The translations under genes were made by a program, and so were the position numbers. The notes under the pieces are model-generated. The model made no database searches and was not told the origin of the DNA. It saw only the letters and a program-made list of their open reading frames with translations. Positions 1-64,000 of a stretch of 64,000 nucleotides of DNA are shown piece after piece. This DNA comes from Mesoterricola silvestris (GTDB lineage Bacteria; Acidobacteriota; Holophagae; Holophagales; Holophagaceae). Every line of letters begins with the position of its first letter. Position 1 is the stretch's first letter. Where the stretch lies: contig NZ_AP027080.1 of the NCBI RefSeq assembly GCF_030295405.1, forward strand, positions 1,798,001-1,862,000, written 5' to 3'.

Positions 1-192
1 TTCAGGGGCGAGCCCGCCTCCCGGGCCCGGGGCGCCCGGGCCTACCCGGGGGCCCCGCCCGCGCTGCCCCACCCCGTGGCCATGCGCGAGAACTGCCAGG
101 CCTGCCACGGGCGGGAGGCCCATCCCGGCATGAGGCGCAATCCGCACCCGGAACGGGCCAACTGTCTTTCCTGCCACCTCGTTCAGGGGTAG
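1..192 (+). CDS. Dihaem cytochrome c, NapB-like, 3' end only
   Basis: The window opens inside this gene; the visible 63 residues end at a TAG. Two haem-binding motifs are present, CQACH (residues 32-36) and CLSCH (55-59), preceded by a [13 protein letters not shown] stretch. The spacing and the 'PHP...MRENC..CHG...[11 protein letters not shown]' pattern match the C-terminus of NapB, the periplasmic dihaem subunit that passes electrons to nitrate reductase NapA. Periplasmic location is inferred from the family. The upstream partner genes are outside the window, so another small dihaem cytochrome cannot be excluded. Confidence 0.7.
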
Positions 193-216
193 GCTCAGGG
201 GATCGAGGGACAGGCG

Positions 217-672
217 ATGCTCTACTCCATGGCCACCGGGTACGCCCTGCGGGCGCTTTCGGCTCTGCCCGAGGACGGGTCCTACCTGCTCGCCAAGGAC
301 CTGGCGGGCCGGGTGGAGCTGCCCGGGCCCTACCTGGCCAAGGTGCTCCAGACCCTCGCCCACGGGGGCATCCTGGAATCCATGCGGGGCCCCCACGGCG
401 GCTTCCGCCTGGCGCGGCCCGCGGCCTCCATCACCGTGGGCGAGGTGGTGGCCATCCTGAACACCATGGACACCACCACCGTCTGCGTCATGGGCTTCAC
501 GGACTGCCTGAGCAGGGGCAGGCCCTGCCCCCTGCACGTGGCCTGGTGCGACGCCAAGGCCACCCTGGACCACACCATGGCCGGGGTGACCATCAACGAC
601 CTGTACCACCTGGACCTGTCCACCCTCAAGGTGGTGCCCCGGGTGAAATGCCAGGCGGCGGAAGGGCTCTGA
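217..672 (+). CDS. Rrf2-family transcriptional regulator with Cys cluster
   Basis: A 151-residue protein starting [14 protein letters not shown], the usual Rrf2 opening, with a winged-helix DNA-binding N-terminus (residues about 10-70, ending [10 protein letters not shown]). Cysteines 90, 97 and 104 (spacing C-x6-C-x6-C) sit where IscR and NsrR bind an iron-sulfur cluster, and Cys111 follows. This suggests a sensor of NO, redox state or Fe-S supply. Lying 25 bp after a NapB-like gene, it may control the nitrogen-oxide respiration genes upstream, as NsrR does elsewhere. Family assignment is firm; the NO role is inference. Confidence 0.85.
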
Positions 673-764
673 ACGCCCCGGCCACTTTGGGCTGGAAAAT
701 CGGCGGGGTGAACCTAGAATGCAGGTGCATTTTCCATTCAAGCACCCGTTCCCGAGGAGGCCCC

Positions 765-1472
765 ATGCCCTTGACGAATCGTCTGTCCGCGGAAGTTTTC
801 GGCACCTTCTGGCTGGTCCTGGGCGGCTGCGGCAGCGCCGTGCTGGCCGCGGCCTTCCCCGGGGTGGGCATCGGCCTCCACGGCGTGAGCCTGGCCTTCG
901 GCCTCACCGTCGTCACCATGGCCTACGCCGTGGGCCCCATCTCCGGTTGCCACCTGAACCCGGCCGTGACCCTGGGCCTGGCCGTGGGGGGCCGCTTCGC
1001 CTGGAAGGACGTCGTTCCCTACTGGGCCGCCCAGGTCGCCGGGGCCATCCTCGCGGGCTGCGTGCTCTACCTCATCGCCTCGGGCAAGCCCCTGTTCCAG
1101 GCCGGGGGCTTCGCATGCAACGGGTACGGCATCCACAGCCCCGGCCAGTACTCCCTGGGATCCGCCTTCCTCACGGAGGTGGTGATGACCTTCTTCTTCC
1201 TCTTCGTGATCCTCGGGGCCACCTCCAAGCGCGCCCCCGCGGGCTTCGCGCCCCTGGCCATCGGCCTCTGCCTCACCCTCATCCACCTGGTGAGCATCCC
1301 CGTCACCAACACCAGCGTGAACCCCGCCCGCAGCACCGGCGTGGCCTTCTTCGCGGAAGGGGGCTGGGCGCTGGGCCAGCTGTGGCTCTTCTGGGTGGCC
1401 CCCCTCCTGGGCGCCGCCGCCGCGGGGTTCGTGTTCCCCAGGTTGAACAAGGATGCGGACGCCGCCAGCTGA
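765..1472 (+). CDS. aqpZ: Aquaporin Z
   Basis: A 235-residue inner-membrane water channel of the MIP family. The two hallmark NPA boxes are present (HLNPAVTLG, residues 65-67; SVNPARSTG, 186-188), with six hydrophobic segments around them and the AqpZ-type [19 protein letters not shown] context, which carries the selectivity-filter His and Arg. The ATG at 765 was chosen because GAGGAGG lies a few bases upstream and the protein then begins at the usual point before helix 1. An in-frame ATG exists far upstream at 546 but would read through the preceding gene. The gene stands alone after the Rrf2 regulator. Confidence 0.93.
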
Positions 1473-1504
1473 CCGCGCTGTTCCCGAAATCGGATCCAAA
1501 CCAT

Positions 1505-1650
1505 CCCTTTAATCCCTTTCATCCTGCCCATCCCTGTTCCCGCAGGGCCATAGCCGGGATGGGTCGGGGTACGCAGGTGAGCGGTGCGCCGGCATACCCG
1601 TCGCCGGCCCTGCGGGAACGGGGATGGACAGGATGAAAGGGATGAAAGGG
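1505..1650. repeat. Long intergenic inverted repeat
   Basis: The arms (about 1505-1549 and 1606-1650) are near-perfect reverse complements built from CCCTTT/ATCC units followed by a core GGCCCTGCGGGAAC. RNA from either strand would fold into a hairpin of about 45 bp with a loop of about 56 nt. It lies between the convergent aqpZ and fbaA genes, so a bidirectional terminator or a dispersed chromosomal repeat is likely. No open frame of note is in this gap. Confidence 0.7.
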
Positions 1651-1716
1651 ATGAAAACCGAAGCGCGGTCCATCCTTGGCTGAAGTTCCGGTCGGGGGCG
1701 GTCTACCGGGATCCGG

Positions 1717-2745
1717 CTACTGGATGGTGCCGAGCATCTTCCCTGCGCTGCGCAGGTCCTCGCAGGCGCGGACGACCCGGTCGGCCATGCTCTGCTCGGC
1801 CTTCTTCATGTAGGGGCGCGGATCGTAGGCCTTCTTGTCGCCCACTTCGCCGTCCACCTTCAGGACGCCGTCGTAGTTCTTGAACATGTGCCCGGCGATG
1901 GCGCGGGTGAAGGCGTACTGGGTGTCGGTGTCGACGTTCATCTTCACCACGCCGTAGTCCAGGGTGGCGTGGATCTCGGCCAGGGTGGAGCCGGAGCCGC
2001 CGTGGAAGACGAGGCGGCCGCGCTGGCCGGGGAAGGCCTTGGCGATGGCGGCCTGGCCGTCCCGGAGGATCTCGGGGCGCAGGACGACGTTGCCGGGCTT
2101 GTAGACGCCGTGGACGTTGCCGAAGGTGGCGGCCAGGAGGTACTGGCCCAGGGGGGAGAGGGCCTTGTGCACCTCCACCATGTCCTCGGGGGTGGTGTAG
2201 AGCTTGTCCTTGGGCACGCCGCTGGTGTCGTGGCCGTCCTCCTCGCCGCCCACGACGCCGGTCTCCACTTCCAGGATGATCTCGCTGGCGGCGCAGCGCT
2301 TGAGGAGCTCCGTGGAGCGCTTGATGTTCTCGTCCAGGGGCAGTTCGGAGCCGTCGAACATGTGGCCGTTGAAGAGGTTGCCCTGGCCCGCGGCGCGGCG
2401 GCGCTCGGTCTCGGCGATGAGGGGGAGCACGAAGGTCTCGAGGTACTTGGGGTGGCAGTGGTCCGTGTGCAGGGCCACGTTCACCTCGTAGTGCTGGGCC
2501 ATGTAGTGCACGTACTGGGCCAGGGCGATGGCGCCGTAGGCCATGGTCTTGACGCCCAGGCCGCTCATGAACTCGGCGCCGCCGGTGGAGATCTGGACGA
2601 TGCCGTCGGCCTTGGCGGTCTTGAGGCCCAGGAGCACGGCGTTGGCGGTCTCGGTGGAGGTGACGTTGAAGGCGGCGTAGGCGTACTTCCCTTGCTGGGC
2701 CTTGTCGAGCATCGTGCGGTACTGGGCGGGGGTGACAACCGGCAT
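1717..2745 (-). CDS. fbaA: Class II fructose-bisphosphate aldolase
   Basis: A 342-residue cytoplasmic enzyme that cleaves fructose-1,6-bisphosphate to DHAP and glyceraldehyde-3-phosphate, dependent on Zn2+. Visible signatures are HTDHC (catalytic Asp and metal His), the FNGHMFDGS/LPLDEN loop, EVETGVVGGEEDG, TFGNVHGVYKPG and the phosphate-binding LVFHGGSGS. Length and the GGEEDG loop place it with the E. coli/yeast subtype. The ATG at 2745 follows AGAGGA at good spacing; an in-frame ATG 13 codons upstream has no comparable site. Monocistronic by appearance. Confidence 0.95.
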   Translation of the reverse strand: MPVVTPAQYRTMLDKAQQGKYAYAAFNVTSTETANAVLLGLKTAKADGIVQISTGGAEFMSGLGVKTMAYGAIALAQYVHYMAQHYEVNVALHTDHCHPKYLETFVLPLIAETERRRAAGQGNLFNGHMFDGSELPLDENIKRSTELLKRCAASEIILEVETGVVGGEEDGHDTSGVPKDKLYTTPEDMVEVHKALSPLGQYLLAATFGNVHGVYKPGNVVLRPEILRDGQAAIAKAFPGQRGRLVFHGGSGSTLAEIHATLDYGVVKMNVDTDTQYAFTRAIAGHMFKNYDGVLKVDGEVGDKKAYDPRPYMKKAEQSMADRVVRACEDLRSAGKMLGTIQ

Positions 2746-2811
2746 CGGAATCCTCTTTCTGGTCAGGTCGGTCCAGTTTGACACCTGGGCGGGGCCCGGG
2801 GCAATGCCGGC

Positions 2812-3540
2812 TCAGAAGACGGCGCTTGCGCCGCCGTCGATGGGGATCACCGTGCCCGTGGTCCAGCGGCTCTCGTCCCCCAGGAGGTGGATGGCCAGCG
2901 CGGCCACCTCCTCCTCCCGCCCGAGGCGGCGCATGGGATTGACCTGGGCCAGCGCGTGGAGGGCCGCCGCGGGATCGGGCGCGGACCGGAGCCGCGCGTC
3001 CACCATGGCGGTGTGCACGGGGCCGGGGGCGACGGCGTTGCAGCGGATGCCCCGGGGGGCCCACTCCAGGGCCAGCACCTGGGCCAGCATGTGCAGGCCG
3101 GCCTTGGCCACGCAGTAGGCGGCGCTGTCGGGAATGGCCCGGATGCCCACGTTGGAACCCACCAGCACGACGCTGGCCGCGTCCCGGAGGCTGGGGCCCA
3201 GGTGGTGGCACAGGAGCCAGGGGCCCTTGAGGTTGGACGCGATCATGCGGTCGAAGGCGGGGGCCGAGGTCCCCTCCACGCCGCCGGTGAGCAGGGAACC
3301 CGCGGCCAGGACCATGCCGTCGAGAGGCGGGCAGTCCCGGGCGAAGGCCTGGACGTCCTCGTCCCGGGTGTGGTCCAGGGGGACGTGGCGGGCGTGGGGG
3401 AGGGTCTCCCGCAGGAGCTCGGCGCGCCGCCCCGCCAGGATGAGCTCGGCCCCCAGGGCCTCCAGGCGCCGGGCGCAGGCCCTGCCGATCCCCGAGCCGG
3501 CCCCCGTCACCAGGATGCGCCTGCCCAGGAAGGGCTTCAC
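2812..3540 (-). CDS. Short-chain dehydrogenase/reductase (SDR)
   Basis: A 242-residue classical SDR. The Rossmann motif TGAGSGIG is at residues 12-19, the catalytic Tyr/Lys pair is in SAAYCVAKAG with an upstream Ser in VLVGSNVG, and IDGGASAVF closes the protein as in FabG-like members. The GTG start at 3540 overlaps the stop of the DUF502 gene by four bases (GTGA), which indicates translational coupling and rules out the longer frames upstream. The substrate cannot be read from sequence; FabG-like ketoreductase or sugar dehydrogenase are both possible. Confidence 0.85.
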   Translation of the reverse strand: MKPFLGRRILVTGAGSGIGRACARRLEALGAELILAGRRAELLRETLPHARHVPLDHTRDEDVQAFARDCPPLDGMVLAAGSLLTGGVEGTSAPAFDRMIASNLKGPWLLCHHLGPSLRDAASVVLVGSNVGIRAIPDSAAYCVAKAGLHMLAQVLALEWAPRGIRCNAVAPGPVHTAMVDARLRSAPDPAAALHALAQVNPMRRLGREEEVAALAIHLLGDESRWTTGTVIPIDGGASAVF

Positions 3541-4154
3541 GGGGCCTTGACGCCGGTGGGCGTCACCACGCCGCCGGAGATGGCCCAGGTGAGGGCCTGC
3601 TCGGGGCTCAGGGGCATGGGCGTGATCGTGGAGGCGGGCACCATGATCACGTAGCCGGAGGTGGGGTTGGGGGCGGTGGGGATGTAGACGGCCACCATCT
3701 CGTCGCCCGGGTCGAAGCCGGCCCAGCCGCAGTCGCGGTGGGCCACGAAGCCCAGGGTGTAGGCGCCGGGCCGGGGCCATTCCACCCGCACGACCTCCTT
3801 GAAGGACCCGCCCTGGCCGCTCTGGATGGCGCTCATGAGCTGCTTGGTGGCGCCGTAGATGCCCTTGACGACCGGGATGTACATCACCAGCTCGTCCAGC
3901 CACGCGAGGATCTGCCGACCCACGAAGTTGCCCACCAGGGCCCCGGCCAGGAGCAGGAGGGAGATGGTCGCGGTGGCGGAGATGAGGGCCAGGCCCCAGG
4001 GGGGCGGCACGGGCAGGTGGAGCATGGCGGCGATCACCGAGGCCGGGCCCCGGAAGATGTCCACCAGGGAGTTGAAGATGGCCCGGAGGATCCAGAACGT
4101 CACCACCGCGGGCAGCAGGGTGAAGAAACCGGCGAGAAGGTATTTCCTGAACAT
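3537..4154 (-). CDS. DUF502 family membrane protein
   Basis: A 205-residue protein with two hydrophobic segments (residues about 5-28 and 53-77) followed by a soluble domain with the family signatures YIPVVKGIYGATKQL, GAYTLGFV and a C-terminal VYIPTAPNPTSGY stretch. DUF502 proteins are widespread inner-membrane proteins of unknown function. Its stop overlaps the SDR start, and pgsA lies 7 bp upstream on the same strand, so the three genes probably form one operon. Confidence 0.85.
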   Translation of the reverse strand: MFRKYLLAGFFTLLPAVVTFWILRAIFNSLVDIFRGPASVIAAMLHLPVPPPWGLALISATATISLLLLAGALVGNFVGRQILAWLDELVMYIPVVKGIYGATKQLMSAIQSGQGGSFKEVVRVEWPRPGAYTLGFVAHRDCGWAGFDPGDEMVAVYIPTAPNPTSGYVIMVPASTITPMPLSPEQALTWAISGGVVTPTGVKAP

Positions 4155-4161
4155 GGCCGCC

Positions 4162-4818
4162 TCACCCGATCCGGTCGGGGGATTCGTGGGCCGATAGCCG
4201 CCCGTGGCCCGTCAGGAGGCTGTGGCCCAGCTTGTGCCAGAACTTCCGGAAGTAGGTGACGGCGCTCCACACCGAGAGGATCATGGCGACCCACAGGAGC
4301 AGCACGCCCATGCCCCAGAAGAAGCTGTAGGGCCTGGGGAACCTGATGAAGAAGCGGAAGATCCCGAGGTGCGTCCACTCCAGGAGCCAGAGGTCGAGCT
4401 TGGGGCCCAGGAGGAGGCAGGAGATGGAGGCGATCTGGAAGCCCAGCTTCCATTTCCCCAGGCGCTCGGCGGCGATGGTGACGCCCTCCTCGCTGGCGAT
4501 GCCCCGCAGCCCCGTGATGGCCATCTCCCGGCCCAGGATGATGAAGGTCATCCAGGCCGGCGCCATGTCCAGCTCCACCAGGCTGATGAGGGCCCCCATG
4601 ATGAGGAGCTTGTCCGCGAGGGGATCGAGCAGCTTGCCCAGGGTGGTCACCTGGCCCCACTTCCGGGCCAGGTACCCGTCCAGGAGGTCCGTGAGGCTCG
4701 CGGCCCAGAAGACCAGGACGCCGATGATTTCGTGGTTGGTGACCCGCGTCAGGAGCACCACCACGAGGATGGGCACCATGAGGATTCGGGCGAGGGTCAG
4801 GTAGTTCGGTACGGTCAT
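4162..4818 (-). CDS. pgsA: CDP-diacylglycerol-glycerol-3-phosphate 3-phosphatidyltransferase
   Basis: A 218-residue integral membrane enzyme that makes phosphatidylglycerol phosphate from CDP-diacylglycerol and glycerol-3-phosphate. The CDP-alcohol phosphatidyltransferase motif DG-x2-AR-x8-G-x3-D-x3-D is intact (DGYLARKWGQVTTLGKLLD then PLAD). The opening TVPNYLTLARI is typical of PgsA, and several hydrophobic helices follow. It heads a leftward operon with the DUF502 and SDR genes. Confidence 0.93.
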   Translation of the reverse strand: MTVPNYLTLARILMVPILVVVLLTRVTNHEIIGVLVFWAASLTDLLDGYLARKWGQVTTLGKLLDPLADKLLIMGALISLVELDMAPAWMTFIILGREMAITGLRGIASEEGVTIAAERLGKWKLGFQIASISCLLLGPKLDLWLLEWTHLGIFRFFIRFPRPYSFFWGMGVLLLWVAMILSVWSAVTYFRKFWHKLGHSLLTGHGRLSAHESPDRIG

Positions 4819-4938
4819 GGGGAAATCGGCGCTTTCTGGGCTCTCGTCCTTGGACGGTGGAAGGGTCTAGCGGGTTGAAACTCCAGTCTACCGGCTCCGG
4901 AGCCGGTTCAACCCATCGAAGGACTTGTCTTAAATTAT

Positions 4939-5544
4939 TTATAGTATCGTCAATTCCCCTTTGCCGGCGAGGCGCTGCCACTGGGAGTCCTCGATGACCT
5001 CGAAGGCGCCCCCGGGCCCGTCCGGGAAGAGCAGGCTCCCCCGGGACACCCGCACCGGGGTGCCCCGGGCCTGGAGGGCCGTCAGGAGCGCCAGGGCCTC
5101 GGGATCCTCCAGCAGGCCGGTGGCCTCCAGGGCCAGGGCCACCCAGGGCACCTGGGGGTCCAGTTCACGCAGGACGCCCAGGAGCAGGCGCCGGCCCACG
5201 CCGCCGTTGCCGTCGCCCAGGGCGGCCCGGGTGAGCAGGAGGGGCCTGGGCGCGGCCGGGGCCGGGGCGGGGATGACGCGCACGGCGGGCTCCGGGGCGC
5301 GGGCCAGGGCCGGCGCCGGCGCGTCCCGGGACGCCGTCTCGACGCGCCAGCCCGAGCCCTCCCGGAAGGGGGTGGCGGTGCGTCCCGAGCGCTCCAGGAA
5401 CCGCTGCACGTTGTGCAGGAGCATGTCGTCGCCGCCGATGACGATGCGCAGGGGAAGGCCGGGGTGGTCCTCCAGCACCCGGTTCACCTCCCGGAGGGCC
5501 TCGGAGACGGTGACATCGAAGAGCTCCAGGGTCAGTATATCCAT
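4939..5544 (-). CDS. YedF-like protein: degenerate TusA domain plus DsrE-like domain
   Basis: A 201-residue protein. Residues about 1-72 have the fold pattern of a TusA/SirA domain (a V-x4-GG..M..NVQRFLE segment, then a GSGWRVE strand), but the CPxP motif that carries the sulfur-accepting cysteine is replaced by an FDVTVSEAL stretch. An Ala/Pro-rich linker (about 74-100) leads to a DsrE-like domain (LLLTRAALGDGNGGVG to the end), as in the YedF selenium-metabolism family. The loss of the Cys suggests a structural or regulatory role, not sulfur transfer. It is the last host gene before the prophage; the attachment site should lie close to its 5' end. Confidence 0.6.
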   Translation of the reverse strand: MDILTLELFDVTVSEALREVNRVLEDHPGLPLRIVIGGDDMLLHNVQRFLERSGRTATPFREGSGWRVETASRDAPAPALARAPEPAVRVIPAPAPAAPRPLLLTRAALGDGNGGVGRRLLLGVLRELDPQVPWVALALEATGLLEDPEALALLTALQARGTPVRVSRGSLLFPDGPGGAFEVIEDSQWQRLAGKGELTIL

Positions 5545-5650
5545 TTTACTGTTTCCATAGTTATGTGGTTTTTGCTGCGTTCATCCATAGATTGGGTGTG
5601 CAGGTGTTATATGTTTGATGTCTTTTCTGCCTTTGCAATTGTTCATCCGG

Positions 5651-5709
5651 AGAGTGGAACCAGCGTGGAACGAGTTATCCTGTTCCACTCTGAGGGGGGT
5701 CTGTTCCAC
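5651..5709. promoter_or_regulatory. Repeated GTGGAAC/GTTCCAC sites upstream of integrase
   Basis: A perfect 10-bp inverted repeat, AGAGTGGAAC (5651-5660) and GTTCCACTCT (5682-5691), is interleaved with further GTGGAAC (5665-5671) and GTTCCAC (5703-5709) copies, all directly before the integrase ATG. Four copies of one heptamer in 60 bp look like arm-type sites for the recombinase or an autoregulatory operator. The function is inferred from position only. Confidence 0.55.
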
Positions 5710-5710
5710 C

Positions 5711-6958
5711 ATGAAACGGTCAAACATCGCCCTGACGCCTACCCTGTGCCAGCGAACTAAACCCGGCCCAACCAAGGTCACCCTTTGGGACGCGAGCGAA
5801 CTAGGTCTTGCGTTGGTCATCACGCCTGCCGGGAATCGGTGCTGGTGGTTCGTAGCTCGCAGGGCTGGGAAACAGATTTGGGTAAGGATTGGAGAATACC
5901 ATCAAGCTATCCCAGGCGGGGACCCCGGCGAGGTCTGGACGGTGCATGCTGCGCGGATCGAGGCCGGGAAACTGCGCAAGTTGCATGACGAGGGGAAAGA
6001 CATCCGCGCCGAAGTTAAGGCCAAGCGCAACCCTCACGATTTCGATGCCCTGGCAAAGGACTACCTTGCCTCCGTGGGATATCGGGAACTGGCCAAACGA
6101 TCCCAGCAGAATTACAAGGGATATCTCGAAAATCACATTCAGCCGCTCATTGGGAAGCGGCTGGTTGAGGATCTGACTCACAAGGATATCGTGGCCATGC
6201 ACCGAGCTATCGAAGCCAAGGGCATCAGGATCACGGCTGGGTTCTGCGTTGATCTTGTCTCCAGCCTTCTGGACTACGCCTCGGATATTGGCTGGCGCCA
6301 GCGGGTCATGAACCCTTGTAGGGGTGTCAAAGTTGTCCGATCTGAAGATCGGGAAAGGGTCATCACTGCGGACGAACTGGAACGCATCGGAGCGTCCCTG
6401 GGAGAAGGCCACAAGGCCGACATCATTCGCTTGATTGCCGTCTCAGGCATGCGCGTGGGCGAGGCCGTAGCCGTGACCTGGAGCGATATCAATTGGAATG
6501 CCATGTCCGTTACCATCACAGAGCACAAAACCAAGAAAATCTCACGTTCCAAAGTCATCCCGATCAACTCATCCATGGGTGAGATTCTGAAAGCCCAAGC
6601 GGGGCATGTAGGACCTTGGGTTTGGCGCGGACGTAAACTGGGCCATTTCCGAGCCGTGTCGCTGGACTCGTGGTGGGCCGATGTCAAAACAGCGGCGAAG
6701 GTCCCGGATGTTTGGATCCACGATTTCAGACGGACCTTTGAGACGGTAGGAGTCGAACTTGGATTCCCTCCCGCTGATATGGACGTTCTCGTGGGCCACA
6801 AACTCCCGGGGATGCAAGCCACCTATATCCACTTATCCCCAGGAGGCATCCTGGCCCAGGCATCCGAAGCCACTTCCGCATGGATCAGCGCGGCCCTAAA
6901 CGGCAAAAAGCCCCGGCTCGGGGTGCGAGTCGGGGCGGGTGAAACCAGCATGGTCTAG
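5711..6958 (+). CDS. int: Phage tyrosine integrase
   Basis: A 415-residue site-specific recombinase. The N-terminal residues (about 1-95) look like the arm-binding/DUF4102-type domain of P4-like integrases. A core-binding region follows (DYLASVGYRELAKRSQQNYK), then the catalytic domain with the first Arg in SGMRVGEAV, the HxxR box in HDFRRTFE, and His plus nucleophile Tyr in LVGHKLPGMQATYIH. The ATG at 5711 gives the family length; a longer in-frame start at 5615 would run through the putative arm sites. Its TAG shares CTAG with the stop of the convergent excisionase gene. Confidence 0.93.
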   Translation: MKRSNIALTPTLCQRTKPGPTKVTLWDASELGLALVITPAGNRCWWFVARRAGKQIWVRIGEYHQAIPGGDPGEVWTVHAARIEAGKLRKLHDEGKDIRAEVKAKRNPHDFDALAKDYLASVGYRELAKRSQQNYKGYLENHIQPLIGKRLVEDLTHKDIVAMHRAIEAKGIRITAGFCVDLVSSLLDYASDIGWRQRVMNPCRGVKVVRSEDRERVITADELERIGASLGEGHKADIIRLIAVSGMRVGEAVAVTWSDINWNAMSVTITEHKTKKISRSKVIPINSSMGEILKAQAGHVGPWVWRGRKLGHFRAVSLDSWWADVKTAAKVPDVWIHDFRRTFETVGVELGFPPADMDVLVGHKLPGMQATYIHLSPGGILAQASEATSAWISAALNGKKPRLGVRVGAGETSMV

Positions 6959-7161
6959 CTGGCCGTTTGAACCATGTGCGTTTTGATGAAAGCATCCACA
7001 TCCGACTTGCGGTAATGGATGGCTCGGCCTAGTTGACGGAACGGTGGACCGATGCGTTTCCCTCTCCAGATGCAGAGGGTGGGGACGCTAATTTTGTAGA
7101 TTTCGGACACCTCCGCAGATGTGAGCCAGGGGTCAGGTTCAATGGGGATGGGAGCGTTCAT
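6955..7161 (-). CDS. AlpA/Xis-like helix-turn-helix protein, putative excisionase
   Basis: A 68-residue protein with a MerR-like winged-helix pattern: WLTSAEVSEIYKISVPTLCIWR for the helix-turn-helix, then GPPFRQLGRAIHYRKSDVDAFI for the wing. It matches the HTH_17/AlpA family used by phages as excisionases or integrase activators. AGGAGA lies just upstream of the ATG. It converges on the integrase and is the last gene of the leftward operon, so it would be made only when that operon is induced, as expected for Xis. Confidence 0.75.
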   Translation of the reverse strand: MNAPIPIEPDPWLTSAEVSEIYKISVPTLCIWRGKRIGPPFRQLGRAIHYRKSDVDAFIKTHMVQTAS

Positions 7162-7173
7162 ATGTCTCCTGGA

Positions 7174-7479
7174 TCATCGGTTGAGGAAGTGGCGAAGCGC
7201 CATCTTCGCGGCCTTGCGGATACTGCGGGGCGGCCTGGCGTTCTCCCAAAGGGCCACCTTAGATCCGTAGCGGCCCTCGATGTGCCATTTGTCGCCAGAA
7301 TTCTTGGGATGGCACACCCATGCCGACCCTTTGATGCGGATGGTGATGGCCACATAGACGCCGCGCAATCCCCATGTGCCGTGCAGGACTTGGGCCCGCC
7401 CACGGTAGGGGAACGGGAGCATGGTGGTGGTGTAGCAATCGTTCACGGCTTGCTCCTGGGAAGGCGGAAAAGAGGGCAT
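7174..7479 (-). CDS. Phage hypothetical protein
   Basis: A 101-residue basic protein with no family I recognise. The middle (GVYVAITIRIKGSAWVCHP) looks like a small beta structure and the C-terminus (RSIRKAAKMALRHFLNR) is a positively charged helix, so nucleic-acid binding is possible. The start at 7479 was chosen because GGAAG lies 8-9 bases upstream; a longer frame to 7545 lacks a site. It sits 12 bp upstream of the excisionase gene in the same operon. Confidence 0.6.
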   Translation of the reverse strand: MPSFPPSQEQAVNDCYTTTMLPFPYRGRAQVLHGTWGLRGVYVAITIRIKGSAWVCHPKNSGDKWHIEGRYGSKVALWENARPPRSIRKAAKMALRHFLNR

Positions 7480-7531
7480 GGGATAATTACTTCCGGGTTG
7501 ACGATCAACCCCACCTTGGAAGGGAAACTCC

Positions 7532-7774
7532 ATGGATTTGTTCACCGCTCACGAACTGAAAGAGGCCGCTATTGTCCCGGCCCTGCGAGAACTGCTCGAA
7601 AAGGGCGAGGCCGTTCTGGATATGGCCTCTATTGAGGCGGAATGGAACTGTCTGCCGCTGCACGCCAGAGGCAATACGCCGTTCGTTCTCCTTGAGGACT
7701 GCCTTCGGATGGTCCCAAGTGCGAAGTGGGAGGGCATTGGAGGCGGGAAGGTGCGGCTTCGGATCGAGCGGTGA
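7532..7774 (+). CDS. Small acidic phage protein on the opposite strand
   Basis: An 80-residue protein (opens MDLFTAHELKEAAIVPAL) with an amphipathic helical first half and a short basic tail. GGAAGGGAA precedes the ATG and codon choice is normal, so I take this as a real rightward gene within an otherwise leftward operon. It is divergent from the 7174-7479 gene (53 bp apart) and convergent with the one ending at 7783. No family recognised. A gene pointing against the early operon could be expressed from the prophage or be antisense to its neighbours. Confidence 0.55.
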   Translation: MDLFTAHELKEAAIVPALRELLEKGEAVLDMASIEAEWNCLPLHARGNTPFVLLEDCLRMVPSAKWEGIGGGKVRLRIER

Positions 7775-7782
7775 ATGAACAT

Positions 7783-7974
7783 CTACAGCCATTCGAAACG
7801 CCAGCCCTTGCGCTCCAGCTTCGGGCGGCGGTGTGCCATGGCGACCGCCCCAAGCCCGACCATCCAGCGGAGGATGGGGGCGGCTTCCGTGCAGACCCAG
7901 GCATTGCCCTTGAAGGTCCACACAGCACCCGCAACGAAATGCGGGGCGGTCACTCGGAGCAGGCGTTCACTCAT
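7783..7974 (-). CDS. Small phage protein
   Basis: A 63-residue protein. It opens MSERLLRVTAPHFVAG, has a hydrophobic middle (ILRWMVGLGAVAMAH, possibly one short membrane helix) and ends with basic and aromatic residues (KLERKGWRFEWL). It lies 9 bp downstream of the 97-residue gene of the same operon. No family recognised. Confidence 0.5.
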   Translation of the reverse strand: MSERLLRVTAPHFVAGAVWTFKGNAWVCTEAAPILRWMVGLGAVAMAHRRPKLERKGWRFEWL

Positions 7975-7983
7975 GGACAGGCG

Positions 7984-8277
7984 CTACTTCGCGCCCATGA
8001 CGGTGATGGCAAAGCACTCGGGCTGGCGCTTCAGGATTCGGAAGGCTTCCTTGAAGCCGTCCTGCTTGCCGATGAATTCATCTCCGAACAGGGCGGTCGT
8101 GCAGCGCAGGGAATCCCCGATTTCCGGTTCATCATTGGGGCAGTCGAAGGACGCAACCATGGGGATTTTGTGTTCCTTGCAGACCGCGATGATCTGCTTC
8201 ATGAGGGGCGAGATTTTCTGGTCGTAGATTTCTTCCTGGGTCACGTTGCCCTCCTTGGGCGGGTGGATTTTGGACAT
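7984..8277 (-). CDS. Phage hypothetical protein
   Basis: A 97-residue protein with a helical N-terminus (VTQEEIYDQKISPLMKQI), then IPMVASFDCPN and a C-terminal ECFAITVMGAK strand. It is similar in style to small early phage proteins of unknown role that monitor or modify host functions. It shares one base with the stop of the upstream 102-residue gene, so the two are translated together. Confidence 0.65.
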   Translation of the reverse strand: MSKIHPPKEGNVTQEEIYDQKISPLMKQIIAVCKEHKIPMVASFDCPNDEPEIGDSLRCTTALFGDEFIGKQDGFKEAFRILKRQPECFAITVMGAK

Positions 8278-8585
8278 CAGCGAGCGAGAGACGCCGTGAT
8301 GGTGTCGTCAATGAGGTCCAGGGTGGCTTTCACGGTGCTGGCGCAGGGACCGGCGGTGTGTGCGCCGCCCTCTGGGTAGCCCTCGGCCTTCATCCGCTCC
8401 ATCCAGGCAGTGGACGCCGCAGCCATGACTGCGCCGTAGCCGTAGCGGTCGCACAGGTTGCGGGTCGGGATGTATTCGGGCGTGTCCTTCGGGTAGGTGG
8501 GCTCCGTGGTGCAGAGCGCAAGGACTTCGCGGCACTCCCGCAGCGCCTTCCGCATCTGGGTGACGATCTCTGGATCTGGGGTCAT
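8277..8585 (-). CDS. Phage hypothetical protein
   Basis: A 102-residue protein with an N-terminal helix (EIVTQMRKALRECREVLAL), an aromatic middle (YIPTRNLCDRYGYG) and a C-terminal helix. A GGAGC ribosome site precedes the ATG. No family recognised. It follows the radical SAM gene by 37 bp in the leftward operon. Confidence 0.65.
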   Translation of the reverse strand: MTPDPEIVTQMRKALRECREVLALCTTEPTYPKDTPEYIPTRNLCDRYGYGAVMAAASTAWMERMKAEGYPEGGAHTAGPCASTVKATLDLIDDTITASLAR

Positions 8586-8622
8586 GGTGTGCTCCTTTCA
8601 TGGGTCCAGGCGACCCTGGACA

Positions 8623-9480
8623 TTACGCGATCCAGGCTTCGGGGCCAGGGTCGATGGGTTTCGGATCTCGGTGCGAGGCCACCATGGCGGCGGGCCGCAT
8701 CCACTTCTTGCTCAACGCCCGCCATTCGCGGGGGTAGTCGATGTAGCGGTCGGCGGGCTGGTAGAGCTGGGCGAACGGCATCCCGCCAAGGGACCAGACC
8801 TTTTCCAACCGGGCCTCGGCCTGGGGGATGGTTTCCCCGCCGAACCCGATGAGGGTGAAACACCGGAGCTTCTTCCGGCCCAGGTAAGAGAGGAGGCCCA
8901 GGGCCTTCTCCAGTGGGCGCAACGCCCCGGCGGTGTCAGCGGCAAGGAACACGGCCCCCACGCGGATCCCGCGCAACTGGTCCGCGAACCACTCGTCAAC
9001 CAGGTCCGCTTGAATGCCCCCGGAGAAGTAGGCGGCCCGGCGCTGGCGGTTGAGCATGGCAATGACCTTGAGGATGTGGTCCCGCCCGGCCTGGAGCAGG
9101 TTGTTGTCCTGGACCATCCATCCGTCCGGGAAGTCCTGGACCTCGGCCAAGCGGCCCTCGCGCCCGGGGACCAGGCACCAGGGGCATTTCTTGTTGCATC
9201 CCCGGGTGGTGAACGTCACGCCCTTCCGGAGGTAGCGGCCAGGGACGAAGGACTCCAAGGGGGATCCCATGGCCGGGCCTCCCAGCTTGACCACCGGGTA
9301 GAACCGTCCCCACTCCCGGGCGAGGCGCTGGGCCTCGGGGATGTCCCAGGTGAAGGCCACGCTCACATGAACCTCATCAGCCTCCGGGCGCAGCCCGTCC
9401 AGGGGAGGGTTGCCCACGAAGGCCATGGGATCCGTGGGGGTCAAGCTGGTCCTGCGGGGAAAGACACGGATGAGGTTCAA
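8623..9480 (-). CDS. Phage radical SAM protein
   Basis: A 285-residue protein with the radical SAM CxxxCxxC triad (Cys95, 99, 102, in TTRGCNKKCPWC) that binds the [4Fe-4S] cluster and S-adenosylmethionine. The opening IRVFPRRTSLTP and the central GWMVQDNNLLQ and FSGGIQADLVD motifs match a radical SAM group common in phage genomes with no assigned reaction. The start used is TTG at 9480 with GGAG just upstream; no ATG fits. Genes for a peptide or DNA-modification substrate are not evident next to it, so nucleic acid or host protein modification both remain open. Confidence 0.85.
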   Translation of the reverse strand: MNLIRVFPRRTSLTPTDPMAFVGNPPLDGLRPEADEVHVSVAFTWDIPEAQRLAREWGRFYPVVKLGGPAMGSPLESFVPGRYLRKGVTFTTRGCNKKCPWCLVPGREGRLAEVQDFPDGWMVQDNNLLQAGRDHILKVIAMLNRQRRAAYFSGGIQADLVDEWFADQLRGIRVGAVFLAADTAGALRPLEKALGLLSYLGRKKLRCFTLIGFGGETIPQAEARLEKVWSLGGMPFAQLYQPADRYIDYPREWRALSKKWMRPAAMVASHRDPKPIDPGPEAWIA

Positions 9481-9513
9481 GGGGGCTCCGGAGGGGGCGA
9501 GGCTGGACAGTGG

Positions 9514-9711
9514 CTATTGGGTTGGGGGTTCGGGGAGGGGCATCCAGTGGGTCGGTGATGCTCCGATTCCGCACTTGGGTTCGTCGATGACGAGCCATCC
9601 CTGCTTCCGCTTTCCTTCGTACCAGATCCCAACATGGACTGACCCTGGGAACCCGAGCAGGATGGGTTTCTGGTGTTTTTTGGGGGCGGTGGCGATCGGC
9701 TTCCAGATCAT
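9514..9711 (-). CDS. DUF551 domain protein
   Basis: A 65-residue protein with the DUF551 signature: MIWKPIATAPK at the start, PILLGFPGSVHVGIWY in the middle and THWMPLPEPP at the end. These small phage and prophage proteins have no known function. The start at 9711 was chosen by alignment to the family opening; 18 extra residues upstream look non-coding. Confidence 0.8.
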   Translation of the reverse strand: MIWKPIATAPKKHQKPILLGFPGSVHVGIWYEGKRKQGWLVIDEPKCGIGASPTHWMPLPEPPTQ

Positions 9712-9731
9712 GTCGGCTCCTGGACATTCGG

Positions 9732-9989
9732 TTACGATTCGATGGCCTCGTCCCAGAACCCACAACGGTCCTCGGCGGCACGGAATGCGGCGACGATCTC
9801 ATGGCCGCCCAGGCGGGACAGGACGCGGAGGCTGGCGTCATCCGCAATGGAGTGGGCCTCCAGGGTGTTGCCTGGCTCCAGGCTGTTGAGGATGGCGATG
9901 GCCTCCTCCGGTGTGAAGGTGATCGGTGGCCGCTTGAGCCGGATGATTTCTTCCCTGACGGTCAAAGGTCCCTCCAGGTGGATATTCAC
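9732..9989 (-). CDS. Phage hypothetical protein
   Basis: An 85-residue protein starting at GTG (9989), which overlaps the upstream stop as GTGA. It is mostly helical by pattern (TPEEAIAILNSL, GGHEIVAAFRAAEDR). No family recognised. The coupling to the 58-residue gene upstream supports both being real. Confidence 0.6.
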   Translation of the reverse strand: MNIHLEGPLTVREEIIRLKRPPITFTPEEAIAILNSLEPGNTLEAHSIADDASLRVLSRLGGHEIVAAFRAAEDRCGFWDEAIES

Positions 9990-10162
9990 CCGATCTCGTG
10001 GGCGAGGTTTTCGAGGTGGCCGGCCTCGATGAGGAATGCGTCCTCGCCGTAGGCTACGGAGTTACCGGTTGCAAGGCGATGCTGGTTCTCTGCCTTCATG
10101 GCCTCGACCCTGGCGTTGCTGGCGAGGGCGGAGATGAGGATTCGAGTGGTATGGGGATCCAT
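9986..10162 (-). CDS. Small phage protein, 58 residues
   Basis: It opens MDPHTTRILISALASNARVE and continues as a probable single helix with an acidic end (EAGHLENLAHEIG). It is coupled through GTGA to the 85-residue gene downstream. No family recognised. Confidence 0.5.
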   Translation of the reverse strand: MDPHTTRILISALASNARVEAMKAENQHRLATGNSVAYGEDAFLIEAGHLENLAHEIG

Positions 10163-10179
10163 GTCATGTTCCTGGGCTG

Positions 10180-10269
10180 TTATGCTTCGGGCAAGTTGTC
10201 GAAGTCCGCGAACGTCACCCAGGGATGAAGTGCGAGGGCGCGGAGCATGAAATTGAGGTTGCGAAACAT
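10180..10269 (-). CDS. Very small phage ORF, 29 residues
   Basis: It opens MFRNLNFMLRALALHPW and ends in an acidic FADFDNLPEA. A strong AAAGGAGG lies 9-10 bases before the ATG, which is the main reason to list it. It sits between the recombinase gene and the 58-residue gene. Confidence 0.4.
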   Translation of the reverse strand: MFRNLNFMLRALALHPWVTFADFDNLPEA

Positions 10270-10293
10270 GGCGTGGTTCCTCCTTTTGGACAG

Positions 10294-11328
10294 TTACTTC
10301 TGGGTTTCAGACTTGGAGATCTCGGGCAGCACGCGCGGCCCGATGCCTCCGACAAGGTAGGCGGGGATCGCTTTCCGGAGGTCGAGCTGGTCCAGGTGGG
10401 CCACGTACCGCTGAGTGGTTGCGATGGTCGCGTGGCCCAGGAGATCCTTCACGGCCACCAGGTTCCGGGAGTAGAGGTAGGTCGAATCCGCGAAGGTGTG
10501 GCGCAGCGCGTGGGGTGTGATGCGCTTGCGGATTCCAGCCTTGTCCGCGGTATCACGGATGATCTTGGAGGCGGTCTTCGTGCTCAGTCTCCATCCGCAC
10601 TGGTGGCGGTCCTCAGCGAGGAACAGGGCTCCGGCGTCACCGGCCCTGCGGCCCGTTGATTCCAAGTATTCGTCCACGGCCTGGCGCACTTCCTTGCGAA
10701 CCGGAATCATGCGGTCCTTCCCTCCCTTGCCCTGTCGCACGTGAACCGTGCATCCGCCGGCGGCGTCAGCCAGGAAGTCCCGAACGTCCAGGTTACAAAG
10801 CTCAGCAATGCGGACGCCAGAGCCCAGGGCGACGATGCAGAGGGCGTAATCCCGGAAGGATCCCTTAGCCACCTGGAGGAACGCCTTGATCTCTTCCGGG
10901 TTCATCACCTGGTGGGGGTTGAGCACCTTGGCCGTGGGAACCTTGAGCAGGTAGAACACCTGGTCGATGCTGAGGGAATGTCCCTGCATGGCCCCGGTCC
11001 ATTTCAGGAACGAACGCAGGGCAATGATCCTGTGGGCTTGGGTGGGTTTGCCGGGAACGGTCGCCAGGATGTGGGAGTGGAATCCGACGAGCTGGGCAAC
11101 CCGCAAATCCTCGGGCCGCTCAACGCTCATCCAGTCCATCGCCAACATGATGTCACGGCGGTAGTTCCGTCCTGTCTTGCGATTGTGGGGATGCTGGGAA
11201 GCGATGTAGGCGTCCACGACAGCCTCGATAGGGGCACGAGGGCTAATCTCGATGACGCCCTCAACCTCGCGCAAAGCCTCGATTTCTGGGTTCTCATCGA
11301 TGTTGAAAACAGGAACCTCATCCCTCAC
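10294..11328 (-). CDS. XerC/XerD-like tyrosine recombinase
   Basis: A 344-residue recombinase distinct from the integrase. A SAM-like core-binding domain (residues about 35-125, with RKTGRNYRRDIMLAMDW) precedes a catalytic domain with Arg in LGSGVRIAEL, Lys in GKGGKDR, HxxR in HALRHTFA, and His/Tyr in LLGHATIATTQRY. The GTG at 11328 overlaps the upstream stop as GTGA and has AGGAGG 5 bases away, which beats a longer ATG frame. A second recombinase inside the early operon could resolve dimers or excision intermediates, or act on the host dif site. The role is inferred. Confidence 0.88.
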   Translation of the reverse strand: MRDEVPVFNIDENPEIEALREVEGVIEISPRAPIEAVVDAYIASQHPHNRKTGRNYRRDIMLAMDWMSVERPEDLRVAQLVGFHSHILATVPGKPTQAHRIIALRSFLKWTGAMQGHSLSIDQVFYLLKVPTAKVLNPHQVMNPEEIKAFLQVAKGSFRDYALCIVALGSGVRIAELCNLDVRDFLADAAGGCTVHVRQGKGGKDRMIPVRKEVRQAVDEYLESTGRRAGDAGALFLAEDRHQCGWRLSTKTASKIIRDTADKAGIRKRITPHALRHTFADSTYLYSRNLVAVKDLLGHATIATTQRYVAHLDQLDLRKAIPAYLVGGIGPRVLPEISKSETQK

Positions 11329-11549
11329 GCTGCCCTCCTGAGAAACGTTTTTGTGATTCGGTGACGGGAATTGAGCCGCGCCGTTGGCCAATAGACCCGG
11401 CCATCGTCGCAGTGTTCGCAGGGCTCGACCCAGCCGGGTTGGAACATGGTCGCCTTTTCGGTGTAGGCGATGCCGGTTCCGTTGCAGTGGGTGCAGGTTT
11501 GGGTGGTGGGGAAGACCCGATCCAGGGAAGCGAAGATGCGCAGGTTCAT
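11325..11549 (-). CDS. Small DnaJ-type zinc-finger protein
   Basis: A 74-residue protein with two half-sites of the DnaJ cysteine-rich domain, CTHCNGTG (residues 19-26) and CEHCDDG (44-50), enough to bind one Zn2+. Phages often carry such DnaJ-like zinc modules of unknown role. It overlaps both neighbours by four bases (ATGA upstream, GTGA downstream). Confidence 0.7.
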   Translation of the reverse strand: MNLRIFASLDRVFPTTQTCTHCNGTGIAYTEKATMFQPGWVEPCEHCDDGRVYWPTARLNSRHRITKTFLRRAA

Positions 11550-11830
11550 GCGGCCACCTGGTGGATCACCTGTGCTTTCTTCGCGGCGTGGTAGTCCCGA
11601 TCCTGCTGCCTCGCCACGGCACAGGTCTTGTAACCCGGCGTGGGTAGTTTCCCGCAGTGGGGACACAGGCCCTTCTTGCGGCGGTCGGTTTCGAGGGCCT
11701 GGACGCGATCCGAATTGGCTTCGGCGCAGTAACCGCATTCCACCTGGCCAGGGACAGCGTCCTGGTGGTGACACCTGACACATGTGCCGGCGGCTTTGTC
11801 GGCGTAGTAACGTTCCGTCCAGCGGCTCAT
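11546..11830 (-). CDS. Zinc-ribbon phage protein
   Basis: A 94-residue protein with three Cys pairs, CVRC (17-20), CGYC (32-35) and CPHC (56-59), plus Cys70, in a basic background (LETDRRKKG). The spacing suggests one treble-clef or two zinc ribbons and nucleic-acid binding. ATGA overlaps join it to both neighbours. No named family. Confidence 0.65.
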   Translation of the reverse strand: MSRWTERYYADKAAGTCVRCHHQDAVPGQVECGYCAEANSDRVQALETDRRKKGLCPHCGKLPTPGYKTCAVARQQDRDYHAAKKAQVIHQVAA

Positions 11831-12078
11831 GATGCCCTCTCCACGGGATGCCATCGCGCAGCTTTCTGCGCTTCCAGGCATTGGATATCGACTTCCAGGT
11901 CGTGCTTGTCCCACGCCCATTTGGTGCGGGCGTTGATGTCGGTCCAGGATGGACGGACGGCAAGGTGGGCCTCCAACTTCGCCCTGAACGAGGCCAGGAA
12001 GGCGTCCAGCTTGTCCTCTGGAATGGATTTGATGATGTCGGTCTTTTCGGCGAGGGTCTGGTAGCGGATGGGGTTCAT
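11827..12078 (-). CDS. Phage hypothetical protein
   Basis: An 83-residue helical protein opening MNPIRYQTLAEKTDIIKSIP. The start at 12078 gives an ATGA overlap with the 34-residue gene before it, and its own stop overlaps the zinc-ribbon gene after it. No family recognised. Confidence 0.6.
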   Translation of the reverse strand: MNPIRYQTLAEKTDIIKSIPEDKLDAFLASFRAKLEAHLAVRPSWTDINARTKWAWDKHDLEVDIQCLEAQKAARWHPVERAS

Positions 12079-12179
12079 TGGAGGTTGGCCCATAGGAGGA
12101 TGGTTCCGATGACGGCGAGGATGGCCAGCACCTTGTTGGCGGGGCCGGTGATGTCGATGGGCTCAAGGCGGGGTTCCAT
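12075..12179 (-). CDS. 34-residue single-pass membrane protein
   Basis: It opens MEPRLEPIDITGP, then a hydrophobic segment AILAVIGTILLWA long enough to span a membrane, ending NLQ. Overlaps of one base upstream (TAATG) and four bases downstream (ATGA) lock it into the operon. Small membrane proteins of this kind in early operons sometimes act in exclusion or lysis timing; nothing here decides that. Confidence 0.6.
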   Translation of the reverse strand: MEPRLEPIDITGPANKVLAILAVIGTILLWANLQ

Positions 12180-12427
12180 TACGCGCTCCGTTCAAAAGGC
12201 ATCGCAGAGGTGAACCCCTGGGTCTCTACGTGCTGCTTGGCCTCGTCCAGGGTGTGGAATGGCCCCGCCGGTTCCGGCCCGATCCTGGGGCTTCCTGGGG
12301 GCGTCCAACGGTGTTCCGCGTGGTAGGCCCACCATTCGCCGCCATAGAGGACCGCTTTGTGTCCGTCGCGGTGGACGGATGCGTGGGGCTGGCCCAGGAT
12401 GTCTAGGCGATCCTCCCAGGGGTTCAT
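12179..12427 (-). CDS. Phage hypothetical protein
   Basis: An 82-residue Trp/His-rich protein (opens MNPWEDRLDILGQPHASVHRD; then GGEWWAYHAEHRW). The start at 12427 gives an ATGA overlap with the nuclease gene before it. No family recognised. Confidence 0.6.
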   Translation of the reverse strand: MNPWEDRLDILGQPHASVHRDGHKAVLYGGEWWAYHAEHRWTPPGSPRIGPEPAGPFHTLDEAKQHVETQGFTSAMPFERSA

Positions 12428-12753
12428 GACGCAATCTCCAGACGGCCCGACTCCATGAGCCAGAGCCACGTTTTGTAGACGGCTTCCAGGAAGATCCGGT
12501 CGCGTTCTTCCCTGGGCAGGAGGCCACGCCCGCCGGTTCTCCCATCAATAAGGTCATGGCATGACCCACAGAGGAAAGCCGGGATGTCGTGTGCCTTGTA
12601 GGACCCACCCTTGCCATGCTGGAGGGAGTTGGAGTGGCACCCGACCATTTCACCCTCGCAGCCACCCCCACAATTCATGCAGTGGGGGGCAAAGCGGGCG
12701 AGGTCGAGCAAGGCCCGATTTCTGTATGTGATTTGCTTGAGGTAGGCGGGCAT
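12424..12753 (-). CDS. DUF1364/YbcO-like HNH-type nuclease
   Basis: A 109-residue protein with the metal and active-site pattern of the YbcO (DUF1364) prophage nucleases: CMNCGGGC, then GCHSN, then AFLCGSCHDLIDGR. The fold is a treble-clef beta-beta-alpha-metal nuclease. In lambdoid phages these genes sit in the nin-like region with recombination genes, as here. Target is unknown. It overlaps the downstream gene as ATGA. Confidence 0.75.
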   Translation of the reverse strand: MPAYLKQITYRNRALLDLARFAPHCMNCGGGCEGEMVGCHSNSLQHGKGGSYKAHDIPAFLCGSCHDLIDGRTGGRGLLPREERDRIFLEAVYKTWLWLMESGRLEIAS

Positions 12754-12756
12754 GGC

Positions 12757-12963
12757 TTATGTCACTGCCTTCAGGAGGCGCGTGGGGATGGTGAAGAAGG
12801 GATAATTCCCCGTGGGATCGAGGGTGACGGCGGCGTAGTCCTCTCCGCTGTCCATGGAATCCTCGGCAGAGCACCCGTAATCACAGTCCATCAGGTCATA
12901 GACCGTTGAACCGGCAGGGTGATCGAGATAGGTTTCCTTGATTTTGTAGGTCTGCATGGGCAT
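12757..12963 (-). CDS. Phage hypothetical protein
   Basis: A 68-residue acidic protein opening MPMQTYKIKETYLDHPAGST and with a DCDYGC pair in the middle. GGAAGGA precedes the first ATG at 12963. No family recognised. The 149 bp between this gene and the next upstream (12964-13112) hold no other frame I would defend. Confidence 0.6.
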   Translation of the reverse strand: MPMQTYKIKETYLDHPAGSTVYDLMDCDYGCSAEDSMDSGEDYAAVTLDPTGNYPFFTIPTRLLKAVT

Positions 12964-13112
12964 GGCGGTCCTTCCTTTCCAGGAATGGGTTGGATAACGC
13001 CTTGAGGGAGCGTTGTGAGCTTGGGGGTGTCGAGTTTGGTTGTGCAGTCCATCCCCTGACCTAGCCCTTGCACCCGCCCTTGTTTAGCCTCGGTAGGCAG
13101 CGCGAGGATGGG

Positions 13113-13379
13113 TTAGAAGGGGAGGGAATGCCCGCAGTGGTCGCACTTCGTGAACCCCGCGAACTGGACTTCCTCCACCATGTGTCCCCGACCACACTTC
13201 GGGCAGTCGCACCCTGGCAAGGGATCCGGCTTGATGGGGAGCATGAACGGAGGAAGGGGGCGCAAGGACCGGATTCGGCACAACTCCTTCACCAGCGTAT
13301 CGATGGCATGCTGGTATTGTTCTTGAGCGTTCCGAATCTGGCCCACGAGATAAGCTTCGTGTTCGTCAATGGGGTCCAT
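13113..13379 (-). CDS. Zinc-ribbon phage protein
   Basis: An 88-residue protein: an N-terminal helix (EAYLVGQIRNAQEQYQHAI) and a C-terminal zinc ribbon with CPKCG and CDHCG. It is one of a group of four Cys-pair proteins in this stretch. No named family. Confidence 0.65.
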   Translation of the reverse strand: MDPIDEHEAYLVGQIRNAQEQYQHAIDTLVKELCRIRSLRPLPPFMLPIKPDPLPGCDCPKCGRGHMVEEVQFAGFTKCDHCGHSLPF

Positions 13380-13396
13380 GGTTCACCTTTCAGGAG

Positions 13397-13591
13397 TCAC
13401 TCGGATGTTGCGATTTCGATCTGCGCCTCACGCTTGGAAGCGAGGCGGTCAAATTTGATCGGCTTGAAGTCGGGGCAGTTGTGGCCGCAATCTTCATCCG
13501 TCCTACGGTCTTGAAACTCGCAAAGCCCCGAGTTGCCCCAGTTGCCACGGACTTTTAAGAAGTGGCGGCAACCGCCGCAATCCTGGCTCAT
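13397..13591 (-). CDS. Small Cys-rich protein
   Basis: A 64-residue protein with Cys in CGGC, then single Cys in GLCEF, EDCGHNC: five or six ligands, probably one metal site, with a basic tail. A weaker copy of the prophage 14-bp dyad (GGTCAAATTTGATC) lies within it at 13447-13460. No named family. Confidence 0.6.
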   Translation of the reverse strand: MSQDCGGCRHFLKVRGNWGNSGLCEFQDRRTDEDCGHNCPDFKPIKFDRLASKREAQIEIATSE

Positions 13592-13609
13592 GGATCCTCC
13601 TGGGACGGG

Positions 13610-13822
13610 TCAACGGTAGAAGTGGACTTCCGGATGCTCGGACATAATCCGGACCATGGCGCGGTCACACGCCTTGGGGAACCAACGCTTGAACCGCTTG
13701 ATCCAGCGCGTCATCCGGCGTTCTGTTGGGGAGCCCCTCGAGGTGCGTTTCCGGCGGCGATACCACTTGATACGGTGGGGATCCGCCTTCGCGGCGAGTT
13801 TGAGCATGGGGGCTCCCAGCAT
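13610..13822 (-). CDS. Small basic phage protein
   Basis: A 70-residue, very basic protein (WYRRRKRTSRG, RMTRWIKRFKRWFPK), likely to bind nucleic acid. A later ATG at residue 6 is an alternative start. No family recognised. Confidence 0.5.
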   Translation of the reverse strand: MLGAPMLKLAAKADPHRIKWYRRRKRTSRGSPTERRMTRWIKRFKRWFPKACDRAMVRIMSEHPEVHFYR

Positions 13823-13825
13823 TCA

Positions 13826-14059
13826 CTAGATGAATCCCTGGAGCACAGCGGCCCCAGCGGCGATTTCTTTGACCTTCCAAAAGGGCTCGGGGTTTTCTTC
13901 GCTGTTCCAGCCCCCGATACCTTGCCGATCCCAGGTATGCCAGGTCCCGTAACCCTCCCAGCACGTTGCTACGCATCGGGGGCGCTTACCCGGCAAGCGA
14001 ACCATGAGCCTCCATTCACCCTTCTTACGGCGATTTTCTTCCCAGTGAAGGATCTGCAC
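13826..14059 (-). CDS. Phage hypothetical protein downstream of a stem-loop element
   Basis: A 77-residue Trp-rich basic protein starting at GTG (14059) with AGGAGAAAGGAA upstream. It opens MQILHWEENRRKKGEWRL. A structured element (14091-14138) lies 31 bases before the start codon, so translation or transcription of this gene may be controlled by it. No family recognised. Confidence 0.6.
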   Translation of the reverse strand: MQILHWEENRRKKGEWRLMVRLPGKRPRCVATCWEGYGTWHTWDRQGIGGWNSEENPEPFWKVKEIAAGAAVLQGFI

Positions 14060-14090
14060 TTGGGTTCCTTTCTCCTAGGCGGTCAATGTG

Positions 14091-14138
14091 AATCCGCTCA
14101 ATGCAGGCCCCGGGGAAGGGGCCTGACTTCAACGGATT
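14091..14138 (-). ncRNA. Stem-loop element, copy 1
   Basis: Outer stem AATCCG/CGGATT, a symmetric internal loop (on this strand TTGAAGT opposite CATTGAG) and an inner stem CAGGCCCC/GGGGCCTG with a 6-nt loop. The loop and outer stem recur at 16957-17015 with a different inner stem that still pairs perfectly. It lies in the leader of the gene starting at 14059. I read it as a conserved cis RNA motif; no known riboswitch fits. Confidence 0.6.
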
Positions 14139-14168
14139 GTGCAAGCGGGGCAGGGAGGGGTTGTGGTG

Positions 14169-14387
14169 CTAGTAACTCCCTGCCAGTGCGGGCTCCCCCC
14201 GCGTGGGTAAAGGGATTTTGAGGTAGGGGTCAGGCTCGGATACGGCCCGCCCAAGGTAGCCCAACCCGCTTGGAGCGTCCCCGCTGGGCGTGCAGTTCTG
14301 CCGGTCATCGTGGGCCTGTGGTGTCGCATGGATAGCGGCCCATCCCAGGATGAGGACGGTCAGGACGAGGCAGAGGGTGAGAAGCAT
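14169..14387 (-). CDS. Small exported or membrane-anchored protein
   Basis: A 72-residue protein with an N-terminal hydrophobic segment (MLLTLCLVLTVLILGWAA) followed by a polar tail. It may be a signal anchor or a signal peptide with a small periplasmic part. It follows a 79-residue membrane protein gene by 6 bp. No family recognised. Confidence 0.5.
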   Translation of the reverse strand: MLLTLCLVLTVLILGWAAIHATPQAHDDRQNCTPSGDAPSGLGYLGRAVSEPDPYLKIPLPTRGEPALAGSY

Positions 14388-14393
14388 GGGCGT

Positions 14394-14633
14394 CTAGGAG
14401 TCGGCGAGGAAGGCCCCACCCGTGACGAAGCAGAGGGCGAATGAGCCCCACCCGACGAGGCTGGAAAGCAGGACGCGGACGATGCCCCAGGCCACGTCCA
14501 GGGTCGGGACCGGGGTCTGCTTCACGGCTTCGATGATCTGGACAATGCCGCCGATGAGGCAGACGTAAACGCCCAGGTAGAGCGACAAGGCGATGCCGCA
14601 GACGATGATGAGGACTCCGATGATCTTGTTCAT
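14394..14633 (-). CDS. Small membrane protein
   Basis: A 79-residue protein with three probable membrane segments (about 4-20, 22-36, and 50-72). It opens MNKIIGVLIIVCGIALSLYL. No family recognised. A role in superinfection exclusion is a common fate of such early membrane proteins but is only a guess. Confidence 0.65.
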   Translation of the reverse strand: MNKIIGVLIIVCGIALSLYLGVYVCLIGGIVQIIEAVKQTPVPTLDVAWGIVRVLLSSLVGWGSFALCFVTGGAFLADS

Positions 14634-14641
14634 GGCTCCCT

Positions 14642-14803
14642 TCAGTAGGAAATTGAGATGTGCCGCACCTTCTTCAGGTAGACGGCGTTGATGACCTGCT
14701 TCGCGTCGTGTTCCGAAAGGCCCAGGGCTTGCAGGTCGGAGAGGGCTTCGAGGTTGAAGGACTTCTTGTGGGCTACGTCTTCTTCGTGCGCAGTTTCAGC
14801 CAT
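14642..14803 (-). CDS. Small phage protein, 53 residues
   Basis: It opens MAETAHEEDVAHKKSFNLEA and ends with LKKVRHISISY. The sequence looks like two short helices (DLQALGLSEHDAKQVINAVYL). It starts 2 bp after the stop of the 150-residue gene and belongs with the recombination genes by position. No family recognised. Confidence 0.55.
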   Translation of the reverse strand: MAETAHEEDVAHKKSFNLEALSDLQALGLSEHDAKQVINAVYLKKVRHISISY

Positions 14804-14805
14804 GG

Positions 14806-15258
14806 CTACTCCTGCGGCGCGGGCTTGGGCTCGGTCTTGTGCATGACCACCTCAAACGCCTTCCGCTTGGGCAGCTTGATCGGGATCGTCATGTCCTGGG
14901 GGATCTCCGGGCTTCCCCAGATGCGGATGCAGGGTTGGCCCTTCATGGGACCGGCGACTTCCACCTTGCCCTCATAGAGCGTGACTTTCTTGCCCTTCCA
15001 GTTGGCCAGGGTGGGGCCGAACATGGCCTTGATGCAGATGGCATTGGTCTTCGCCAGCACCAACTGCATTTCCTTGCCCACGAAGGACATGATTGCCTTC
15101 AGTTCCTCTCCTTTCTCGCCTTCCAGCTTCTCGTGCTTGACTTCGGCGATGGTGAGCGTGACCTTCTTCCCGTCCAGGATCCCGGCCTTGAGAAAGCGCC
15201 CTGGGTAGAGCTGGTCATAGTTCTTGGGTTGAGCGAGCGGTGCGGGTGAAGCGGCCAT
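14806..15258 (-). CDS. Phage protein next to the exonuclease, possible recombination partner
   Basis: A 150-residue protein with an OB-like pattern of strands (GKKVTLTIAEVKHE, GKKVTLYEGKVEVAG, KGQPCIRIWGSPEI). It lies 12 bp after a RecE-like exonuclease gene, where phages usually carry a single-strand annealing or DNA-binding partner. I do not recognise it as RecT or Erf. A single-strand DNA-binding role is inference from position and strand pattern. Confidence 0.7.
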   Translation of the reverse strand: MAASPAPLAQPKNYDQLYPGRFLKAGILDGKKVTLTIAEVKHEKLEGEKGEELKAIMSFVGKEMQLVLAKTNAICIKAMFGPTLANWKGKKVTLYEGKVEVAGPMKGQPCIRIWGSPEIPQDMTIPIKLPKRKAFEVVMHKTEPKPAPQE

Positions 15259-15270
15259 AGAAGCTCCTTT

Positions 15271-16122
15271 CTATGCGGTGAGGTCGAGGCCGATGTCTGA
15301 GAGGTCTTCGTCTTCGCTGTCCATGGCCCAGGCCGGCAGCGTGAGGTCCTGTTCTTCCATGGCCCTGGGCGGCCAGGTGTTCGTGTCTTCGCATTCCTTG
15401 AGGGTTGCCTGGAGGCGCATGTATTCTTCGTGCCCCTGGGCCAGGACATCCTCAGGGGTGTTGAACACGGCGGGTTCGTAGGGTTCCTTGCTTTCCACGG
15501 CCAGAAAGACGAACCGCGGAAATTCTCCGGTGAGGTGATACCAGCCGTCGCAGTAGAGGGCGGATTGGATGTGGTAGCCGAGTTTGTAGGCATCGGCTCC
15601 GAACTTGCGCGGGCTGCTGTCGCGGGTGGTCTTGAGGTCCGAGAGAACGGTTTGCCCGTTGATCTTGGTAACCCAATCCACTCGGCCTCGCATGGGCCTT
15701 CCGGTTTCCGGGTCGATCCATTGGATGGTGACTTCCGCGATGCCGTCTTGGAGGTAGCGGGCGGCAGGGCCGAAATTGCGGATGGCATTCCGCATCCCCT
15801 CCACGTTCTCATACTCGGATGCGGACAAAATTGACCGGTTCGCGTTGGCCTCCTTGAAGGCAAGCCAGTCCTTCCCCCGCTTGTCGCCGTCCCAGATGAC
15901 GTAATCCTCCTTGAAGCGTTCGGGCTCCAGGATGGCGGTGTGGGTTGCGGTTCCCATGGCGAGGGCAGGGGTTGAGCCGGTGTCGGGATGATCCTTGGCC
16001 CACTTGAAGGCCAGCGGGGAGCGCATGAGCTTCTTAAGGGCTGACGCGCTCAATCCCGGCAGCTTGAGGTAATCCGCAAACGGGATGTTGGGGTTGATGC
16101 CCGGGACGTTGGGCAGAATCAT
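15271..16122 (-). CDS. RecE-like exonuclease (PD-(D/E)XK, DUF3799)
   Basis: A 283-residue homologue of the exonuclease VIII C-terminal domain. Signatures are LSASALKKLMRSPLAFKW at the N-terminus, ALAMGTATHTAILEP, the catalytic GRVDWV (Asp) and VLSDLKTT (Asp and Lys), and YHIQSALYCDGW. It should resect double-stranded ends 5' to 3' for phage homologous recombination. It overlaps the upstream gene as ATGA. A copy of the prophage 14-bp dyad lies inside it (15823-15836) in a different codon frame from the other copies. Confidence 0.88.
   Translation of the reverse strand: MILPNVPGINPNIPFADYLKLPGLSASALKKLMRSPLAFKWAKDHPDTGSTPALAMGTATHTAILEPERFKEDYVIWDGDKRGKDWLAFKEANANRSILSASEYENVEGMRNAIRNFGPAARYLQDGIAEVTIQWIDPETGRPMRGRVDWVTKINGQTVLSDLKTTRDSSPRKFGADAYKLGYHIQSALYCDGWYHLTGEFPRFVFLAVESKEPYEPAVFNTPEDVLAQGHEEYMRLQATLKECEDTNTWPPRAMEEQDLTLPAWAMDSEDEDLSDIGLDLTA
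15823..15836 (-). promoter_or_regulatory. 14-bp dyad site (GGTCAATTTTGTCC)
   Basis: One of four identical copies of this 14-mer in the prophage, read here on the minus strand. It is inside the exonuclease gene but in a codon frame unlike the other copies, which argues for selection on DNA sequence. Confidence 0.6.
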
Positions 16123-16334
16123 GCAGTCTCCTTAAAGAGTGGCCGCTGCCCCATTGCTTCGGCTTTGGCGGATTCGTATTCGTCCATCGCGGATTGATCG
16201 GAAGGGCTCCACAGATCGGGAACCACGAGGGTTACGTCTTCGTCCCCTACTTCGCGGTGGTAGGCGTGGAGCTTCTTCCAGACCATCAACCGTGCTGCAA
16301 GGGCATCGGCGGCTTTCTGGAGGCGGGTCGTCAC
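16119..16334 (-). CDS. Phage hypothetical protein
   Basis: A 71-residue mostly helical protein (LQKAADALAARLMVWKKLHAYH) with an acidic middle. ATGA overlaps on both sides place it in a translationally coupled chain with the exonuclease. No family recognised. Confidence 0.6.
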   Translation of the reverse strand: MTTRLQKAADALAARLMVWKKLHAYHREVGDEDVTLVVPDLWSPSDQSAMDEYESAKAEAMGQRPLFKETA

Positions 16335-16570
16335 AGGGCCACCCGCAGGTGCTTGGACACGGGCCGAAGGATCGCCGCAAGCTCCGGCTCCATCGCCTTG
16401 CGTTCGGCGTGGGCGATGAGGCGGGCATCCTTGATTCGGGCGATGGTCGCGCGGAGTTCTTCCTGGACCATGAGGTCAGGATTCGGCTTGCTCCGCTCCT
16501 GGCAGAGTTGGTGAATGTAGACGCTCAATTCCGGGTCCCCGAGGTCGCGGTAGGGTTCGACGCGGCTCAT
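16331..16570 (-). CDS. Phage hypothetical protein
   Basis: A 79-residue helical protein (opens MSRVEPYRDLGDPELSVYI; helix EELRATIARIKDARLIAHAE). It is coupled by ATGA overlaps to both neighbours. No family recognised. Confidence 0.6.
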   Translation of the reverse strand: MSRVEPYRDLGDPELSVYIHQLCQERSKPNPDLMVQEELRATIARIKDARLIAHAERKAMEPELAAILRPVSKHLRVAL

Positions 16571-16914
16571 GCGGCCATCTCGTGGGCAAGGGCGGCGATG
16601 TCGAAGGCTGAGAGGGAGCGGCGGTAGAGCTGATCCATGGCTTCCCGGTGCATGCGCTGAAGCAGGGGATGCGTCCAGTCCTTCCCGCCGATGTCTTCGG
16701 CAACCTCCATGGGCACCTGATCCATGGGAAGGGTCACGATGCCGAAGAGGCCGCTGGGGTGGTGGACGTGGACGATCAAGGAATAGACGCCCTTGATATC
16801 CGTCTCGGTCAGCTTGTGCAAGCTCACGCGGCAGGTTTCAGCCTGATTGGCGAAGGTGCGCGGGGCGGTGGAGGCGGCAGGGGCCGCAGGGGCTTGAACT
16901 TGATCACCATGCAT
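16567..16914 (-). CDS. Phage hypothetical protein downstream of a stem-loop element
   Basis: A 115-residue protein with an Ala/Pro-rich start, a beta-rich middle (YSLIVHVHHPSGLFGIVTLP) and a helical end. AGGAGG precedes the ATG. The second copy of the stem-loop element lies 43 bases upstream, the same arrangement as at 14059. It heads the coupled chain that leads to the exonuclease. Confidence 0.65.
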   Translation of the reverse strand: MHGDQVQAPAAPAASTAPRTFANQAETCRVSLHKLTETDIKGVYSLIVHVHHPSGLFGIVTLPMDQVPMEVAEDIGGKDWTHPLLQRMHREAMDQLYRRSLSAFDIAALAHEMAA

Positions 16915-16956
16915 GGTTCCTCCTGTGCGCTCAAGGGCGCGATGTGGGGCGGGTAT

Positions 16957-17015
16957 ATCCGCTCAATGCGAGAGCCCGGCAATGTTGGTTGCGGGGCTCT
17001 CGACTTCAACGGATT
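16957..17015 (-). ncRNA. Stem-loop element, copy 2
   Basis: It has the same outer stem (ATCCG/CGGAT) and the same 7+7 internal loop as copy 1 at 14091, but the inner stem is CGAGAGCCC/GGGCTCTCG (9 bp) with a 16-nt loop. Different bases, same pairing: covariation that supports a real RNA structure. It lies in the leader of the gene starting at 16914. Confidence 0.62.
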
Positions 17016-17100
17016 AAGAATCACGGTTTGGGTATACAGCAGCGGGCTTGTGCTGCGCTTCGCAGGCGCCTGGGGTCGTGCCCCTGCCGTGGTGCGGGGC

Positions 17101-17235
17101 TCACCCCCGCGTGATGGACTTCACCTTGAATCGGGGGTCGCGGCGGTATCCACTGCCCGGCGCGACCGGAAGGGCTGGCACATGCGGGATCTGCGAATCC
17201 GGCACGATCACCAGCGGGTTGAGAAGTTGTTCCAT
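17101..17235 (-). CDS. Small phage protein, 44 residues
   Basis: It opens MEQLLNPLVIVPDSQIP and ends RFKVKSITRG. Its ATG follows directly on the stop of the 66-residue gene (TAGATG), which suggests re-initiation. No family recognised. Between it and the 16957 element nothing else is evident. Confidence 0.5.
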   Translation of the reverse strand: MEQLLNPLVIVPDSQIPHVPALPVAPGSGYRRDPRFKVKSITRG

Positions 17236-17436
17236 CTAGGCCCCCAACTCCCATTCCTTCTGGGCTTCGGCGGTCAGGCTGACGTTGGCTCCCTTGGCCC
17301 AGGAACGCGCCCGCTCCATGCCGAATCCGTCATCCAGGGTGGCGAACAGGGTTTTGTGGGTCACATCGGAAAGGACGGTGATCACCCTTCCGTGTGCGTT
17401 GTGGGAGACGTAGGCCGTGGCCTTGGTCTGGGGCAT
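17236..17436 (-). CDS. Phage hypothetical protein
   Basis: A 66-residue protein, opening MPQTKATAYVSHNAHGRVI, with strands followed by a helix (GMERARSWAKGANVSL). The gene upstream is a damaged leucine-rich repeat gene ending 9 bp away. No family recognised. Confidence 0.55.
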   Translation of the reverse strand: MPQTKATAYVSHNAHGRVITVLSDVTHKTLFATLDDGFGMERARSWAKGANVSLTAEAQKEWELGA

Positions 17437-17445
17437 GGTGGGCTC

Positions 17446-18405
17446 CTATTTGCGGGACTTGAGTTGACGGCGAACCTTGTCGGAGGCGTAGATGTCGCTG
17501 CATCCCTTGGGCAGCTTCAGCCCTTCGGCGCTGGTCAGGCTGCTGAGGTAGAGCCACCCGCCGATGCTGTCGGGCAGCTTCAGCCCTTCGGCGCTGGTCA
17601 GGCTGCGGAGGTCGAGCCACCCGCCGATGCTGTCGGGCAGCTTCAGCCCTTCGGCGCTGGTCAGGCTGCGGAGGTCGAGCCACCCGCCGATGCTGTCGGG
17701 CAGCTTCAGCCCTTCGGCGCTGGTCAGGCTGCTGAGGTAGAGCCCCCGCCGATGCTGTCGGGCAGCTTCAGCCCTTCGGCGCTGGTCAGGCTGCTGAGGT
17801 AGAGCCCCCGCCGATGCTGTCGGGCAGCTTCAGCCCTTCGGCGCTGGTCAGGCTGCTGAGGTAGAGCCCCCGCCGATGCTGTCGGGCAGCTTCAGCCCTT
17901 CGGCGCTGGTCAGGCTGCTGAGGTAGAGCCACCCGCCGATGCTGTCGGGCAGCTTCAGCCCTTCGGCGCTGGTCAGGCTGCGGAGGTCGAGCCCCCCGCC
18001 GATGCTGTCGGGCAGCTTCAGCCCTTCGGCGCTGGTCAGGCTGCGGAGGTCGAGCCACCCGCCGATGCTGTCGGGCAGCTTCAGCCCTTCGGCGCTGGTC
18101 AGGCTGTGGAGGTCGTAGTTGAGGTTGCGCCCGCTTTCAGCCATCTGCCGGATGCAGTCGTTGATACAGTCGATCCGGCGCGGAAACTTGGCCAGGATGG
18201 CGCTCTTGAACTCGTTCCGGTCCTCGCCGGGCATCACGCGGATATCCAGGGAGTCGCCGGTATCCTCCCGGGTCCACTCGAATTCCCGGTAAGTTTCGGG
18301 CTTGAGTTTGAGGATGGCTAGGGTGGCGTCGTGGCTGGTGAGATCGAGGCAGAGCACCTTGGGGTGTTTTTCGATGGTCACGAGGCCGGAGAGAAACTGA
18401 CACAT
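17446..18405 (-). pseudogene. Leucine-rich-repeat phage gene broken by one-base deletions in repeats
   Basis: From 18405 the frame encodes a 97-residue N-terminal domain (opens MCQFLSGLVTIEKHPKVLCL) followed by 21-residue repeats of the type LTSAEGLKLPDSIGG plus a WLDLRS strand, a leucine-rich repeat seen in phage proteins. It stops at 17848 after three junctions. Three successive 62-bp units, instead of 63 bp, cause this (short C runs at 17743, 17805 and 17867). The deletions sum to three, so the last units and the natural tail (ending DKVRRQLKSRK, TAG at 17446) are again in the starting frame. Either the gene is decayed, switches by repeat change, or the C runs are sequencing errors. Confidence 0.75.
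17509..18110 (-). repeat. Tandem 63/62-bp repeat array, about 10 units
   Basis: Ten copies of a core that reads LTSAEGLKLP on the minus strand, joined by nine nearly identical junctions. Six junctions are 63-bp units and three consecutive ones (4-6 from the left) are 62-bp. Units are almost identical at the DNA level, so the array must have expanded recently. It encodes the repeats of the leucine-rich gene. Confidence 0.9.
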
Positions 18406-18429
18406 TGCAGGTTCCTTTCTGGTTTAGGC

Positions 18430-19712
18430 ACACTCCCTACGCTCTCGCCATGAGGGGATAGGAAACGCGCAGATAGGGTCCAGGGAGGGGAAGGATTGAG
18501 CGCTACCCGCTACTCGCGCGCGCATTCAGCGCGGACGTTCCTAACTCCCCCGCACGTCAGGGCGTATGCCTACGCGGTCTGACGCTCCCTGGATGGGGAT
18601 CGGATCGGCCTCCGCACGTTGGCCCGCCAAGGCCAGGGGTTGCCGATCCGATTTTGAGATTGGAGCCACACACAAGGCGCCAGGCAGGTCCAAGCATTCC
18701 ACCGGCACTCCTGGCCGCCTTGTGTGTGGGTTGTCACATGCTGCCGAGGCGTCGGCTAGAGGCCCAACGGGATCAGGGCCACGGTCGCAACCCGCGCTTC
18801 CCTTCCGTCTGCCGTGCATGTGATGGGGCCAGCGGGGCGCGTCAACGCATCCCGCTGGGTTGTCCTGGGCGCGTCGGCTTGAGGCGCTACAGTCCCAGGA
18901 TGGGGGGATTGGCGGGGGCTTCACGTTGTGGCCCCCCTGCTAGGCGTTGTGCGGACCGAATGCGGGGTTAGCGCATGGTGCCAGTGCAGGTTTTCACGCG
19001 GCAGGACGGAGTGATTCCGTTGATCTTCGGTCCAGATATGTCCCCTGTCGATTGTTGATGGGCGCTCTATGCCCCGACAGCGCGTGATGGGTGGTGCTGA
19101 TAGGTTCCTGGGGGCCGGGCGCTACTCCGGCTCTCACGAATAACGGATCGTGCCGCCTCGCGTGTCCGCTTTCCACGTCGCCCCAGGATGCCGGTCTTCC
19201 CCGACTGCCATTCGGACTGAAACTTTGGTGGGCCATCCGACTGCCGCTCGAAGGCGGGTGCATATATCCCCTTGCTGGCGGATTGGTAGCAGGTGCGGGA
19301 GTTGAACCCGCCTGGATGAGCTTATGAGACTCTTCCGGTCATCCGGACCACCTGCATCAGATACCGGATGTCGGGGATTCTTTATCAGCCCCTATCAGGA
19401 CCAACCCGCGCTACAGCCCAGCCGTGATTGCTCTACGGCTCATCCGGTTTGGTTACCCGGTTACCACATCCGGGGCCGTCATCTCGCTACGGCGGCTGTA
19501 TCTAACGCCCCATCCGGGGAGGGCTCCCAATTCAGGGAGACTCAACCCAACTCTGCCCTGGCACTCGCTGCAAGGCGAGCTAGTCGTGAGGGCAGAGCAG
19601 GGACAGACTTCCCGCGCTTCCATGGTTGAGGCCACTTCGCCGCCATCGGCCCAGGGACGGAGGTCCCACCGATGCGATTGCACCTGTCATTTCAGGTTGG
19701 GGAATTAGGTCG
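18430..19712 (-). ncRNA. Candidate large structured non-coding RNA
   Basis: About 1.3 kb with no credible coding frame but many perfect helices. Examples: a 14-bp stem 18666-18679/18716-18729 capped by a further 5 bp; 11 bp 18599-18609/18642-18652; CCAGGGAG/CTCCCTGG enclosing nested stems near 18480-18592; CCAGCGGG/CCCGCTGG near 18830-18857; CTGTCG/CGACAG with an inner GGGC/GCCC near 19045-19080; 9 bp 19551-19559/19589-19597 with inner CTCGC/GCGAG; CATCGG/CCGATG near 19645-19675. A tRNA-Met-like gene lies inside. This resembles the large ornate RNAs (GOLLD, ROOL) that phages carry beside tRNAs. Strand is inferred from the surrounding operon and the tRNA. Ends are approximate. Confidence 0.5.
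19284..19356 (-). tRNA. tRNA-Met-like (CAT anticodon), atypical
   Basis: Acceptor TGCAGGT/ACCTGCT with a T:T clash at the first pair, discriminator A and encoded CCA; D arm TCCG/CGGA; anticodon loop CTCATAA identical to elongator tRNA-Met; T arm GCGGG-TTCAACT-CCCGC. Oddities are a G where U8 is expected and a short D loop without GG. It could serve as a phage Met or modified Ile tRNA, or be a tRNA-like domain of the surrounding RNA. Confidence 0.7.
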
Positions 19713-19713
19713 G

Positions 19714-20136
19714 CTACTGCCAGAACGAAACGTAAAGCTCGGTGAATTCCTTCATGCCGTTGCGCCACCGTTCTTCCAGGGGTGCCCGCCATGCCTCGTA
19801 GGATTTCACGCCAACCCAATCGTCACTCACGAGGGTTTCCATGGCCTCCCACCCGTCCAGGATGATTTCCAGCTTGGCCTTGTATTCTTCGGGCTCCAGG
19901 TAGAGCGGATGACCGTGGTGCCGGTCCAGGAATTCCTTCATGAGCCCGCGCGTCACCCCGGCGTGGTAGCTGCACAGGTCGAAGATGTCGCCCGGGGCGT
20001 AACCGTATCGCGCCCTGGCCCAGGCATCCTGCAAATCCCACCAGAGAAGGCGGGGGGCCTGGAGCCAGTGGAGCCACCAGCGGTCGCAGAAGGGCCGCCA
20101 CGAGTTTGAGACGCGCCATTGAACGTAGTTGGGCAT
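19714..20136 (-). CDS. Phage hypothetical protein
   Basis: A 140-residue Trp- and Tyr-rich protein (opens MPNYVQWRVSNSWRPFCDRW; later YLEPEEYKAKLEIILDGWEA). GAAAGGA precedes the ATG. It lies immediately before the structured RNA region, two bases from its proposed end. No family recognised. Confidence 0.65.
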   Translation of the reverse strand: MPNYVQWRVSNSWRPFCDRWWLHWLQAPRLLWWDLQDAWARARYGYAPGDIFDLCSYHAGVTRGLMKEFLDRHHGHPLYLEPEEYKAKLEIILDGWEAMETLVSDDWVGVKSYEAWRAPLEERWRNGMKEFTELYVSFWQ

Positions 20137-20199
20137 AGTGTCCTTTCTTTGTTGAACTTCATCGAACGCCAGGGCCGAAACGCTGGCGCTCGCTGAAAC

Positions 20200-20376
20200 T
20201 CAAAGGCATGCCCAGGATCGGAAATCCTTCAGGAGTTCGGAATTGGGCGTCTTCTGCCGCTTGCTTGGGGGTAGGTCCCTCCACCATCGGGCCGCGACCA
20301 CCACACGGTTGGCTAACCCCGCGTTGGTCACCATGGCCAGGAAGTGCATTCGCTTGTCTTCGGCTTGTTCGGTCAT
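20200..20376 (-). CDS. Small phage protein, 58 residues
   Basis: It opens MTEQAEDKRMHFLAMVTNAG and is followed by a basic aromatic stretch (VVVAARWWRDLPPSKRQK). A clear AAAGGAG lies seven bases before the ATG. It starts 60 bp downstream of the tmRNA 3' end, across a UUCG-capped hairpin. No family recognised. Confidence 0.55.
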   Translation of the reverse strand: MTEQAEDKRMHFLAMVTNAGLANRVVVAARWWRDLPPSKRQKTPNSELLKDFRSWACL

Positions 20377-20436
20377 TGATGCTCCTTTCAGGGTTGTCTT
20401 GATCGAAGGGTCCGAAGACCCCTCGCTTAAAACAAC

Positions 20437-20752
20437 TGGTGGATCTGCGGGGAATCGAACCCCGGTCCAAGAAGAAAAATCACATTCGCGGATTACAGGC
20501 TTTGCACTACAGGGTGCTGGTTAAGCACCTCCACCACCTGACCAACTGCCACGGGGTCAGGTCCGTTGTGCCCCGGGTTTAATCCCAGAGCATGGTTAGG
20601 CGGCCTGCGCCATGGGGCGGAAGCTGCGGGCAAACGGAACAACATTGCTGTGTTTGGCGTTTTGCTTTTGATCGGCTTGATGAGGGGGCCAACCGATCAA
20701 CCCCCGCCTGCGCTTGTGCAACCTCTCAACCTGTCGAAACCTTGTCAGACCC
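20437..20752 (-). ncRNA. ssrA: tmRNA (transfer-messenger RNA) encoded in the prophage
   Basis: A 316-nt gene. The 5' end GGGTCTG pairs over 7 bp (one G:U) with CAGATCC near the 3' end, followed by A and an encoded CCA. The tRNA-like signatures are AAGGTTTCGACAGG near the 5' end and GGGGTTCGATTCCCC for the T arm. A tag frame fits in the middle: from GCC at about 20653 it reads AKHSNVVPFARSFRPMAQAA then TAA, ending in AA like known degradation tags. tmRNA frees stalled ribosomes and marks products for proteolysis. It lies 15 kb inside the prophage, so it is phage-carried. No smpB gene is seen nearby. Confidence 0.88.
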
Positions 20753-20984
20753 AGGCTCCTGGATGGGCTCCAGGGGGCCTTGTTGCGTCACCGCGCAGGA
20801 TTTCGCCAGCCTCACTGGGTCAAGAACCCGTTTTGCGGTGTCTGTTTTCTCGGCCCCCTTAGCCACGCTTCGTTGTCGTGAGTCCGGGGTGATTTTCAAA
20901 GAAGGTTGGAAGCCATGACTCCCAATGCCTCAAGCCCGGGCTCTCCGGGCAGTGCGGGAAACATGTTTTGGGGATCAGATGGGG

Positions 20985-21230
20985 CTAGGAGAGAAGGCCA
21001 CCTATGCGCTTGTGCCGCTCGATAAACTCCAGAACTTCCTTGTCGATAGATCCGACGCAGTTCACGGCCCCGCCCATCTCCATGTGGACATTTTTGACCG
21101 CAGGAAGTCCGATGTTGGCAATCGCTTCCCGGGCCTCGTTCGCGGCATCGCGCAGCCGGTTGAGCGCCACGATAGCCGCTTCCACTTCCTTGGTTTCAAC
21201 CTTGATCGTTAGGCTTGCGATGTCGGTCAT
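20985..21230 (-). CDS. First gene of the leftward early operon
   Basis: An 81-residue protein (opens MTDIASLTIKVETKEVEAAI) with strand-helix pattern. It starts 33-35 bases after the predicted transcription start of the leftward promoter, so it is the N-like position in lambda terms, but the sequence is not N-like and I recognise no family. Between it and the tmRNA (20753-20984) there is a GCCCGG/CCGGGC hairpin near 20933-20949 and no other gene. Confidence 0.65.
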   Translation of the reverse strand: MTDIASLTIKVETKEVEAAIVALNRLRDAANEAREAIANIGLPAVKNVHMEMGGAVNCVGSIDKEVLEFIERHKRIGGLLS

Positions 21231-21268
21231 GGTCTTGGGCTCCTGGGGGATCGGTGCTGCGATGTATT

Positions 21269-21298
21269 CAAGGTAGACATTATGTATCCATTCCGCAA
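21269..21298 (-). promoter_or_regulatory. Leftward early promoter with operator
   Basis: On the minus strand: TTGCGG, a 17-bp spacer, then TACCTT. The spacer and -10 contain a 21-bp sequence (21269-21289; core ATACATAATGTCTACC) that matches the rightward promoter at 20 of 21 positions. It would drive the leftward early genes and be shut by the repressor. Confidence 0.75.
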
Positions 21299-21337
21299 GA
21301 GGGTAATTGTCACAGAGTTGTAACTTTATGTAAGCAT

Positions 21338-21360
21338 TAAAAAACCCCGCATTTGCGGGG
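21338..21360 (-). terminator. Rho-independent terminator of the repressor-lipoprotein operon
   Basis: CCCCGC-AAAT-GCGGGG hairpin followed by TTTTTTA on the minus strand, 23 bp after the stop at 21383. It ends the lysogenic transcript before it can enter the leftward early promoter. Confidence 0.88.
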
Positions 21361-21382
21361 CCCTCTTAGACTCATGAAGGGG

Positions 21383-21967
21383 TCAAAACGGGATGGACCA
21401 GCTCATTGGAATGGGGGTGAGGCAGTTGGAATAGGAGAGGATCACGGCGACATTGAGGGGATAGCCGCTGCTCACAACGAAATCCACCGTATCGCCGCTT
21501 GCCGACTTCTGGAGGTTTGAGACGTTCGCACCCGTGATCGTCCAGGTGTAAGTATTAGTTGCACCGGCTACTTCAGCATCTTTGACCCAGAAGTGATAGG
21601 CCATCCCCAGGGATCCCGAGGGCTGGGTTGAATACAGGAGGCTCGGCCCCTGGACCAGGTGAACCGTGCAACTCGCCGATGCGCGGGCATCTCCAGGGTG
21701 AGTAGCTGTCACAACGGCAGACCCGGCCTGGACGTTGGAGATGGATACCATGCCTTGGCTATCCACGTAGACGGCCCCGGTGGCTGGGTTTGAAGTCCAG
21801 ATGGCACCCGGAACCGTGGATGTCAACTGCGCCGATGAACCCGCAGGGATTGTGACGCTGGAGGGGTTGACCGCAATCGCCGGAACAGGTTTCGAGGTTG
21901 AGGCACCCCCACACCCCATGATGATGACAAGAGCCATGGGGGCCATGGCGGCACGAATTCTAAACAT
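21383..21967 (-). CDS. Ig-like (BID_2-type) lipoprotein
   Basis: A 194-residue protein. A signal peptide ends at a lipobox (LVIIMGC), then a bacterial Ig-like domain: AIAVNPSSVTIPAGSSAQLTS, AVYVDSQGMVSISNVQAGSA, VVTATHPGD. A second beta-rich domain follows to the end. It should be anchored in the outer membrane or periplasm. The start overlaps the stop of the upstream lipoprotein gene by eight bases, and the terminator follows. Co-transcription with the repressor implies expression in the lysogen, so it may alter the host surface. Confidence 0.75.
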   Translation of the reverse strand: MFRIRAAMAPMALVIIMGCGGASTSKPVPAIAVNPSSVTIPAGSSAQLTSTVPGAIWTSNPATGAVYVDSQGMVSISNVQAGSAVVTATHPGDARASASCTVHLVQGPSLLYSTQPSGSLGMAYHFWVKDAEVAGATNTYTWTITGANVSNLQKSASGDTVDFVVSSGYPLNVAVILSYSNCLTPIPMSWSIPF

Positions 21968-22559
21968 CGTTGGCGCTCCGCTTCTCTTTGGCGATGACTT
22001 CTCTGGTCTTTCTCCCTTGGGGATCACGGTAAAGGAAGATGATCCGGCTCTCGTCTATTTTGGCCCCAAGTTCTTCGGCCACGATTCGGGATGTACCATT
22101 TTCCCACTCCATCTCTGTGCCATGGAACTTGGCCCCCATGGCATTCGATTTGGATACCTTGTCCATGCGCGTTGGGCGTCCAAATTTTGTTACCAATGCT
22201 TCGGCAATCGCCGTGAAATCATCCTTTTTGGGGCTAAAAGAGAAGAAAGCGAGCTGAAAGCCATCTCCAAAGTCATCAAACGAACAATACATGTCGGATG
22301 ATATACCGGCGATGGTCTCCTTAACGAACCGGGAAGGCGAATCCTTGGTCCCGCCGGTAAACGTGACCTTGGGCCTGAGCGCGTTGAATTCCTTCATCGT
22401 CATCCCAAGTCGATAATTTTTGAAGGCGAAGGGTGGGGCCGGTGCCACCGGTGCGGGTTCCACCTGGGGCACAGGTGCAGGGCCTTGAACCTTGCTTGAT
22501 TCGCATCCCAGGGCAACGATAAGAGCGAGTGCAACCGGAAAGAGTTCTATTCCGCGCAC
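21960..22559 (-). CDS. Prophage lipoprotein
   Basis: A 199-residue protein starting at GTG (22559), chosen because AGGAGG sits six bases upstream; earlier ATGs at 22565 and 22580 are too close or lack a site. The signal peptide (MRGIELFPVALALIVALGC) ends in a lipobox Cys, followed by a Pro/Ala linker and a domain with NYRLGMTMKEFNALRP and later KFGRPTRMDKV. This pattern recurs in host-type lipoproteins of unknown role. It begins 10 bp after the repressor stop, so it is probably a lysogenic-conversion gene. Confidence 0.72.
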   Translation of the reverse strand: MRGIELFPVALALIVALGCESSKVQGPAPVPQVEPAPVAPAPPFAFKNYRLGMTMKEFNALRPKVTFTGGTKDSPSRFVKETIAGISSDMYCSFDDFGDGFQLAFFSFSPKKDDFTAIAEALVTKFGRPTRMDKVSKSNAMGAKFHGTEMEWENGTSRIVAEELGAKIDESRIIFLYRDPQGRKTREVIAKEKRSANDV

Positions 22560-22569
22560 CGGCATCCTC

Positions 22570-22989
22570 CTAGTGGTCATGCCCGATATTGGGCTTCCCC
22601 ATTGTACGCACCATTTCTAGAATTGCTTTCCTCTGTTCCGGCGTAAGGTCTTTCCCCTCGTGGAAAAGGTCATTTGCAAACTGGCGGGCGTCCATTGCGG
22701 CAGAATCCCATACCTCGGCCTCAATTCCCATAGGGGCTTCAGATGGGTCATCCAATAGAGTGCGCCAATCCTTTTTGACGATGGCCCCCAGCAGTTTCAT
22801 GGATGTTTCGCCAGGGCGATGCTTATTCCCCTTGGCAACACTGAGGTATTTTTTGAGGCTGTTGTAGGACAGGCCGAGGGCATCGGCCACATCAATATTG
22901 GTGGCCTTGGGAATCCTGGTCTGGATAATCCCCTTCGCCTCCTTCACCCAAGCGCGAAATAGGGATCGTTTTGTCCAATCGTCAGCCAT
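22570..22989 (-). CDS. HTH repressor, probable immunity repressor
   Basis: A 139-residue protein. Residues about 20-55 form a helix-turn-helix (ATNIDVADALGLSYNSLKKYL), followed by a region with KLLGAIVKKDWRTLLDD and a C-terminal helix (TPEQRKAILEMVRTM). No LexA-type peptidase domain is present, so induction would not be by RecA-driven self-cleavage. Position between divergent promoters with shared operators marks it as the CI analogue. Two lipoprotein genes follow in the same transcript. Confidence 0.75.
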   Translation of the reverse strand: MADDWTKRSLFRAWVKEAKGIIQTRIPKATNIDVADALGLSYNSLKKYLSVAKGNKHRPGETSMKLLGAIVKKDWRTLLDDPSEAPMGIEAEVWDSAAMDARQFANDLFHEGKDLTPEQRKAILEMVRTMGKPNIGHDH

Positions 22990-23008
22990 GCCTCCATTCT
23001 GGCGGTCG

Positions 23009-23023
23009 TGTACAAAATGTATA
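23009..23023 (-). promoter_or_regulatory. Third operator, overlapping the repressor -10 region
   Basis: TATACATTTTGTACA on the minus strand resembles the early-promoter operator core (ATACATWATGTCTA). TATACA could be the -10 of the repressor promoter, but no good -35 lies 16-18 bp upstream, as in lambda PRM, which needs activation. Autoregulation is likely. Confidence 0.5.
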
Positions 23024-23035
23024 GGGAGACACCCC

Positions 23036-23065
23036 TTGACAGAGGGATACATTATGTCTACCTTG
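23036..23065 (+). promoter_or_regulatory. Rightward early promoter with operator
   Basis: TTGACA (23036-23041), 17 bp, TACCTT (23059-23064). The 21-bp operator (23045-23065) fills the spacer and -10. The start codon of the first gene lies seven bases after the -10, so the transcript may be leaderless. Confidence 0.75.
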
Positions 23066-23070
23066 TCCTT

Positions 23071-23331
23071 ATGGTCATCAACGCTCCCCTCACCCTTGCC
23101 AACTGGACCCTCCTGGCCGAGATGAGCCGAAATGGGTTGATCCCTGTGACCGAAAACACCCTCAAGGCCATCCGGTTCAACCGTAGGCGGTGGACTGAAG
23201 ACCTTTCGATTACTGTTCACCGGGCCACCTCTGGAGCGATTCCGTGCTGGTCTACTCGGCCCGACTTGTTCTCGGTTGGGGTTCTGCCCCCCTGCCTCCT
23301 GGATCATCCCTCGCCCCCGGAGGCCGCATGA
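23071..23331 (+). CDS. First rightward early gene, Cro position
   Basis: An 86-residue protein opening MVINAPLTLANWTLLAEMSR; the first half is helical with a basic segment (NTLKAIRFNRRRWTEDL), the second half is Cys/Pro-rich. The ATG coincides with the expected transcription start. It holds the Cro slot, but I see no convincing helix-turn-helix match, so its role is open. Its stop overlaps the next ATG by four bases. Confidence 0.6.
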   Translation: MVINAPLTLANWTLLAEMSRNGLIPVTENTLKAIRFNRRRWTEDLSITVHRATSGAIPCWSTRPDLFSVGVLPPCLLDHPSPPEAA

Positions 23332-23570
23332 TCCCCCTGGACAAAATTGACCACTCTGGCGGTTGGCTGGCATCCGTGGTCCCGCCGCAGCTTGAGGACG
23401 GTCTGCACCTGACGTGCGGCCTCGCACAGCTCGGGGAAATCGCGGTCCCCGAACGTGGCCCAAGCGTCGAGGGGGATGAGGTTGGGCGTCCGTGGTTCGG
23501 GCATCAGGCCGCTTGTCAGCGTCTCCCCATCCCGGACCCGTTTGTAGGTCCGTCCTACTTGCACATTTGA
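23328..23570 (+). CDS. Small early protein, uncertain
   Basis: An 80-residue protein starting at ATGA overlap with the previous gene and with GGAGG upstream. It opens MIPLDKIDHSGGWLASVVPP. A copy of the 14-bp dyad lies at codons 4-9. The opposite strand is also open here (23304-23600) with plausible codon use, so the coding strand is not certain. Confidence 0.42.
   Translation: MIPLDKIDHSGGWLASVVPPQLEDGLHLTCGLAQLGEIAVPERGPSVEGDEVGRPWFGHQAACQRLPIPDPFVGPSYLHI
23339..23352 (-). promoter_or_regulatory. 14-bp dyad site (GGTCAATTTTGTCC)
   Basis: Identical to the copies at 15823, 34546 and 45166. It is the copy nearest to the immunity region, 275 bp downstream of the rightward promoter, at the 5' end of a small gene. 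Confidence 0.6.
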
Positions 23571-23589
23571 CACCAAGGAGCTTCCCATC

Positions 23590-24093
23590 ATGGAATCCAA
23601 TCTCGCTCATTGTCTCCCTGAAGGCCAGCCGGAGAATTTTGAAGAGAGTCGCATCAAGCGATTCAAGCGGCGCCTGAACCAGGAGACGGTGCTATGTGGC
23701 CGGGAGCGCAAGGCCATCGCCACCGACATGCAGTGTTCCCAGTCCTCCCTTTCGATCTGGCTGGACCATGGGCGGGGCTCCATGCCGGTGCATTGGCTCC
23801 CGGAATGGACGCGGGAAGTGGGCCCGGGGCTCCTGTCCTGGATAGCCAAAGAGAACGGCTACTCCCTGGTCCAGGAAACCGCTGGCGAACCCGTTCCCGT
23901 CATGGACGCGGGGCAGCTCATGGCCCTCATCGCCCTCCACCACGGCAAAGCGATGGCCGGGATGATCCAGGCCCGGGAAGACGGCGTGATCACTGAGCAG
24001 GAGAAGCGGGACGTATTCCCCGACCTCCAGAGGCTCATTCGTGAACTGGAAGCCCAGGCCGAGAATTTCCGGCCCGGTGGAGGTGATCTATGA
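23590..24093 (+). CDS. CII-like phage regulatory protein (CP76 type)
   Basis: A 167-residue protein with an N-terminal DNA-binding segment (ERKAIATDMQCSQSSLSIWL) and the region MPVHWLPEWTREVGPGLLSWIAKENGY typical of Phage_CP76/CII-type regulators of temperate phages. A helical C-terminus follows. Such proteins activate lysogeny promoters or control early genes. Its stop overlaps the next start (ATGA). Assignment rests on pattern and position. Confidence 0.65.
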   Translation: MESNLAHCLPEGQPENFEESRIKRFKRRLNQETVLCGRERKAIATDMQCSQSSLSIWLDHGRGSMPVHWLPEWTREVGPGLLSWIAKENGYSLVQETAGEPVPVMDAGQLMALIALHHGKAMAGMIQAREDGVITEQEKRDVFPDLQRLIRELEAQAENFRPGGGDL

Positions 24094-24197
24094 CCCCGTT
24101 CCTCAACATCGCCAAACTCATCGTCGTGGGAGCCTGCGCCCTCATGATCCTGATGTTCGCGCCTGAATTCCTGGTGCCGAATGACCCCCAATCGTGA
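24090..24197 (+). CDS. 35-residue membrane protein
   Basis: It opens MTPFLNIAKLIVVGACALMI, one membrane span, and ends with a short polar tail. It overlaps the CII-like gene by four bases and the following gene by 17 bases in another frame. No family recognised. Confidence 0.55.
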   Translation: MTPFLNIAKLIVVGACALMILMFAPEFLVPNDPQS

Positions 24198-24465
24198 AGC
24201 CCTCATGCAGATCCGCTGCCAAGTGGCCCTTGCGGAATCGTCCCTCTGGTCAAGGCCCGAAACTACCCTTGCCCGCCAGACGCTCCGCAGATCGCTAGAC
24301 CTCCTGGCCAATTTTGACCACCTCCCGGAAGCCGCTGCGCTCCTGGGGGATGCCGACACCGCCCTTCAGAACCGACCCGGAACCTCCCGGGCGATGTGTG
24401 CCCTTCGCTACGCCGCCGTGCTACTGGCGGAACTCATCAAATCATCGGCCCACAAAGCGGCCTAA
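24181..24465 (+). CDS. Phage hypothetical protein
   Basis: A 94-residue all-helical protein (RQTLRRSLDLLANFDHLPEA and AMCALRYAAVLLAELIK). It contains a copy of the 14-bp dyad at 24306-24319. No family recognised. Confidence 0.6.
   Translation: MTPNREALMQIRCQVALAESSLWSRPETTLARQTLRRSLDLLANFDHLPEAAALLGDADTALQNRPGTSRAMCALRYAAVLLAELIKSSAHKAA
24306..24319 (+). promoter_or_regulatory. 14-bp dyad site (GGCCAATTTTGACC)
   Basis: One-to-two-base variant of the dispersed dyad, inside the 94-residue gene. Confidence 0.5.
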
Positions 24466-24480
24466 ACCATGGAGAAAACA

Positions 24481-25023
24481 ATGAATGCTCGTGAGAAGCA
24501 GAACGAAACCGCGCCGTTCAAGGTGGGGGATCGGGTGGAGGTTGCGGATGCCCCTTACCTCCTACACGATGAAGAAAAAATTGGGTCCGTGCTTGAAACC
24601 GGGATTGCTGATGGTCGCCGGGGATCTATTTTGGTTGTCCTGGACAACTATGACGGGGACCCCCTAACATTCCTCCCGCATGAGTTGATCAAAAAAGCGG
24701 ACGCCCCGGCCATGGTGGTCTACGACTCCCCCGAATACGCCCGTTCCCTGGAAAAGGAAATCGTCAGGCTGACGGCGGAAGCCGAAACCCTCCGGGCCGA
24801 GCGCACCAAGTGGACGGAAGAAGCGGCCAACTACGCCCAGAATGCCGACCACCACAAGGCCAAGCACGAAGAAGCCGAAGCCGCCCTCCTGGAAGCCCGT
24901 GCCCAGCTTGAGGACATAGCCGCCCTGATCCGCGCCGGTCGCATCCTCCAGGACAGGGGCGGAGCCACATGTTGGGACCACATGCTGGACGGTATGGACC
25001 ATGTGATGGGGAGGGCCGCATGA
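24481..25023 (+). CDS. Coiled-coil phage protein
   Basis: A 180-residue protein. An N-terminal small beta domain (FKVGDRVEVADAPYLLHDEE) of SH3-like pattern is followed by a long coiled coil (about residues 85-145, rich in Glu/Ala/Lys). The ATG at 24481 has GGAG six bases upstream; a start 12 bases earlier contains that site. Its stop overlaps the next start. No family recognised. Confidence 0.6.
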   Translation: MNAREKQNETAPFKVGDRVEVADAPYLLHDEEKIGSVLETGIADGRRGSILVVLDNYDGDPLTFLPHELIKKADAPAMVVYDSPEYARSLEKEIVRLTAEAETLRAERTKWTEEAANYAQNADHHKAKHEEAEAALLEARAQLEDIAALIRAGRILQDRGGATCWDHMLDGMDHVMGRAA

Positions 25024-25403
25024 GCCAGACGCCCCTTCAGACCCTTCGCGCCCTTGAGGCAGCGGCCACTCAAGGCAGGTGGACCGTGCCCCACTTCGCC
25101 AGACCCAAGGTGGGCTGTGAATGTGGCTATATCTTCGCCGATGGCCAGGACGGTATGGGTTCCATCTGTGATATCCACTTTGGGGATGAGGATGAGCCCA
25201 AAGAGACTGCGGCTGCGAACGGGAAACTCATCGCGGCGATGCGGAACCTCGCACCGGAACTCCTGGATCTGTGGAAAGCGGCAGAAGAGGCCCGGCTGGA
25301 AGGCGAGAGGGTCAGACTTCCGAATCTGGAAAGCCCCTGCGTGTGCCCGACCTGCAAAGCCGTGCTGGCCCTGAATGCCAAAGCCCAAGAGGTGATGGCA
25401 TGA
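25020..25403 (+). CDS. Ea22-like early phage protein
   Basis: A 127-residue protein with the loose pattern of Ea22-type proteins: helix MSQTPLQTLRALEAAATQGR and W, a Cys pair (CECGY), an NGKLIAAMRNLAPELLDLW block common to many small phage proteins, and a C-terminal CVCPTC. Function unknown. ATGA overlaps join it to both neighbours. Confidence 0.6.
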   Translation: MSQTPLQTLRALEAAATQGRWTVPHFARPKVGCECGYIFADGQDGMGSICDIHFGDEDEPKETAAANGKLIAAMRNLAPELLDLWKAAEEARLEGERVRLPNLESPCVCPTCKAVLALNAKAQEVMA

Positions 25404-25531
25404 ACGTCCTCGCCGATAACTTCCCCCTGGTCGTGGTCATCCTTGCCTGGTTTGGGCTCATGGGTTGGTTCAGCCATGATCCCAAGCCCAAGGAACGGCG
25501 GTTCCCGCACCTGACCAGGAAGGGTAAATGA
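25400..25531 (+). CDS. 43-residue membrane protein
   Basis: It opens MNVLADNFPLVVVILAWFGL with one membrane span, followed by a basic tail (KPKERRFPHLTRKGK). Coupled by ATGA at both ends. No family recognised. Confidence 0.55.
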   Translation: MNVLADNFPLVVVILAWFGLMGWFSHDPKPKERRFPHLTRKGK

Positions 25532-26370
25532 ATGTTCCACTTCGTGAACTCCATCTCTTCGCCGGAGCCGGGGGCGGAATCCTCGGAGGAATCCTTTGCG
25601 GCCATGTGTGCGTCGGCGCCGTTGAGCTGGAGGAATACCCTCGGTCTGTCCTCCTGCAACGACAGCGAGACGGCATCCTGCCCTGGTTCCCCGTCTGGAA
25701 TGATGTCTGCACCTTCGACGGAACGCCCTGGAGAGGGCACGTTGATGTCATCGCTGGAGGATTCCCCTGCCAGGACATCAGCGCAGCCGGAAAAGGCGCA
25801 GGAGTTGCTGGGGGGGGGCGAAGCGGACTCTGGCGGGAATTTGCCAGGATCATTCGTGAGGTGGGACCGCGCTACGTCTTCGTGGAAAACTCCCCAATGC
25901 TCACTCTTCGGGGACTCGATATCGTCCTTGGTGACCTGGCCGAACTGGGGTTCCATGCGGCATGGGGCGTGTTGGGCGCACACCACGCCGGAGCAATTCA
26001 CCAGAGGGACCGAATCTGGTTGCTTGGTAGGAACGCCTACCACCCGGAATCGGCCCCGATCCGCATCCCACCGAGAAGGGAGATTGCCCGGCCCTGGGGA
26101 ATTGGTTCAGATGGTTCCCACTGCACGGGCATCCATGTGGAAGAACCGCAAATGGTGGGCTCGGAAGAACCCTATGGGGAATCTAGAGGAACTGCCATCC
26201 ATGTTCCCGAGTCTTTTCTCGGAACTCCATGGGAAATATGTCAACCCCCAATGGTTGGAATGGCTGATGGGATGGCCGATTACGTGGGCCGAGTTAAGGC
26301 CATTGGCAACGGGCAAGTTCCGGCAGTGGCTTGCCTCGCATGGCGCACCCTCATGCACCGCCTTGGGTAA
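25528..26370 (+). CDS. DNA (cytosine-5) methyltransferase
   Basis: A 280-residue Dcm-type enzyme that methylates cytosine C5 using S-adenosylmethionine. Conserved motifs are in order: I LFAGAGGG, IV GGFPCQDIS with catalytic Cys, VI ENSPML, VIII QRDRIWLLG, and IX-X with KAIGNGQVPAVA near the end. The target-recognition region is short. No restriction enzyme gene lies beside it, so it probably protects phage DNA from host restriction. The same DNA carries a second open frame along its whole length. Confidence 0.92.
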   Translation: MNVPLRELHLFAGAGGGILGGILCGHVCVGAVELEEYPRSVLLQRQRDGILPWFPVWNDVCTFDGTPWRGHVDVIAGGFPCQDISAAGKGAGVAGGGRSGLWREFARIIREVGPRYVFVENSPMLTLRGLDIVLGDLAELGFHAAWGVLGAHHAGAIHQRDRIWLLGRNAYHPESAPIRIPPRREIARPWGIGSDGSHCTGIHVEEPQMVGSEEPYGESRGTAIHVPESFLGTPWEICQPPMVGMADGMADYVGRVKAIGNGQVPAVACLAWRTLMHRLG

Positions 26371-26386
26371 GGAAGACATCGCATGA
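25532..26386 (+). CDS. Overprinted protein in the alternate frame of the methyltransferase gene
   Basis: A 284-residue open frame starting four bases after the methyltransferase start and reading the +1 frame throughout. Ser/Thr/Pro-rich at first (opens MFHFVNSISSPEPGAE), then a TWPNWGSMRHGACW block, GTPTTRN, and near the end NPQWLEWLMGWPITWAEL. These blocks match a family of phage proteins I know as 'hypothetical' (LNP-x-WVEWLMG type). Its stop overlaps the next gene start as ATGA, the coupling used all along this operon, whereas the methyltransferase stops 12 bp short. Expression is unproven. Confidence 0.5.
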   Translation: MFHFVNSISSPEPGAESSEESFAAMCASAPLSWRNTLGLSSCNDSETASCPGSPSGMMSAPSTERPGEGTLMSSLEDSPARTSAQPEKAQELLGGGEADSGGNLPGSFVRWDRATSSWKTPQCSLFGDSISSLVTWPNWGSMRHGACWAHTTPEQFTRGTESGCLVGTPTTRNRPRSASHREGRLPGPGELVQMVPTARASMWKNRKWWARKNPMGNLEELPSMFPSLFSELHGKYVNPQWLEWLMGWPITWAELRPLATGKFRQWLASHGAPSCTALGKEDIA

Positions 26387-26589
26387 GTGACCGTTGCCGC
26401 ATTTGTCACCGCATCCTCAAACAGCCCGAAGCCCTCGCGCTCGGTATGGGATCCGTGTGCGCGAAGAAGTGCGGCTACAAGCGCCCCCGGAAGCTCCGCA
26501 AGCCCAGGGTCACGGCGCTATTCGACCTCAAGGCGCAATGCCTGGGGGTTCCCCTTTTCCCATTGGAGGTGATAGATGGTCAGGCATGA
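26383..26589 (+). CDS. DUF6011-type zinc-finger protein
   Basis: A 68-residue protein with CRICHRIL at residues 5-12 and ALGMGSVCAKKCG, the DUF6011 pattern of small phage zinc fingers, and a basic stretch after it. It probably binds nucleic acid. The start overlaps the alternate-frame stop. Confidence 0.75.
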   Translation: MSDRCRICHRILKQPEALALGMGSVCAKKCGYKRPRKLRKPRVTALFDLKAQCLGVPLFPLEVIDGQA

Positions 26590-26758
26590 CATGCACCAAG
26601 CCAACCAACATGCACGAAGCGAGGTGATCCGGCATTCCCATGGCTGGCTCACGCCTGAAGAACGGCAGAAGGAAGCCGAGGCCCAGGAGAAGCGCCGGAA
26701 GGAAGAACGGCGTCTGGAGGCCCTGGGTATGAGCCTGTTCCAGGAGGGGGAAGCGTGA
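26576..26758 (+). CDS. Small charged phage protein
   Basis: A 60-residue protein, mainly one charged helix (TPEERQKEAEAQEKRRKEERR). It overlaps the DUF6011 gene by 14 bases and the helicase gene by four. No family recognised. Confidence 0.55.
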   Translation: MVRHDMHQANQHARSEVIRHSHGWLTPEERQKEAEAQEKRRKEERRLEALGMSLFQEGEA

Positions 26759-28122
26759 GCGATTACGCCTCGTTCCTGGACTCCAAGGCGATCCGGGCCA
26801 TTCCGACCGGACTGCCCAGCCCTGCCGAGCCCCCGGCCATGCTTTTCCCCTTCCAGCGGGATATCGTCAAGTGGGCACTGCGCCGGGGCCGCGCCGCGAT
26901 CTTCGCGGATTGCGGGCTCGGGAAGACCCCGATGCAGCTTGCATGGGCGGATCAGATCCCGGGGCGGGTGCTGATCCTTGCCCCCCTGGCAGTGGCCCAG
27001 CAGACATGCAGGGAAGGCCAGAAATTCGGTATCGGCGTGACCTATTCCCGGGTCCCCTGTGATGACCGCATCGTCATCACCAACTATGAAATGTTGGAGC
27101 ACTTCAACCCTTCCGACTTTGCCGGCATCGTCCTGGACGAATCCAGCATCCTGAAATCCTACGATGGTAAGTTCCGCAACCAGATCATCGACTCGTTCCG
27201 AGACACCCCGTTCAAGCTGGCATGCACGGCCACGCCCGCGCCGAACGATCACATGGAGCTTGGGAATCACGCTGAATTTCTGGGGGTTCTGACCCGCACT
27301 GAAATGCTGTCCACATTCTTCGTCCACGATGGCGGGGACACCTCCCAATGGCGGCTCAAGGGCCATGCCCAAAAGGATTTCTGGCAGTGGGTATGCTCCT
27401 GGGCCGTGATGATCCGGAAGCCCTCCGATCTGGGGTATGAGGATGGCGCGTTCACCCTTCCGCCCCTGGAAATGCATCAGCATATTGTGGAGGCCATGAG
27501 CACCCCTGAAGGCGCATTGTTCGCGCTGGAGGCAACGACCCTCCAGGAACGGCAGCAAGCCCGCAAGGGAACGACCAAGGAACGCTGCGAGGCCGTTGCC
27601 GCGCTGGTGGCCGAAAAACCTCATGAGCCTTGGCTGGTGTGGTGCAACCTCAACGACGAATCCGCAACCGTTACCAGCATGATTCCCGGCGCGGTCGAAG
27701 TTACGGGAAGCGACTCAAACGAAAAGAAGGAGTTGGCCATGCTCGGGTTCGTCACGGGCGATGTGCAAATCCTGACCAGCAAACCATCCATCTGTGGATA
27801 CGGCATGAACTTCCAGAGGTGCGCCAATGTGGCGTTTCTCGGCCTGTCGGACTCCTATGAACAGTTCTACCAGGCCGTTCGCCGGTCCTACCGTTTTGGG
27901 CAGACCCAGACCGTCCATTGCCACATCGTGACCAGCGACATCGAAGGCGCGGTAGTCGCAAATATCCAGCGCAAGGAAGCCGACGCGGCCCGTATGGCGG
28001 CGGAAATGGTTGACCACATGCGCGACATGAACGAGGCCGATATCCGGGGCAGTGTTCGGACTTCGGATTCCTACGAACCCCGAGTTGACATGGAACTCCC
28101 CTTCTGGATGGTGGCCGCATGA
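26755..28122 (+). CDS. SNF2/DEAD-like helicase
   Basis: A 455-residue superfamily 2 helicase. Q-like PFQRDIVKWAL; motif I FADCGLGKTPMQ (residues about 57-68); Ia LAPLAVAQQ; II VLDESS; III ACTATPAPND; IV-VI with LVWCNLNDE, SICGYGMNFQRC and QAVRRSYRFGQ. Phages often pair this helicase with an adenine or N4-cytosine methyltransferase, as found immediately downstream with ATGA overlap. It may translocate on DNA for methylation or counter host defence; both are inference. Confidence 0.88.
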   Translation: MSDYASFLDSKAIRAIPTGLPSPAEPPAMLFPFQRDIVKWALRRGRAAIFADCGLGKTPMQLAWADQIPGRVLILAPLAVAQQTCREGQKFGIGVTYSRVPCDDRIVITNYEMLEHFNPSDFAGIVLDESSILKSYDGKFRNQIIDSFRDTPFKLACTATPAPNDHMELGNHAEFLGVLTRTEMLSTFFVHDGGDTSQWRLKGHAQKDFWQWVCSWAVMIRKPSDLGYEDGAFTLPPLEMHQHIVEAMSTPEGALFALEATTLQERQQARKGTTKERCEAVAALVAEKPHEPWLVWCNLNDESATVTSMIPGAVEVTGSDSNEKKELAMLGFVTGDVQILTSKPSICGYGMNFQRCANVAFLGLSDSYEQFYQAVRRSYRFGQTQTVHCHIVTSDIEGAVVANIQRKEADAARMAAEMVDHMRDMNEADIRGSVRTSDSYEPRVDMELPFWMVAA

Positions 28123-29009
28123 AGATCCTGAACCAAGAATTCGGCGAGAACTGGGCCGCTTACCACGGAGATTGCGTGGAGGTGGTTGCCGGTTTGCCGG
28201 ACAATTCTGTCCACTACTCCATCTTTTCCCCGCCCTTCGCCTCGCTCTACACCTATAGCGCGAGCGACCGGGACATGGGTAACTGCCGGGACGCCGATGC
28301 GTTCTATAAGCACTTCTTTTTCCTGGTCCAGGACATGCACCGGGTCATGATGCCGGGGCGTCTGGTTTCGTTCCATGTGATGAACCTGCCCGTCTCCAAG
28401 GAACGGGATGGGTTCATCGGCATCCGGGACTTCAGGGGCGACCTGATCCGCATGTTCCAGGACGCCGGGTTCATCTTCCATTCCGAGGTGTGCATCTGGA
28501 AAGATCCTGTCACGGCCATGCAGCGCACGAAGGCCCTGGGGCTCCTGCACAAGACGATCCGGAAGGATTCCAGCATGTCCCGGCAGGGCATCCCTGACTA
28601 CCTCGTGACCATGCGCAAGCCCGGGGACAACCCGGAACCCATCGCTCATACACCGGAACAGTTCCCCGTGAGCCTCTGGCAGCGTTATGCCTCGCCTGTG
28701 TGGATGGACATCAACCCAAGCGACACCCTCCAAAAGGAATCCGCTCGGGAACACAACGACGAACGCCATGTATGCCCTCTCCAGCTCCAGGTGATCCAGC
28801 GCGGCCTTGAACTCTGGTCCAACCCCGGCGATACCGTCCTCTCCCCATTCATGGGGATTGGATCAGAGGGCTTCCAGAGCGTCAGGATGGGCCGCAGGTT
28901 CATCGGGGCTGAACTCAAGGCGTCCTACTGGGGCCAGGCATGCCGGAATCTCCGGAGCGCAGAGAACGCCCAGCACGGGGGACTGTTTGATTGCGAGGTG
29001 GCCGGATGA
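28119..29009 (+). CDS. DNA methyltransferase, N4-cytosine/N6-adenine type
   Basis: A 296-residue beta-class methyltransferase: catalytic motif SPPF (residues about 39-42) comes before the S-adenosylmethionine motif SPFMGIGSEG near the C-terminus. A long recognition region lies between. It contains a 14-bp dyad copy at 28199-28212. Coupled to the helicase upstream and DUF1064 downstream. It probably modifies phage DNA. Confidence 0.88.
   Translation: MKILNQEFGENWAAYHGDCVEVVAGLPDNSVHYSIFSPPFASLYTYSASDRDMGNCRDADAFYKHFFFLVQDMHRVMMPGRLVSFHVMNLPVSKERDGFIGIRDFRGDLIRMFQDAGFIFHSEVCIWKDPVTAMQRTKALGLLHKTIRKDSSMSRQGIPDYLVTMRKPGDNPEPIAHTPEQFPVSLWQRYASPVWMDINPSDTLQKESAREHNDERHVCPLQLQVIQRGLELWSNPGDTVLSPFMGIGSEGFQSVRMGRRFIGAELKASYWGQACRNLRSAENAQHGGLFDCEVAG
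28199..28212 (+). promoter_or_regulatory. 14-bp dyad site (GGACAATTCTGTCC)
   Basis: Perfect dyad GGACA-N4-TGTCC, inside the methyltransferase gene. Confidence 0.55.
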
Positions 29010-29317
29010 ACGCACCCTCCAAATACAAGAACGTCCGCACCAACGGGTTCGCCTCCAAACGCGAGGCCAAGCGGGCGTTTGAACTCCAACTCCTGGAAAG
29101 GGCAGGGGAGATTACCGACCTCAAGATGCAGGTTCCCTTTGAGGTGGTTCCATCCACACCTGGAGAGCGTCCCGTGTTCTACGTGGCGGATTTCGTCTAC
29201 CTCAAGGGAGGGAATCAAGTGGTCGAGGATGTGAAAGGCGTCCGGACCGACGTTTACAAGATCAAACGCAAACTTATGGCCCATGTCTACGGAATCCAAA
29301 TCCAGGAGGTTGCATGA
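29006..29317 (+). CDS. DUF1064 protein, PD-(D/E)XK nuclease-like
   Basis: A 103-residue protein with the DUF1064 signature: SKYKNVRTNGFASKREAKRA at the N-terminus, FYVADFVYL (Asp) and VVEDVKGVRTDVYKIKRKLM (Glu/Asp-x-Lys). Related to Holliday-junction-type nuclease folds; in phages these act in recombination or end processing. ATG at 29006 overlaps the methyltransferase stop. Confidence 0.85.
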   Translation: MNAPSKYKNVRTNGFASKREAKRAFELQLLERAGEITDLKMQVPFEVVPSTPGERPVFYVADFVYLKGGNQVVEDVKGVRTDVYKIKRKLMAHVYGIQIQEVA

Positions 29318-29499
29318 GAACTCTTGCCGCAATATCCCGTGACATCGCCGCCCTGGCCCAGGAAACAGCGGCCTACTACGAAACGGTCCCCAATGCCTAT
29401 CGGTTGGACATCGGCCTAGCAACCCAGGCCCTACTCAACGCGAAAACCTGGACCGGCAGAACCCATGAAGCCATCGCGGATACCAAGGGTGCCGCATGA
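29314..29499 (+). CDS. Small helical phage protein
   Basis: A 61-residue protein, opening MRTLAAISRDIAALAQETAA. Coupled by ATGA overlaps. It resembles the 63-residue gene at 29702 in style (helix, Tyr/Leu, ends KGAA), so the two may be distant relatives. No family. Confidence 0.55.
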   Translation: MRTLAAISRDIAALAQETAAYYETVPNAYRLDIGLATQALLNAKTWTGRTHEAIADTKGAA

Positions 29500-29705
29500 A
29501 ACCGCGGTTCAGGGGCGTCCGAGCTACCGAAAGGCTCCCTGAACCCTACCGAGTGGTGGACATCCTCACCAACGACCCACGGGAAGTTATCCAGGGCGAA
29601 TGGAACGCCTACTGGCGGTGTTGGCTCGACCTTGACCTATGGCCCATTGAACCCGATCGAATCTATTGCTGGCGTTACCCCCTGAAGCATGAGGCAGTCG
29701 CATGA
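29496..29705 (+). CDS. Small phage protein
   Basis: A 69-residue Trp/Arg-rich protein (opens MKPRFRGVRATERLPEPYRV; ends CWRYPLKHEAVA). Coupled by ATGA overlaps. No family recognised. Confidence 0.55.
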   Translation: MKPRFRGVRATERLPEPYRVVDILTNDPREVIQGEWNAYWRCWLDLDLWPIEPDRIYCWRYPLKHEAVA

Positions 29706-29893
29706 ATCACCTTGAACTGTTCGCCACCCGATGTTCCATCCTCGCCAACGAGGCAGCTAAACTCCATGACAGCCTCCCCCACGAGGTGCAGCTTCCCTTC
29801 CGGGAGGGCATCAACCAGGTGCTTGGGGGCAAGTCCTATTTCCAAGCTGCCTCCAGGGCCATGGAAGAAGCGCAGAAGAAGGGGGCGGCGTAA
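29702..29893 (+). CDS. Small helical phage protein
   Basis: A 63-residue protein opening MNHLELFATRCSILANEAAK. It shares the KGAA ending with the 29314 gene. Its stop shares one base with the next ATG. No family recognised. Confidence 0.55.
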   Translation: MNHLELFATRCSILANEAAKLHDSLPHEVQLPFREGINQVLGGKSYFQAASRAMEEAQKKGAA

Positions 29894-30135
29894 TGGCCCA
29901 AATCATCCCCTTCAACCGGAAGATCGAGGATATCTCGTTCGAGGATGCCGGGCCGGATTGCGAGACATGCCCAGCCCGTGAATCCTGTTCCGCAATAGAC
30001 CTTGAGGAAAATGCGCCAGAGTCGGTATCTGGGCGCATTGAATCATGGGAAGCATGGGAGACCGTCGTTATTGAGGCAGCGCGTCGCAAGGGCGGTTGGC
30101 CCAACTGCATCACAACCGGCCCAGGGGGTGCCTAA
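29893..30135 (+). CDS. Small phage protein with Cys pair
   Basis: An 80-residue protein with an acidic stretch and CETCPARESC, a possible metal site. TAATG overlap with the initiator gene. No family recognised. Confidence 0.55.
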   Translation: MAQIIPFNRKIEDISFEDAGPDCETCPARESCSAIDLEENAPESVSGRIESWEAWETVVIEAARRKGGWPNCITTGPGGA

Positions 30136-31019
30136 TGGCGAGATCCAGGCTTACCGCCCCCCTCCCGTGGTATCGCTGGAATCCTGGCCAATGGCAGGGT
30201 TCGCGCAAGGTCCAGCGCATGGACTGGGCAGCCCGTGGCCTCTATCGGGAACTCATGGACGAATGCTGGATCAAGGGCTCAGTGCCGTCAACCGCGGAAG
30301 GCATAGCTGAAATGTATGAGGTTGATCCCTCGGAAATCGCTCCATTGCTCCCCCAAATCATTCGGTGCTTCGATGTTCACGAGAACGGCACCATGACCTC
30401 TGGATTCATCGAAGAAATCCGGACCGAAGCTGATTCTATGAGACTTGCCCAAGCCAAGCGGCGGTTAGGTCTGGATAAACACGGTAATCCACGGTTAACC
30501 ACGGATAGCAAAAGTGAACCGCGGTTAACCGATCCGAACCAGAGCGAACCAGTACAGAAGAGAAGAGAAGAGAAAGAAATACCCCCCTTACCCCCCAAGG
30601 GGGGAAAGTATGGGAAGACTCCGAAGGTCGAACTCGACATCCTGCCGGAGAACGAAACATTCCTCCGGGCGGTCTACACGAAGTGGCCCACAGAACACCC
30701 CTTGACCCACGAGCCCGCGAAGAAGGGGGCATTCGCACCAGCGGCCCGGAACTTCCAGCGCATCGTGGATTCCCAGGAGGCTTCCCCCAGGGAACTGAAG
30801 TCCTGCGGGATGCTCTACGCCAAGGCCGAGAGCTACCCCCCCGACATTCAGCGCATGGTCTACGAAGCATGGGATCACCGGGACCACGCCATCATGCACG
30901 TTTCGAGCTTCTACGGCCCAGAGAAGAAGCCCTACCGCCAGATGCTCCCTATCGCCCGGATTGTCCTGGAACGGATTGACGCCCAAACGGCTCCCCCCAT
31001 CCTCGCGGTGCCCGCATGA
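30135..31019 (+). CDS. DUF1376 replication initiator-like protein
   Basis: A 294-residue protein. The N-terminal DUF1376 domain (PLPWYRWNPGQWQGSRKVQR, then LYRELMDECW and TAEGIAEMYE) is found in phage replication proteins, here in the lambda O position ahead of DnaB. A Lys/Glu-rich linker (about residues 115-170, runs of Lys and Pro) joins a C-terminal domain. It should bind the origin or load the helicase; the origin itself was not identified, though the A-rich stretch near 30,555-30,600 is one place to look. Confidence 0.78.
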   Translation: MARSRLTAPLPWYRWNPGQWQGSRKVQRMDWAARGLYRELMDECWIKGSVPSTAEGIAEMYEVDPSEIAPLLPQIIRCFDVHENGTMTSGFIEEIRTEADSMRLAQAKRRLGLDKHGNPRLTTDSKSEPRLTDPNQSEPVQKRREEKEIPPLPPKGGKYGKTPKVELDILPENETFLRAVYTKWPTEHPLTHEPAKKGAFAPAARNFQRIVDSQEASPRELKSCGMLYAKAESYPPDIQRMVYEAWDHRDHAIMHVSSFYGPEKKPYRQMLPIARIVLERIDAQTAPPILAVPA

Positions 31020-32347
31020 AGCCGATCCCGGAAGATCCCGAGTCGGAACGTTACCTCCTGGCGACCCTCTGCGCCCCCGGAAATGAGACTGCCCTTCAGG
31101 TGCATATCCCGGGGATGAGCGAGAAAGACTTTGTTGTTCCGGCCCACCAGCGCCTCTTCAAGGCCATTCAGCACCTCGTGAACTCTCACCAGGAAGTGAA
31201 TGCCCTGACGATCATGGACGCCCCAGGCCTGAAGGAACACATATCCCAGACGGAGGTATTCGACATCCTGGGGGCGATGGAGGTAGGCAGGCCGGAAACC
31301 CTGATTGCCATCCTGAAACGTAAGCGGCTCCAGAGAGACCTTATCGCTCTTGGTGGGCGTCTGTATCGGGAAGCGGGGGATACGTTCGACCCTGCCGAAC
31401 TCATGGCTACCATTGCCGGCGAACTTTCGAGCTTGGCCCAATCCACAGACAAGGGTAATGCAGAGGCCGTCAACCGATTCTCCGACGAAGCCCTTGCGCT
31501 GGTGGCGGATCGGATTCAGGGCAAGTCCACCTTCGGGACCAAGTTCCAGGGCTGGCCTCGCCTGAACGGGCTGACCCATGGTTTCCAGCCTGGGCAGTTG
31601 ATCGTCTTGGCGGCCCGGCCTGGCATCGGGAAGACCGCCCTGGCCCTTAACTGGGTCCTTCGGGCAGCCCAGAACCGGAAACCCAGTGCCGTTTTCAGTC
31701 TGGAGATGGGCAAGGAAGAACTCTGGAATCGCCTTGTGGCTGACAAATCCGGGGTCAACTACCGAGAAATGATTGAGAAGTGTGATCACGAGGCGTTTGC
31801 CCTTTTCGCACAAGGCAAGGCCGAGGTTGACGCCCTTCCGATCCATGTTTCCGACCGGGGCAAGATTACCGTGACCGAAATTGCGGCCCAGGTCGATCGG
31901 ATCATTGCGCGGCACGGTGCCCTTGGCCTGGTGGTTGTGGATTACCTCCAGCTCATCACCAGCCCCAGCGGTAACAAATCCCAGACGGAGACAACCCGGA
32001 TAGGCGAGATTACCCGCTCCCTCAAACTCCTGGCCAAGGATCGGCATGTGCCCATCCTCCTGCTGTCCCAGTTGAACCGCGAATCCGACAAGCGCAGCGG
32101 GGGCAAACCCCAGCTAACCGACCTCCGGGACTCCGGGTGTATCGAACAGGACGCCGATGTCGTGATGTTCATCCACCGGGACATGCGGGCTACCAGCACC
32201 GACCTGATCATCGCCAAACACCGGAATGGGCCGGTGATGGATCTCCCCCTCGTGTTCAAGCCGGAACTGACCCGCTACATCGAAATCGAACGCGAAACCG
32301 ACCACAACATACATGAATACCAAGATATCCGTGAGGATTACGAATGA
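31016..32347 (+). CDS. dnaB: Replicative DNA helicase, DnaB type
   Basis: A 443-residue hexameric helicase. The N-terminal domain opens EDPESERYLLATLC and the RecA-like domain carries Walker A (AARPGIGKTAL, residues about 199-209), Walker B (LVVVDYLQLI), a QLNRESDKR motif and an arginine-finger region near RDSGCIEQDADV. It unwinds DNA for phage replication and replaces the host DnaB. Coupled to the initiator by ATGA. Confidence 0.95.
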   Translation: MKPIPEDPESERYLLATLCAPGNETALQVHIPGMSEKDFVVPAHQRLFKAIQHLVNSHQEVNALTIMDAPGLKEHISQTEVFDILGAMEVGRPETLIAILKRKRLQRDLIALGGRLYREAGDTFDPAELMATIAGELSSLAQSTDKGNAEAVNRFSDEALALVADRIQGKSTFGTKFQGWPRLNGLTHGFQPGQLIVLAARPGIGKTALALNWVLRAAQNRKPSAVFSLEMGKEELWNRLVADKSGVNYREMIEKCDHEAFALFAQGKAEVDALPIHVSDRGKITVTEIAAQVDRIIARHGALGLVVVDYLQLITSPSGNKSQTETTRIGEITRSLKLLAKDRHVPILLLSQLNRESDKRSGGKPQLTDLRDSGCIEQDADVVMFIHRDMRATSTDLIIAKHRNGPVMDLPLVFKPELTRYIEIERETDHNIHEYQDIREDYE

Positions 32348-32565
32348 CCATACAAGACCTTGAACCCGGAATGTGCATCGCGGGGCGCAACCTCCGTTCA
32401 GGCGGCTTCAACGTCCGCGAAATCGTCAGCATCAGCGGTAGGCGGATCACCTACAAGGTGCGGCGGTATGACCGCGGAATGGATTGCAACCGTATTTATA
32501 CCTGCAACATTGGTGATTTTATCGGATGGGCCAACCGAGACGTTACAGAACGGGTGGCCGCATGA
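32344..32565 (+). CDS. Tandem paralogue A
   Basis: A 73-residue protein: DLEPGMCI at the start, REIVSISGRRITYKVRRYD in the middle, and DFIGWANRDVTERVAA at the end. The order 'EPGM - VREI - R-x-Y/F-x-V - FL-x-WA-x2-DVT' is shared with the next two genes. Coupled by ATGA overlaps. No named family; a small SH3-like barrel is plausible. Confidence 0.7.
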   Translation: MTIQDLEPGMCIAGRNLRSGGFNVREIVSISGRRITYKVRRYDRGMDCNRIYTCNIGDFIGWANRDVTERVAA

Positions 32566-32807
32566 TCGCCAGCGAAATCAAGGCCGGGATGCTGATCTTC
32601 GGTCGCAACCAGATCCACCACACGGAGGGCATCCGGGAAATCCTCTGGGTTCAAGGCGCAAGGCTCCGTTACCAACTGAAAACATTGAAATTTACCCCTT
32701 GCGGATTTTCCAAAATACATCAACGTGCCTACACCTGTTCGATGTCTGATTTCTTGACCTGGGCCATCGAAGACGTAACACCACAGCCAATCCAGAGGGC
32801 ATCATGA
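32562..32807 (+). CDS. Tandem paralogue B
   Basis: An 81-residue protein, SEIKAGMLIFGRN...GIREILWVQGARLRYQL...SDFLTWAIEDVT, aligned along its length with its neighbours. Identity is modest, so the duplication is old. Confidence 0.7.
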   Translation: MIASEIKAGMLIFGRNQIHHTEGIREILWVQGARLRYQLKTLKFTPCGFSKIHQRAYTCSMSDFLTWAIEDVTPQPIQRAS

Positions 32808-33040
32808 TCATTGGAACGAAATTCACGTCAGACGATATCGAGCCCGGAATGGTGTTCCAGGGCGACCGCGGCCAGGTGCGCGAAGTGGTCAAGATCGCTG
32901 GCCTCATGGTTCGGTTCAAGGTTCTGAGCCTGGGGGCTACCCGATCCATGTTGGGCGTAGGTTCTTGCGAATGGGTTGAGATGCGGTCCTTCCTGAACTG
33001 GGCCCAGGAGGACATCACCGAAAAGCAGAGGGCGTCATGA
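32804..33040 (+). CDS. Tandem paralogue C
   Basis: A 78-residue protein: DDIEPGMVFQ, QVREVVKIAGLMVRFKV, RSFLNWAQEDITEKQRAS. Third copy of the family. All three follow dnaB, which suggests a replication or transcription-linked role. Confidence 0.7.
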   Translation: MIIGTKFTSDDIEPGMVFQGDRGQVREVVKIAGLMVRFKVLSLGATRSMLGVGSCEWVEMRSFLNWAQEDITEKQRAS

Positions 33041-33354
33041 CGGCCCTTGCCATTACCCGTATCCCCAGTCTCGCCCATCCCCCGGCGGTCTTCCGCCTTG
33101 TGGTGGCAGAAGTCTATGGGCGAAGCTTCGACGGTTCCCCTTGCTACACCCATTGCTGGGACGATTCCGAAAGCGTCACCGTCCTGGTCGGGGATCCCCG
33201 CCTCTCAACCCGCCCTGATCCCATCCGTAGGGCATGGAACCACCTGGAGGCCAAATGGAGCAGGGTATCTAGGCGATTCCCCCAGACTCGCGCAGAGCAA
33301 ATGGAGATGTTCATAGCCCCGGGGCCTTTCGGGTTTGAACGGGGTGAGTCATGA
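33037..33354 (+). CDS. Phage hypothetical protein
   Basis: A 105-residue protein (opens MTALAITRIPSLAHPPAVFR, then VAEVYGRSFDGSPCYTHCWD). Coupled by ATGA to paralogue C and the next gene. No family recognised. Confidence 0.6.
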   Translation: MTALAITRIPSLAHPPAVFRLVVAEVYGRSFDGSPCYTHCWDDSESVTVLVGDPRLSTRPDPIRRAWNHLEAKWSRVSRRFPQTRAEQMEMFIAPGPFGFERGES

Positions 33355-33560
33355 CCCCCAACCGCATACTGCGCCCCTGCCCCTTGCTCCTGGCTGCGTC
33401 GAAGGACCCGGGCCACGGTAACGCGACAGCCGCCGAAACCCAGACCGATCCTAGGCCCTCTGACGCTGGTAAAAATTCTACGTTCGCAGGGGAAACCAAC
33501 CTCGAAACTTGGCCGGACGGTTCCTACTACCGATCCAGCGTTTCCTTCCGGGTGTTCTGA
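33351..33560 (+). CDS. Small phage protein, low complexity
   Basis: A 69-residue protein opening MTPNRILRPCPLLLAASKDP with a Thr/Asp-rich middle. The coupling on both sides is the main support. No family recognised. Confidence 0.45.
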   Translation: MTPNRILRPCPLLLAASKDPGHGNATAAETQTDPRPSDAGKNSTFAGETNLETWPDGSYYRSSVSFRVF

Positions 33561-33688
33561 TGCCTTCCGAAACCGTTACCTTAACCATCCGTGCCAGGAA
33601 GCCTGTTCGCCTCCGTGCGCTCGTCTATGTCTGCCTGGATTACTTGGGCATCCGTCTCCCCTTCGGGTTTCTGGTCAAGGTGGTGTAG
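33560..33688 (+). CDS. 42-residue phage protein
   Basis: It opens MPSETVTLTIRARKPVRLRA and has a hydrophobic C-terminus (FGFLVKVV). It shares one base with the previous stop (TGATG). No family recognised. Confidence 0.5.
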   Translation: MPSETVTLTIRARKPVRLRALVYVCLDYLGIRLPFGFLVKVV

Positions 33689-33690
33689 CT

Positions 33691-33948
33691 ATGAGCCAGA
33701 ATGCATCCATCCCCGACCTCGCCGCCCGAATTGCTGGTCAGCAGTTTGAACTCAAGTGCAAGATCAGCGAACTCAAGAGCGCTGATTCTGAAGGTCTCTG
33801 GTTTGCCATGTCATCCGCAGAGACACAGGCCAATGAGGCGGCAGAATTCGCCCTGTCTGGAATCATCGGCCAATTCGACCGCCTGATCCGCATCGCCAAC
33901 GACGCCATCAAGGCAGCGGAGAAGACCACGAAGCGGGGGAAGGCATGA
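33691..33948 (+). CDS. Helical phage protein
   Basis: An 85-residue Ala-rich protein (opens MSQNASIPDLAARIAGQQFE; ends KAAEKTTKRGKA), probably two long helices. No family recognised. Confidence 0.6.
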   Translation: MSQNASIPDLAARIAGQQFELKCKISELKSADSEGLWFAMSSAETQANEAAEFALSGIIGQFDRLIRIANDAIKAAEKTTKRGKA

Positions 33949-34142
33949 CTACCAGCGTGCTTGCCTTGTTTCTCGGTGCCTACCTGGGTTTCGGAATTGG
34001 CCTTTCATGGCACTCGGTTTGTAAGACATGCCGTGATTCCAGATTGGGAGAAACCCCCTATTCAAGGGCAATCGCAGGGGTAATCACACTTGTTGCCTGC
34101 GCTCTGGCTTGGCCCTATTTCTACTGCGTGGAGAAGGCATGA
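33945..34142 (+). CDS. Small membrane protein
   Basis: A 65-residue protein with two membrane spans (residues about 4-21 and 43-58) joined by a short loop with CKTC. Coupled by ATGA at both ends. No family recognised. Confidence 0.6.
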   Translation: MTTSVLALFLGAYLGFGIGLSWHSVCKTCRDSRLGETPYSRAIAGVITLVACALAWPYFYCVEKA

Positions 34143-34582
34143 GCTTCGACAAGAAGGTCTTCATCCTCCGGGAGCGCCGCAACCTAGACTACCTGCTCCA
34201 GGTGATCGCCGCGAACTGGGAACGCCAGGTGCAGGGTGGACATCCCCTCGCCGTCACCCTGGCAGAGGAAACCAGGAACCTAGAACAAAACCGCCTCTTG
34301 TGGGCACTCCTGGACGAAGTATCCGAACAGGTTGACTGGTATGGCCAGCACCTTTCCCGCGAGGAATGGAAGGATGTTTTCACCGCCGCCCTGAAGCGAC
34401 AGAAGGTGGTCCCCGGGATCGACGGTGGATTCGTGGTCTGCGGACAGCGGACCTCCACCATGAGCAAGCGGGTCTTCTCTGAACTGGTGGAACTGATCTA
34501 CGCCTTCGGGGCCGATCCTGCCCACCCCGTCAAATTCTCCGAAGTGGTCAATTTTGTCCACCCTGAAGGGAGGTGCGCCTAA
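34139..34582 (+). CDS. NinB-like recombination protein
   Basis: A 147-residue protein matching lambda NinB (Orf): EQNRLLWALLDEVSEQVDWYG, LSREEWKDVFTAALKRQKVV, PGIDGGFVVCGQRTSTM and ELIYAFGA. NinB binds single-stranded DNA and SSB and replaces RecFOR in phage recombination. It ends with a 14-bp dyad copy (34546-34559). The start at 34139 overlaps the upstream stop. Confidence 0.9.
   Translation: MSFDKKVFILRERRNLDYLLQVIAANWERQVQGGHPLAVTLAEETRNLEQNRLLWALLDEVSEQVDWYGQHLSREEWKDVFTAALKRQKVVPGIDGGFVVCGQRTSTMSKRVFSELVELIYAFGADPAHPVKFSEVVNFVHPEGRCA
34546..34559 (+). promoter_or_regulatory. 14-bp dyad site (GGTCAATTTTGTCC)
   Basis: Inside ninB as GTC AAT TTT GTC; AAT and TTT are not the preferred codons in this GC-rich DNA. 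Confidence 0.6.
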
Positions 34583-34743
34583 TGCCCCTCTACGAATACG
34601 AATGCTCCACCTGCCACGACAAGCGGGAACACCTTGAGCCCGTGGCCGCTCCTGAATCCCAGCCCTGCCAGGAATGCGGGGGGACCGCCTACAGGCAGGT
34701 TTCCGCCGGCTGGTTCCAGATGGGCGATGGGGACTACAAATGA
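34582..34743 (+). CDS. FmdB-type zinc-ribbon protein
   Basis: A 53-residue protein with the FmdB/CxxC regulatory pattern MPLYEYECSTCHD and CQECGG, then GWFQMGDGDYK. These tiny zinc ribbons are common in bacteria and phages; function unknown. TAATG overlap with ninB. Confidence 0.75.
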   Translation: MPLYEYECSTCHDKREHLEPVAAPESQPCQECGGTAYRQVSAGWFQMGDGDYK

Positions 34744-34961
34744 GCTGGTGGAACCGTTTCTTCACCACCCCGGAGCCCGTCAGGTTCCAACTCCGAACCC
34801 GCGTGATCATCCGGAATGAACACGGTCACTCCCTGGAATTGGCCTCATTCGGCTCCTGCGCAAAGGGCCACGACAGAGTGTATTGGGACATCAAACCCCA
34901 AGAGGGTGTAATCGCAGAATGCCCCGCATGTCTCGCCCTTGGGAAACGGGAGGCAGCATGA
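34740..34961 (+). CDS. Small phage protein with Cys ligands
   Basis: A 73-residue protein opening MSWWNRFFTTPEPVRFQLRT with a late ECPAC pair and an earlier Cys, possibly a zinc site. Coupled by ATGA at both ends. Confidence 0.55.
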   Translation: MSWWNRFFTTPEPVRFQLRTRVIIRNEHGHSLELASFGSCAKGHDRVYWDIKPQEGVIAECPACLALGKREAA

Positions 34962-35116
34962 CACGCTTGGACGCTTTTCTGGCCGGAACCAGTGCTGTTA
35001 TGCAGATGGTGTGCCTATTCTGTGCGGTTGTCGCTGTGTGCAAGAACCAACCCGCCTGGGGCGCGTTCTTCATCGGTTCGTCCATCATGTTCCGCCTTGA
35101 CCGGGTGAAGCCATGA
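34958..35116 (+). CDS. Small membrane protein
   Basis: A 52-residue protein opening MTRLDAFLAGTSAVMQMVCL with one or two hydrophobic segments. Coupled by ATGA at both ends. No family recognised. Confidence 0.5.
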   Translation: MTRLDAFLAGTSAVMQMVCLFCAVVAVCKNQPAWGAFFIGSSIMFRLDRVKP

Positions 35117-35295
35117 CCCTCTGCTCCGAAAAGAAGGGGTATCCCTCCAAGGGCATCGCAGACCGGGTGATCACCAAGTGGATCCGCGAAAACCGAACCC
35201 TGGACCTCCGTTCCTACCCATGCCGTCAATGTGGCCTCTGGCATCTCACCCACCAACCAGACCGATTCGCTGAAGAGATCGAGGAAGCGTCATGA
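35113..35295 (+). CDS. Small phage zinc-binding-like protein
   Basis: A 60-residue protein with the pattern YPSKGIADRVITKWIREN, then YPCRQCGLWHLTHQ, which is a recurrent small phage protein preceding terminase genes. The CRQC pair with Cys4 and His may bind zinc. Coupled to TerS. Confidence 0.6.
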   Translation: MTLCSEKKGYPSKGIADRVITKWIRENRTLDLRSYPCRQCGLWHLTHQPDRFAEEIEEAS

Positions 35296-35888
35296 GCACC
35301 AACCCGAAACCCAAGAACCGCATGGGGAAGAAGAAGGGCGACAAATGCCCCTCAACTGTTGCTCTCCGTCTCCGATTTGCTGAAGAGTATGTGATCGACC
35401 GCAACGCCACGAAAGCCGCTGAGAGGGTTGGAGTTAGCCCTAAATCATCGCGCACGACGGGATGGCGATGGTTGCAAAATGCGGAAGTCGCTGCATATAT
35501 TGCCGAGCTAGGTCAACAGCAGACCGAAAAGGCCGGGGTCACGTCTGAATGGATCATCAATAAACTCAAGAACATAGCATCTTTTGACATTCGGCTTGCC
35601 TACCGCAAAAATGGGACGCTGGTGCCCATAACTTCGCTGGACGATGTAACGGCGGAAAGCGTTGCGGGGATGGAAGTTATCGAACAATCCGAAGGCGTGA
35701 TGGTTGACGGGGACGGCAATCCTGTTGCAGTCGTCCCGAAGCTCAAGAAATACAAGGTGCTGGACAAGATCGCGGCCCTCAAGCTCCTGGCCCAGATCAA
35801 GGGCATGCTCGTGGAAAAGGTGGACGCGAAGGTTACGTCCGATCAGCCGATCATCGTCAAGATCACCAGTAAGCGCGGTCAAAAATGA
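35292..35888 (+). CDS. terS: Terminase small subunit
   Basis: A 198-residue Terminase_2 protein: RLRFAEEYVIDRNATKAAER for the DNA-binding helix-turn-helix (NATKAAERVGVSPKSS), NAEVAAYIAE, then EWIINKLKNIASFDIRLAY and LDKIAALKLLAQI. It recognises the packaging site and presents DNA to TerL. Followed by TerL with ATGA overlap. Confidence 0.9.
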   Translation: MSTNPKPKNRMGKKKGDKCPSTVALRLRFAEEYVIDRNATKAAERVGVSPKSSRTTGWRWLQNAEVAAYIAELGQQQTEKAGVTSEWIINKLKNIASFDIRLAYRKNGTLVPITSLDDVTAESVAGMEVIEQSEGVMVDGDGNPVAVVPKLKKYKVLDKIAALKLLAQIKGMLVEKVDAKVTSDQPIIVKITSKRGQK

Positions 35889-37327
35889 CCGCTGACCCCG
35901 TCGAGCTGGATCTTGGGGAACTGCACGACCAGCAGGACGAAGCCTTCTACTCCCTGGCGACAGAGATCCTGTATGGAGGCGCAGCCGGCGGCGGGAAGTC
36001 CCACCTGATGCGCGTGGCGGCGATTCTGTGGTGCCTGATGATCCCCGGGCTTCAGGTCTACCTGTTCCGGAGGACGTTCCCCGACCTGTGGAAGAACCAC
36101 ATGGAGGGACCCTCAAGCTTCCAAGCCCTCTTGGCCCCCTTGGTCAAGCTCAAGCGGGTCACGATCAACCTCAACGACGGGTTCATCGCGTTCCCCAACG
36201 GCTCGAAAATCTTCCTGTGCCATTGCCAGCACGAAAAGAACGTCTACAACTACCAGGGCGCCGAAATCCACGTCCTGATGATGGACGAGCTGACCCACTT
36301 CACTTCGACCATGTATCGCTACCTGCGGGGCCGCGTCCGCATGGTGGGCCTGAAGATCCCCGACGAACTCCAAGGCATGTTCCCGCGCATCCTGTGCAGC
36401 GCGAACCCTGGAGGCGAGGGCCACAACTGGGTCAAGGCCGCGTGGGTTGACCTGGCCCCGCCGATGGCGATCACCCAAATGCCCGATGAGGACGGCGGGA
36501 TGCTGCGGCAATACATCCCCGCGAAGATGGCTGATAACCCGTCCCTGATGCTCAATGACCCCAAATACCTCTCACGGCTTGAAGGCTTGGGAACGCCCGC
36601 CTTGGTCAAGGCGATGCGTGATGGCGACTGGAACATCGTGGCGGGCGGCATGCTCGATGACGTTTACAAGGCCAGCGTCCATGAACTCGTGCCCTTCGAC
36701 ATCCCATCTAGCTGGATCATCGACCGATCCTTTGACTGGGGCAGCTCCAAGCCGTTCAGCGTGGGATTCTGGGCCGAAAGCGACGGGACCGAGGCGACCC
36801 TGGCCAACGGGACCAAGAAGGCATGGCCCAGGGGGAGCCTGTTCCGCATCGGGGAAATCTACGGCTGGAACGGGACCCCAGACGAGGGGTGCAAGAAACT
36901 CGCGGTCGAAGTGGCCGACGAAATCAAAGCCCTTCTGACTGCGGTTCCCTGGGGTCCACGATGCGTTCCTGGACCAGCGGATAATTCGATATTCGATGCG
37001 GAAAACGGCGTGTGCATCGCGGATGACATGGCCAAGCGCGGGATTCTGTGGGAACGCTGTGACAAGTCCCCCGGATCTCGAAAGACGGGCTGGGAAGCCA
37101 TCCGGAAGCGGCTGAAGGCATGCCACACGTTCCCGATGGAAGAACCAGGACTCTTCGTGTTCAACAACTGCCGCGACGGGTTCATCCGCACGGTCCCCAC
37201 ACTCCCACGCGACCCCAACAAACCGGATGACGTGAACACGAAGTCAGAGGACCACGTAGGGGATGAAACCCGCTACCGGTGCCAATACATCCGGCCCACC
37301 TGCACCTCCACCCCCTTCTACCTCTAG
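35885..37327 (+). CDS. terL: Terminase large subunit
   Basis: A 480-residue packaging motor and nuclease. Walker A is GGAAGGGKS (residues about 35-43), Walker B VLMMDELTH, coupling motif LCSANPGG, and the nuclease domain starts with RSFDWGSSKPF (Asp) with further acidic residues later. It cleaves and pumps DNA into the prohead. Length is normal. Confidence 0.93.
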   Translation: MTADPVELDLGELHDQQDEAFYSLATEILYGGAAGGGKSHLMRVAAILWCLMIPGLQVYLFRRTFPDLWKNHMEGPSSFQALLAPLVKLKRVTINLNDGFIAFPNGSKIFLCHCQHEKNVYNYQGAEIHVLMMDELTHFTSTMYRYLRGRVRMVGLKIPDELQGMFPRILCSANPGGEGHNWVKAAWVDLAPPMAITQMPDEDGGMLRQYIPAKMADNPSLMLNDPKYLSRLEGLGTPALVKAMRDGDWNIVAGGMLDDVYKASVHELVPFDIPSSWIIDRSFDWGSSKPFSVGFWAESDGTEATLANGTKKAWPRGSLFRIGEIYGWNGTPDEGCKKLAVEVADEIKALLTAVPWGPRCVPGPADNSIFDAENGVCIADDMAKRGILWERCDKSPGSRKTGWEAIRKRLKACHTFPMEEPGLFVFNNCRDGFIRTVPTLPRDPNKPDDVNTKSEDHVGDETRYRCQYIRPTCTSTPFYL

Positions 37328-37335
37328 GACCGCTC

Positions 37336-37680
37336 ATGGCCTGCCGCCCCCTGCCAGAGAAAATGGACGAATCGCTCCCCACCGCTGCCGAAATCCTCCT
37401 GGAGTCCATGACGGAACTCCTTATTGGCCGCGGTATCCAGGAGCCCGCCGCCGGGATGATTGCAAGGCGACAGTTGGCCCAGTTGCTCAATCGCCTGGGA
37501 GGGGGGTACGTGTGGTTGCCCCGCACCATTGACTACTACACCCGCACGGCCAAAGAGGACCGGAATGCGATGGTGCTTGACATGGTCCGTCAAGGGCACC
37601 CCAAGGAAGTCATCCTTCGGGTGGTCAACCTCAAGAAGTCCCAGTTCTACAACATTATCCGGCGGAAGAAGGCCGGATGA
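37336..37680 (+). CDS. Mor-like transcription activator
   Basis: A 114-residue protein. The dimerisation part has SMTELLIGRG and RRQLAQLLNRLGGGYVWLPR, and the C-terminal helix-turn-helix is MVRQGHPKEVILRVVNLKKSQFYNIIR, the pattern of Mu Mor/C activators. Placed just after terL and before the lysis and head genes, it is a good candidate for activating late transcription. Mor proteins bind dyads upstream of promoters; the 38-bp dyads at 38622 and 49143 are natural candidates. Confidence 0.72.
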   Translation: MACRPLPEKMDESLPTAAEILLESMTELLIGRGIQEPAAGMIARRQLAQLLNRLGGGYVWLPRTIDYYTRTAKEDRNAMVLDMVRQGHPKEVILRVVNLKKSQFYNIIRRKKAG

Positions 37681-37699
37681 CCCTTCCCAGGAGGAATCC

Positions 37700-37942
37700 A
37701 TGAAAGCATGTGCAAATACCAAGTGCCCATACCACTTCGAAGTGGATGATTCAGTCCTTCGAGCCGGGATCGTGGCTCGTCGCATCCCTGCCCCGATTCC
37801 GGTCACGCCTGACGCTGATGTCAACGGAAGCACAACCCAGATCGAGTATACGCGCCTATTTGCATACTTCGACGCTAGGTATTCCAGGGTCATTCCAGCC
37901 TATTACCTCTGCGAAAACTGCCACAAGGCCCGCAAGGGTTGA
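37700..37942 (+). CDS. Small zinc-ribbon protein
   Basis: An 80-residue protein with CANTKCPYHF at the start and CENCHKA at the end, so one zinc site formed by the termini. GAGGA precedes the ATG. No named family. Confidence 0.6.
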   Translation: MKACANTKCPYHFEVDDSVLRAGIVARRIPAPIPVTPDADVNGSTTQIEYTRLFAYFDARYSRVIPAYYLCENCHKARKG

Positions 37943-37958
37943 TGCCTAGGAGGCTACC

Positions 37959-38204
37959 GTGAACCGTGAAGTCAGCTACGAAAACATGAAGGCGCTGGAG
38001 GAAGTCAACGACATCCTGACCGCCCGCGTCGCGGAACTGGAACATGAGATAAAGCGCCGGGACTTGGAGCGAGAGATAGAGAATCTGGAGTCCTTCGAAC
38101 CCGGATTCCTAGATCCCTGCCAAGCCATGGCGCTGAGTTCTCAGATTGCCGATCTTAGACGCGCCCTCTTTGCCCATAATCTTCCCGCTCAACCCAAGGG
38201 CTGA
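37959..38204 (+). CDS. Coiled-coil phage protein
   Basis: An 81-residue protein starting at GTG with AGGAGG upstream. Residues about 8-50 form a charged coiled coil (VAELEHEIKRRDLEREIENL). No family recognised. Confidence 0.6.
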   Translation: MNREVSYENMKALEEVNDILTARVAELEHEIKRRDLEREIENLESFEPGFLDPCQAMALSSQIADLRRALFAHNLPAQPKG

Positions 38205-38222
38205 TACCCCAAAGGAGTCCCT

Positions 38223-38453
38223 GTGCCCAACATGCAACTGATCCAGATGAGTTTCAACCGCCACCTTGAAAAGATGGCTGGTGAACTTCCCCACCCCTAT
38301 GTCCTTACCCTCCTGGCCAGGAACACCGAGCGTAAGGACGCCGACATCCTCATGACTCGGGATATCCTTCCCGAGATCATCCAAGCTGTGTCCTACCTCG
38401 AAAAACAGGAAGGGATGACCCAGGCAGCCAGCGATGTTCTGTCCGCTTCATAA
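38223..38453 (+). CDS. Phage hypothetical protein
   Basis: A 76-residue helical protein starting at GTG with AAAGGAG upstream (opens MPNMQLIQMSFNRHLEKMAG). It is the last gene before the 290-bp gap that holds a dyad site, a terminator and a 38-bp repeat. Confidence 0.6.
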   Translation: MPNMQLIQMSFNRHLEKMAGELPHPYVLTLLARNTERKDADILMTRDILPEIIQAVSYLEKQEGMTQAASDVLSAS

Positions 38454-38547
38454 TATGTGACTGAAATCTCGAGCACATTTGGTTGAAAAATAAGGGCAAC
38501 GAACGCATTACCGAAAAGGCCCTGGTCAGTGCTCCAACCCCACAGGC

Positions 38548-38561
38548 GGACAATTTTGACC
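38548..38561 (+). promoter_or_regulatory. 14-bp dyad site (GGACAATTTTGACC), intergenic
   Basis: The only copy outside a gene, 14 bp before a terminator. The rest of the 38454-38743 gap holds the terminator, the 38-bp element and no frame I would defend. Confidence 0.6.
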
Positions 38562-38574
38562 GGCCCCCACGAAA

Positions 38575-38602
38575 AGCCCCCTTCAATGGGGGCTTGATTT
38601 TT
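38575..38602 (+). terminator. Rho-independent terminator
   Basis: AGCCCCC-TTCAAT-GGGGGCT hairpin followed by TGATTTTTG. It ends the early/packaging transcript before the lysis module. Confidence 0.82.
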
Positions 38603-38621
38603 GTCCCGTGAAGCATGGCCT

Positions 38622-38659
38622 AAAACAGGTTTTCCACCCCAACGCCCGTTGAGTGGACA
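38622..38659 (+). promoter_or_regulatory. 38-bp dyad element, copy 1 (candidate late promoter/activator site)
   Basis: It matches copy 2 at 49143-49180 in 35 of 38 positions. Core TTTTCCAC, CAACGCCCGT and GAGTGGACA, with the half-sites TCCAC and GTGGA in dyad. It lies 84 bp before the endolysin ATG and right after the terminator. Confidence 0.65.
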
Positions 38660-38743
38660 CCCCCGGAATGACTCTGAATCCGGGAGGCACCTCTTTGGGG
38701 ACCGGCTCCAGGGCCGAGCGCCTCCCGCCCATCCGAGGTTCCG

Positions 38744-39283
38744 ATGCCCCTGTCCGCAACCCAGATCGTCAGTGCCCTCAAGGCGCCCCAGGCGGCGGTT
38801 GAGGCGCACTGGCCTTTGATCGTGGCTGCGCTGCGGGAATTTGGGATCGATACGCACCTGGTCAGGGTGGCAGCGGCGGCGACGATTCAGGTTGAATGCC
38901 CGTCCTGGGTTCCCTGCCGCGAGATCCACGCCAAGCAAGAGAGGCAGCCGGACCTCTGGAGAGCCCAGGAACGATACTGGCCCAGCGGGTTTTATGGCCG
39001 GGGGTTCATTCAGACCACATGGCAGGAGAACTACGAGAAGACGGGTGCCGCCCTCAAGGTGGACCTCCTGGCCGATCCTGACCTCCTGCTTGACCCCACC
39101 ATCGCAGCTCGCGCCCTGGCGCACTTCATGTCCCAGCACGGCATCTGCGAGGCCGCGAACGCCCGCCAGTGGATCAGGGTTCGCGCCCGAATCAACGGCA
39201 TCAACCGGCAGACGGGCCTCCCCAACGGCATCAAGCCCTTCTCCGCTGCCGTGGACGCGCTCATGGAGGTGCCGAGTGCCTGA
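38744..39283 (+). CDS. GH19 endolysin
   Basis: A 179-residue glycoside hydrolase family 19 (chitinase/lysozyme-like) domain: ATIQVECPSWVPCREIHAK, then FYGRGFIQTTWQENYEKTG and a NGINRQTGLPNGI end. It degrades peptidoglycan at lysis. No signal peptide, so it depends on the holin encoded next. It overlaps that gene by eight bases. Confidence 0.9.
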   Translation: MPLSATQIVSALKAPQAAVEAHWPLIVAALREFGIDTHLVRVAAAATIQVECPSWVPCREIHAKQERQPDLWRAQERYWPSGFYGRGFIQTTWQENYEKTGAALKVDLLADPDLLLDPTIAARALAHFMSQHGICEAANARQWIRVRARINGINRQTGLPNGIKPFSAAVDALMEVPSA

Positions 39284-39557
39284 CCTCAAGAGCATCCGCC
39301 AAAGCCTCCAGGAAGTGATGGAGGATGACGCCACGGGTAAGGGCTCCGCAAGCCGCCTTGCCATCGTGTTGACCATCCTGGCCCTTGTGTGGGGCCTTGT
39401 GGCGTGTCTCTCGATGTCCGCCTTCCTGCACATGGACACGGTGGATCTGGTCAAAACCTTCGTCTATGGCCTGACCGGTGGCGGGGCAGGGTCCTACACG
39501 GTCAAGCGCGTGGTTGAGGCTGTGGCCTCCAAGTTCAAGACCCCTTCCCAGGAATAG
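39276..39557 (+). CDS. Holin-like membrane protein
   Basis: A 93-residue protein starting at GTG within the end of the endolysin gene. Two membrane segments (residues about 27-48 and 60-78, the second Gly-rich) with charged ends, typical of phage holins. Position between endolysin and spanin supports the call. Confidence 0.72.
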   Translation: MPDLKSIRQSLQEVMEDDATGKGSASRLAIVLTILALVWGLVACLSMSAFLHMDTVDLVKTFVYGLTGGGAGSYTVKRVVEAVASKFKTPSQE

Positions 39558-39559
39558 CC

Positions 39560-40261
39560 ATGGATACCAACGGCCTCTCCATGAAAACCCGCCTCATTGG
39601 TGCAGCCGTCATCGCGGTATTGGTGCTTGTCATCGGAATCTGGGGGCGTTCCGCCTACCTCCGACACCAAGCTGCGGTCAATTCTGACCGTTCCAATGCG
39701 TCCTCGATTCAGGGCTCCAACCACGCAGCCAAGGGAGAGGTTCACGATGCACAGGCACAACGGGACGCAGCCGCGAAGCAGGAGAACGACGCCAAGGCTC
39801 CGGCTTATGACGATAAGGTATCGAGTCTCGAAGCTCGCAATGCCGAGCTACAACGCAAACTGGACGCCGCGAGACAGGGCCAACGCCCAGCGAATTCCCC
39901 TGGTGGCCAAGGGGTTCAATCCTCCACGGATGACCCCAGTTTGGTGGAGCGACTGAAGCTCCAGGACGAACTCATCGCTTCTCAGGCCGATACGATCAAG
40001 GCCCAGGATGAGCGATACGCCTTCACGCTCCAGCGCCTTGCGGATCGGGATCAGGAACTCAAGTCCGTTTACGCAGCGCGGGATGAATACAAGCTCTCAG
40101 CATCCTTCTACCAGCAAGCCTACGTCCAGGAACATGCGGCACGGGTAGCCGCCGAAGGCGTGGCCAAGGCGGAAAGACTCAAAGGTCGTATTGAGGGAGC
40201 CCTGTTTGGGGTTGGCGCAGACCGTGGCCTACAGGCCCTTGGCATCGGGAGATTCAAGTGA
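39560..40261 (+). CDS. Rz-like spanin (inner-membrane subunit)
   Basis: A 233-residue protein with one N-terminal membrane segment (RLIGAAVIAVLVLVIGIWG) and two long coiled-coil regions (about 60-105 and 130-210). This is the topology of i-spanins that fuse inner and outer membranes in diderm hosts. No overlapping o-spanin lipoprotein was found, so function is tentative. It includes a dyad copy at 39676. Confidence 0.62.
   Translation: MDTNGLSMKTRLIGAAVIAVLVLVIGIWGRSAYLRHQAAVNSDRSNASSIQGSNHAAKGEVHDAQAQRDAAAKQENDAKAPAYDDKVSSLEARNAELQRKLDAARQGQRPANSPGGQGVQSSTDDPSLVERLKLQDELIASQADTIKAQDERYAFTLQRLADRDQELKSVYAARDEYKLSASFYQQAYVQEHAARVAAEGVAKAERLKGRIEGALFGVGADRGLQALGIGRFK
39676..39689 (+). promoter_or_regulatory. 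14-bp dyad site (GGTCAATTCTGACC)
   Basis: Perfect dyad GGTCA-N4-TGACC in the spanin gene. Confidence 0.55.
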
Positions 40262-40509
40262 CCTTGCACGAACGCCTCGATACGAAAATCAACGTCCAGA
40301 ACCTTCTTTCCGCCGTTGTCATCGCCGGCGGATTGATTGCGTGGGCCAATTCCATGAGCAGCCGCGTGACGGCCCTGGAGGAATTCAAGCGGTCCCAGGA
40401 AGCCCTTGACCGCCGCCAGGACGAGGAATCGAATCGTAGGCAGGATCAAATCCTTGCGGCCCTGAAGGAACTTGGGTCCAAGGTTGATCGCATGGGCGGG
40501 CGGCGCTAA
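40258..40509 (+). CDS. Small membrane protein in lysis module
   Basis: An 83-residue protein from a GTG start, with one membrane span (LLSAVVIAGGLIAWA) and a coiled-coil tail (EFKRSQEALDRRQDEESNRR). It could be a second holin or antiholin. It is coupled to the spanin (GTGA) and to the portal gene. Confidence 0.6.
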   Translation: MTLHERLDTKINVQNLLSAVVIAGGLIAWANSMSSRVTALEEFKRSQEALDRRQDEESNRRQDQILAALKELGSKVDRMGGRR

Positions 40510-41921
40510 TGACTTCCGACGTTTCGACCCCCAACGCAGCCCATTGCGAACTCATGGAGGCCATCGAGCTGCCCCAGACGCTCATGGGGGGGACCCGGGC
40601 CATGCGAAAGGCGGGGAAGAAATACCTGCCCCAGGAGCCGGGCGAGGAGAACCAGGCGTATGAGCATCGCCTCGCCAAGTCCACGCTCTACAACTCGTTC
40701 AAAAAGACCGTTCATTCCATGGTGGGCAAGCCCTTCGGCGTCCCGATCACGCTGGGGACCGACATTCCCGCCGAAATTGTTCCTTGGCTGGAGGACGTGG
40801 ACCGGCAGGGCAGGGACCTGGATACCTTCGCCCGGGACGTTTTCCGACAGTGCCTCGTGGATGGGATCGGGTTCATCCTTGTGGATTACCCCGTGGTCAA
40901 GGCAACCCTCAACCTCGCAGAGGAACGGGCCCTTGGCCTTCGCCCTTTCTGGGTCCATGTCCAGGCGAAGCAGGTCATCGGCTGGAAGGCTCAGAACGTC
41001 AATGGGCGCATGGTCCTGACGCAGGTCCGCATCAAGGAATGCGTTGACGTTCCCGATGGGGAATTCGGAACCACCAGCCGTGATCAAATCCGCGTCCTGG
41101 AGCCCGGGTCCGTGCGGGTCTTCGTTCAGAACGCCAAGCACGAATGGGTCATCGATCCCGAACTCAGCGGACCCACCACCCTGGATTTCATCCCCCTGAT
41201 TCCCTGCTACACGGGCCGCACAGGGTTCATGACCGCGACTCCCCCGCTGGAAGACCTGGCGTGGCTGTGCTGCGACCACTGGCAGAGCAAGAGCGACCAA
41301 AAGCACATCCTGCACGTTGCGCGGGTGCCCCTTCTGTTCGCCCGCAAACTTCAAAATGCTACAAATACCCCCGTAGTCGTAGGCCCCAACCGCCTCATCA
41401 ACTCGGATCAGGCCGACGCGGACCTGAAATATGTGGAACACACCGGGAAGGCCATCGAAGCGGGCCGACAGGACCTCACCGACACCGAAGACATGATGCG
41501 CCGGGTCGCTGGGGAACTGCTCACCAGCGACGTTCAGAAGACGGCCACCGAAGCGGGCCAGGAAACCCGGGAAGGGGAATCCTCCCTTAAGGCGATGGTT
41601 CGCACCTTCGAAGACGCCCTTGAACAGGCCCTCTTGTTCACCGCCGCATGGATCAAGCTTCCTTCCGGCGGATCCCTCAAGGTCAACCGCGAATGGCGCG
41701 AAGACACCGTTGATCCCCAGGAACTCGCCGTCATGCTCCAGGCCGTGGTGCAGGGCAAGATCACGCTCAAAGCATGGGTCCTCTACCTCGTGGAAAAGGA
41801 ACTCCTTCCGCCCGACACGGACGTTGACGCCGAAGTGGAGACCTTGAAGTTGGAGGCGGAGCAACCCCTTCCGTTCAAAACCCCCATCGTCCCGGGTGAC
41901 CCGGGCACTACCGCTGCATAG
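40509..41921 (+). CDS. Portal protein, DUF4055
   Basis: A 470-residue portal protein: ELPQTLMGGTRAMRKAGKKY, KSTLYNSFKKTVHSMVGKPF, FRQCLVDGIGFILVDYP and LTDTEDMMRRVAGELL. Twelve copies would form the DNA channel and head-tail vertex. DUF4055 portals occur in siphoviruses and podoviruses with P22-like capsids, which agrees with the capsid call. Confidence 0.88.
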   Translation: MTSDVSTPNAAHCELMEAIELPQTLMGGTRAMRKAGKKYLPQEPGEENQAYEHRLAKSTLYNSFKKTVHSMVGKPFGVPITLGTDIPAEIVPWLEDVDRQGRDLDTFARDVFRQCLVDGIGFILVDYPVVKATLNLAEERALGLRPFWVHVQAKQVIGWKAQNVNGRMVLTQVRIKECVDVPDGEFGTTSRDQIRVLEPGSVRVFVQNAKHEWVIDPELSGPTTLDFIPLIPCYTGRTGFMTATPPLEDLAWLCCDHWQSKSDQKHILHVARVPLLFARKLQNATNTPVVVGPNRLINSDQADADLKYVEHTGKAIEAGRQDLTDTEDMMRRVAGELLTSDVQKTATEAGQETREGESSLKAMVRTFEDALEQALLFTAAWIKLPSGGSLKVNREWREDTVDPQELAVMLQAVVQGKITLKAWVLYLVEKELLPPDTDVDAEVETLKLEAEQPLPFKTPIVPGDPGTTAA

Positions 41922-41929
41922 GAGACCCG

Positions 41930-42316
41930 ATGCCCACCCTCACCAGCACCCTCGCCGGTTCCATGTTGGCCCCCTTCAATACCGCCGCCGCCAGTGGCCA
42001 GTTGAAAGTCTACGCCGGGAGCGTTCCCGCCAATGCGGACGCGGCCCTGGGCTCCCCGACGCTCCTGGGAACCCTGACCATGAGCGCGACGGCCTTCGCC
42101 GCCACGGCGCACACCCTCACGGCCAACGCGATCACCCAGGATTCGGCTGCCGATGCTTCGGGCACGGCCAGTTTCTATCGCCTGTTCCAGAGCGACGGCA
42201 CGACCCTCATTGAACAGGGCACCGTGGGAACGTCGGGCGCTGACCTGAACCTCAACACCACGGCCATCGTCGCGGGCGGCCCCATCCAGGTCACTTCCTT
42301 CATCCGCACGCTGTAA
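41930..42316 (+). CDS. Structural phage protein
   Basis: A 128-residue Ala/Thr/Gly-rich protein (opens MPTLTSTLAGSMLAPFNTAA) with beta-rich composition. Between portal and fibre-like genes; perhaps a head decoration or tail-attached protein. No family recognised. Confidence 0.62.
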   Translation: MPTLTSTLAGSMLAPFNTAAASGQLKVYAGSVPANADAALGSPTLLGTLTMSATAFAATAHTLTANAITQDSAADASGTASFYRLFQSDGTTLIEQGTVGTSGADLNLNTTAIVAGGPIQVTSFIRTL

Positions 42317-42319
42317 GCC

Positions 42320-43336
42320 ATGGGCATCACGCATGCCGCCGTTGTAGCGGTCGCTGACGATGGGACCTCGCCCGTAGGTTCCGACGAGTGGAACGCGGCC
42401 CATTCGGTAGACACCATCACGGGCATCCAGGACGCGCAGACCCCGCTCACGCTGACGCGGTTCTTCCAGAACTTCGTGGCGTCCTATGCGGGCTATATTC
42501 AGGCCAATTTCCAGAACAAGGATACGGGCTCCAGTTCCTCCACGGATGTGGTCTGCACGACCGACAGCGGAACAGATACCGCCGAATACATCGACCTGGG
42601 CATCAACGGCTCTGGCTACGCGGGTGCGTGGGGCAGCGCCAAAGATGGATACCTCTATGTCGATGGTGGAGCATCGGGAATCGGCGACCTGATAATTGGG
42701 ACCGCCCAGGCCAATACGACCATCACCCTTCAGGCTGGAGCCAGCGGGGCCATTGCGAATGGATTCTTCGCCTCCACCACCTACCAAGCGGCCTACAACA
42801 AGGGCTTGGAGGAACGGCTAGGGGGCGTGATCTGGACCAAGACCTCCGCAACGACCCTCGCATCCTTCACCACGGCAGCTACCCTGATTGGCGCCGTTGG
42901 AACAGGCGTTGGGACCCTGACCCTTCCGGCCAACTTCCTGACCGTGGGGCGCACCATCCGAATCCGGATGAAGGGCGTCTACGGCGACACGACGACCGCA
43001 CCCACCCTGAATTTCACCATTACCCTGGGGGGCGTCACGGTCGTAACGTCCACTGCCATCACCATGACCACGGCCAGCATGACGAATCGTCCGTGGGAAC
43101 TGGACGTGGATATCGTCTGCCGTGCCACTGGGACTACGGCAACGGTCATCGGAAGCGGATTCGTGCGGGGAGCCAACACCGCCGCCGTGATGGCCCTGTG
43201 GCCCCTGGTGGCCACGGCAGCGGTCAATGTTGACACCACGGCATCGGCAGTTCTTGGCGTGACCGTGGCCTGTGGCACCTCCAACGCCGCCAATACCATC
43301 ACCTGCCACACCGCCACCGTCGAAGTCATCGGGTAG
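42320..43336 (+). CDS. Fibre- or spike-like structural protein
   Basis: A 338-residue protein opening MGITHAAVVAVADDGTSPVG (a common start of phage fibre proteins), with VCTTDSGTDTAEYIDLGING in the middle, a pattern seen in virion proteins with repeated surface domains, and a beta-rich C-terminal domain. Role in host binding or decoration is inferred. Confidence 0.68.
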   Translation: MGITHAAVVAVADDGTSPVGSDEWNAAHSVDTITGIQDAQTPLTLTRFFQNFVASYAGYIQANFQNKDTGSSSSTDVVCTTDSGTDTAEYIDLGINGSGYAGAWGSAKDGYLYVDGGASGIGDLIIGTAQANTTITLQAGASGAIANGFFASTTYQAAYNKGLEERLGGVIWTKTSATTLASFTTAATLIGAVGTGVGTLTLPANFLTVGRTIRIRMKGVYGDTTTAPTLNFTITLGGVTVVTSTAITMTTASMTNRPWELDVDIVCRATGTTATVIGSGFVRGANTAAVMALWPLVATAAVNVDTTASAVLGVTVACGTSNAANTITCHTATVEVIG

Positions 43337-43339
43337 GCC

Positions 43340-45262
43340 GTGGCTATCGCCCTCCGAGCGTCCTACGGCACGGCCAATAGCAAGGTCCAGACGGGCGTTG
43401 CGGTTGTGGCTGGGGACCTCATTTTCGTTGCCCATTCCAACGGGAACAGCCTCGCAACGACCACCTGCGCAGACACCCAGGGGAACACCTACACCCAGCT
43501 TGGAACGGGCATTCACCCTGCGGCAGCGGGCATCTCTGGATATGGGTTCTATGCCATCGCATCGGCGACCGGAACGATCACCATCACCATCACGACCGGC
43601 GCCACGTCCATCCCGACGACGATTGTCCATGTCTACAGCGGGGCGGACCAGACCAGCCCCCTTGATCAATACGCCTTCAACGGCGAATCGACGGCCAACA
43701 CCGCCCATTCCACCAGCAGCGTCACGACCACGAGCGCGAACGCCGTTGCCATCACATTCTGGTTCCAGGACTACTCGTCCTCAACCACCCTGACCGAGAA
43801 CGGGACGGGCTTCACCAGGCAGCAGCAGGTTTCCAGTGACGGCTCCACGGTCTACCAGACCACGTTTGACCGGGTTCTCACCAGCACAGGAACCTACCAG
43901 GACACCATCACCAGTAGCAGCGCGACGATTCTGGGCAGTTTGATTGCCACCTTCAAGGCGGTATCGGCTCCCGGGCCCGTGTTCCAGTCGAACGTGTTTC
44001 AAAACAACGTGTTCCAGGTGGGCCCTGTCACCCCAACGGGTTCCAGCGTGGCCGCATTCCTCCTGGCTGGGGCCATCGTCGCGGCGCATGGCGTGGCAGG
44101 GCTCGTATCGGGTGCGCTGCCCTTCAGTGGGAGCGCGTCAGGGGTTCATGGAGTCGCCGGGGCATCCTCCAAGGCCCTCACCATGGGGGGAAGTGCTTCC
44201 GGGGCACACGGGACGGCTGGAACGTCATCCCAGGCCCTTCCTCTGGCCGGTTCTGCCTCCGGGATCCATACCGCCTACATCGGGACCACCTCCAAGGCCC
44301 TGCCGTTCTCCGGAAATGCATTGGGAGCGCATGGCGTGGTTGGGACCTCGGCCCAGACGATGCCCTTCACGGGTTCCGCCGCTGGATCGCACACCCCGCC
44401 CACCTTCTCAGGCACCAGCAGTGCCGCAATGCCCTTCTCCGGGTCTGCGGCGGGGTGCCACGGTGTTTCCGGGGCCAGCTCCCAGCCGTTCACCTTCTCC
44501 GGGAGCGCGGCAGGAACCCACACCCCTCCCGGGTTCGCTGGATCCAGCTCCCAGGCCCTTCCCTTCGCCGGCTCCGCTTCGGGTGTCCATGGTGTTTCGG
44601 GAGCGTCCTCCAAGGCGGTTCCCTTCGTGGGCTCCGTGTCTGGTGGGCATGGAGTCGTGGGCACCTCATCCAAGGCGATGCCTTTGGCTGGATCCGCCCA
44701 GGGCACACAGAGCGTCACCGGGACCAGCGCCACCGCCTTCCCCCTGTCGGGATCCGCATCGGGCACCTTCACGCCCTCGGGAATCGGGGGATGGTCATCC
44801 CTGGCGCTCCCCCTCTCAGGATCGGCCACGGGCGTTCATGGCGTGGCGGGCTCCAGTTCCAAGGCGCTTTCCTGGAACGGGTCCATTGCCGGGGCCCAAG
44901 GGGTTGTCGGATCCAGCACCAAGGCCCTCACCTTCGGCGGGGGAGCCTCGGGAACCTTCTCCATGCCCACCTTCACGGGAACGAGCTCCCAGCCCTTCAA
45001 TCTGGCCGGAAGTGCCGAGGGGTGCCACGGGGTGGCGGGTTCATCCGTCGCGTTCCTGCCCCTTGGCGGCTCCATTGACGGGCTGACGGGGCATGTGCTG
45101 GTCACTGATCCCCGATTCTTCATCACCCCCAAGGGCCTGGTCAACGTCATCACCCCCGGACCGCTGGTCAATTTTGTCCAGCCCAAGGGGATCGTGAACA
45201 CCTACACGGCCCCAGGCCTCATCTCCACGGTCAACCCCGCCATCACAGAGGAAACCCCATGA
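43340..45262 (+). CDS. Large repeat protein, GSASG-x-HG-x-GASSKA repeats
   Basis: A 640-residue protein from a GTG start. Residues about 1-215 form a beta-rich domain (opens MAIALRASYGTANSKVQTGV) similar to phage surface Ig-like domains. From about 235 to 590 there are some 15-16 imperfect repeats of about 20-23 residues with the consensus LPFSGSASGVHGVAGASSKA. The last 50 residues contain VNFVQPKG with a dyad copy. The repeats are Gly/Ser/Ala-rich and likely form an extended or filamentous structure on the virion. Repeat units differ at DNA level, so the expansion is old. Confidence 0.7.
   Translation: MAIALRASYGTANSKVQTGVAVVAGDLIFVAHSNGNSLATTTCADTQGNTYTQLGTGIHPAAAGISGYGFYAIASATGTITITITTGATSIPTTIVHVYSGADQTSPLDQYAFNGESTANTAHSTSSVTTTSANAVAITFWFQDYSSSTTLTENGTGFTRQQQVSSDGSTVYQTTFDRVLTSTGTYQDTITSSSATILGSLIATFKAVSAPGPVFQSNVFQNNVFQVGPVTPTGSSVAAFLLAGAIVAAHGVAGLVSGALPFSGSASGVHGVAGASSKALTMGGSASGAHGTAGTSSQALPLAGSASGIHTAYIGTTSKALPFSGNALGAHGVVGTSAQTMPFTGSAAGSHTPPTFSGTSSAAMPFSGSAAGCHGVSGASSQPFTFSGSAAGTHTPPGFAGSSSQALPFAGSASGVHGVSGASSKAVPFVGSVSGGHGVVGTSSKAMPLAGSAQGTQSVTGTSATAFPLSGSASGTFTPSGIGGWSSLALPLSGSATGVHGVAGSSSKALSWNGSIAGAQGVVGSSTKALTFGGGASGTFSMPTFTGTSSQPFNLAGSAEGCHGVAGSSVAFLPLGGSIDGLTGHVLVTDPRFFITPKGLVNVITPGPLVNFVQPKGIVNTYTAPGLISTVNPAITEETP
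45166..45179 (+). promoter_or_regulatory. 14-bp dyad site (GGTCAATTTTGTCC)
   Basis: Identical to the copy in ninB; codons GTC AAT TTT GTC in an unrelated protein. Confidence 0.6.
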
Positions 45263-45570
45263 GCGACTTCGAGATTTTCAGCCCCCGCGATCCCGGCGAA
45301 TCCCGCGTTTTGACCATCTCGTTCGCCGGCGCGAACCGCCTCCAGGATGGGGAAACCATCGTGTCCGCAACGTGGCTCATCGAACACGACGATGGGACCG
45401 CCTCCACGACCACGGCGGGGACGTGTGACACCTCCACGCATCCCTTGGTCAAGGCCCAGGTCACCGGGGGAACCCACAACACGACTGACCTCCACAGGGC
45501 GCGGGCGGTCACAAGCACGGGCCGGGTCATCCTCGCGGGTGGGCTCCAGTCGGTCTACAAGGGGGCGTGA
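45259..45570 (+). CDS. Phage structural protein
   Basis: A 103-residue protein (opens MSDFEIFSPRDPGESRVLTI) with a beta-sandwich pattern ending VILAGGLQSVYKGA, as in small proteins beside phage fibres. Overlaps the repeat gene by four bases. No named family. Confidence 0.6.
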   Translation: MSDFEIFSPRDPGESRVLTISFAGANRLQDGETIVSATWLIEHDDGTASTTTAGTCDTSTHPLVKAQVTGGTHNTTDLHRARAVTSTGRVILAGGLQSVYKGA

Positions 45571-46019
45571 TGACTGTCATTGCGTGGGACGGGAAGACGT
45601 TGGCGGCGGATCGGCAGGCGACCAATTGCGGTTTGGCATCCTCCTGCACGAAAATTCAACGCTTCGAGAATGGGGCCATTGTCGGAATGACAGGTGAAAT
45701 CGCCGGGGGGCTAAACCTCTTTAAGTGGTATGCCAATGGATCTGACCCCGAAAAATGGCCCGCTCGTCAGGCCACAGATGATTGGTCCAGATTGATCGTT
45801 GTCGAAAACGGTAAAGCATTTACATATGAACATCTTCCGGTCCCCGTGCCAGTGGAAGATCCGTTCATGGCTTGGGGCTCTGGCTGTGACTTCGCAATGG
45901 GTGCCCTCGCTATGGGCGCTGACGCCCGCATGGCGGTTGAAATCGCATCCCGATTCAGCGACTCCTGCGGAATGGGCGTGGATGCCTTCGACGTGACGTC
46001 TGATGGCGGTCAGAAATGA
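45570..46019 (+). CDS. Ntn-hydrolase (HslV/proteasome-like) protein
   Basis: A 149-residue protein opening MTVIAWDGKTLAADRQATN. The T-x-V-I/A-x-WDG...AADR pattern is that of N-terminal nucleophile hydrolases: removal of Met would expose Thr2 as nucleophile, with Asp and Lys near by. Related small proteins occur in phage head regions. It may be a protease for head maturation or act on host proteins; neither is shown. Confidence 0.72.
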   Translation: MTVIAWDGKTLAADRQATNCGLASSCTKIQRFENGAIVGMTGEIAGGLNLFKWYANGSDPEKWPARQATDDWSRLIVVENGKAFTYEHLPVPVPVEDPFMAWGSGCDFAMGALAMGADARMAVEIASRFSDSCGMGVDAFDVTSDGGQK

Positions 46020-47143
46020 CACCCCCAATTCCTGACAAGATCCGCTCCAACCTCATCTCCCTCATGGTGGATACCACCCGCTATGAGGCGGGGCTGGCGG
46101 CCAAAATTGACCGGATGATCCTCCAGTTGGGGCAAGACCTCATCCGGGATCTCGTGGGGTCAGGGCTCGACACCCCGCGCACGGACTGGCAGAAGTCAAG
46201 GCTGCGCTCACTCCTGGCCCAGGCCCAGAAGACCATCGAAACCGGCTATGGGGATATTGCATCCTTCCAGTCCGATGAGATGACCGGCCTCATCCGGGTA
46301 TCCGGCAAGGGCGTGGTAACCGCCGTGAACGCCGCCATGGGGGCCGACATCATGATCCCGCCCAAATGGACGCCGGAACTTCTCCGGAGCCTTGCAGACG
46401 GCTCCCTGATCCAGGGCGCCCCCTCTGCGGACTGGTGGGCAAGGCAGGGGGCGGACCTGACAAACGCCTTCGCAGATCAGATGCGGCAGGGCGTGCTTCG
46501 GGGCGAAACCATTACCCAGCTACGGGACCGGATCCTGGGCCAGAACCTCCCCGGGGTCAACGCTGCGGGCAAGGTGGACCTCCGCACGGTCCAGCCCGCC
46601 CTCCGAGCCCCGATCTACACGGCCCGCCGCAATGCGGAGGCCCTGGTGCGCTCCAGCGTGATCTCCATGAGCAGCGCGGCCCACCACGCAGCCTATGAGG
46701 CCAATTCGGACATCATGGCGGGGGAGACGTGGACGGCCACACTCGACATTTCTACGTGTCCGCGCTGCGGGGCCTTGGATTCTGTAACGTTCCCGTGGGG
46801 TTCCGAGCATCCAACCCCTGCGCTTCACTTTGGGTGCCGATGCTTCTTGACCCCGCAGACGAAATCCTGGCAACAACTCGCCCGCGAAGCCCACGGCAAT
46901 TCCACCCTGGCCAAGGAACTGGACAACATCCCCGAAGGCGACCGCGCCTCTATGGACGGTCCCGTCTCAGGGAAATTCACCTACCAAAACTGGTTTGATG
47001 CCCAGCCCAAGGCGCGGCAGGTGGAGATTCTAGGCGACCGGAAATTGGAACTCTACCAGAAGGGCAAGTTGTCCTTCGCAGACATGATCAACCAGAAGGG
47101 CAACCCCCTGACCATCAAGCAACTTGAGGAGATGTATTCGTGA
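46016..47143 (+). CDS. MuF/SPP1 gp7-like head morphogenesis protein
   Basis: A 375-residue protein with the minor-head domain pattern: LRGETITQLRDRI, RRNAEALVRSSVISMSSAAH, TWTATLDISTCPRCGALDS and PALHFGCRCFLTP, with two Cys and His that define the fold. Such proteins enter the prohead and may be ejected with DNA. It lies downstream of the portal as usual. A dyad copy is at 46099. Confidence 0.88.
   Translation: MTPPIPDKIRSNLISLMVDTTRYEAGLAAKIDRMILQLGQDLIRDLVGSGLDTPRTDWQKSRLRSLLAQAQKTIETGYGDIASFQSDEMTGLIRVSGKGVVTAVNAAMGADIMIPPKWTPELLRSLADGSLIQGAPSADWWARQGADLTNAFADQMRQGVLRGETITQLRDRILGQNLPGVNAAGKVDLRTVQPALRAPIYTARRNAEALVRSSVISMSSAAHHAAYEANSDIMAGETWTATLDISTCPRCGALDSVTFPWGSEHPTPALHFGCRCFLTPQTKSWQQLAREAHGNSTLAKELDNIPEGDRASMDGPVSGKFTYQNWFDAQPKARQVEILGDRKLELYQKGKLSFADMINQKGNPLTIKQLEEMYS
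46099..46112 (-). promoter_or_regulatory. 14-bp dyad site (GGTCAATTTTGGCC)
   Basis: One-base variant, minus-strand orientation, in the head morphogenesis gene. Confidence 0.5.
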
Positions 47144-47412
47144 GCAACCCCCAGTCGATCCTCATGGAAGCAGAGTCCCTGGTCAACGGTGACCGGCAAG
47201 CGGCATACGGAACGCCCCTGGACAATTGGAGCCGAATCCGAGACCTCGCCAGGGCCACGGGCAGACCCGGCCTTTCCCAGGTCACATGCGAAGACCTGGC
47301 CATCCTCATGGTGCTGGTGAAACTGGCCCGCGAAACTGCCAGCCCCAAGCGGGATAACGCCGTGGATGGCGCCGCCTACTTCCACATCCTGGATCAAGTC
47401 AGGGGGCAATGA
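47140..47412 (+). CDS. DUF6378 protein
   Basis: A 90-residue protein from a GTG start with the DUF6378 pattern: ILMEAESLVNGDRQAAYGTP, CEDLAILMVLVKLAR and DNAVDGAAYFHILD. Found in many phages and thought to be related to MazG-type nucleotide hydrolases. Function unproven. Confidence 0.78.
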   Translation: MSNPQSILMEAESLVNGDRQAAYGTPLDNWSRIRDLARATGRPGLSQVTCEDLAILMVLVKLARETASPKRDNAVDGAAYFHILDQVRGQ

Positions 47413-48758
47413 TGAGTGATCGCAAACGCCCCATAGGATGGACCCGGACCCAATGGCGATCCCACCAGCAGCGGTGCGCAAGGGCCCGCGCCAAGGGGCT
47501 TCCAGAACCCTCCGTGGACGAGCCGTTCTTCCCCCATGGGGGTGATCGGGACCGTCAGGCGTTCGAGAAACGTGAACATGGGAGCAAAACGAACAAGCCC
47601 CTGGGCCAGCGGGTAGCCGAGGAAGGCTCGAAGAAACCCGAAGGTGATAGGACCCTACTTTCCGAGCGGGAACGGAAATACGACCCCTCTGCGAACGCCG
47701 AAGACATGATCGCGGACCTTCGGCGGATCCAGGAGGAATTCCCTACCCGGCACATTTCCCGGACCCTCTACCGGAACGAGGGCCAGTATTCGGAACGCAC
47801 CTGGTCTGCGAGGTTCGGCACCTTCCACGAATTTAGGCGGGAGGCGGGCCTGGAGCACCACCGGGGAGCGCAACGCCTGGAGAAGGCCATCGCTACCCAT
47901 TCCGCCCGGGACCGATACCGAGGCTTCTATGAAATTGAAATCCTGCCCTGGGTAGGGAAATACGAGGTGACCCACGCGGACGGCATCAAGCGGATCCTCA
48001 TCGGGTCCGACTTCCACGACCGCAACTCGGATCCCTTCCCCCTATCCGTCTTCATCGCCACGGCAGAGCGGGTTCAGCCTGACGTGATCGTCCTCAATGG
48101 AGACGTGTTCGAATTCGCGGAATTCAGCCGGTTCGATAAGGATCCCCGGCAGATCAGCGTCAAGGGTGCCTTTGAATTCGTGCGGGACCACATCTTCCGG
48201 CCCCTGCGAAAAGGGTGCCCCAAAGCCCAGATCGACCTCATTATCGGCAACCACGACGCCCGGGTCCTGCGGCACATGGCCGACCGGACCCCCTACATCG
48301 TGCCCCTCATGGACCTCATGGGGATCAGCCTCTCAACCCTTTTCGGGCTGGACGCCTTCCGTATCAACCTGGTCAACAAGGCCGATTTCAGCGCCTATCA
48401 GGTCAAGGAAGGGCGAGACGAAATCGCCAAGAACTACAAAATCTACTTCAACACCCTCCTGGTAGGGCATCATCCCGGTAACTACGGCATCTCTAGTGTC
48501 GGCGGGCACACCCACAAGCCCGAATTCAAGGCGACCGTGAACGAGCTTTCCGGCGCCTACTTCCAACTCACCACCGGATGCCTGGCCAAAATTGACTTTG
48601 ATTACGTCGAAGGGCTGAATCGCTACAGCCAGTCCTTCGCCCTGATCCACGTGGACCCCGTCAAGCGGGAATGCGTCCCGGAACATATCGTCTTCAGCCA
48701 AAACTACGCCGTGGTGGGAGGGATCCTCTACCGCCGACCCGTTGAGAACGTGGGGTGA
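47409..48758 (+). CDS. Calcineurin-like metallophosphoesterase
   Basis: A 449-residue protein. A basic N-terminal region (about 1-165, with an HTH-like HISRTLYRNEGQYSERTW) precedes the phosphoesterase domain with SDFHDRN, LNGDVFEF, IIGNHDARV, LVGHHPGN and GGHTHKPE metal-binding motifs. Known phage relatives process nucleic acids or nucleotides. An N-terminal DNA-binding part would fit a nuclease. It lies oddly among head genes. Confidence 0.82.
   Translation: MMSDRKRPIGWTRTQWRSHQQRCARARAKGLPEPSVDEPFFPHGGDRDRQAFEKREHGSKTNKPLGQRVAEEGSKKPEGDRTLLSERERKYDPSANAEDMIADLRRIQEEFPTRHISRTLYRNEGQYSERTWSARFGTFHEFRREAGLEHHRGAQRLEKAIATHSARDRYRGFYEIEILPWVGKYEVTHADGIKRILIGSDFHDRNSDPFPLSVFIATAERVQPDVIVLNGDVFEFAEFSRFDKDPRQISVKGAFEFVRDHIFRPLRKGCPKAQIDLIIGNHDARVLRHMADRTPYIVPLMDLMGISLSTLFGLDAFRINLVNKADFSAYQVKEGRDEIAKNYKIYFNTLLVGHHPGNYGISSVGGHTHKPEFKATVNELSGAYFQLTTGCLAKIDFDYVEGLNRYSQSFALIHVDPVKRECVPEHIVFSQNYAVVGGILYRRPVENVG
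48584..48597 (-). promoter_or_regulatory. 14-bp dyad site (AGTCAATTTTGGCC)
   Basis: Two-base variant in the phosphoesterase gene. Confidence 0.45.
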
Positions 48759-48761
48759 GCC

Positions 48762-49142
48762 ATGCAGGTGATCCGGGTTCCGCTCTACGGGTTCAAACTG
48801 CACATCTCCTTGGACATTGGGGAGGCAAGCGACTTCATCCAGGCCCATTCCCCTCTCCAGGAGGAAGCCCTGTCCGATATGGCGGGCATCTCGCACTCGT
48901 TCCTGGACAAGGCGGGAATCCGATGGTGGATCCTGGGCATTTTTGACGGGACCTACAACACCGTGGCCCACGAAGCGACCCACATAGCCTGGAAGATCCT
49001 GGAAACCTGCGGCGTCAAGATTAGTCCCACCAACCACGAAGCGATGGCTTACCTAGTTGGCTGGATCGTTGACGAGGTGCTGATGCTCTTCCCGGAATTG
49101 GTCCCTACGCCGGATCAGATGCGGGGATCGGGTCTGGTCTGA
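48762..49142 (+). CDS. Small protein with HExxH motif
   Basis: A 126-residue protein with TVAHEATHIAWKIL: HEATH fits the HExxH zinc-metalloprotease motif on a helix, and a downstream NHEAMAYLVGW could provide the third ligand. It may be a minimal zincin, for example for prohead processing. The motif could be fortuitous. Its stop lies directly before the second 38-bp element. Confidence 0.6.
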   Translation: MQVIRVPLYGFKLHISLDIGEASDFIQAHSPLQEEALSDMAGISHSFLDKAGIRWWILGIFDGTYNTVAHEATHIAWKILETCGVKISPTNHEAMAYLVGWIVDEVLMLFPELVPTPDQMRGSGLV

Positions 49143-49180
49143 AAACACGTTTTCCACTCCAACGCCCGTAGAGTGGACAG
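49143..49180 (+). promoter_or_regulatory. 38-bp dyad element, copy 2 (candidate late promoter/activator site)
   Basis: It matches copy 1 at 38622 in 35 of 38 positions and has the better dyad: TCCACTC (49154-49160) and GAGTGGA (49172-49178) are exact reverse complements 11 bp apart. It stands 57 bp before the scaffold ATG. Confidence 0.65.
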
Positions 49181-49237
49181 GCCAGGAACCAACCTCTAAA
49201 TGTGCCCAGGGAATGGGCCTTTAGGGGAGATCCCAGC

Positions 49238-50020
49238 ATGACCAAGATCAGGCTCAAGTCCCTGGACGGATTGGACGCCGAAAGCGCCGCCCTCTTCAAG
49301 AAGGCGGATGACGGGATGTTCGAATACGAACCCGAGGACGTGACCGGCCTCAAGTCCGCGCTCGAAAAGGAGCGCACGAACAGCAAGAAATACGAGCCCC
49401 TGGCCAAGGCGTGGGAAAAGCTCGGGAAGACGCCGGAAGAGATTTCCGCCCTTCTGGAGCGCGAGAAAGACCTGGAGAAGAAGAAGGAAGAACTGGAACT
49501 CCAGGACGCTCTCAAGAAGGGCGAATACCAGAAGGTGCTGGACGGCGAGGCCAAGAAGCGGGAGCAGATGGCCGCAGCCCACAAGGCAGACCTGGAAGCC
49601 GCCAACGGCACCGCCATGCGCTACAAGTCGGCGCTGGAGAAATACCTCATCGAAGCCCAGGCCACGGCGGCGATCACCGAAGCCAAGGGCGTCCCCCAGC
49701 TCCTCATGCCCCATGTCCTGGGGCGTGTGAAGGTCCTGGAACAGGATGGGAAGTTCACGGTTCAGATCCTCGATCCGGTTGGCAACCCCCTGGTTGCCGG
49801 TGCCGGTGGTGAACCCGCGACCTTCAAACACCTCCTGGATGGCTTCAAGGCCGATCCGATCTTCGGTCGTGCCTTCGAAGGCACCAACGCCTCGGGAGGA
49901 GGCGCCCCGCACACCAAGTCCAACCCCGGCGCCAAAACCATGACCCGCGCCTCCTTCGACCAACTCACGCCCACAGACCGTTCCGCCTTCATGAAGGACG
50001 GCGGAAGTCTGACCGACTAA
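49238..50020 (+). CDS. Capsid scaffold protein
   Basis: A 260-residue protein, highly charged and helical (residues about 50-140, EKKKEELELQDALKKGEYQK), with FDQLTPTDRSAFMKDGGSLTD at the C-terminus, a pattern seen in phage scaffolds just before the coat gene. The start at 49238 follows GGGGAG; an in-frame ATG at 49202 lies 36 bp upstream. Confidence 0.78.
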   Translation: MTKIRLKSLDGLDAESAALFKKADDGMFEYEPEDVTGLKSALEKERTNSKKYEPLAKAWEKLGKTPEEISALLEREKDLEKKKEELELQDALKKGEYQKVLDGEAKKREQMAAAHKADLEAANGTAMRYKSALEKYLIEAQATAAITEAKGVPQLLMPHVLGRVKVLEQDGKFTVQILDPVGNPLVAGAGGEPATFKHLLDGFKADPIFGRAFEGTNASGGGAPHTKSNPGAKTMTRASFDQLTPTDRSAFMKDGGSLTD

Positions 50021-50032
50021 AGGATTCCTGCG

Positions 50033-51169
50033 ATGTCCAACACCCTGACCAACCTCATCCCCGTCATGTATGCCGCCCTCGATATCGTGGCCGCTGAGCC
50101 CCTGGGCTTCATCCCCGCCGTCGAGATCGACGCCAAGGCTTCCCAGGCCGCCGTTGGCCAGATCGTGACCACGCCCGTCACCCCCGCCGCCAGCACCGGT
50201 GACATCGTCGCTGGCCAGCTCCCCCCCGACGATGGCGACCAGAACATCGGCAACACCACCATGACCATCCAGAAGTCCAAGTATTCCCCCATCCGCTGGA
50301 GCGGGGAGGAACTGAAGGGCTTCGAGCAGAGTGGCACCTACAAGGATGTCCTGGCCCAGCAGCTCGCCCAGTCCTTCCGTGCCCTCCGCAACCTGGTGGA
50401 AACCGACCTCGCCGGTCTGGCCGTGAGCGCCTCCCGCGCCACCGGCACCGCCGGAACCACCCCCTTCGCCACCGACCTGAGCGACCCCGCGAACCTCCGC
50501 AAGATCCTCCAGGACAACGGCGCCCCCCTGTCCGATCTCCAGCTCGTCATCAACACTGCCGCTGGCGCCAAGCTCCGGACCCTGGGCCAGCTCACCAAGG
50601 CGAACGAGGCGGGCACCACCAGCATGCGCGAGAGCGGCATCCTCCTGGACATCCACGGCTTCAAGATCCGTGAGTCCGCCAAGGTCGGCTCCATCGCCGC
50701 CGGAACGGGCGCGGGCTACCTGGTGAACAACGTCGCTGGCTACGCGATTGGCGCCACCGCCATCGCGGTCGATACCGGCGCCGGAACGGTCAAGGCCGGG
50801 AACGTGGTCACTTTCGCGGGCGATACCAACAAGTATATCGCCGCTGCCGATCTGGCCGGTGGTGTGCTCACCCTCGCCGCCCCCGGTCTGCTCCAGGCCG
50901 TGGCCGACAACGCCGCCATCACCGTGGGCGCCACCTTCACCGGCAACATGGGCTTCGAACGCGCCGCGATCAAGCTCCTGACTCGCACCCCCGCCATGCC
51001 CGAAGAGGGCGATGACGCGGATGACGTCTACAACCTGACGGACCCCTTCTCCGGCCTCACCTTCCAGATCGCCAAATACAAGCTCTACCGGCGCATCAAG
51101 TATGAGGTGGGCCTGGCCTGGGGCGTCAAGGCGCTCAAGTCCGAATTCATCGCCGATCTGCTCGGCTAG
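50033..51169 (+). CDS. Major capsid protein, P22 coat-like
   Basis: A 378-residue protein opening MSNTLTNLIPVMYAALDIVA, with an E-loop-like KSKYSPIRWSGEELKGF, an inserted Gly/Ala-rich domain (about 225-310, like the P22 insertion domain), and a C-terminal strand KYKLYRRIKYEVGLAWGVKA. HK97 fold expected. It follows scaffold and DUF4055 portal, as in P22-like heads. Followed by a strong hairpin, consistent with high expression. Confidence 0.85.
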   Translation: MSNTLTNLIPVMYAALDIVAAEPLGFIPAVEIDAKASQAAVGQIVTTPVTPAASTGDIVAGQLPPDDGDQNIGNTTMTIQKSKYSPIRWSGEELKGFEQSGTYKDVLAQQLAQSFRALRNLVETDLAGLAVSASRATGTAGTTPFATDLSDPANLRKILQDNGAPLSDLQLVINTAAGAKLRTLGQLTKANEAGTTSMRESGILLDIHGFKIRESAKVGSIAAGTGAGYLVNNVAGYAIGATAIAVDTGAGTVKAGNVVTFAGDTNKYIAAADLAGGVLTLAAPGLLQAVADNAAITVGATFTGNMGFERAAIKLLTRTPAMPEEGDDADDVYNLTDPFSGLTFQIAKYKLYRRIKYEVGLAWGVKALKSEFIADLLG

Positions 51170-51179
51170 TCGCAATCAT

Positions 51180-51203
51180 CCCGGGGGTTTTCGGACCCCC
51201 GGG
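51180..51203 (+). terminator. Strong hairpin after the capsid gene
   Basis: CCCGGGGGT-TTTCGG-ACCCCCGGG, 9-bp perfect stem, then CTTCATTC. The T tract is weak, so it may be a partial terminator or an mRNA-stabilising 3' hairpin that sets capsid mRNA level. Confidence 0.65.
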
Positions 51204-51220
51204 CTTCATTCGGATGAGCC

Positions 51221-51514
51221 ATGACCGAAGCCCTGCAAGCGCCTGTTCTCACCCCCATGGTGTGGTTATGGGAAGACACGGGCGGTCCCCGAACCGCCGA
51301 TGTGCATCCCGACGAAGTGCAGAACTTCATCCATGCCGGCTGGGCGATTGCTGAGTCCAAGGAAGGCGAAAAGTCCCTTGACGACATGAAGGCCGGGGAA
51401 CTCATCGCCTATGCCGAGTCCAACAACCTGGACATCGGCGGTCTGGTCTTCCAGGCGGGCAAGGAAAAGATCCTCGCAGCGGTGAAGGAAGCCCGCACCA
51501 AGAAGGCCAACTAG
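51221..51514 (+). CDS. Phage hypothetical protein after capsid
   Basis: A 97-residue protein: a small beta N-terminus (opens MTEALQAPVLTPMVWLWEDT), and a helical tail with DDMKAGELIAYAESNNLDIG, which resembles a LEM/SAP-like helix pair. Possibly a head-completion protein. Confidence 0.6.
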   Translation: MTEALQAPVLTPMVWLWEDTGGPRTADVHPDEVQNFIHAGWAIAESKEGEKSLDDMKAGELIAYAESNNLDIGGLVFQAGKEKILAAVKEARTKKAN

Positions 51515-51515
51515 C

Positions 51516-51998
51516 ATGGCTCTCACCACCACCCCCGGCGCGTCCGACGCGGATACCATGGCCTCCCTCGCAGAGGCCTTGGATCACATCGCCACGTTGA
51601 CCGCTGCGCAGTCCAAGGGGTGGCCCACGGATGTCCCAAGCCAGGAAGCGGCGCTGAAACAGGGCGCCCGCAAGATGAACGCGCTCGACTACAAGGGCTC
51701 TCGCGTGGCCTCGGAAGAGGCCCAGCCGATGCCCTTCCCTCGTGTGGGGATCTATGATCGGAGCGGGTTCCCCATCCCCTCCGATGTGGTCCCCATGGCG
51801 GTCAAACGTGCCCAGATCGAACTTTCCATCTGGCTCTGGCTCAAGAACCGCAACACGGACGCCGCCCCGTCCCGGCTCAAAGTGGGCTCCCTGGAAATCG
51901 AAGGGCAGACCACCCAAGCCTTCCCCGATCACGTTCTCGCTTACCTCGCCCCGTATCTCAACAGCTACGGGTCCAGCGTCATGTTGGTGCGTGGATGA
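51516..51998 (+). CDS. Head-tail connector, DnaT-like domain
   Basis: A 160-residue protein with the pattern of phage 'DnaT-like' connector proteins: TMASLAEALDHIA, EAALKQGARKMNALDYKG, PMPFPRVGIYDRSGFPIP and VPMAVKRAQIELSIWL. These form the neck ring under the portal. The DNA-binding name is historical. Confidence 0.78.
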   Translation: MALTTTPGASDADTMASLAEALDHIATLTAAQSKGWPTDVPSQEAALKQGARKMNALDYKGSRVASEEAQPMPFPRVGIYDRSGFPIPSDVVPMAVKRAQIELSIWLWLKNRNTDAAPSRLKVGSLEIEGQTTQAFPDHVLAYLAPYLNSYGSSVMLVRG

Positions 51999-52381
51999 GC
52001 GGGCACGGGGAAGTCCTCCAGCAAGCGGCTTTCGACGCCATCGAAGACAACGGCGAGCCCATCACCCTCGTTCGCGTGGTGACGGGGACGCCAGATCCGG
52101 TGACGGGCGAGGCCGCGCAGACGCGGAAGGAACAGACGGTGCAGGCCATCGTCGCCAAGGCGTCCGGTGGTGTCATTCAGGCGTTCGACAACCGCCTGGA
52201 GAAGGGCACCCTCATTGAAACCCACCTGCGGGCGGTCATGGTCGCCGGCCTGGGCCTGAAGTTCGACCCCATGCCGGGGGACAAGGCCGAATTCGATGAT
52301 TCCGTCTGGACTGTTCTTGGAACCACCCCGGAACGGGCCGAAGGGCTCAACATCACGTTCAACCTCACGGTGCAGCGATGA
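51995..52381 (+). CDS. Head-tail joining protein
   Basis: A 128-residue beta-rich protein (opens MSGHGEVLQQAAFDAIEDNG; ITLVRVVTGTPDPVTGEAA) in the place of lambda FII/stopper proteins. Coupled by ATGA to its neighbours. Assigned by position and strand pattern. Confidence 0.65.
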   Translation: MSGHGEVLQQAAFDAIEDNGEPITLVRVVTGTPDPVTGEAAQTRKEQTVQAIVAKASGGVIQAFDNRLEKGTLIETHLRAVMVAGLGLKFDPMPGDKAEFDDSVWTVLGTTPERAEGLNITFNLTVQR

Positions 52382-52773
52382 GTTGCGCCAATGACATCCG
52401 CGCCTTCCAGAAGAAGACGGGAATCACTGCAAACCGGTTCGTCCGCAAGGTGATTTACGACTTCCTGAGCGAACTGGTTCTCCTGACGCCAGTGGACACC
52501 GGCTGGGCTCGTTCCAACTGGTTCGCCGGGGACGAGCGGATGGTCAACATTGACCAGACCCGAGCCAAGAGCGGAGGGCCGTCCCTGTCCCGCTGCGCAA
52601 CCTACGTTTCTGGCCTCCGGGCGGGTGGCATCACCTACCTTTCCAACAATGTCCCCTACATCATACCTCTGGAGTATGGCCATTCAACCCAGGCTCCTGC
52701 CGGGATGGCGCGTGTCGCCGTTGACCGCTGGAACAAGATTTTCCTGAAGTCGCTGGCAGAGGTGGTGCGATGA
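52378..52773 (+). CDS. HK97 gp10-like tail completion protein
   Basis: A 131-residue protein with the gp10/neck pattern LLTPVDTGWARSNW, followed by YLSNNVPYIIPLEYGHSTQAP and an Ala/Val C-terminal helix. It completes the tail or neck. Confidence 0.85.
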   Translation: MSCANDIRAFQKKTGITANRFVRKVIYDFLSELVLLTPVDTGWARSNWFAGDERMVNIDQTRAKSGGPSLSRCATYVSGLRAGGITYLSNNVPYIIPLEYGHSTQAPAGMARVAVDRWNKIFLKSLAEVVR

Positions 52774-53171
52774 GCATCAACCTTTGCCGTGCTGCGGGCG
52801 AGATCCAGTTGAAGGCTCTTCCCGGGCTGGATCCCGCGCTCGTTGCGCTGCCTGGAATCGCATTCACCAAGCCCAGTCCTGCCGTCCTCTTCTTTCGGTA
52901 TGACTTCATCCCAACTGGATCCTGGAGGGCGCTTGGAGATCCCAGCAAGCGGTTTTACCGGGGCATCTTTCAGATCACCCCATGTGCCCCCGCTGGCAAA
53001 GGGCTTGCGGCTCTCACCATGGCGGTCGATGCCGTCATTGCCCAATTTGGGCACCAACGCCTTATCCAGGGCGGCGTAACGCTCGACACCGAAGACGCTA
53101 ATCCGGGACCTGTCAACACCGAAACCGACTGGGTTTCCTGCCCTGTCTCCATCGCTTTTGAAACGAGGTGA
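52770..53171 (+). CDS. Tail terminator-like protein (DUF4128 position)
   Basis: A 133-residue alpha/beta protein, with FYRGIFQITPCAPAGKGLAA and CPVSIAFETR, typical of tail terminators that cap the tube (lambda gpU place). Assigned by position and pattern. Confidence 0.72.
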   Translation: MSINLCRAAGEIQLKALPGLDPALVALPGIAFTKPSPAVLFFRYDFIPTGSWRALGDPSKRFYRGIFQITPCAPAGKGLAALTMAVDAVIAQFGHQRLIQGGVTLDTEDANPGPVNTETDWVSCPVSIAFETR

Positions 53172-53174
53172 TCC

Positions 53175-54311
53175 ATGCAAATTACCTACATCCCCGAAAC
53201 CACGCTGAACACGACCCCGAGCACTCCGGTTGGGATCACCCTGCGTTGCACGGATTACGATTCCAACATCTCCATCCCCAACGTGGAATCCAATGAGATC
53301 CGCACGGATCGTCAGCGGTCCCCCGGCGCGATGGGTGCCCCCGAAGCCTCGCCTTCGATCAAGGGTGAACTCAGCTACGCCACCCTGGACGACTTCCTTG
53401 CGGCGGCTCTGGGGGCCACCTGGAGCCCCAGCCTGGCCTCTGTGAATCTCGCCGTGGATGGCAGCGCGAAGACCATCACCCGGGCTACGGGAGATTTCGT
53501 GGCTGATGGGTTCGCCATTGGGCATACCGTCACCATGGCGGGGTTCACCAACGGCGGCAACAACAGTTCCCAGACCATCACCAACGTAACCACGACTGTC
53601 CTGACCTTCAGCGGCGCTACGGGTCTAGTGACTGAAACCTCCGCAGCGGGGCGCACGATCACCGGAAATACCCTCAAGGTGGGCGGAACCTCCGTCACGC
53701 CCAAGAGCGTCACCTTGGAGCACAAGGATCAGAGCACTTCGACCACCAAATACCAACCCATGACGGGCGTGGTCGTGAACAAGCTCGGACTCTCTGGAGC
53801 CCTCAAGGAAACCGTCCAGTATTCCCTGGAACTCCTGGCCATGACGGTTGGGACCATGACGGCCTCCACCCTGTTCTCCAGCATCGGGGCCGCGAACACC
53901 AATCCCGTTTTCGGGAACGTCATCGGAAGTCTCAAGCTCAATGCCGTCTCCATGCCCAACGTCACGAAGTGGAGCATGGACTTCGACAATAGCTCCGAAG
54001 TAGGCCGGGTCTGTTTCAGCACCGCCGCGCACAACGCGACCCAGAAGGCCGTAAAGATCACCGGCACCCTAGAAGTCTACTTCGCGGATCACACGCAGTC
54101 CGACCGCTACGCCGCCGGAACCGAATTCCCCCTCTCCCTGACCCTCGGTGATGGGGCCAGCAAGAGCTACGTCATCGACTGCGGACGGGCCAAGATCACC
54201 GACCGCAAGAACCCCGAAAAGGACGGCGTCCGCATCGAGACGCTGACCTATGAAGCCTATGTGCCGCTTACCGGCACGGCCACAGCCTGTTTCATCACCC
54301 GCAAGCCCTAG
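53175..54311 (+). CDS. Major tail tube protein
   Basis: A 378-residue protein opening MQITYIPETTLNTTPSTPVG, with SPSIKGELSYATLDDFLAAAL and a C-terminal TLTYEAYVPL. A Thr/Gly-rich inserted region (about 95-165) looks like a surface Ig-like domain. Siphoviral tail tube family (Phage_tube type). Confidence 0.85.
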   Translation: MQITYIPETTLNTTPSTPVGITLRCTDYDSNISIPNVESNEIRTDRQRSPGAMGAPEASPSIKGELSYATLDDFLAAALGATWSPSLASVNLAVDGSAKTITRATGDFVADGFAIGHTVTMAGFTNGGNNSSQTITNVTTTVLTFSGATGLVTETSAAGRTITGNTLKVGGTSVTPKSVTLEHKDQSTSTTKYQPMTGVVVNKLGLSGALKETVQYSLELLAMTVGTMTASTLFSSIGAANTNPVFGNVIGSLKLNAVSMPNVTKWSMDFDNSSEVGRVCFSTAAHNATQKAVKITGTLEVYFADHTQSDRYAAGTEFPLSLTLGDGASKSYVIDCGRAKITDRKNPEKDGVRIETLTYEAYVPLTGTATACFITRKP

Positions 54312-54319
54312 GAGTCACC

Positions 54320-54682
54320 GTGGATCTCAGCAAAGTCAAAGCCGTCGATAGCGTCATCGTCAAGCCGGATCATCCCGCCCTGCTTGGGGTCGAGATCACG
54401 CTGGCTGGAGCCGTTCATCCCGCCACCAAGAAGGCGGAACGCGACCGTGCCGATGCCATGGTCAAGGGTCGCAAGATCGCACGTGGCGATGAGCGTGAGG
54501 CCATCCAGAACGCTTACATCGCGGCCCGCATCATCGGTTGGACGGGGATCGAATGGGAAGGGGAGGCGCTTCCCTACTCGCCCGAAAACGCCCTGATGCT
54601 CGTGTCGAATCCCAATCTCGCAATCCTCCGCGAAGCCATCGTGGCCGAGATGGGGAACGACGAAGTTTTTTTCAAGGTCTAG
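54320..54682 (+). CDS. Tail assembly chaperone, short form (G-like)
   Basis: A 120-residue protein from GTG that follows the tail tube gene, with EAIQNAYIAARIIGWTGIEWEG and ALMLVSNPNLAILREAI. It ends at a TAG right after a T run. By analogy with lambda gpG it coats the tape measure during tail assembly. Confidence 0.82.
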   Translation: MDLSKVKAVDSVIVKPDHPALLGVEITLAGAVHPATKKAERDRADAMVKGRKIARGDEREAIQNAYIAARIIGWTGIEWEGEALPYSPENALMLVSNPNLAILREAIVAEMGNDEVFFKV

Positions 54683-55023
54683 AGGCCGAGGCTTTCGATG
54701 CCGCGTGTCGCCTGTTCCGACTATCAGAACCCGATGCGGACGGGCTCACGCTGGCAGAGAAAGGGGCCTATCTGGATGAAGCGGGGATTCATCCCGACTT
54801 CATGGATGGTCCCGAAATGCCCGAGCAAGCCGAACGCGCATGGGCATGGTTCCGCGACCTCAGTAAACGAAGACCTCGGGGATTCGATGCCAGCCCGCTC
54901 CAGTGGTCCGACATTGACGCCTACTTCACCCGCATGGAAATAACCACCCGCCCATGGGAAATCCGTCTGATTTGCGCTTTTGACGATGCCTTCCTGAACC
55001 GAGCTGCGACGAAGGAGAAGTGA
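54320..55023 (+). CDS. Tail assembly chaperone, frameshifted long form (GT-like)
   Basis: A -1 shift at 54667-54673 joins the G frame to the downstream frame (continuing FFQGLEAEAFDAACRLFRLS to ATKEK), giving about 234 residues. The total length plus one slipped base is a multiple of three. The T part is an acidic helical domain with QWSDIDAYFTRME. It would bind the tail tube protein. The tape measure gene follows two bases later. Confidence 0.78.
54667..54673 (+). promoter_or_regulatory. Programmed -1 frameshift slippery site
   Basis: T TTT TTC in the zero frame (codons GTT TTT TTC) fits the X XXY YYZ rule. It lies three codons before the TAG of the short form, as in lambda G-T. Confidence 0.8.
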
Positions 55024-55024
55024 A

Positions 55025-57895
55025 ATGCCAGACCTCGCAAGGCTCACAATCGCCGTTGACCATACCCAGGTTGCCGAGGGTGACAAGAAACTTGGTGCCC
55101 TGGCGACCACTGCCGACCGCGCCGAAGCAAGCCTTGCCAAGATGGGCCGCGTCATGGCGGGTCTCGGTGTCGTGGCTGGCCTTGGCATTGCCGCGAAACA
55201 GGTCTACAGCACTAACGCGGAATTCGAGCGGCTGAATACCTCCCTGGTCACGGTCATGAAGAGCCAGGCTCGGGCCAACCAGGTGTTCGGAGAATTGACG
55301 GACTTCGCGGCCAAGACTCCATTCCAGTTGGGGGAAGTCACCAGTGCCTACATCATGATGCGGGCCCGTGGTCTTGATCCCACGATGACCACCATGACCA
55401 GCCTGGGCAACCTAGCTTCGGGCATGGGACGTTCGTTCCAGGACACCATCGGGGCCGTAGGTTCTCTCGCTGCGGGCGAGATTGAGCCCATGAAGCAACT
55501 CGGGTTCTCGGTCATGACCATCGGTGATCAGGTGCGCCTTTCCTCGGGCGGCGTATCGGAAACCGTCTCCAGAAATGCCTACGAAATTTCAAAGGCCGTG
55601 GCCCGCATCTCGGATGTGAAGTTTGCCGGCGGTATGGAGCGGCAGATCGAGACGTTAGGCGGCGCGTTCTCCAACCTCCAGGACCAAGTCAGCGCCTCCA
55701 TCTACAAGATGGGCCAGGGCGGATTCAATGAGAACGTTCGGGTGGGCATGCAAGAGCTTACCCGGAGCATCAGCGATGCCACGCCCGCCGCAACGGCATT
55801 TTTCACCAGCGTTGTTTCGGGGTCCGTCGATTCCGTGAAGTGGCTTGGGGAGCATCGAAACGCCGTGCTGTCCCTTGGATCAGCTTACCTGACCCTTCGA
55901 GCTGGGCTTGCCTACGGATCGGTGGTTTCAGAATTCGGGAGCCCCAAGACGGGTTCGGATGCTGGCCTTGGGTCAAAGTTGCGTGGGATGACCGACTATC
56001 TCCAGAGCCTCAAAATGGCTCGTATCGAGAGCGTAGCCTACGCAGAAAACGAAGTCCGAAACACGGCGATCACGCTTGCTTCCGCCCAGGCCCAGCGGTC
56101 CAAAGCGACGGCCATTGCGGTTGGAACCGCATCCGCATTCGAGGCGGCGGCAGTCCAGCGGATGATTGCACTCCAAGAGGCCCAGGTGACGGCGGCGACC
56201 GAAGCCCACACGGTTGCCCTCGCCAAGCAAGCCCTTGCCCAGAGGGCGAACACGGTTGCCGCTGGTGCTGGCAGCCTTGCCACAACAGGGTTCAAGACAA
56301 TCGTGACCGCCCTTGGTGGCCCCATTTCGGCCACCGTGACGGCCCTGGTAGCGGCTGGAACCGCTGCCTACTTCTTCCGCGACAGTTTTAAATCCTCTGC
56401 GACGTCAGCACTGGAAGAGAGCAAGAAACTGACGGAGCAACTCGACAAGGAATTGATTGCCCTCAAGGAACGGAACAAGGCCCGCGCCGAAGGGAAGAAC
56501 TACATCATAGGGGCTGGTGACGCCGATATTCAGTCAATCGTCAGCATGCGGAACCAGGTTGCCGAGGCCGAACAGCGCGTTGCGGCCCTCAAGGCAAATC
56601 TGGCAACTGCTTCCAGGACTTCCAGCGGCTCCGTCTACGGTGGTGATTCTGGAGAAACTGAATTCGAGCGCATCACTGCTGAACTAGATCAGGAGAACGC
56701 CACGCTCACGCGCCTGAATGCTTCCCTGACGCAGCATGTGAACAGGCTCAAGGCGGTCCAGGTCGAGAAACAGGCCGCATCCGATGCCGCTGCCGAAGCC
56801 AGCCGGAAAGAATCCGAGGCACAGGCAAAGAAGGCCAAGGAAGAGATGGCGGCCCAGTTGCGAGCCCAGGAAGCGCAAAAGCTTGTGGAGGAGCACAAGA
56901 CCTCCGTGCGTGACCTGACAAAGAAGAATATTGTCGGCCTTGCGGAACTTCAGATGCCGTTCGGCGGTGCTGCCACCAGTGAAATCGAACGGTCTATCGC
57001 TGAACTATACGCTAACGCCAAGCGCCTGAAATACACCGCGTCAGAGATGAGGCTAGTGGATGAACAGGTTCGGCAGATGCGGGAGAAGGCCAGCGGGAAG
57101 TTGAATTACCAAGCCGCTGAAGATTCACGCGCCGACGAACAAAAGCGACTCCGTGATTCGCTGGATCTTCAGTATGCCCAGGCCAAGGCCGCTGAAAACT
57201 TCATGTTCGCGGAAGCCGATGCTGCAACCCGCCTGCGGGATGAGGATGCGAAGTTGTCAGCTCAAAAGGCGGTCTTGAACCAGCTCTACCAAGATGGCAA
57301 TGTCACGATGCCGGAATACCGTGATCGCATGATGGAGTTGGAACGTCAGGCCCACATCATGACGGGGACGTTCGGGGACCTCCGCGACACCATCAACAAT
57401 TGGGCATCCGATAGCGCCAATTCGTTTGTTGATTTCTGCTTTACAGGCAAGAACGCATTCGGGGATCTGATCACATCCATGCTGAAGGACTTGGCCCGTC
57501 TTGCGGTTCAGAAAAACATCACAGAGCCTTTGTTTGCTGGTTTCTCATCCTGGCTCGGGAGTCTTGGTGGCGGCGGGAATGATTTCACGCCAACGCTCTC
57601 CACCGTGAACGTTCCTCCATTGGCCACCGGAACCAACTACGTCCCCCAGGACATGCTGGCCCTGATCCATGAGGGTGAGGCGGTCGTGCCTAAGCAATAC
57701 AACACGGGCGCAACGGGTGCGGTCCAGAACCTCACCGTCCAGATCAACATCGACCGCAGCGGATCAGCCACCACCACGACCAAGGGCGAGGATGACGCGA
57801 TGAGCAAGCGGCTCATTGAGCGCATGCGCGGCGTGGCCCAGGAAGAACTCTACAACGCGCAGCGGGCCGGCGGAATGATGGCGGGGGGTAGGTGA
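55025..57895 (+). CDS. Tape measure protein
   Basis: A 956-residue protein that sets tail length. The N-terminus (LTIAVDHTQVAEGDKKLGAL) and the domain with NTSLVTVMKSQARANQVFGE and FAAKTPFQLGEVTSAY are typical of TP901-like tape measures; long helical regions and a hydrophobic stretch near 425-450 follow. The end has a lambda H-type region (NWASDSANSFVDFCFTGKNA; LIHEGEAVVPKQYN). Length predicts a tail of roughly 140 nm using the usual rule of about 0.15 nm per residue. Confidence 0.92.
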   Translation: MPDLARLTIAVDHTQVAEGDKKLGALATTADRAEASLAKMGRVMAGLGVVAGLGIAAKQVYSTNAEFERLNTSLVTVMKSQARANQVFGELTDFAAKTPFQLGEVTSAYIMMRARGLDPTMTTMTSLGNLASGMGRSFQDTIGAVGSLAAGEIEPMKQLGFSVMTIGDQVRLSSGGVSETVSRNAYEISKAVARISDVKFAGGMERQIETLGGAFSNLQDQVSASIYKMGQGGFNENVRVGMQELTRSISDATPAATAFFTSVVSGSVDSVKWLGEHRNAVLSLGSAYLTLRAGLAYGSVVSEFGSPKTGSDAGLGSKLRGMTDYLQSLKMARIESVAYAENEVRNTAITLASAQAQRSKATAIAVGTASAFEAAAVQRMIALQEAQVTAATEAHTVALAKQALAQRANTVAAGAGSLATTGFKTIVTALGGPISATVTALVAAGTAAYFFRDSFKSSATSALEESKKLTEQLDKELIALKERNKARAEGKNYIIGAGDADIQSIVSMRNQVAEAEQRVAALKANLATASRTSSGSVYGGDSGETEFERITAELDQENATLTRLNASLTQHVNRLKAVQVEKQAASDAAAEASRKESEAQAKKAKEEMAAQLRAQEAQKLVEEHKTSVRDLTKKNIVGLAELQMPFGGAATSEIERSIAELYANAKRLKYTASEMRLVDEQVRQMREKASGKLNYQAAEDSRADEQKRLRDSLDLQYAQAKAAENFMFAEADAATRLRDEDAKLSAQKAVLNQLYQDGNVTMPEYRDRMMELERQAHIMTGTFGDLRDTINNWASDSANSFVDFCFTGKNAFGDLITSMLKDLARLAVQKNITEPLFAGFSSWLGSLGGGGNDFTPTLSTVNVPPLATGTNYVPQDMLALIHEGEAVVPKQYNTGATGAVQNLTVQINIDRSGSATTTTKGEDDAMSKRLIERMRGVAQEELYNAQRAGGMMAGGR

Positions 57896-58233
57896 TGGCG
57901 GCGTTCACGTATATCCCCGACTGGGGACCCGATCCCAGCCTTGAACCTGCAACGCGCACCGTGAATCTTGGAGACGGGTATGAGCAGCGGAGCAATAAGG
58001 GGCTGAACCCCTACCTGCCTACCTGGAATCTGACCTTCTCCAAGCGAAGCCAGGGAGAGGCACAGGCCATCGCGGCGTGGTTCATTGCGAATACCGCGAA
58101 CGTGACCGCCTTCACCTGGACGGCGCCTGACGGGGATACGGGCCTGTGGGTCGCCGACAAATGGACCCCCGCGAAGCCCGTGGACTACAACTCCTGGGCC
58201 GTGAGCGCCATCTTCCGCAAGGTGCCCGCATGA
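57895..58233 (+). CDS. Minor tail protein M-like
   Basis: A 112-residue protein with the lambda gpM/DUF pattern: FTYIPDWGPDPSLEPATRTV, LGDGYEQR, NLTFSKRSQGEAQAIAAWF and FTWTAPDG. It belongs to the tail-tip complex. The ATG at 57895 overlaps the tape measure stop. Confidence 0.88.
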   Translation: MAAFTYIPDWGPDPSLEPATRTVNLGDGYEQRSNKGLNPYLPTWNLTFSKRSQGEAQAIAAWFIANTANVTAFTWTAPDGDTGLWVADKWTPAKPVDYNSWAVSAIFRKVPA

Positions 58234-58868
58234 CGCTGCCGTATTCGGAACTTCTCAGCCTCACGCCCTCGGCCAAAATCTACCTCTACGTCCTGGACGC
58301 AACCGGTATCGGTGGGGCTGTCTCCTACTTCTGCGCCTCGTCCACGGCGGCAGGCGCGAACATCGTGTGGCAGGGTGTGACCTACACCGCAATCCCGATC
58401 GAGGCCGAAGGGTTTGCCACCAACGCCAAGGGGACGCTTCCCCGGCCCAAGATCACCGTCTCCAACATCGGTGGCGTCGTCGGGGCCATGGTGCGTGACT
58501 TCAAAGACCTGGTGGGCGCCAAGCTCATCCGGAAGGTCACTTACGCCAAGCACCTGGACGGGATGCCCGGCGCGGATCCCAACCGGTGTATGCCGGATGA
58601 AATTTGGATCATCAATCAGAAGACCTCCGAGGTGCCCGAATCCATCACGTTTGAACTCATGGCCCCCATTGACGCGCAGGGGATGAAACTCCCACGTGGC
58701 ATCATCCAGGCCACCACCTGCCGCTGGTCCAGCGAGAACACGGACGTTTGCCCCTACGTCATGACTTGTGACAAAGGACTGGCCACGGCCAACGGCTGCA
58801 AGGTCCACTACCCCACCGGCAACCTCCCCTTTGGCGCGTTCCCTGGAACGCAGTCGATCGGCTCATGA
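58230..58868 (+). CDS. Minor tail protein L-like, with Fe-S cysteines
   Basis: A 212-residue lambda gpL homologue. The C-terminal part has four Cys (TTCRWSSENTDVC, then MTCDKGLATANGC) in the arrangement that holds a [4Fe-4S] cluster in lambda gpL, and ends NLPFGAFPG. It links the tape measure end to the tail hub. Confidence 0.9.
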   Translation: MTLPYSELLSLTPSAKIYLYVLDATGIGGAVSYFCASSTAAGANIVWQGVTYTAIPIEAEGFATNAKGTLPRPKITVSNIGGVVGAMVRDFKDLVGAKLIRKVTYAKHLDGMPGADPNRCMPDEIWIINQKTSEVPESITFELMAPIDAQGMKLPRGIIQATTCRWSSENTDVCPYVMTCDKGLATANGCKVHYPTGNLPFGAFPGTQSIGS

Positions 58869-59530
58869 CGCCGGAACTGCTTTCCCTGGTCCAGGCCCAT
58901 GCGCGGGCGGAATTCCCGCGTGAGTCCTGCGGCCTGTTCGTCTGGGATGGGACCTGCAAGGCGGTCTATCGGCCCTGCCGGAACATCGCCAGCGAAGGGG
59001 AATTCGAGATTCACCCTGCGGACTGGGCAGATGCCGAAGATTCCGGGGTCATCATCGGCGTGGTCCACTCCCATCCCAGCGGGAAGGTCGAACCCTCCAT
59101 GCAGGACAAGGCCGGTTGCCTCCGGTCCCAACTGCCCTGGTGGATCGTGACCCCCGAGGGGGAATGGACCCGGATGACCAATGCGCTTCCCCTTCAGGGA
59201 CGGGTCTACGCCTGGGGTGTTCAGGACTGCTATTCCATCCTTCAGGACTGGTTCTCATTTCGAGGGATCACGCTTCCCGACTACATGAGGGACCCGGAAG
59301 ACGGCCAGGACCACTACCGAACCCACTTCCAGGAATGCGGGTTCCAGGCGGTCAATTCTGACAGGCAGGTGGGGGATGTCCTGTTCTTCGGGAATCCCAC
59401 CCATCATGCAGGCGTCTATGTCGGGGACGGGAGATTCCTGCACCACAGGGGAAAACAGCTTTCAAGGGTCGAAATGTTGGACGGCTACTGGCAACGGGAG
59501 CACTCGCTGACGGTCAGGAGGATGGCGTGA
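58865..59530 (+). CDS. Tail protein K-like: JAMM peptidase plus NlpC/P60
   Basis: A 221-residue lambda gpK homologue with two domains. Residues about 1-105 form a Mov34/JAMM fold with an intact metal motif (HSHP-x6-S-x2-D). Residues about 115-221 form an NlpC/P60 cell wall peptidase with Cys in VQDCYSIL and His in HHAGVYVGD. It probably cuts peptidoglycan or matures the tail tip during entry. Confidence 0.9.
   Translation: MTPELLSLVQAHARAEFPRESCGLFVWDGTCKAVYRPCRNIASEGEFEIHPADWADAEDSGVIIGVVHSHPSGKVEPSMQDKAGCLRSQLPWWIVTPEGEWTRMTNALPLQGRVYAWGVQDCYSILQDWFSFRGITLPDYMRDPEDGQDHYRTHFQECGFQAVNSDRQVGDVLFFGNPTHHAGVYVGDGRFLHHRGKQLSRVEMLDGYWQREHSLTVRRMA
59350..59363 (+). promoter_or_regulatory. 14-bp dyad site (GGTCAATTCTGACA)
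   Basis: One base off the perfect dyad; codons GTC AAT TCT GAC, the same reading as in the spanin and J genes. Confidence 0.5.
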
Positions 59531-60174
59531 AACGCACGATTCTGCTCTACGGGGCCCTTCGGAAATTCGGGCGGAAGTTCGTCTTCGACGTGGATACCAC
59601 CGCCGAAGCCATCAAGGCGCTTCGATCCCAGGTGAAGGGGTTCGAAGCCTACCTGCGGAACCACCTCCAAAACGATTTCTCGATCGTCCTGGACGGGGAA
59701 GCCCTGGACGAAGAAGGGCTCCAGTGGAACATGGGCAACGCCACCACCCTGAAGATCATCCCCGTGGTTTCGGGGGCAGACGGCGGGTTCCTGAAGGTTG
59801 TGGCGGGTTCCGTTCTGATTGTTGTTGGGAACATGTATCACCAGCAGTGGTTGATTGGCGTGGGTGCGTCCATGGCCCTTGGTGGCGTGGCTGAAATGCT
59901 GTCGGCAAACCCCGTCAACAACCCCTCCCTGAACTCCGAGAACCCCACTACCTATTCATTCGGATCCCCCCGCGTCACGACAGGGCAGGGCAAGCCGATT
60001 CCAATCGCCTACGGGGAATTGATCGTGGGCGGCCACCTCATCTCTGCGGGACGCCAGCCTGAATCCTGGCAGACCAACGGCATGGGCGGGATGGCTCCGG
60101 ATGAAGTTGGAACCATGAGCGGGAACGGGGATACGTCCCCCTGGGTTTGGGCCCTTGCCCCTGTGAGCGCGTGA
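59527..60174 (+). CDS. Tail assembly protein I-like
   Basis: A 215-residue lambda gpI homologue from GTG: a ubiquitin-like N-terminus (TILLYGALRKFGRKFVFDVD; LQWNMGNATTLKIIPVV), a hydrophobic Gly-rich segment (about 95-130) and a C-terminal domain with PIPIAYGELIVGG. It assists assembly of the J protein. Confidence 0.88.
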   Translation: MKRTILLYGALRKFGRKFVFDVDTTAEAIKALRSQVKGFEAYLRNHLQNDFSIVLDGEALDEEGLQWNMGNATTLKIIPVVSGADGGFLKVVAGSVLIVVGNMYHQQWLIGVGASMALGGVAEMLSANPVNNPSLNSENPTTYSFGSPRVTTGQGKPIPIAYGELIVGGHLISAGRQPESWQTNGMGGMAPDEVGTMSGNGDTSPWVWALAPVSA

Positions 60175-60175
60175 T

Positions 60176-63100
60176 ATGAGACGAATCGATTGGAACGGTG
60201 ATCCTTCGAACCCGAATCCATTCCAGGACCCTGGACTTGCAGGGACCACCGGAACGGAGCGTGGGAAGACGCTCCAGATCCTCAGCGAAGGCCCCATCCA
60301 GGGCCTCTCGGATGGGCTGAAATCCGTCTACCTTGATGGGACCCCTGTCCAGGGTTCGGATGGGTCCTTCAACACGTCCAGCCTCGCCGTGGGCATGACC
60401 GCCGGGACGCTCACCCAGGTTCCCATCCCGGGTATTCAGGGCGTGGAGTCTGAAACGATCGTCAACACGCGGGTTTCCATTGCCTCGGGTGCCATACCCA
60501 GGACCATATCTACCTCTGGAATCACTGCCGTTCGGATCCGTCTTCGCTTTCCCCAGTTCCGGGGCGTGGACTCCACGACAGGGGCATCCTACAAAACGAC
60601 CGTGACGCTCAAGATTGAGCGCCAGAGCGCGTCCTGGAATGGGGGCGCCTGGGAAGTCCTGGGCAATCTGGTCAATTCTGACAATCAGTCTTCGGCCTCC
60701 ACTAAGGCATGGCGCATCGAACTCCCGGCGGCTGGACCCTGGACGATCCGAATCACGCGCCTCACGGCGGATTCAACTTCGGACTACCTCCAGAATGAAA
60801 CCTGGTGGGACGCCTACACGGTCATCACGGATGCCAAGCTCTCCAATCCCTACATGGCGACCATCGCGGTTTCCATGGATTCCAAGCTGTTTTCGTCCAT
60901 CCCGGAAGTCACGGCCAAGATCAAGGGTCGGATCATCAAGGTCCCGGCCAACTACACCCCCTCCACCCGGGCCTATGCGACCACCGGGACCGGGACCACG
61001 GGCGGGGGATGGGACGGCACGTTCAAACTGGCCTGGACCGACAACCCGGCCTGGATCTTCTACGACCTCTGCACGAATACCCGGTATGGGGCAGGGAACT
61101 ACCTGAACGTCGCGGGCCTGGACAAGTGGGCGCTCTACACGATTGCCCAGTGGTGCGATGTCTTGGTGGACGATGGGAACGGCGGCACGGAACCGCGCTT
61201 CCGATGCTCCCTCTACATCCAGGGCCAGGACGAAGCCATCAAGATCCTTTCCGAACTGGCCTCGGTCTTCTGGGGGATCGTTTACTATGCGGGTGGAACG
61301 GTTTCGGCCCGTGCGGACGTGGATTCTGTGCCTGCCGCCCTCTACGTCAACGCGAACGTCGAAGATGGGCGCTTTGAATACACCGGCACCGCCTACAAGG
61401 CCCGGCACACCGCCGCGCTCGTGACGTGGTCGGATCCCAGCCTCGGCTATGCCTCTGCCGTGGAATACGTGGAGGATGCCGCGGGGATCGCCCGGTATGG
61501 CTACAACCCTGTTTCCGTCACTGCCGTTGGATGCACCTCCAAGGGACAGGCCCGGCGCTACGGCAAGCGGATCCTGGCCACGGAGCTGATGCAGACGGAA
61601 ACGGTGGACTTCATCTCCCCCATGGAAGGGGCAGTATGCGTGCCTGGGGATATCATCCAGGTCCACGACAAGAACCGAGCCGGGAAAGGCAGGTGGGGCG
61701 GGCGCATCGTGTCGGCCACATCCACCTCCGTCACACTCGATGCCCCCGTCACCCTGGCCAGCGGGAAAACCTACACGCTCAAGGTGCGCCAGCCTGACGG
61801 GACGCTGGAAACCAGGACGGTCACGAACGCCGCAGGGACCTTTTCCACCCTCACGAGTGCAGCATGGACCCTGACGCCCACGGCCACCGCCGTCTGGATG
61901 CTCCAGGAGGGAACTACCGCATCCCTCTACCGAACTATTTCCATTGTGGAAAAGGATCCAGGACGCTTCGCCATCACGGCCTTGAGCCATGACCCCACGA
62001 AATACGCCCTCATCGAATCGAACCTCATTGCCGTGGGAACAACGGGCCCTTCCACCGCTGTCCCCGCCGTGACCGGCCTCGCGGCGGTCGAGTCGGTGCA
62101 AACCCTCACGGATCGGGTTTCCCACATCCTGACGGCCTCCTGGGGCCCCGCAACGGGTTCTTCCCCCACAGGCTACAACGCCGCGATCAGCCGGGAGTAT
62201 GGGCCCTGGAACGACATGCCCGTCAGCGGGCTTTCTGCCGTGGCGTCCAACCTGGAGCCCGGGTCCTACCGGATCCGCGTCTTCGCGCTCTACGGGACCA
62301 GCCAATCCGCTTTTAACGAGGTATCGGCCACCGTCACGGATGGACCTGTCGGAAGCGCAGTCGGGGACCTCAACTCTCCCAATGCGTTGACCAACCTGGA
62401 AAAGGGTCTCCTGGTCCAGAAGTGGAACGACGAAGCCCAGACCAAGACCCAACTTGATGCTCAGGCTTCCACCTACACCGTCAGCGCCACCGCCTACGAC
62501 AATGCCGTAGTCGCCCTCTCAACGGGCCTCATCGCTGCTGGCGCCCCTTCCAACTGGGCAACCTCATGGCCTGATGGGACCACGTTCACGGCAACGGGGA
62601 TTGTAGGGTCCCTCTCCACCTGGTGGGCCAACATCGCCAGCACCAGGGCCGCACTTCAGGGCGCGATCAACGCCAAGATCGCTGTGAATGCTTCTAGCGA
62701 TGCCACCACGAAGGCCAACGCGGCCCAGTCCGCCGCCATTGCCTCTGCCGCCACGGACGCCACGACGAAGGCGAACGCCGCCTATTCCTCAGCCGTGTCC
62801 TCAGCGGCGACGGATGCCACCACCAAGGCCCTGGACGCCATCAACAAGAGCCAGCTCCACGCCGTCGCCTGGGCCTCCAGCGCCCTCCCCACCCTCCCGA
62901 ACGGGACCTACCCTGCGGGCTACCTCGCGCAGACCACGGACAACCGAAAGTTCCAGGTGAACGCAGCCGGGAACGCATGGGGGGAAATCACTCAGGCGGC
63001 CATCGGCATATTCGGGCAGGTTGTGGCTTCCCAGATGGTGCTGGCGAACCTGGACAACCTGATCCCCAACCCGACGAGTGAACAGGCCGCGCCAGCAGGT

Positions 63101-64000
63101 GGATGGCCAAGCGGAGCCTATGAAGCGGCGGCGCTCTACACCGGAAGCGCACGCACCGGGAACCAATGCCGATCCATTCTCTCAACGGGAACATCTGCGC
63201 AGCTCGTGGCCATCACCCCCGTCATCCCTTGCACCGTGGGGGACCAGGTTTATCTGTCCGCATGGATGCTGGTGAACCAGGCATCCGATTCCGGCCATGG
63301 CGGTTTCTATGTGTCCTTTACCAACGCAAACGGGAGCGAGGTAGCAGGGTATTGGATCTACGGGTCGGGCCTCAATTGGTCAAATTATGTCCAGGTTGCG
63401 ACCAACCTCACGGCCCCGGGTGGTGCCGTGGGCTACCAGGTAACCATCGGATGCAACGGTGCCCCGTCTGGGTATCGCTATTATTGGGACGACTTCTACC
63501 TTCGCCGCATGGCCGATTCCAACCTCCTTGTGGATGGGGCCGTCACCGCGCAGAAGGTAGCCGCCAAGGCCATCCTTGCGCAGAACATGGTCCTTGCGAA
63601 TCTGGACAACCTGATTCCCAACCCGAACAGCGAAGCCGCAGCCCCGTCTGGGGGATGGCCGTCCGGTGCGTGGGAGGCCGTGAATACGGTAGTCGGCGGC
63701 ATCGGGGCTTCTCTCGCATGGGCGGGAACTGGTAGCAGGGTTTTCCCTGGAACGGGGAATTTCGTCCGGAATCAGATTGCAGAATTCCCCGCGAATGAAG
63801 GGGACCAGTATTATTTTGAGGCCCAGACCTATCAGGATCAGACCAATTCCAACGTTCTGGCCTCAATCTCAATCGACTTTTGCGATGCTTCGGGATCTCC
63901 CATCGGCACATCGCCGTCCGCCTCCAGGTCGGTGAATAGCGGATGGGTGAAACTGTCTTTTGGGTCCACCGCGGCCCCTTCTGGGACCGTCAAGGCCAAG
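60176..64000 (+). CDS. Central tail tip protein J-like, open at window end
   Basis: At least 1,275 residues without a stop. The N-terminus matches lambda gpJ (GTERGKTLQILSEGPIQGLS; LYIQGQDEAIKILSELASVF; PMEGAVCVPGDIIQV), including baseplate hub domains, then fibronectin-like strands (about 620-710). A coiled coil of repeated SSDATTKANAAQSAA-type units (about 840-880) leads to at least two tandem copies of a domain that begins MVLANLDNLIPNP (near 63,041 and 63,587), probably carbohydrate-binding. This protein should determine host receptor specificity. The C-terminus lies beyond the window. Confidence 0.9.
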   Translation, partial: MRRIDWNGDPSNPNPFQDPGLAGTTGTERGKTLQILSEGPIQGLSDGLKSVYLDGTPVQGSDGSFNTSSLAVGMTAGTLTQVPIPGIQGVESETIVNTRVSIASGAIPRTISTSGITAVRIRLRFPQFRGVDSTTGASYKTTVTLKIERQSASWNGGAWEVLGNLVNSDNQSSASTKAWRIELPAAGPWTIRITRLTADSTSDYLQNETWWDAYTVITDAKLSNPYMATIAVSMDSKLFSSIPEVTAKIKGRIIKVPANYTPSTRAYATTGTGTTGGGWDGTFKLAWTDNPAWIFYDLCTNTRYGAGNYLNVAGLDKWALYTIAQWCDVLVDDGNGGTEPRFRCSLYIQGQDEAIKILSELASVFWGIVYYAGGTVSARADVDSVPAALYVNANVEDGRFEYTGTAYKARHTAALVTWSDPSLGYASAVEYVEDAAGIARYGYNPVSVTAVGCTSKGQARRYGKRILATELMQTETVDFISPMEGAVCVPGDIIQVHDKNRAGKGRWGGRIVSATSTSVTLDAPVTLASGKTYTLKVRQPDGTLETRTVTNAAGTFSTLTSAAWTLTPTATAVWMLQEGTTASLYRTISIVEKDPGRFAITALSHDPTKYALIESNLIAVGTTGPSTAVPAVTGLAAVESVQTLTDRVSHILTASWGPATGSSPTGYNAAISREYGPWNDMPVSGLSAVASNLEPGSYRIRVFALYGTSQSAFNEVSATVTDGPVGSAVGDLNSPNALTNLEKGLLVQKWNDEAQTKTQLDAQASTYTVSATAYDNAVVALSTGLIAAGAPSNWATSWPDGTTFTATGIVGSLSTWWANIASTRAALQGAINAKIAVNASSDATTKANAAQSAAIASAATDATTKANAAYSSAVSSAATDATTKALDAINKSQLHAVAWASSALPTLPNGTYPAGYLAQTTDNRKFQVNAAGNAWGEITQAAIGIFGQVVASQMVLANLDNLIPNPTSEQAAPAGGWPSGAYEAAALYTGSARTGNQCRSILSTGTSAQLVAITPVIPCTVGDQVYLSAWMLVNQASDSGHGGFYVSFTNANGSEVAGYWIYGSGLNWSNYVQVATNLTAPGGAVGYQVTIGCNGAPSGYRYYWDDFYLRRMADSNLLVDGAVTAQKVAAKAILAQNMVLANLDNLIPNPNSEAAAPSGGWPSGAWEAVNTVVGGIGASLAWAGTGSRVFPGTGNFVRNQIAEFPANEGDQYYFEAQTYQDQTNSNVLASISIDFCDASGSPIGTSPSASRSVNSGWVKLSFGSTAAPSGTVKAK
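60670..60683 (+). promoter_or_regulatory. 14-bp dyad site (GGTCAATTCTGACA)
   Basis: Last copy in the window, inside the J-like gene; identical to the one at 59350. Confidence 0.5.

Follow-up and report, generated by a model that had tools for sequence, protein, structure and literature searches.

The closest described systems to the 1.3-kb region of Mesoterricola silvestris prophage DNA analysed here are the giant phage RNAs GOLLD and ROOL, phage tRNA and tmRNA clusters, and the short RNA elements of phage early leaders. With GOLLD and ROOL the region shares a phage or prophage location, a non-coding and highly structured sequence, a position near tRNA genes and a similar length. GOLLD forms a homo-oligomeric nanocage. 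Its 3' region is universally conserved and its 5' region is variable (PMC12286853). A search of Rfam 15 with expectation values of up to 10, covering positions 18300-20900, returned no match to GOLLD, ROOL or OLE, but only weak tRNA- and tmRNA-type matches and other chance matches, and the tmRNA discussed below is the only hit at gathering score. The membership in the GOLLD or ROOL families that an earlier sequence-only reading had considered is thus not supported by the covariance models. The region further differs from GOLLD in that no relatives were found for its 3' 760 nt, which lie downstream of the conserved hairpin described below, so that it displays no conserved 3' region of the GOLLD type.

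Like phage tRNA and tmRNA clusters, the early operon that contains the region carries a tmRNA and a tRNA-like element with a CAU anticodon, and in other phages the conserved hairpin lies 3-7 nt ahead of ordinary tRNAs; unlike them, the region is mostly not tRNA, and its tRNA-like element departs from canonical geometry. The HK022 putL and putR sites, which are approximately 70 nt long, consist of two stem-loops of other sequence (PMC9378689). They resemble the hairpin as short RNA elements in phage early leaders that are thought to be independent of a phage protein, but the HK022 put regions hold no such hairpin and their sequence differs, and an assignment as a put RNA was rejected. HEARO, the IscB omega RNA (RF02033), has no match in the window (the whole 64,000-nt stretch of DNA analysed); the hairpin falls outside the HEARO model, and the scanned phage loci carry the hairpin without HEARO. 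The reading preferred here, with a probability of about 0.5, takes the region for a group of clustered non-coding phage RNA modules within a leftward early transcript, in which the hairpin serves as an end or processing mark.

Genomic context and coding potential

The window, which comes from a 4.99-Mb chromosome, holds most of a temperate siphophage of approximately 54 kb, integrated as a prophage, whose genes in the window include those for an integrase, a RecE-like exonuclease, a CII-like regulator, a terminase and a major head protein. A leftward early operon, mostly on the minus strand, begins at roughly 23 kb on the repressor side and runs to 6 kb, towards the integrase. Two of its genes, at 19714-20136 and 17848-18405, flank a gap of 1308 bp (18406-19713), which is the longest between any two called early-operon genes. 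No coding frame in this gap scores, and its ORFs have no convincing match in Pfam or PHROGs; a coding origin was ruled out on the lack of such family matches, in keeping with the absence of a credible protein frame noted from the sequence alone. What is found instead is a helix-dense, non-coding RNA region with an excess of stems over shuffled sequence, and together with the tRNA-like and tmRNA genes it makes up the structured, RNA-rich early-operon locus that had been described. The RNA is expected from the minus strand, because the neighboring genes lie on that strand, a point left unmentioned in the sequence-only reading. On the same strand, at 17437-18405, tandem repeats of approximately 60 bp encode leucine-rich-type units (LTSAEGLKLPDSIGG), with a break in the frame near 17848; the number of these repeats may change through recombination.

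The phage tmRNA (20437-20752, minus strand; RF00023, 92.8 bits) belongs to the same operon and lies 725 bp from the region, upstream in the direction of transcription, as had been stated. It was not called by ARAGORN. The host carries its own, distinct tmRNA elsewhere; the phage tmRNA has a long tag frame ending in AKHSNVVPFARSFRPMAQAA*, unlike the host tag ANDNFELALAA. A similar tmRNA, with a tag ending in LPAAA, precedes the same modules in a prophage of a sister species (genome G001, vide infra), and apart from these two cases few genomes of the class have a second tmRNA that is clear.

Helices and predicted fold

Exact stems of at least 8 bp with a span of at most 130 nt number 11 in the region, against 2.8±1.8 (maximum 8) in 150 dinucleotide shuffles and a mean of 3.0 in other 1283-nt segments of the sequence, one of which had 10. 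The helices of 14 bp (18666/18729), 11 bp (18599/18652) and 9 bp (19551/19597) are all present where the sequence-only reading had placed them, and a 14-bp stem was seen in none of the 150 shuffles. Since sliding MFE z-scores on the transcribed strand are only mildly low (mean -0.6), the excess is one of long exact helices and not of overall stability.

The stems tile the region serially on the minus strand, from 19597-19551 through 19473-19364, the tRNA-like element, 19188-19106 and 19033-18953 to further domains ending at 18479. The domain at 19364-19473, which adjoins the tRNA-like element, is closed by an exact 8-bp helix (CCGGATGT/ACATCCGG). Another exact 8-bp helix (TCCTGGGG/CCCCAGGA) closes a domain at 19106-19188 with a predicted branched fold, which begins 1 nt past the conserved hairpin, where other phages carry a tRNA; no tRNA is called 3-7 nt downstream of the hairpin in the window. 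The further domains (19033-18953, 18823-18734, 18729-18666, 18652-18599 and 18593-18479) are likewise closed by exact helices, of 8-14 bp.

A tRNA-like element with a CAU anticodon

ARAGORN calls a tRNA-Met(CAT) at 19284-19362, and the cloverleaf that fits the sequence runs from 19355 to 19284 on the minus strand, with a CAU anticodon loop and an encoded CCA. Its acceptor stem has 6 bp and an unpaired first position, linkers are missing, the D loop has 5 nt (CGGAU in the window), the extended anticodon arm consists of 3 bp, an A·A mismatch, 4 bp and the loop CUCAUAA, and a variable loop of 2 nt is followed by a T loop of sequence UUCAACU. An identification as canonical tRNA-Met was rejected, as the 7-bp acceptor stem, standard linkers, D loop of at least 7 nt and 5-bp anticodon stem of that class are absent. 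The CAU cloverleaf of the tRNA-Met-like gene proposed earlier at 19284-19356 is real, and it is non-canonical.

A gap-free alignment of this element with its counterpart in G001, which has CGGAY as the shared D loop, retains 22 of 22 pairs, with 8 double compensatory changes and no broken pair; when the partners were slid by 1-3 columns as a control, 27-41% were paired and no double changes were seen. A model built from these two sequences (R1) was discarded as a specific probe, because it also picks up ordinary host tRNAs, and only its 49-bit match in G014, a genome of another genus, was therefore used. This third tRNA-like sequence agrees with the other two in its D loop, its A·A mismatch and its CUCAUAA loop, and is partly decayed in its T and acceptor stems. 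The CAU tRNA-like pattern had no match in IMG/VR. In G014 (contig C7, locus L464), 17 tRNA genes within 3 kb enclose the decayed copy.

The G014 copy, partly decayed within a 17-tRNA array, and the lack of recognisable genes in the region would both fit a decayed phage tRNA array or set of genes, in which everything except the tRNA-like element is a functionless remnant. That origin is nevertheless very improbable, given that the tRNA-like element keeps all 22 of its pairs through compensatory change and that drift would erase the excess of long perfect helices.

Modular composition of the locus

In a BLASTN search of 100 related genomes, the single further match was to G001, which represents a sister species of the same genus. 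Its prophage is distantly related to that in the window, with a homologous CII-like gene and homologous early and several later genes (23-54% identity). At the same place in the early operon, the G001 prophage has its tmRNA, the tRNA-like element 3 nt further on, a TTGAGTCTCCC...GGGAGCCCT element and finally a hairpin, GGCAGCCGGGAAAGACCGGC. The tRNA-like element and the hairpin are separated by 73 nt in the window and by 69 nt in G001; the TTGAGTCTCCC element is upstream of the tRNA-like element in the window and downstream of it in G001. The second element shared with G001, GGGTTGAGTCTCCCTGAATTGGGAGCCCT, at 19520-19548 on the minus strand, is 86% identical over 29 nt and forms a hairpin (CTCCC/GGGAG) with a 6-nt loop; within the class it is carried only by the window genome and G001. 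The shared modules are packed into about 170 nt after the G001 tmRNA, and the remaining sequence of the 1.3 kb has no counterpart in that locus. Elsewhere, the TTGAGTCTCCC element had no match in IMG/VR, a clear phage-type pair such as that in the window and G001 is absent from the other genomes of the class, neighbor proteins led to no related phages in IMG/VR or in the class of the host, and DNA similarity to phage records was limited to a weak match at the tRNA.

Two modules are conserved as RNA structures, the CAU tRNA-like element and the hairpin 73 nt further on, and both show covariation in homologues. The shared parts can be regarded as modules because G001 has them compact and reordered, without the rest of the 1.3 kb, an arrangement that favours a modular RNA cluster over a single conserved giant RNA. 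It is possible that one transcript covers the whole 1.3 kb. The stronger proposal that the 1.3 kb constitutes a single new giant phage RNA resembling GOLLD or ROOL, with the tRNA-like element in a linker and assembly into a large complex, draws on the length, the density of helices tiling the region, the tRNA association and the early, prophage location, and the GOLLD linker does sometimes hold tRNAs (PMC12286853). A single giant RNA, whether a family member or a new class, was also what the sequence-only reading had suggested, but it is not what G001 displays, where the modules are compact and in another order; taken with the lack of an Rfam match, the lack of a conserved 3' region and the mild local fold z-scores, this makes such an RNA unlikely.

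The UGRCR/GRAAGA hairpin

The hairpin at 19190-19210 (minus strand; UGGCA-GUCGG-GGAAGA-CCGGC) is a member of a phage motif defined here as (C)UGRCR, a variable 5-bp stem with a G-C closing pair, the loop GRAAGA and a following A. The window copy, TGGCA-GTCGG-GGAAGA-CCGGC-a, conforms to this definition and scores 24.2 bits in a motif scan in which the reversed sequence gave no matches. At least 120 stretches in IMG/VR match the string GGCAGNCGGGNAAGACCGGC, almost always in DNA that is non-coding and in phages that are not otherwise related, and the motif read backwards matched none. The motif counts are lower bounds, and the instances, gathered by exact patterns, may represent only part of the variety of the loop. 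In the fetched loci, the motif strand has 131 hairpins with a 5-bp stem and the loop GAAAGA and the opposite strand has 4, and loops of scrambled order turn up 0-9 times with both strands taken together.

Pairing of the stem was assessed through queries with free stem positions, since the full set of 302 instances was selected for pairing and only these queries are exempt from that bias. With three free stem bases, 102 of 123 matches were complementary, mostly with a common stem. With four free stem pairs, 59 of 88 were fully complementary, against a shuffled mean of 10.6 and a maximum of 18, and these 59 comprise 27 stem sequences; each of the four pairs has cases in which both partners are changed. 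In a comparison of 252 contexts, only CTGRCA-stem-GRAAGA-stem-A and a short tail are conserved, and conservation stops at the edges of the hairpin; hairpins outside the coverage of the queries have the same 5' TGRC.

The motif is present in phages and in other mobile DNA of many phyla, as a rule in intergenic positions and on the coding strand. Named records with it come from Pseudomonadota, Bacteroidota, Bacillota, spirochaetes, Planctomycetota, Chloroflexota, Oligoflexia and cyanobacterial phages. Pokken (50 of 76 kb scanned), Medea1 (50 of 59 kb scanned), mEp390, P7641 and ESP2949-1 each have one strong intergenic copy in the sequence scanned; those of mEp390 and Medea1 belong to the early region and lie close to the repressor. 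The early leader of an E. coli prophage contains three copies. The motif was rejected as a general chromosome feature of the host's phylum, since 14 of 396 genomes there carry it, a frequency close to that of the reversed control. Rfam 15 has no family for the hairpin, and no description of it was found in the open-access papers searched by sequence and topic, subscription literature lying outside that search. As far as could be found, the novelty of the locus lies in this motif and not in the 1.3-kb region as a whole.

Position and possible role of the hairpin

A tRNA or tmRNA starts 3-7 nt past the stem in 25 of the 302 instances and 8-26 nt past it in none; on 190 independent groups, the corresponding figures are 13 at 3-7 nt and 0 at 8-75 nt. 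Where a tRNA lies upstream, 40 nt or more separate its end from the hairpin, and tRNAs and hairpin share a strand in 95 of 96 cases. The most enriched neighbor is the T-arm sequence GGTTCRANYCC (same strand, 56 versus 3 of 163 groups), and many such T arms near the motif lie outside called tRNAs. Most hairpin instances have no canonical tRNA directly downstream and many precede genes, with the next gene codirectional in 79 of 93 loci. Conserved sequence ahead of the motif can give way to unrelated sequence directly past it. In three MAGs the hairpin follows HEARO by 31-94 nt.

Three of these features, namely the immediate start of the next element (3-7 nt), the fact that conserved upstream sequence can meet unrelated sequence past the motif and the copies that follow HEARO, suggest that the hairpin may mark the point at which a phage non-coding RNA has its 3' end or is processed. 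Recognition of the hairpin and its 5' CUGRCA would fall to a conserved RNA factor of the host, and would set the structured RNA ahead, which in the window includes the tRNA-like element, apart from the tRNA, tmRNA or gene starting a few nucleotides on, or would stabilise it against that neighbor. No phage protein partner is shared near the motif, where just common early genes were found, and a host factor is therefore indicated, for processing and antitermination alike.

Antitermination is the main rival to a processing role because of the early-leader copies. The hairpin would then act in cis against termination or polarity, as HK022 put and lambda nut do, binding the elongation complex so that untranslated, structured stretches and early terminators are read through. 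Single or few copies do occur in early leaders beside the repressor (mEp390, Medea1 and the E. coli prophage), the downstream gene is codirectional in the proportion given above, some copies lie 11-20 nt ahead of a terminator-like hairpin, and a target universal among hosts is suggested by the distribution across phyla. However, both sequence and fold are unlike those of HK022 putL and putR, terminator-like sites downstream are hardly enriched (9 versus 4-6 of 190), and antitermination would not need tight phasing of 3-7 nt to tRNA 5' ends, which leaves this alternative with a modest chance of being correct.

The copies downstream of HEARO, the presence of multiple copies in some MAGs and the location of some at contig ends raise the question of whether the hairpin acts as single-stranded DNA, for example as the end hairpin of IS200/IS605-type or IscB-type elements; the short, fixed sequence that flanks the hairpin at its 5' foot is reminiscent of such ends. 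With one strong copy per scanned phage stretch, no HEARO at the scanned phage loci, a strand bias with genes and the phasing to tRNAs, an action as DNA is extremely improbable.

A wider proposal can be put forward tentatively, as one somewhat short of even odds: UGRCR/GRAAGA may be an RNA signal, employed by phages of approximately eight or more bacterial phyla, through which a host machine of universal conservation is engaged, and which in the window forms part of a tRNA-mimic RNA cluster. The candidate machine under the same tentative proposal would be either RNA polymerase or the machinery that processes tRNA and other RNA. If true, this would represent a new class of RNA control element common to phages. 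The motif points to a shared phage RNA mechanism that annotation misses and provides a signature for finding phage non-coding RNAs; its 22 nt, whose covariation was tested blind, whose distance to tRNA 5' ends is fixed and whose hosts belong to many phyla, offer an experimental handle.

Other elements near motif copies

Several further arrangements were observed around copies of the motif. Locus L086 has another phage-type tmRNA (4717-5077, minus strand), with a motif hairpin that ends 7 nt before its 5' end. In L060, L046, L340, L216 and L081, a T-arm hairpin, a CTCGYTNRCCGAG hairpin, TTTGGTAAG and a second T arm recur 45-120 nt before the GRAAGA hairpin; this element, for which ARAGORN makes no call, looks like a permuted tRNA-like mimic of the tRNA elbow. 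The non-viral MAG contigs L334, L307 and L301 have HEARO, a spacing of 31-94 nt, the GRAAGA hairpin, another hairpin and a start codon in succession, and this unit is present in several copies before different genes and is possibly a non-autonomous mobile element. The GGAAAGACC loop of the motif resembles the 23S rRNA segment around A2058-A2062, possibly by coincidence. Finally, in the early leaders of the enterobacterial prophages L208, L226 and L283, the stretch from the repressor to the first early gene has GGAAAGACC hairpins in arrays as well as an intrinsic terminator.
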